DNA from: Deltaproteobacteria bacterium RBG_13_61_14
GTDB lineage: Bacteria > RBG-13-61-14
Direction: 5' to 3'
Length of the DNA: 12,323 nt
Assembly (NCBI GenBank): GCA_001797815.1
Contig: MGQK01000067.1
Span: forward strand, 2,205 to 14,527
Shown here piece by piece: positions 1 to 12,323 of this stretch. The notes below the pieces were generated by a model, which was given only the letters and a program-made list of their open reading frames with translations, ran no database searches and was not told the DNA's origin. The translations under genes were made by a program, and so were the position numbers. Within the stretch, counting starts at the first letter, position 1. Each line of letters opens with the position of its first letter.

Positions 1-2102
1 TAGGAAGACGCGGACGCGCCGGGGTAGACCTGGAGGATGAGCCGGTCAAAGGGCGCGGCGCCGATGAACTGCCGAAGCTCGGTCATGGGCAGCACCGCTC
101 CTTCCCGGACCAGGAGCGGGATGCGCTCGAGAGGCGCGGCCACCCGAATCCGGCCGGGGCCCTGGTGGACCTCCTCGGTCCAAAAGTCGGTCCACTCGCC
201 GGCCGGGAGCCAGACCGAGCGCGAGCGCTCCCGGTTCTTAGTCACCGGCGCGACGAGAAGCCAGGGGCCATACATATATTGATCATCTGCGGCGCGAGCA
301 TTCAGATCCTCCGGGAATTCGAGGAGCATGGCCCGCATGGGCGGCTTGCCTTGCTCATGGAGCTCGTGGAAGACGGTGTAAAGGTAAGGGGCGAAGCGAT
401 AGCGGAGGTTCAAGACCTCGCGGAGGATGGTTTCCGCGTCCGGGCCAAAGGCCCAGGGCTCACGGATCGAGAAGGCGCCGTGGGCCCGGAAAATAGGGCA
501 AAAGGCCCCGAACTGCATCCAGCGGATGTGGAGTTCCGGCGAGGGGGTGCCGTCGAACCCGCCCACGTCGGAGTTCCACAGGCCATACCCGGAAAGGCCG
601 GCCGAGAGGCCCACTGGAATCTGCCGGGCCAGGTGCCCCCACGAGGAGTCAACGTCTCCGGACCAGATCCCGGAGCCATAGCGCCAGTCGCCGACAAATC
701 CGCTACGGCTTAAAATGAAGAGGCGCTCGTCCGGCAGTTCCTGGGCATACATCTCGGCCATGGCCTGGTGCTGAAGCAGGGCCTGGAGGTTATGGGCCCG
801 ATTCCGGGGCACCCCGCTAAAATACATGCCCGCTTTATCGGCCTCCGGCTCGTTGAGGTCCGTCCACCAGGCGTCCACCCCGGTGTCATGGATGGCCTTG
901 ACCTTTTGTCCCCACCACTCGCGGGTCCGCGGGTTCATAAAGTCGAGCAAAAGTGTTCCGGAACATCCCCAATGCCTGAACTGATAGGGACGACCCTCCC
1001 GATCGGTGGCGCCCAGACCTTGTTCCTGGACCTCCTGGTGGTTGATGCTCGAGGCCCGGATATGCGGCTCGATAATCGTGATGGCCTTGAAACCCCGGCT
1101 TTCCATCTCCGCCATGAACGCCCGCGGGTCCGGGTAGCGCGAGGGTGACCACTGGAGGTTACCCATGGTTTGGCCCTGGCAATCCTCGCCGCTGGAGAAC
1201 CAGTCGAGGTCGAAGATGAGGGAGTCGCAGGGAAGGCCGCGGGAGCGGAAGTTATCCATGAGCGAGCGGAACTCGGTCTCATCTTTGTATCCAAATCGGC
1301 ACTGCATATACCCGGTAACCCAGCGTGGAGGAATCGGAGTGCGGCCGGTGAGCCGCGAGTAGGCGTCAAGGATCTGGTTAGGCGATCCGGTAAAAACGTA
1401 AAAGCGCAAGGGCCCGCCTTCCGCCCGGTAGGAAAAGCTGGACCGCCGGGTGAAATCGAACTCGGCCCGCGCCGGGTTCTCGATCAGGAGGCCCCAGCCC
1501 CCGGGGCTGAAAAGGAAAGGCAAGGCCAGGTCCGCGGGCGGAACCACGTGCCGGTTAAAGACCAGGCGTTTTTCGCCGTTCTGGTCAAGATGGAGCGGGG
1601 GAGTGTAATAGCCGGTGATCCAAGACATTGCCTTCATCACGAAGGAATAGCCGGCGAACATCTCCCCCAGGCCGTAATACCCTTCCCCGGGCTCGCCTCG
1701 AAATACCAAAAGATATCTCCCGTCCGCGTTCCAGGAGAGTCCCGGGTCGGCCATCCGTAGAAGCGGCTTGTCGTCCCGGTTATAAATGGCCAGGCCAAAG
1801 GGCCGCGACCAATAGCGCACCTTCACGGTCTCGGTAACCGCAGTCGCGTCCGCCAGATGGTGAGTGAACGCGATGGGGGCCAAACCGTCCGGCACCGTCA
1901 TCTGAGTGGCCATATCGGATTCCACTCCGTCCGCGATGACCTCCACCCTGACCACGCCCCGCTCGAAAAACCGAACCTCGATTTGCGCGCCGCGGCTCTC
2001 GAAGCTAAGCAAATTGCCCGCGCCCGGCTCGCCGGAATGCGCCGGGAAAGCGGCCGCCAAAACCAAAACCCCGAGCGCCAGGATGGTTTTCCAGGTCTTC
2101 AT
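1..2102 (-). CDS. Exported family 31 glycoside hydrolase (alpha-glucosidase/alpha-xylosidase type), 3' end cut by the window
   Basis: This gene reads leftward from an ATG at 2100-2102 and stays open for 700 codons to the window edge, so its C-terminus and stop are missing. Residues 1-23 (basic start, hydrophobic core, small residues around AHS) look like a signal peptide, which places the enzyme in the periplasm or outside. GH31 hallmarks follow in order: LIFDLDWF in the barrel, WWTDLNEPE with the probable nucleophile Asp415, SRSGFVGD and WSGDVDSSW with the probable acid/base Asp483, then PIFRAHG. The C-terminal part has DDQYMYGPWLLVAPV and GEWTDFWTEE, typical of the beta-sandwich after the barrel. 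From memory, E. coli YicI (an alpha-xylosidase of 772 residues) has its catalytic Asp residues at 416 and 482, a close match in spacing; probably under 100 residues are missing. A purine-rich AAGAGAG sits 7 nt before the ATG. GH31 members cleave alpha-glucosides, alpha-xylosides or alpha-galactosides, or act as transglycosylases; substrate cannot be told here. No sugar transporter or regulator is visible nearby. Confidence 0.93.
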   Translation of the reverse strand, partial: MKTWKTILALGVLVLAAAFPAHSGEPGAGNLLSFESRGAQIEVRFFERGVVRVEVIADGVESDMATQMTVPDGLAPIAFTHHLADATAVTETVKVRYWSRPFGLAIYNRDDKPLLRMADPGLSWNADGRYLLVFRGEPGEGYYGLGEMFAGYSFVMKAMSWITGYYTPPLHLDQNGEKRLVFNRHVVPPADLALPFLFSPGGWGLLIENPARAEFDFTRRSSFSYRAEGGPLRFYVFTGSPNQILDAYSRLTGRTPIPPRWVTGYMQCRFGYKDETEFRSLMDNFRSRGLPCDSLIFDLDWFSSGEDCQGQTMGNLQWSPSRYPDPRAFMAEMESRGFKAITIIEPHIRASSINHQEVQEQGLGATDREGRPYQFRHWGCSGTLLLDFMNPRTREWWGQKVKAIHDTGVDAWWTDLNEPEADKAGMYFSGVPRNRAHNLQALLQHQAMAEMYAQELPDERLFILSRSGFVGDWRYGSGIWSGDVDSSWGHLARQIPVGLSAGLSGYGLWNSDVGGFDGTPSPELHIRWMQFGAFCPIFRAHGAFSIREPWAFGPDAETILREVLNLRYRFAPYLYTVFHELHEQGKPPMRAMLLEFPEDLNARAADDQYMYGPWLLVAPVTKNRERSRSVWLPAGEWTDFWTEEVHQGPGRIRVAAPLERIPLLVREGAVLPMTELRQFIGAAPFDRLILQVYPGASASS

Positions 2103-2247
2103 TTTTCATCTCTCTTTATGCGCTAAATGCGACATTGGCAGCGCCTGCAACCTCATGAATTCCTTCTTTGCTTGGGGAGATCTTGCCTCGCCGGTATGTC
2201 AGCGAGATAAGGCATTCATTGGTGCCGCGACGAGGAGACTCGGGTAG

Positions 2248-2284
2248 TGTCCCCTTTGTGGGGGAAAATTGAGTTTTTGGGACA
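2248..2284. repeat. Short inverted repeat TGTCCC...GGGACA, possible insertion-sequence end
   Basis: TGTCCC at 2248-2253 pairs with GGGACA at 2279-2284. Inside it, CCCC at 2251-2254 can pair with the GGGG run around 2260-2264. It lies at the GH31-side edge of the scrap resembling a transposase, so it may be a leftover terminal repeat. The arms are only 6 bp, so chance or a plain hairpin is possible. Confidence 0.3.
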
Positions 2285-2299
2285 TGACCACTTTACCTC

Positions 2300-2340
2300 A
2301 TTACCTCAGCTTATGCCACTTTGTCAAGCGATTTTGTCAA
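2300..2340 (-). promoter_or_regulatory. Paired consensus -35 boxes (TTGACA) pointing toward the GH31 gene
   Basis: On the minus strand TTGACA occurs twice, at 2340-2335 and 2327-2322, within a 10-bp direct repeat (GCTTGACAAA) whose copies are offset by 13 bp. The second is followed after 16 nt by GGTAAT (2305-2300), a 4/6 match to a -10 box. The direction would carry transcription leftward to the GH31 start about 200 nt away. Promoters at the edge of insertion-sequence remnants are common in general; this one is a prediction only. Confidence 0.3.
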
Positions 2341-2460
2341 GCCCAGCTCAAGCCGCTTTGAAACCATAAATGCGGGCAGGTCGCGCCAGCCGCCGATCTT
2401 CCGCATCGTAATCTGGCCGGAGGCGAACAGGCCGAAGAGGAGCTTGCATTGGGGGTCAGA
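2311..2460 (-). pseudogene. C-terminal scrap of a probable transposase
   Basis: The minus-strand frame ending in TAA at 2311-2313 is open back to a TGA at 2464-2466. The last 45 codons begin CKLLFGLFASGQITMRKIGG and continue with WRDLPAF. The pattern SGQI-x-MRK-x-xGW resembles, from memory, the C-terminal end of some bacterial transposases; the IS256/Mutator group is my best guess, not a firm assignment. Everything upstream is absent and is replaced at about 2451 by a GGGGTCAG repeat, so this is a decayed fragment with no catalytic part. The GC content here is higher than in the repeats on either side. Confidence 0.4.
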
Positions 2461-2491
2461 GCTTCACATAATACTTTACATATTTGCATAG
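2452..2491 (+). repeat. Interspersed repeat, copy 1 (GGGGTCAG...TTTACATATTTGCATAG)
   Basis: The segment begins with GGGGTCAG and ends with the 17-bp string TTTACATATTTGCATAG at 2475-2491. That same 17-bp string recurs exactly at 9421-9437, where a GGGTCAG motif again lies just upstream. The middle of the unit differs between copies. This is a dispersed intergenic repeat of unknown type. Confidence 0.7.
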
Positions 2492-2551
2492 AAGAGAGGT
2501 GGCAAGGTGTCAGGGGAGGAGTGGACAGGGCATAGTAAATTGAAGTTGTTG

Positions 2552-2569
2552 ACAGGCAGGAAGGCCTGT
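2552..2569. repeat. Short hairpin ACAGGC/GCCTGT
   Basis: ACAGGC at 2552-2557 pairs perfectly with GCCTGT at 2564-2569 around a 6-nt loop. No T run follows on either strand, so it does not look like a standard terminator. Confidence 0.5.
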
Positions 2570-2603
2570 GCCCCTGCCAGATTGATAAATTTGAGCTTTT
2601 CTG

Positions 2604-2633
2604 GAAATCTGCGGAATCGGCGAAATCTGCGGA
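2604..2633. repeat. Two copies of GAAATCTGCGGA, 18 bp apart
   Basis: The 12-mer GAAATCTGCGGA is found exactly at 2604-2615 and 2622-2633. Its complement contains CCGCAGATT, the same core that forms the outer arms of the large inverted repeat at 3106-3326, so both probably belong to one repeat family. Confidence 0.6.
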
Positions 2634-2642
2634 TCATCTTCA

Positions 2643-2677
2643 ATGTTAAGTTTTGGGGCCTGACCCCATGTTAAGTT
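2643..2677. repeat. Near-palindrome GGGGCCTGACCCC flanked by 10-bp direct repeats
   Basis: ATGTTAAGTT at 2643-2652 is repeated exactly at 2668-2677, and between them lies GGGGCCTGACCCC (2655-2667). Read on the minus strand the centre is GGGGTCAGGCCCC, containing the GGGGTCAGG motif seen in other intergenic copies of this window. The direct repeats could be a short duplication around an inserted repeat unit. Confidence 0.6.
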
Positions 2678-2694
2678 AGGAGCGGAACAGTTCA

Positions 2695-2799
2695 TGTCGT
2701 AGTAAGTGCGAATCGTGTCGTGGTAAGGAAGAATGGTGTCTGGGTAAGGGCGAAAGGCGTCTGGATAAGGAAGAATGTGGTCTTTATAAGGACGATTCG
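2695..2799. repeat. Five-copy imperfect 21-bp tandem repeat
   Basis: Units run 2695-2715, 2716-2736, 2737-2757, 2758-2778 and 2779-2799, all exactly 21 bp. The approximate consensus is TGTCTGGGTAAGGAAGAATGG, with GTC near the start and TAAGG (TAAGT in the first copy) in the middle. On the minus strand, in the frame that stays open, the repeat reads as seven-residue units such as TPFFLTT and TPFALTQ. Units abut, with no spacers, so this is not a CRISPR array. Length 21 is both 7 codons and two helical turns, so either a coding origin or a protein-binding array could explain it. Confidence 0.85.
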
Positions 2800-2912
2800 G
2801 ACAGGTGACGGGTCGTTATGGGGGCCAAATTGGGCACTCATTTCGATAACGCACTCAAAATGAGCTTTAGAGAAAATTTCTTCGAGAATTTTGCAATAAT
2901 TTCCAAGAAGTT

Positions 2913-2938
2913 GGGTGCGGCTGGGGTCAGCCGCACCC
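2913..2938. repeat. Perfect 10-bp GC-rich hairpin with GGGGTC loop
   Basis: GGGTGCGGCT at 2913-2922 pairs perfectly with AGCCGCACCC at 2929-2938 around the 6-nt loop GGGGTC. No T tract follows on either strand. The loop and its edge spell GGGGTCAG, the motif shared with the other dispersed repeats here. Confidence 0.7.
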
Positions 2939-3105
2939 CCACCCGCAATCCTTAAAAATAAAGCTTCGCCATATTCAGCAAAAAGCATTATATTACAGGG
3001 GGTTACGATAGTAATCGCCATCATCGTTTTCAATATAATAATTGCCATTCTTCTATGCCTCTATATATGGAAAAATGGTGCAGTTTTTGGCGGAATGATA
3101 ATTTT

Positions 3106-3326
3106 AACCGCAGATTAACGCGGATGAACGCAGATAGAAAAACAAAAAAGATATCTATCCACGAAGGACACGAAGAGACACGAAAAATGAAAACACCAAG
3201 GCTCTAAGGGCCAAGAAAAATGAGTTTTTTCTTCTTGAGGGATTTCCCTTCGTGTCCCTTCGTGTCTTTTCGTGGATAAATCCTTTCTTCCTCTTCATTT
3301 GCGTTTATCTGCGTCCATCTGCGGTT
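3106..3326. repeat. Two-tier compound inverted repeat made of ~10-bp motifs
   Basis: The outer left arm (3106-3136) holds three ~10-bp units of the type CCGCAGATTA; the outer right arm (3301-3326) carries the complement with unit ends ATCTGCG. The inner left arm (3157-3186) holds units of the type CACGAAGGAC, and the inner right arm (3246-3276) carries TTCGTGTCCC units. A central hairpin AGAAAAA-TGAG-TTTTTTCT lies near 3214-3232. The whole can fold into a ~220-nt imperfect hairpin. Repeats of this sort occur between genes in many bacterial phyla, to my general knowledge. The right arm starts 28 bp beyond the permease stop, so it may cap that transcript. Confidence 0.85.
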
Positions 3327-3353
3327 GCCGGTTTCTCTTGGTTTTGGCCGGGT

Positions 3354-4451
3354 TTATTGCCAGCGGAACAGTCTCAGCGCCAACACAAAGCTCACTCCCG
3401 CCCAGAAGCATAAGACCAGGATTTCCAGCCAGCTCTGGGACAGGGCCAGGCCCTCGTTCATCACTGCCCGGAGGGCGTCGTTGAGCGCGGTGAGCGGGAG
3501 GGCTCGGATGGCGGGTTGGAGGAATTCGGGGAAGCGGGAATAGGAGAAGAAGGTGCCGGAGAGGAGCCACATGGGGAGCATGACGAAGTTCATCCAGCCG
3601 GAGACGGCTTCGATGGTCTTGGTGCGAGCGGCGAGCAAAAGCCCTAACCCGGCAAAGGTAAAGGAGCCGAGCAGCGAAACGACGGTGAGCGCGATCAGGG
3701 ATCCCCGCACCTCCACCTGAAACACTATCCAGCCGAACACGACCAGGGCCGCGACTTCCGGGACCAGGAAGACCAGGCGCGAGAGCATGAACGACAACAG
3801 GTAATGAGAGCGGCGCATGGGGGTGGCCGCGAAGCGCTTGAGCAGCTTCTTGGTGCGGGCCTGGACCACGGCAAAGCCGATGCCCCACATGCCCGAGCCC
3901 ATCAGGTTCAGCCCGATCAAGCCCGGGATCAGGAAATCAATGTAACGGGCGCCGGGCTCGCTGACCGGTTCCTCCTGGATCGGGACCAGGTCCTTCCGGC
4001 CCAGACCGCGCTCGAGCGCGTCGTCCGCCCGCAGCCGCGCCAGCCGGCTCTGGGGACGGGTCGGGTCGTAGCGGAAGGCGTAAGGCGATCCCGGCTCCTG
4101 AAGAACGACCAGGTCCACCTTGCCGGTGCGCAGCGCCTGCGCCGCTTGTTCGGGAGAAAGCTCGAGCACCTGGAGGTCCGAAGACCGCGACAGCAATGTC
4201 ACGACTCGGCCGACATCCGGCGTGGTAGTTTCCACCGCCACCCGCAGCTTTTCCGGCGCCTGGTTGCGGAAGGCGATGCCCAGGGCAAAAGCCAACAAGA
4301 CCGGAAACACAAACACCCAAAACAGGGCCTCGGGTTCGCGCACAAATTCGCGGATGCGGGCCAGGGTCAGTTCCAGCACCGGGTTCGGCGGCCGCACCGG
4401 GCCGGGTTTGGGCTCTGGATGCCGGGCCGGAGCGCCGGCGGTCTCAGGCAT
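3354..4451 (-). CDS. ABC-2 type exporter permease
   Basis: A 365-residue membrane protein. After a proline-rich cytoplasmic start (residues 1-25) there is one membrane segment (about 42-60), a large soluble loop outside the membrane (about 61-170), and a C-terminal block with about five more segments (roughly 172-195, 220-245, 252-275, 285-302, 340-360). The loop-then-block plan is that of ABC2_membrane_3 permeases, which export drugs, lipids or polysaccharides. The ATG overlaps the last 8 bp of the ATPase gene, so the two are translationally coupled and surely form one transporter. The sequence TKKLLKRFAATPMRRSHYLL before the second block is the typical coupling-helix stretch. Substrate is unknown. 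Transcription probably ends in the large inverted repeat just downstream. Confidence 0.92.
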   Translation of the reverse strand: MPETAGAPARHPEPKPGPVRPPNPVLELTLARIREFVREPEALFWVFVFPVLLAFALGIAFRNQAPEKLRVAVETTTPDVGRVVTLLSRSSDLQVLELSPEQAAQALRTGKVDLVVLQEPGSPYAFRYDPTRPQSRLARLRADDALERGLGRKDLVPIQEEPVSEPGARYIDFLIPGLIGLNLMGSGMWGIGFAVVQARTKKLLKRFAATPMRRSHYLLSFMLSRLVFLVPEVAALVVFGWIVFQVEVRGSLIALTVVSLLGSFTFAGLGLLLAARTKTIEAVSGWMNFVMLPMWLLSGTFFSYSRFPEFLQPAIRALPLTALNDALRAVMNEGLALSQSWLEILVLCFWAGVSFVLALRLFRWQ

Positions 4452-5418
4452 CGCGCAAGACTCTCCCGGTCAGGCTGATGAAAACATCTTCGAGCGTCGC
4501 TTGATGGGTGGTGAGGCGCTCGAGCCTGGCCCCTTGCCGGGCGATTTCCTCGAGCAGGGCCGGCAGCGCCTCGCCGATCCGGGTCACGGTCAGGAAGTAG
4601 CCCTGGTTCTTTTTCCGCGCCGCTTTCACTCCGGACAGCCGCAAAAGCGGTTCCTGCAGCAGCGCCCCCTGCACGTGAAACTCCACCACCTGGTCCGCGC
4701 CCAGGGAGGCGACCAACTCATTGGGGGTCCCCAGCGCGATCACCTGGCCGTGGTCCATGATGGCGACGCGGTCGCAGAGCCGGGCCGCTTCTTCCATGTA
4801 ATGGGTGGTGAGGAGGATGGTGCCCCCGCGCTGGTGGAACTCTTCCACCACTTCCCAGATCTTGATCCGCGCCTGCGGGTCCAGCCCGGTGGTCGGCTCG
4901 TCCAGAAAAAGCAGGTCCGGGTCGCAGACTAAAGAGCAGGCCAGGGCCAGCCGCTGCTTTTGCCCGGAGCTGAGCTTGCCCACCCGGGCGCGCTGCTTCT
5001 CCTGCAGTTCCACCATGCCGATCACTTCCTCCACCGGCCGGCCTTGCCGGTAAAAACTCTGGAACAGGCGCACCGTCTCCGCCACCGTCAGCTTCTCCGC
5101 CAACTGGGTTTCCTGCAACTGGATCCCCATCCGCTCCCGCAAGTCCTGATCGCAGCCGGTTCCCCAACGGCAGCCCAGCACCTCCACCACTCCCGCGTCC
5201 GGCAGAGTCAGGCCCTCCAGCATCTCCACCGTGGTGGTCTTGCCGGCGCCGTTCGGACCCAAAAGGCCGAAGCACTCGCCGCCGCGGATTTCCAGGTCAA
5301 TCCCCGCAACCGCGGTCACGTCGGCGTAGCGCTTGACCAGGCCGGCGCAGCGCAGGGCGATATCGGCTCGAGCCGGCGACGCGAGAAAAACGGGATCAGG
5401 AGCGGGAGCGGAATCCAT
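4444..5418 (-). CDS. ABC exporter ATP-binding protein (CcmA/DrrA type)
   Basis: A 324-residue cytoplasmic ATPase that drives the permease encoded next to it. It has Walker A GPNGAGKTT (residues 54-62), a Q-loop glutamine near 102, the signature LSSGQ (149-153), Walker B LLFLDEP (169-175) followed by TTGLD, and the switch histidine in TTHYMEEA (His206). The C-terminal 85 residues past the core form the extension usual in DrrA-type exporters and end with TLEDVFISLTGR, a common motif there. The start at 5418 lies 13 bp after the dehydrogenase stop, so the three genes look like one transcript. Members export antibiotics, lipids or polysaccharides; nothing visible here tells which. Confidence 0.95.
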   Translation of the reverse strand: MDSAPAPDPVFLASPARADIALRCAGLVKRYADVTAVAGIDLEIRGGECFGLLGPNGAGKTTTVEMLEGLTLPDAGVVEVLGCRWGTGCDQDLRERMGIQLQETQLAEKLTVAETVRLFQSFYRQGRPVEEVIGMVELQEKQRARVGKLSSGQKQRLALACSLVCDPDLLFLDEPTTGLDPQARIKIWEVVEEFHQRGGTILLTTHYMEEAARLCDRVAIMDHGQVIALGTPNELVASLGADQVVEFHVQGALLQEPLLRLSGVKAARKKNQGYFLTVTRIGEALPALLEEIARQGARLERLTTHQATLEDVFISLTGRVLRDA

Positions 5419-5431
5419 GTTGCGCCCGGCT

Positions 5432-6436
5432 TCAGGGACGGCGATCCCAGACCTCGGGATTGGCCAGATGGATGGGCCGTTCGCCCCGGAGCCAGGCCAG
5501 GAGGTCGTTCAGCACCATGTCGGTCTGGTGGCGGACCACGTCGCGGGTGGCGCCGGCGATGTGGGGCGTGACAATGACATTGTCCAGGTAAAGCAGGCGC
5601 TCGTCCGGCGGAGGCGGCTCGGTGGGGAACACGTCAATCCCGGCGCCGGCGATGCGCTTTTCCTTGAGCGCCTGGTAGAAAGCGTCCTGTTCCACCAGGC
5701 CGGCCCGGGCCAGGTTGAAGAAAAAGGCGGTCGGCTTCATCAAGGCTAACTCCCGGGCGCCGATCATGCCCTGGGTCTGGTCAAGGAGCGGGACGTGGAT
5801 GGTGACCAGGTCGCTCTCGCGGAGCAGGGTGTCGAGGTCGGTGAGTTCCACCGCGGCCGCGTTCTTGGGGTCCACGAAGGGATCGCAGGCCAGGACCCGC
5901 GAGCCGAACGCCCGCGCCCGCACCGCCACCGCCCGGCCGATCGCGCCCAGGCCGATGATGCCCACGGTCTGGCCGCCCATCTCCAGGCCGGTCATCTTCT
6001 GGAAGAGCGCCATGAACTCGCCCGGGTCCTCAGGGTTGAACTTGCCCGAGGCGAGCAGGTTGTGGATGGGAATGAGCTGGCGGAGTTGCGCCAGCATCAT
6101 GGTCACGGTCAGGTCCGCTACCGCCGCGGCGTTGCGGCCGGGGGTAAAGAGGACCGGCACGCCCTTCTGGGTGGCGAGTTCCAGGTCCACGTTGAGCGGA
6201 TCGCCCCGGCAGCAGCCGATCAGCTTGAGCTCGCAAGCCTCAAACACTTCTTCATGGCACAGGTCCACTTCCAGGATGAGCACGTCCGCGGCCAGCTCCA
6301 GGAGCCGCTCGGCCAGGTCTTCGGCCAGATATAACTTTTGGGTCTGGCCCCAGGGCTCATAGACCACCTCCATGTGCTGGCGGAGCCGGTCAAGACCTTT
6401 CGAGGTAAAATTCGCGGTTACGAATGCTTTCAACAT
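5432..6436 (-). CDS. D-isomer-specific 2-hydroxyacid dehydrogenase, NAD-dependent
   Basis: About 334 residues, the normal size. The enzyme should interconvert a 2-oxoacid and a D-2-hydroxyacid in the cytoplasm. The Rossmann motif is VGIIGLGAIG (glycines near 162, 164, 167), with Asp185 at the end of the second strand, which favours NAD over NADP. The catalytic trio is present: Arg244 in NLARAG, Glu273 in FPTEP and His292 in TPHIAGAT. The usual RG after the arginine is RA here, a mild deviation. The frame extends 29 codons further upstream, but GGGAGGAG lies directly before ATG (6434-6436), so the start is here. The next codon, TTG at 6431-6433, has a better 5-nt spacing and would give MKAFVTANF, the usual family beginning, so it may be the true start. 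It is the first gene of a putative operon with the ABC exporter; substrate (glycerate, lactate or erythronate type) is unknown. Confidence 0.93.
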   Translation of the reverse strand: MLKAFVTANFTSKGLDRLRQHMEVVYEPWGQTQKLYLAEDLAERLLELAADVLILEVDLCHEEVFEACELKLIGCCRGDPLNVDLELATQKGVPVLFTPGRNAAAVADLTVTMMLAQLRQLIPIHNLLASGKFNPEDPGEFMALFQKMTGLEMGGQTVGIIGLGAIGRAVAVRARAFGSRVLACDPFVDPKNAAAVELTDLDTLLRESDLVTIHVPLLDQTQGMIGARELALMKPTAFFFNLARAGLVEQDAFYQALKEKRIAGAGIDVFPTEPPPPDERLLYLDNVIVTPHIAGATRDVVRHQTDMVLNDLLAWLRGERPIHLANPEVWDRRP

Positions 6437-6726
6437 CTCCTCCCGGACTATGGGATTAGAATAACGACCCGGTGCGATACTGCAACGAAAAAATTTCTTT
6501 CCGTCCCTTCGGACACGCCCCACTATACCTGATTTCCCCGGACTTTCGCAACTATCTTAAAGTCTCCCTCGATGCCCTTAACTCTTTGAATTAGCGAATA
6601 ATTAAACCAGGATTAAAAGATCATTACAAGTCTTGACAAAAACCTTAAGAACCCGAATGATGGTTAGCCAGGATAGTCCGACCCTTGTCATTCCATAAAA
6701 GCTTAACTCTGCAAAGGAGGTAGAAG
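6437..6726. promoter_or_regulatory. Divergent control region with a candidate sigma70 promoter for the TauE operon
   Basis: This 290-bp gap separates two divergent operons. Toward the right, TTGACA at 6633-6638 is followed after 17 nt by AATGAT (6656-6661), a 4/6 match to TATAAT, inside AT-rich DNA, which makes a fair promoter 65 bp before the next start. An inverted repeat GACTTT/AAAGTC (6541-6546 and 6559-6564, 12-nt gap) could be an operator but is short. Toward the left I found only a weak pair (TTGCAG, 16 nt, TATTCT) before the dehydrogenase. No clear -24/-12 element was seen. Confidence 0.5.
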
Positions 6727-7062
6727 ATGAAGCAGCGACTGCAATGGCTCCTCCGAAAATCTCCGCTGATTTGGCCAAAGCTTCGGGTTCCGGGATGGGC
6801 CGCCGCGCTGGTGTTGATCGCCGGCCAGGCGCTGGCCGCGGGGGGCAAGCCGGCGACCAAGCTCGTCAACGTGGCGGACATCCGCACCATGGGCCCAGGG
6901 CTCTCCCGCTGGATCGCGGAAGTTTACAACGACAACCTCTGGCTGTATGGAGCCTTGGTGGTGGTCACTATGGCGCTCATGGGCCTGATCCTGGGCACCG
7001 TTTTCGACCGGTTGGTGGGCATGCTCGGCATTGACCTGGGCAAGATCGAGCATCATGAGTGA
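6727..7062 (+). CDS. Small membrane protein of the DVU0150 type
   Basis: A 111-residue protein with two hydrophobic stretches: residues 22-38 (ending GQALAAG, which could be a cleaved signal peptide) and 71-93 (a firm membrane helix). Between them lies the segment KLVNVADIRTMGPGLSRWIA, and the end reads GIDLGKIEHHE. From memory this pattern matches the uncharacterised DVU0150 family, encoded next to TauE-like permeases in sulfate reducers; I could not check this. Its ribosome site AAAGGAGGT (6713-6721) is near-perfect and ends 5 nt before the ATG. It is the first gene of a three-gene operon, so it probably assists the permease, for instance as a small membrane subunit. The di-histidine plus acidic tail could bind metal, which is speculation. 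Confidence 0.85.
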   Translation: MKQRLQWLLRKSPLIWPKLRVPGWAAALVLIAGQALAAGGKPATKLVNVADIRTMGPGLSRWIAEVYNDNLWLYGALVVVTMALMGLILGTVFDRLVGMLGIDLGKIEHHE

Positions 7063-7065
7063 ATC

Positions 7066-7107
7066 AGGCCTCAGGCCTTGGGCATTAGGCTTTAGCCTAA
7101 AGCCTCG
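7066..7107. repeat. Palindromic 7-bp motif array between the first two operon genes
   Basis: The 65-bp gap after the small protein carries CAGGCCT-like units in both directions. The clearest element is TTAGGCT/AGCCTAA at 7085-7100 with a 2-nt loop, preceded by two overlapping AGGCCT palindromes near 7067-7079. The last unit ends just before the AAGGAGG of the permease gene. In the mRNA the hairpins could tune stability or relative expression of the two genes. No T run follows, so it is not a classical terminator. Confidence 0.65.
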
Positions 7108-7127
7108 CAGTTAAGGAGGATAGGTCC

Positions 7128-8171
7128 ATGGAGTGGTTTCAAGTCTATCTGCCCATCGCGGGCATTCAGTTCAATATCCTGCTATTGCTCCTGATCGGTT
7201 TCACGGTCGGCGTCTGCGGCGGCTTCTTCGGCATCGGCGGCGCCTGGATCGTGACCCCCGCCCTCAACATCTTCGGCTTCCCCATGCCTTACGCGATCGG
7301 GACCGACCTTGCCCACATGGGGGGCAAGTCCATCGTCTCCACCATCCGGCACGGCAAGTTCGGGAATGTGGACGTCCGCCTGGCGGTGGCCATGATTATC
7401 GGCACCACTACCGGCATGGAGCTGGGCGCGCGCCTGGTCATGCACCTCGAGCGCCTGGGCCTGGCCGAGTCGGTGATCCGCAAGATCTATATCATCTTTC
7501 TGTTTCTGATCGGAAGCTACGTGCTCTATGATTACTTGAGCCATATCTTGCGCCAGCGCAAGGCCGCGGAGAGCGGAACCGCGGTGAGCACCGGAGAAAC
7601 TTTCGCCCAGAAACTCCAGCGCGTCCGCATCCCGCCCATGATCCATTTCAAAGCCTCGAAAATCACTTGCTCGCTCTGGCTGCCGGTGGGAGTGGGCTTT
7701 GTGACCGGGGTGGTGGCGAGCGTGCTCGGCGTGGGCGGCGGCTTCATCCGGATGCCGGCCTTGATCTACCTGATCGGCTGCCCCACCCTGGTGGCCGTCG
7801 GGACCGACCTGTTCGAGGTCATGATCACCGGCGCCTACGGCGCTCTCACTTACGGCGTCAAGGGCCGGGTGGACCTGCTCGCGGCCATGTGGATGCTGGT
7901 CGGCGCCGCGGTGGGCGCCCAGATGGGCACCGTGGCGGTCAAGTATGTGCGCGGCTACTCGATCCGCCTGCTCTTTGCCGTCACTATCTTCATCGCCTGC
8001 TCCTCGGTGCTGATGAAGCAGCTTGAGTTCCAGACCGCCTCTTCGGTGCTCATCCTGTCAGCCGGCATCGTGATCAGCGGGGTGATCATCGGCTGGCTGA
8101 TCCAGGGCGTCCTCAAGGAGCGCGCCAGCCGGCAAGCCCGGTCCTGGGCGGCGTTCAAGAAGGAGGATTAA
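7128..8171 (+). CDS. TauE/SafE-family anion permease
   Basis: A 347-residue polytopic inner-membrane protein. The two family half-repeats are visible: residues 28-46 (GVCGGFFGIGGAWIVTPAL) and 194-212 (GVVASVLGVGGGFIRMPAL). Each is followed by a GTDL box (58-61 and 225-228) and a segment with the KGRVDL/FGNVDV pattern. About eight membrane helices are expected, with a charged cytoplasmic loop at 141-178. Family members export sulfite, sulfoacetate or other small organic anions; in this lineage an organic acid such as acetate or sulfite is plausible but unproven. The ribosome site AAGGAGGA (7113-7120) is strong. It is flanked by a small membrane protein and a lipoprotein gene in the same direction, so a multi-part envelope system is likely. 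Confidence 0.93.
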   Translation: MEWFQVYLPIAGIQFNILLLLLIGFTVGVCGGFFGIGGAWIVTPALNIFGFPMPYAIGTDLAHMGGKSIVSTIRHGKFGNVDVRLAVAMIIGTTTGMELGARLVMHLERLGLAESVIRKIYIIFLFLIGSYVLYDYLSHILRQRKAAESGTAVSTGETFAQKLQRVRIPPMIHFKASKITCSLWLPVGVGFVTGVVASVLGVGGGFIRMPALIYLIGCPTLVAVGTDLFEVMITGAYGALTYGVKGRVDLLAAMWMLVGAAVGAQMGTVAVKYVRGYSIRLLFAVTIFIACSSVLMKQLEFQTASSVLILSAGIVISGVIIGWLIQGVLKERASRQARSWAAFKKED

Positions 8172-8173
8172 TC

Positions 8174-8482
8174 ATGAAACTTGGGCAATGGATCGGGCTG
8201 GGGATCTTGATCGGTCTGGCCGCGGCTTGTGTGCAACCCTCGCAAGTGGTCCAGGGCACGGTGATCAATTACCAGGCGGACGCGAAAACCCTGGTGGTCA
8301 AGGATGAAAAGCCGCCCCATGCGGAGTTGACCCTGTCTCTCGAGTCGGCCGAGATCGGCGCGGAGCCGAGCGCGGGCGACGTGGTCCGCGTCGCTTACCG
8401 CGACCAGCAAGGCAAGCTCACCGCACTCCGGGTCATGAACCTGACCCGCCAGAAAGAACTAAGCGGCTCCGGGGGGCATTAG
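8174..8482 (+). CDS. Small lipoprotein of the TauE operon
   Basis: A 102-residue protein with a lipoprotein signal: basic MKLGQW, hydrophobic core, then the lipobox LAAAC with Cys19 as the acylated residue. The mature part (about 84 residues) begins CVQPSQVVQGTVINYQ and appears rich in short beta strands, with VVKDE, GAEPSAGDVVRVAY and RVMNLTRQ as likely conserved stretches. From memory it resembles the DVU0148-type lipoprotein near the same permease in Desulfovibrio, with an OB-fold-like pattern; both statements need checking. The start lies 2 nt after the permease stop and its AAGGAGGA overlaps the permease's last codons, so translation is coupled. It probably sits on a membrane surface exposed to the periplasm. 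A terminator follows. Confidence 0.88.
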   Translation: MKLGQWIGLGILIGLAAACVQPSQVVQGTVINYQADAKTLVVKDEKPPHAELTLSLESAEIGAEPSAGDVVRVAYRDQQGKLTALRVMNLTRQKELSGSGGH

Positions 8483-8516
8483 CGGCCCTCCCCCGGCGAA
8501 AATGCGCCAACCCAGA

Positions 8517-8548
8517 GGCGGCCCCGCACCGCGCGGAGCCGCCCTTTT
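8517..8548 (+). terminator. Rho-independent terminator of the TauE operon
   Basis: GGCGGC at 8517-8522 pairs with GCCGCC at 8538-8543; the interior can add CCGC/GCGG pairing. It is followed at once by CTTTT and shortly by another TTTT. Its place 35 bp after the lipoprotein stop fits the end of the three-gene transcript. Confidence 0.8.
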
Positions 8549-8582
8549 GCGTCTTTTCGGATTTGCGGGTTTGGCGGGTTTG

Positions 8583-8606
8583 GGGTCAGGTCTTTAGTTT
8601 TTAGTT
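8583..8606 (+). repeat. 24-bp direct repeat, left copy beside the flavin reductase gene
   Basis: This 24-bp string (GGGTCAGGTCTTTAG then TTTTTAGTT) is identical to 9399-9422, in the same orientation. Like that copy it is followed by an AT-rich tail ending in TTGCATA, here less conserved (8618-8624). The reductase gene lies wholly between the two copies. Confidence 0.85.
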
Positions 8607-8681
8607 AATGCTGTATTGCATAAGCCCATTGCTGATCCGATTTTTTTTGGGCGACCAGAAGAATCCTGATCCTGCCCTGGC

Positions 8682-8698
8682 CGGGTTATTTCAACCCG
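8682..8698. repeat. Hairpin CGGGTT/AACCCG spanning the reductase stop codon
   Basis: CGGGTT at 8682-8687 and AACCCG at 8693-8698 form a 6-bp stem with a 5-nt loop, overlapping the last codons and stop of the minus-strand reductase gene. On the gene's own strand no T run follows; downstream bases are A-rich instead, so it is at best a weak 3' stabilising structure. Confidence 0.4.
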
Positions 8699-9360
8699 CG
8701 ATATTTTTTCCAATACTCATACTCGTAGGGCCATTCTTCCTTGCGCCGGAGGATCAAGGATCGCATCCGTTCCCGGAACTGAGCCGCTTCCCGTTCAAAC
8801 CGGGGAGCGGTTTCCCGGCTTTTCCACGCCTGGACCAGCTTCTCGCCCAAGGCAAAGGCCTTGCTGCGGATGGGTTCGGGGAAATCCTGGCCGGAAATCT
8901 CTCCCATGCGGGCCCAGACCGCGCCCACGGGGACCGCGCCGGTGGTCGCGAGGAAATGCTGCAAGTAATCGGCGATGGGTTCGTCCTCGCCTCCGCCCGA
9001 GGTCACCACCGCGGCTCCATACTTTCCCTGGAAGGCCTGGCAATGAACCAGCCCGCAGCAGCGGTCCAGAAAAGCCTTTAACTGCGCGCTCACGTGGAAG
9101 ATATAATTGGGGCTGGCCAGGACCAGTCCGTCCGCGGCCAGCGCCTTTTCCTTGATGGCATTGAACCCGTCCTTTTGCGGGCACACCCCCTTCTGGTGAC
9201 AGGTGTTGCAGGCTCGGCACGGCTTGACCTCCCGACCCCGGATGGCAATGATCTCGGTCTCCGCTCCCCGGCTGGCTGCCCCCGCCAACACGATCTTGAG
9301 CAAAGCCGCGGTGTTCCCCTTGGTCCCTCTCGGACTCCCGACCAGACTGACGATCTTCAC
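8686..9360 (-). CDS. NADPH-dependent FMN reductase, iron-sulfur flavoprotein type
   Basis: A 224-residue flavodoxin-fold protein. The phosphate-binding loop GSPRGTKGNT (residues 8-17) binds FMN, and SPNYIFHVSAQLKAFLDR (83-100) is the usual second flavin-contact stretch. Four cysteines at 48, 51, 54 and 60 (CxxCxxCx5C) match the compact motif that holds a 4Fe-4S cluster in iron-sulfur flavoproteins, so it probably moves electrons between a donor and an acceptor in the cytoplasm. The C-terminus ends PYEYEYWKKYRGLK, a tail familiar in this family. The start is GTG (9358-9360), backed by AAGGAGG at 9372-9366 with 5-nt spacing. Its direct-repeat flanks and isolated place between two other operons suggest a single-gene unit. 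Electron partner and physiological role are unknown. Confidence 0.93.
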   Translation of the reverse strand: MKIVSLVGSPRGTKGNTAALLKIVLAGAASRGAETEIIAIRGREVKPCRACNTCHQKGVCPQKDGFNAIKEKALAADGLVLASPNYIFHVSAQLKAFLDRCCGLVHCQAFQGKYGAAVVTSGGGEDEPIADYLQHFLATTGAVPVGAVWARMGEISGQDFPEPIRSKAFALGEKLVQAWKSRETAPRFEREAAQFRERMRSLILRRKEEWPYEYEYWKKYRGLK

Positions 9361-9381
9361 CCCTGCCTCCTTGATCTATTT

Positions 9382-9400
9382 CCTTTTTCTTCGGAAAAGG
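9382..9400 (+). repeat. UUCG-capped stem-loop next to the right direct repeat
   Basis: CCTTTTTC (9382-9389) and GAAAAGG (9394-9400) pair with one bulged T around the loop TTCG, giving the very stable C-UUCG-G cap in RNA read from the plus strand. It lies just upstream of the reductase start and touches the 24-bp repeat. As a minus-strand RNA it would be a leader hairpin. No transcript is known from sequence alone. Confidence 0.45.
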
Positions 9401-9437
9401 GTCAGGTCTTTAGTTTTTAGTTTACATATTTGCATAG
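9399..9437 (+). repeat. 24-bp direct repeat, right copy, fused to the 17-bp TTTACATATTTGCATAG string
   Basis: Bases 9399-9422 equal 8583-8606 exactly, and 9421-9437 equal 2475-2491 exactly. The unit therefore links two otherwise separate repeat sites and suggests a full repeat of about 39 bp with a GGGTCAG end and a TTGCATAG end. It sits between the reductase and the PEP-synthase-like gene. Confidence 0.8.
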
Positions 9438-9477
9438 CAAGCAGCGGACATACGAAATCTGCAATCGTGAATACCGC

Positions 9478-11985
9478 CTAGAACTTCTCCATCTGTCCGG
9501 CCAAAAACGCCCGGGCGAAATAGTCGGGAGATGCTTCGCTATCCATGAGCATATCGAGCTGGCGGGCGCACAAGGTCAGCCGGCCGAGCTCGCTCAAGCG
9601 GCTGCGGATGAAATCGTGCTCGTATTTTTCCAGCCGGGCGACCAGGATATCCCCCCGCGACTGGACCTTAAAGTCCAATTGGCCGAGCACAGAGGAGAGG
9701 AACTTGACCCGGCGGGCCCGCCGCTCTTCGCTGGCCGCGCCGCCGGTAAAGCGGAAGTGGATATAGTTCTTGTTCAGGCTCTTGCCGCAATAGGTGTCCA
9801 CCGTGTTGAAGTGATAGCCGGCCTTGGTGCTGAAGTTCATGTAGCGGTCCGAGATGATGGCATAGGAGATCCGGCCCACCCCTTGCGCCTCGGCCGGCGG
9901 TCCGGCGATGCCCTGGCCGAGCACGGAGAGGAAGCCTTTGGTGGAGACCGCCCGGGGCTGGTCCCAGCGGATGCGCGGGTCGAGCAGGCCCTGCAGGAAC
10001 GCCTGCATGGGCGCGGAGAGGATGTCCCCCGGCCGCACCTGGCCGGAGGTCCGGGCGCCTTCGGCAATCCCCCCGCCCACGTCCAAGACCAGGATATCAT
10101 AAGGAAGGCTGCCCTGGAGCTTGAGCGAGGTTTGCTGGTCCGGAGAGGCCTCGGCCCCGAGGTAAAACATCACCTCAAAGACTTTCTCGTGCACGAAGCG
10201 GGTGAGGTCATGCAGCGACTGACAGTTCGAAGGTTTGAACTCCCGCGAGCCCGGATCAATCAGGTGGAGCGGCGTCACCAGCCGGGAGAGGTGGCGGAGG
10301 GTCAGGACCGCCGGCGAATCGTAAAGCGCCGGCCGGATCTCCACCGCGCTCTCGGGCCAAGCGATCTCGCCCTCGTAGAGCTTGCAGGAGTTGGCGTCCA
10401 CCGTCACCACTTGACCCGGCTGGAGCGTGGCGGTGGCTCCCTCCATCCCCACGATGGCCGGCACCTCGAACTCCCGGGCCAGGATGGCCATGTGCCCGCT
10501 GGGAGATCCCACGTCGGTGACAATGGCCGCAGTCAGCCGCATCACCCGGGAGAAGCTGGGCGAAGAATGGCGCGCCACCAGCACCCCGCCTTGGGGGAAT
10601 CGGTCCAGTTCATCATCGGTGCGGACCAACACCGCCGGCCCGGACCCGATGCCCCGGCAGGCCGTCAGGCCCCCGGACAACAGCGGCGGGCGGTCGCTTT
10701 CCACCGCGGGTAAGGCTCTTTCCACCGGCCGCGCGCTGAGCATGGACCGGCACTGCAAGATGAAAAGCCGGCCGTCCGGGTCTATCGCCCACTCGATGTC
10801 CTGCGGCCCGCCAAAGTGGGCTTCGAGGCGGCGGGCGGTCCGCCGGAGCAGTTCCAGCTCATGGGCTTGCAGGCACGATCCCGGTCGGGCCTGGACCGCG
10901 CCGGCCGCAAGCACGATCTCTTCCGCGCCCTGCTTGCCCCAGGCCACGTCCGCGGCCGCCTCGGCCACCGCGCTGATCACGGCCTGGTCCGCCTCCGGGT
11001 CTTGGAAATTGCGGGAGAACATGATTCCGCTGCACCGGGGCCGAAGCATGCGCAGGCACCCCACCGCCATGGCCGCCTCGGCCGCGGTCCGGCCCCGCTC
11101 GAAGCGGTAGGACACCGCCCCCTGGCTGAACGCGCTCGCGATCACCGAGCGATAAGCGTCGAGGAGCCAGCTCCGGCCCACGTTCAGCTCGGTGTAATAT
11201 TGTCCGGCATGAGAGGCGGCCCGGTCCTCCCCCAGCGCGCTCGAGCGCATGGCGACCAGGATTTCCTCGCTCCCGACCAGGGCCGCGTAAGCCGCCTGAA
11301 TTTCATGGGCCACGTCTTCCGGCACCGAACCCGCCAGGATCGCCAGTTGCACCTCCCGGCACGCCTCGGCCAGCGAGCGCGGCCCATACACCTCCAGAAT
11401 TTCCTCCAGCCGGTCGGTCCGCTCCCACAAATCGTTCTGCGACATGAACCTGGCAAAGGCCGCGGTGGTGATGACAAACCCTTCCGGCGCCGCCAGGCCG
11501 AGCAGGTTGCGCACCTCGCCCAGGTTGGCCATTTTCGTCCCGGCCCGGCCGGCATGGCCGGCCGTGAGCTCATCCAGCGCCATCACCAGCGGCCCGGAAA
11601 ACTGAGGCCGCAGGCCGGCGCACTCTATTTCCAAGTCCTCGTCCAGGCGGCGAAAGGTCTCATACAAGTCGCTGTAGCGGCCGCCGGCGATCTGGTTCAA
11701 GTCCTTCACCATCACAAAGACATCCATGGCGGCCCGGCGGATCTTCTGGACCAGGGGGCTGAGCGCGAAGGGTTTGAGCCCGGAAAGCCGGTCTTCGAGG
11801 TCGGCGATCAACTGCAAGGTCGAATCGTTGAGGTTGAGGATTTCCCGGAACCGGTCATACATCAGCCGGACTTTTTCGGCCTGGGTCAGGGCCGCCCCGG
11901 CCCGGGCCGAACCCGGACCCCAGGCGCGGAGCGCTGTCCACAGCCGGCGGCGCCGGCTCGGTTTCTCGTCTGGTTCCGTGGTCAT
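9478..11985 (-). CDS. PEP-synthase-like protein: ATP-grasp plus phosphohistidine domain with a non-standard C-terminus
   Basis: An 835-residue protein. Residues 1-130 are an uncharacterised N-terminal region with a basic start. Residues about 135-420 form the PPDK_N ATP-grasp/pyruvate-phosphate-dikinase-type domain: GTKMANLGEV (149-158), PEGFVIT, AMRSSALGED (245-254), AGQYYTELN and DIEWAIDPDGRLFILQCRS. Residues about 435-545 form the swivelling phosphohistidine domain, with His498 in GSPSGHMAILARE; the usual serine before the histidine is glycine. The normal C-terminal PEP/pyruvate-binding barrel is absent. Instead residues about 560-835 hold an unknown region with LVLDVGGGIAEGA (633-645) and GRISYAIISDRYMNFSTKAG (704-723). 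I recall similar proteins in Geobacter-type genomes, called PEP synthase without proof. It could autophosphorylate from ATP and pass phosphate to an unknown acceptor. The ATG has only a weak CAGG upstream, and the glcE-type stop is 21 bp before it, so the two are probably co-transcribed. Confidence 0.88.
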   Translation of the reverse strand: MTTEPDEKPSRRRRLWTALRAWGPGSARAGAALTQAEKVRLMYDRFREILNLNDSTLQLIADLEDRLSGLKPFALSPLVQKIRRAAMDVFVMVKDLNQIAGGRYSDLYETFRRLDEDLEIECAGLRPQFSGPLVMALDELTAGHAGRAGTKMANLGEVRNLLGLAAPEGFVITTAAFARFMSQNDLWERTDRLEEILEVYGPRSLAEACREVQLAILAGSVPEDVAHEIQAAYAALVGSEEILVAMRSSALGEDRAASHAGQYYTELNVGRSWLLDAYRSVIASAFSQGAVSYRFERGRTAAEAAMAVGCLRMLRPRCSGIMFSRNFQDPEADQAVISAVAEAAADVAWGKQGAEEIVLAAGAVQARPGSCLQAHELELLRRTARRLEAHFGGPQDIEWAIDPDGRLFILQCRSMLSARPVERALPAVESDRPPLLSGGLTACRGIGSGPAVLVRTDDELDRFPQGGVLVARHSSPSFSRVMRLTAAIVTDVGSPSGHMAILAREFEVPAIVGMEGATATLQPGQVVTVDANSCKLYEGEIAWPESAVEIRPALYDSPAVLTLRHLSRLVTPLHLIDPGSREFKPSNCQSLHDLTRFVHEKVFEVMFYLGAEASPDQQTSLKLQGSLPYDILVLDVGGGIAEGARTSGQVRPGDILSAPMQAFLQGLLDPRIRWDQPRAVSTKGFLSVLGQGIAGPPAEAQGVGRISYAIISDRYMNFSTKAGYHFNTVDTYCGKSLNKNYIHFRFTGGAASEERRARRVKFLSSVLGQLDFKVQSRGDILVARLEKYEHDFIRSRLSELGRLTLCARQLDMLMDSEASPDYFARAFLAGQMEKF

Positions 11986-12006
11986 CCTGATTCTCGGCGC
12001 AAGCAG

Positions 12007-12323
12007 TCAGGGCAAGTCGAGTCGTCCGGGATTAAAAAGGTCTTGCGGGTCCCATTCCCGCTTGAGCCGGCGCAAGACCTCGGTCTCGGCCGAGTCGGCT
12101 CCGAAAATGGGCAGTTCCGCCTTGATCGCGAAGGGCGCGTTCAGGACCATCGCCGAACCGCCCAGTCCCTGGGCCAAGGCCCGGAGATCGGCAATCGTGC
12201 GGTCCAGTCCCGGAGGCCAGCCCCGGTCTTCCTTGGGCTGCAGCACCAGGTGCGCCACTCCCACGCCGGCATGGGCCATGCGGCTCAGGCGCAGGTCGTT
12301 TCCCCGGTGGACCGAAAGCACCT
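12007..12323 (-). CDS. glcE: FAD-linked oxidase subunit, GlcE type, C-terminal part only
   Basis: The last 104 codons of a gene that enters from beyond the right edge; the in-frame GTG at the border is internal. Visible stretches include RMAHAGVGVAHLVL and the end LKREWDPQDLFNPGRL. The FNPGR ending is the classic C-terminus of FAD-linked oxidases (GlcD/GlcE/D-lactate dehydrogenase). The short spacing between the GVGVAH block and the end, and the LGGSAMVLNAP and KAELPIFGAD stretches, fit GlcE better than GlcD. In E. coli, GlcDEF oxidises glycolate to glyoxylate at the membrane; GlcE carries a flavin-binding fold. The next gene downstream, 21 bp away, is PEP-synthase-like. The exact subunit and substrate remain uncertain because the N-terminus is not seen. 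Confidence 0.75.
   Translation of the reverse strand, partial: VLSVHRGNDLRLSRMAHAGVGVAHLVLQPKEDRGWPPGLDRTIADLRALAQGLGGSAMVLNAPFAIKAELPIFGADSAETEVLRRLKREWDPQDLFNPGRLDLP

Follow-up and report, generated by a model that had tools for sequence, protein, structure and literature searches.

We describe a gene trio, encoding a small exported membrane protein, a TauE/SafE (TSUP) permease and an exported OB-fold protein, which is associated with dissimilatory sulfite reductase in the genomes that carry it and recurrently lies close to a gene for a PEP-synthase-like (PEPS-like) phosphotransferase. Taking these features together, we infer with about even confidence that the trio specifies a TSUP complex for a sulfur oxyanion, perhaps sulfite, which is under the control of the phosphotransferase or coupled to it; the association itself is directly observed, and it is to transport and coupling that the even weighting applies. 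The representative analyzed here comes from Deltaproteobacteria bacterium RBG_13_61_14, in a stretch of 12,323 nucleotides of contig MGQK01000067.1 (hereafter the window).

In the window, the three genes occupy 6727..7062 (gene 1, 111 aa), 7128..8171 (gene 2, 347 aa) and 8174..8482 (gene 3, 102 aa), all on the plus strand and separated by gaps of 65 and 2 nt. Shine-Dalgarno sequences can be read from the sequence ahead of gene 1 (AAAGGAGG / AAAGGAGGT, 6713..6721, +), gene 2 (AAGGAGG, 7113..7119, +) and gene 3 (AAGGAGG, 8160..8166, +); the open reading frames, gaps and ribosome sites thus bear out an earlier reading made from the sequence alone, which had recognized three close-packed genes, each with a near-consensus ribosome site. 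A sigma-70-like promoter, TTGACA-17-AATGAT (6633..6661, +; 10/12 match), lies 66 nt upstream of gene 1 in a region where a promoter scan returned four promoter-like sites against 1.0 expected. The gap between genes 1 and 2 holds a perfect inverted repeat, AGGCTTTAGCCTAAAGCCT (7089..7107, +), which could form a hairpin (z -2.0) and is found in a single copy in the host genome; an Rfam search returned no match, and we rejected a riboswitch or known RNA. The same sequence-only reading had placed a clear terminator after the trio, a claim that does not hold up: what follows gene 3 is a GC-rich hairpin (~8515-8547) with a broken T tract (8515..8550, +) and poor folding scores (z -0.83 for 91 nt and -1.79 for 56 nt), which a terminator scan of the region passed over and which might at best act as a weak terminator.

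The central gene codes for a TauE/SafE permease, as had been surmised, with residues 20-291 matching PF01925 far above its gathering score (2.4e-45; 155.5 bits against a cut-off of 32.6). We found no solved sequence relative of this protein in the PDB. In a fold search, BacA/UppP ranked first among solved structures (Z 12.7 at rmsd 4.0), but we rejected it as a fold identity and did not use further because these values fall within the range of unrelated helical proteins; no other clear match appeared among the matches listed. As regards function, TauE has been proposed as a sulfite exporter, and as a sulfite importer in Archaeoglobus (PMC3949148, citing Weinitschke et al. 2007), and TSUP proteins have been noted to be abundant in sulfate reducers, with functions that are not predictable (PMC5840216).

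Gene 1 codes for a small protein resembling the "DVU0150 family" model NF040783 (66.4 bits, 2.4e-18), just below the cut-off of 70, a narrow miss that may reflect poor coverage of its clade by the model; orthologues that do pass the cut-off, in the Desulfovibrio-like genome G025, show the same gene order, directly upstream of TauE. It also has a subthreshold match to Alph_Pro_TM (PF09608; 22.3 bits, 1.3e-4, gathering score 24.5), which is confined to the C-terminal helix and does not extend to the N-terminal domain of that family. The protein had earlier been described as a 111-residue two-helix protein, of which the length stands. However, a comparison of 80 orthologues reveals an A-x-A signal peptide, a short exported segment marked by VADxR and YN motifs and one transmembrane helix, with predicted cleavage at ALA|AGG in the window protein and AWA|AGG in the orthologues; hence, the first helix is better read as a signal peptide, and the protein most likely combines a cleavable signal peptide with a single transmembrane helix rather than two. 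An AF2 model of an orthologue likewise predicts a short exported segment followed by one long helix. The cytosolic tail is conserved among the orthologues, ending in EH(HE), with EHHE in the window protein.

Gene 3 codes for an exported protein with a signal peptide followed by a weak lipobox (...GLAAAC). Its earlier description as a short lipoprotein is apt for the clade of the window, which has the lipobox; most Desulfobacterota orthologues, however, have an ordinary signal peptide, and lipidation is therefore not a fixed feature of the family. By sequence, it matches DUF4881 (PF16222) below the gathering score of 27 (21.3 bits, 3e-4), and 15 of 28 orthologues match the same domain at E 0.01 or better. 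The model of an orthologue (L010) shows an OB fold like that of CusF (Z 10.1, rmsd 1.6 over 69 residues), and the predicted fold brought up the possibility of a copper chaperone. We rejected it since the ligands are not conserved: across 28 members the mature domain shows no conserved His or Trp and one Met (M88). The residues that are conserved are Q27, G28, D69, R72, M88 and N89.

To survey the distribution of the trio, we used three TauE query sequences and one genome per species, yielding 80 named loci, which, having been picked by TauE similarity to the query, are relatives by construction; they span about ten phyla at 51-84% identity. A small gene lies upstream of TauE on the same strand, typically 10-60 nt apart, in 79/79 testable loci, and a third gene lies downstream in 72/78, frequencies on which we reject chance adjacency. 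The small membrane protein is thus a fixed partner of TauE, as had been supposed from the window alone; the same supposition about the third protein is sustained in the 72 loci and fails in the other six. Among loci without it, TauE is directly followed by a UspA gene in four (L067, L069, L071, L088) and by a PEPS-like gene in another (L034). In two Sumerlaeota loci (L077 and L078), TauE and the third domain form one 470-aa protein joined by a transmembrane helix, which would therefore place the third domain outside the membrane; this fusion argues for a physical association of the two proteins. Rarity of the trio in other genomes had been named beforehand as the outcome that would speak against a functional unit; instead, the adjacency is near-constant across phyla and extends to fusion in two genomes. 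A pseudo-fusion of the small, TauE and OB proteins, assembled from loci with the three genes in frame and with glycine in place of the stops (45 rows, L010 first), yielded a model with pLDDT 81 and pTM 0.79, values to be read with TauE making up ~65% of the chain and with a tether that could mislead; it suggests a placement of the partners that is compatible with an interface, rather than constituting an interface test.

The TauE proteins closest to that of the window (L010-L028, 71-84% identical to it) are spread over MAGs of Zixibacteria, Myxococcota, Acidobacteria, Ignavibacteria, Calditrichaeota and "Deltaproteobacteria". Several MAGs of this clade stem from the same groundwater sites. Other loci show additional neighbors: PiT/CysP-type permease genes lie 2.5-3 kb downstream of the trio in L031, L032, L036 and L037 (the last matching PitA at 8.9e-34 and CysP at 5.4e-19), and PhoU/DUF47-like genes occur near it in L031, L032, L036, L061 and L083. 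Operons of Desulfobacterota include an extra ~80-aa two-helix protein (36 loci, e.g., L048 7430-7705) and an extra ~270-aa membrane-anchored protein (24 loci, e.g., L048 7828-8631), both absent from the window and neither matching a Pfam family above cut-off.

About 1 kb downstream of the trio, the window holds a gene that the sequence-only reading had not taken up, coding on the minus strand (9478..11985) for an 835-aa PEPS-like phosphotransferase (PPDK_N 2.1e-61; PEP-utilizers 2.7e-20). In 60/83 loci, such a gene is found no more than about 6 kb from the trio, and in an independent set of 148 genomes, 25/33 NF040783 matches have one within 13 kb; by our estimate, given 1-6 copies per 2-6 Mb genome, chance would account for a few percent. 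Their placement relative to the trio is convergent, divergent or in the same operon (gaps of 8, 17, 44 or 90 nt), and this changing arrangement therefore points to functional linkage rather than frozen synteny. The protein comprises a helical N-terminus, an ATP-grasp (PPDK_N) domain, a phosphohistidine swivel domain and, where the PEP/pyruvate barrel would be expected, an unassigned C-terminal domain (residues 550-835); R247 of the ATP-grasp and the catalytic H498 of the swivel (context GSxxGHMAxLARE) are invariant in 40 aligned members, as are H592, D593, R596 and H599 of the C-terminal domain. An AF2 model (pLDDT 84.7) resembles rifampin phosphotransferase over residues 130-539 (Z 39.2), and, with the full-length model as query, the part beyond residue ~562 had no structural match among the matches listed. 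We reject its identification as an ordinary PEP synthase since it falls short of the equivalog cut-off of TIGR01418 (247.4 bits against 739.75) and a Pfam search returned no PEP-utilizers_C, i.e., no match to the PEP/pyruvate-binding barrel; it is also below every NCBIfam equivalog cut-off among the matches listed. DsrA-positive genomes encode up to six paralogues (e.g., G162, G153 and G065), and the family probably has roles beyond the transporter because it is also present in several genomes without an NF040783 gene.

The kinship of this enzyme with PEP synthase and PPDK, both of which act on pyruvate, raises the alternative that the cargo is a small organic acid (lactate, pyruvate, glycerate or a sulfonate), which the PEPS-like enzyme would phosphorylate after its uptake by the complex. 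In line with this, the window includes genes recognized by profile search as a 2-hydroxyacid dehydrogenase (5432-6523, minus strand) and the end of a FAD-linked oxidase (12007-12321, minus strand), and, in D. vulgaris, transporters of the PSE family share their regulation with lactate genes (PMC4641369). However, the hydroxyacid dehydrogenase is not recurrent among the 83 loci, the PEPS-like protein has no match to the pyruvate-binding domain, and the linkage to DsrA set out below is much tighter than a carbon transporter would predict; we accordingly regard this alternative as unlikely.

The preferred reading, a sulfur oxyanion transporter, draws on the company the trio keeps at the genome level. 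DsrA (TIGR02064) is encoded by 34/39 named trio genomes as against 26/290 (9%) of a background sampled across the domain (Fisher 1e-24, a value that ignores phylogeny), and AprA by 32/39. Within the phylum of G025, DsrA is present in 30/30 NF040783-positive genomes, spread over about 14 families, versus 46/118 of the others (p 7e-11, ignoring phylogeny). The PEPS-like family, set apart by a clean score gap, with 56 genomes at E 1e-176 or below, is present in 56/76 DsrA-positive versus 0/72 DsrA-negative genomes of the same phylum (p 7e-24, again ignoring phylogeny). The trio is thus associated with dissimilatory sulfite reductase. This link is not absolute: five of the 39 trio genomes lack DsrA, four of them lacking AprA as well, and G358 combines the trio-type small gene, TauE and a PEPS-like gene without DsrA. 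Nor is it one of immediate neighborhood, with dsr, apr or qmo genes almost never found beside the trio in the loci examined (one aprA, L075). In the host itself, a different contig (C113:14000-32000, L094) carries aprA, qmoABC, a PEPS-like gene, a CoA-disulfide-reductase-like gene and dsrAB in one stretch, with this PEPS-like gene, the third of the host, sitting between qmoC and dsrAB. Hence, the host is a dissimilatory sulfate reducer, and one of its phosphotransferase genes is embedded in the sulfate-reduction cluster.

Could the link to dsr be a case of phylogenetic or transfer hitchhiking, with the trio serving a general anion or stress function in anaerobes? Genome counts are phylogenetically correlated, there are the five trio genomes without DsrA, and the window-clade TauE, 71-84% identical across many phyla, shows a scatter that suggests horizontal transfer or binning error of MAGs. 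Against this stand the 30/30 positives over about 14 families, the 0/72 occurrence of the PEPS-like family in DsrA-negative genomes of the same phylum, and the recurrence of the pattern in about ten other phyla as well as in a second TauE subtype (7/9 DsrA-positive). A spread over about 14 families and about ten phyla eases the phylogenetic worry without removing it, and we consider hitchhiking improbable.

That second subtype is found in the host as well, on a contig (C132:12000-28000, L009) with another TauE, a PEPS-like gene, a histidine kinase, a response regulator, an Alph_Pro_TM protein (TIGR02186, 114.5 bits), UspA and a DASS anion symporter. Nine of the 290 genomes encode divergent TIGR02186 proteins, with TauE directly adjacent in 8/9; the remaining locus begins close to the end of its contig and shows a fragment of TauE. 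Of eight Alph_Pro_TM loci examined, that of the host among them, seven have a PEPS-like gene at a distance of up to about 8 kb. Because these loci repeat the pattern, we see in TauE, a single-pass partner and a PEPS-like gene a combination that keeps recurring, the trio being one version of it. The view that TauE proteins normally work alone, voiced in the sequence-only reading, is thus too strong, since the second TauE of the host and 8/9 of the Alph_Pro_TM loci also pair it with a single-pass protein.

The regulation of these operons varies by lineage. A -24/-12 sigma-54 motif (10 or more of 12 positions) is found upstream in 30 loci, all outside the window clade, for which the count is 0/19; we therefore rejected sigma-54 control of the window operon, there being no sigma-54 site upstream. 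In D. vulgaris, DVU0150-DVU0146 is a predicted operon in the DVU0151/sigma-54 regulon, annotated as "transmembrane transport" with no known substrate (PMC4641369), and the motifs in the 30 loci agree with that predicted control. The statement in the sequence-only reading that the same trio occurs around DVU0148-0150 was right in substance, given the name of NF040783 and this published operon. No substrate is known for the TSUP and PSE transporters of D. vulgaris (PMC4641369, PMC5840216); our literature search on DVU0145-0151 yielded nothing useful beyond one paper, and the text of the RB-TnSeq paper mentions none of these genes.

Such regulators invite a further alternative, namely that the trio is a sensor or signaling module in which TauE, on binding an anion from outside, relays a signal to neighboring regulators, namely sigma-54 activators, CACHE histidine kinases and UspA. 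A divergent sigma-54 activator in G025, a CACHE/PAS histidine kinase in L080 with a homologue in L068, UspA in about 10 loci, the -24/-12 promoters of the 30 loci and DVU0151 control in D. vulgaris (PMC4641369) are all compatible with it. The regulators nevertheless differ by lineage, the window has none near the trio, and they are more likely to govern the operon than to be the recipients of its signal, leaving a sensory role quite doubtful in our estimate.

Returning to transport, the strong association with dissimilatory sulfite reductase is in keeping with a multi-subunit TSUP system that handles a sulfite-type substrate, a possibility already raised in the sequence-only reading. Sulfite would be our first-choice substrate, with sulfate and thiosulfate as further candidates, because homologues of TauE have been put forward as exporters or importers of sulfite (PMC3949148) and because DsrA is the best genomic correlate. 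We propose the following mechanism. The trio would form one inner-membrane complex of the TSUP permease, an obligate single-pass subunit and an exported OB-fold protein at the periplasmic face, which would move a sulfur oxyanion made or used in sulfate/sulfite reduction across the inner membrane. The OB protein might act at the outer face of the transporter, and the small subunit might brace TauE and present its conserved tail to the cytosol. The PEPS-like enzyme would take phosphate from ATP onto H498, from where it might travel through the C-terminal domain and reach the transporter, a regulator or the cargo. Sulfate activation perturbs the ATP/AMP/PPi state of the cell, and the flux might in this way be gated by that state or coupled to it. 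Phosphotransfer from the enzyme to the transporter is pure conjecture on our part. In its boldest form, the TSUP permease and its two subunits would have their flux driven or gated by an ATP-dependent phosphohistidine relay, akin to a PTS running on ATP rather than PEP, which would tie the transport of sulfur oxyanions to the AMP/PPi economy of sulfate activation and make the system a new class of transporter in sulfate-respiring microbes; we deem this version rather unlikely.

Two matters are unsettled in sulfate reducers, namely the transport of sulfite and sulfate and the handling of the AMP and pyrophosphate from sulfate activation; the PEPS-like family and the multi-subunit TSUP complex offer concrete genes for deletion in a tractable strain, and, if the coupling were true, they would represent an unusual means of powering or gating a secondary transporter. 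The operon as a predicted D. vulgaris regulon (PMC4641369) and TSUP as a family are already known. In a literature search that took in few subscription papers, we found no description of the multi-subunit arrangement, the PEPS-like partner or the near-exclusive presence in DsrA genomes, and searches on TIGR02186, on TauE/dsr evolution and on PEPS/PPDK-like genes in sulfate reducers returned nothing pertinent.

Among the closest known systems, the D. vulgaris operon, known here from PMC4641369, shares the DVU0150-family small protein (NF040783); the order of small gene, TauE and third gene is seen in the Desulfovibrio-like genomes G025, G070, G107 and G131. Compared with DVU0150-DVU0146, the window operon lacks the extra two-helix and ~270-aa genes and the sigma-54 promoter. 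TSUP transporters such as C. necator TauE, a proposed sulfite exporter, share PF01925, which the window TauE matches well above cut-off; in contrast to them, it has a dedicated small subunit, an OB-fold partner and a linked PEPS-like gene. The third protein shares its predicted OB fold with the CusF/SilF metallochaperones but shows no sign of the CusF metal site. With PEP synthase, PPDK and rifampin phosphotransferase, the PEPS-like protein shares the ATP-grasp and phosphohistidine domains and the invariant His and Arg; it differs in that no PEP/pyruvate barrel was detected and in the unassigned C-terminal domain with H592, D593, R596 and H599. Finally, the Alph_Pro_TM (PF09608/TIGR02186) systems with TauE share with the trio the C-terminally anchored single-pass partner, weakly similar to the gene 1 protein in the transmembrane segment, and the PEPS-like gene; they differ in that one protein carries a large N-terminal domain, whereas the trio has a small protein and a separate OB protein.
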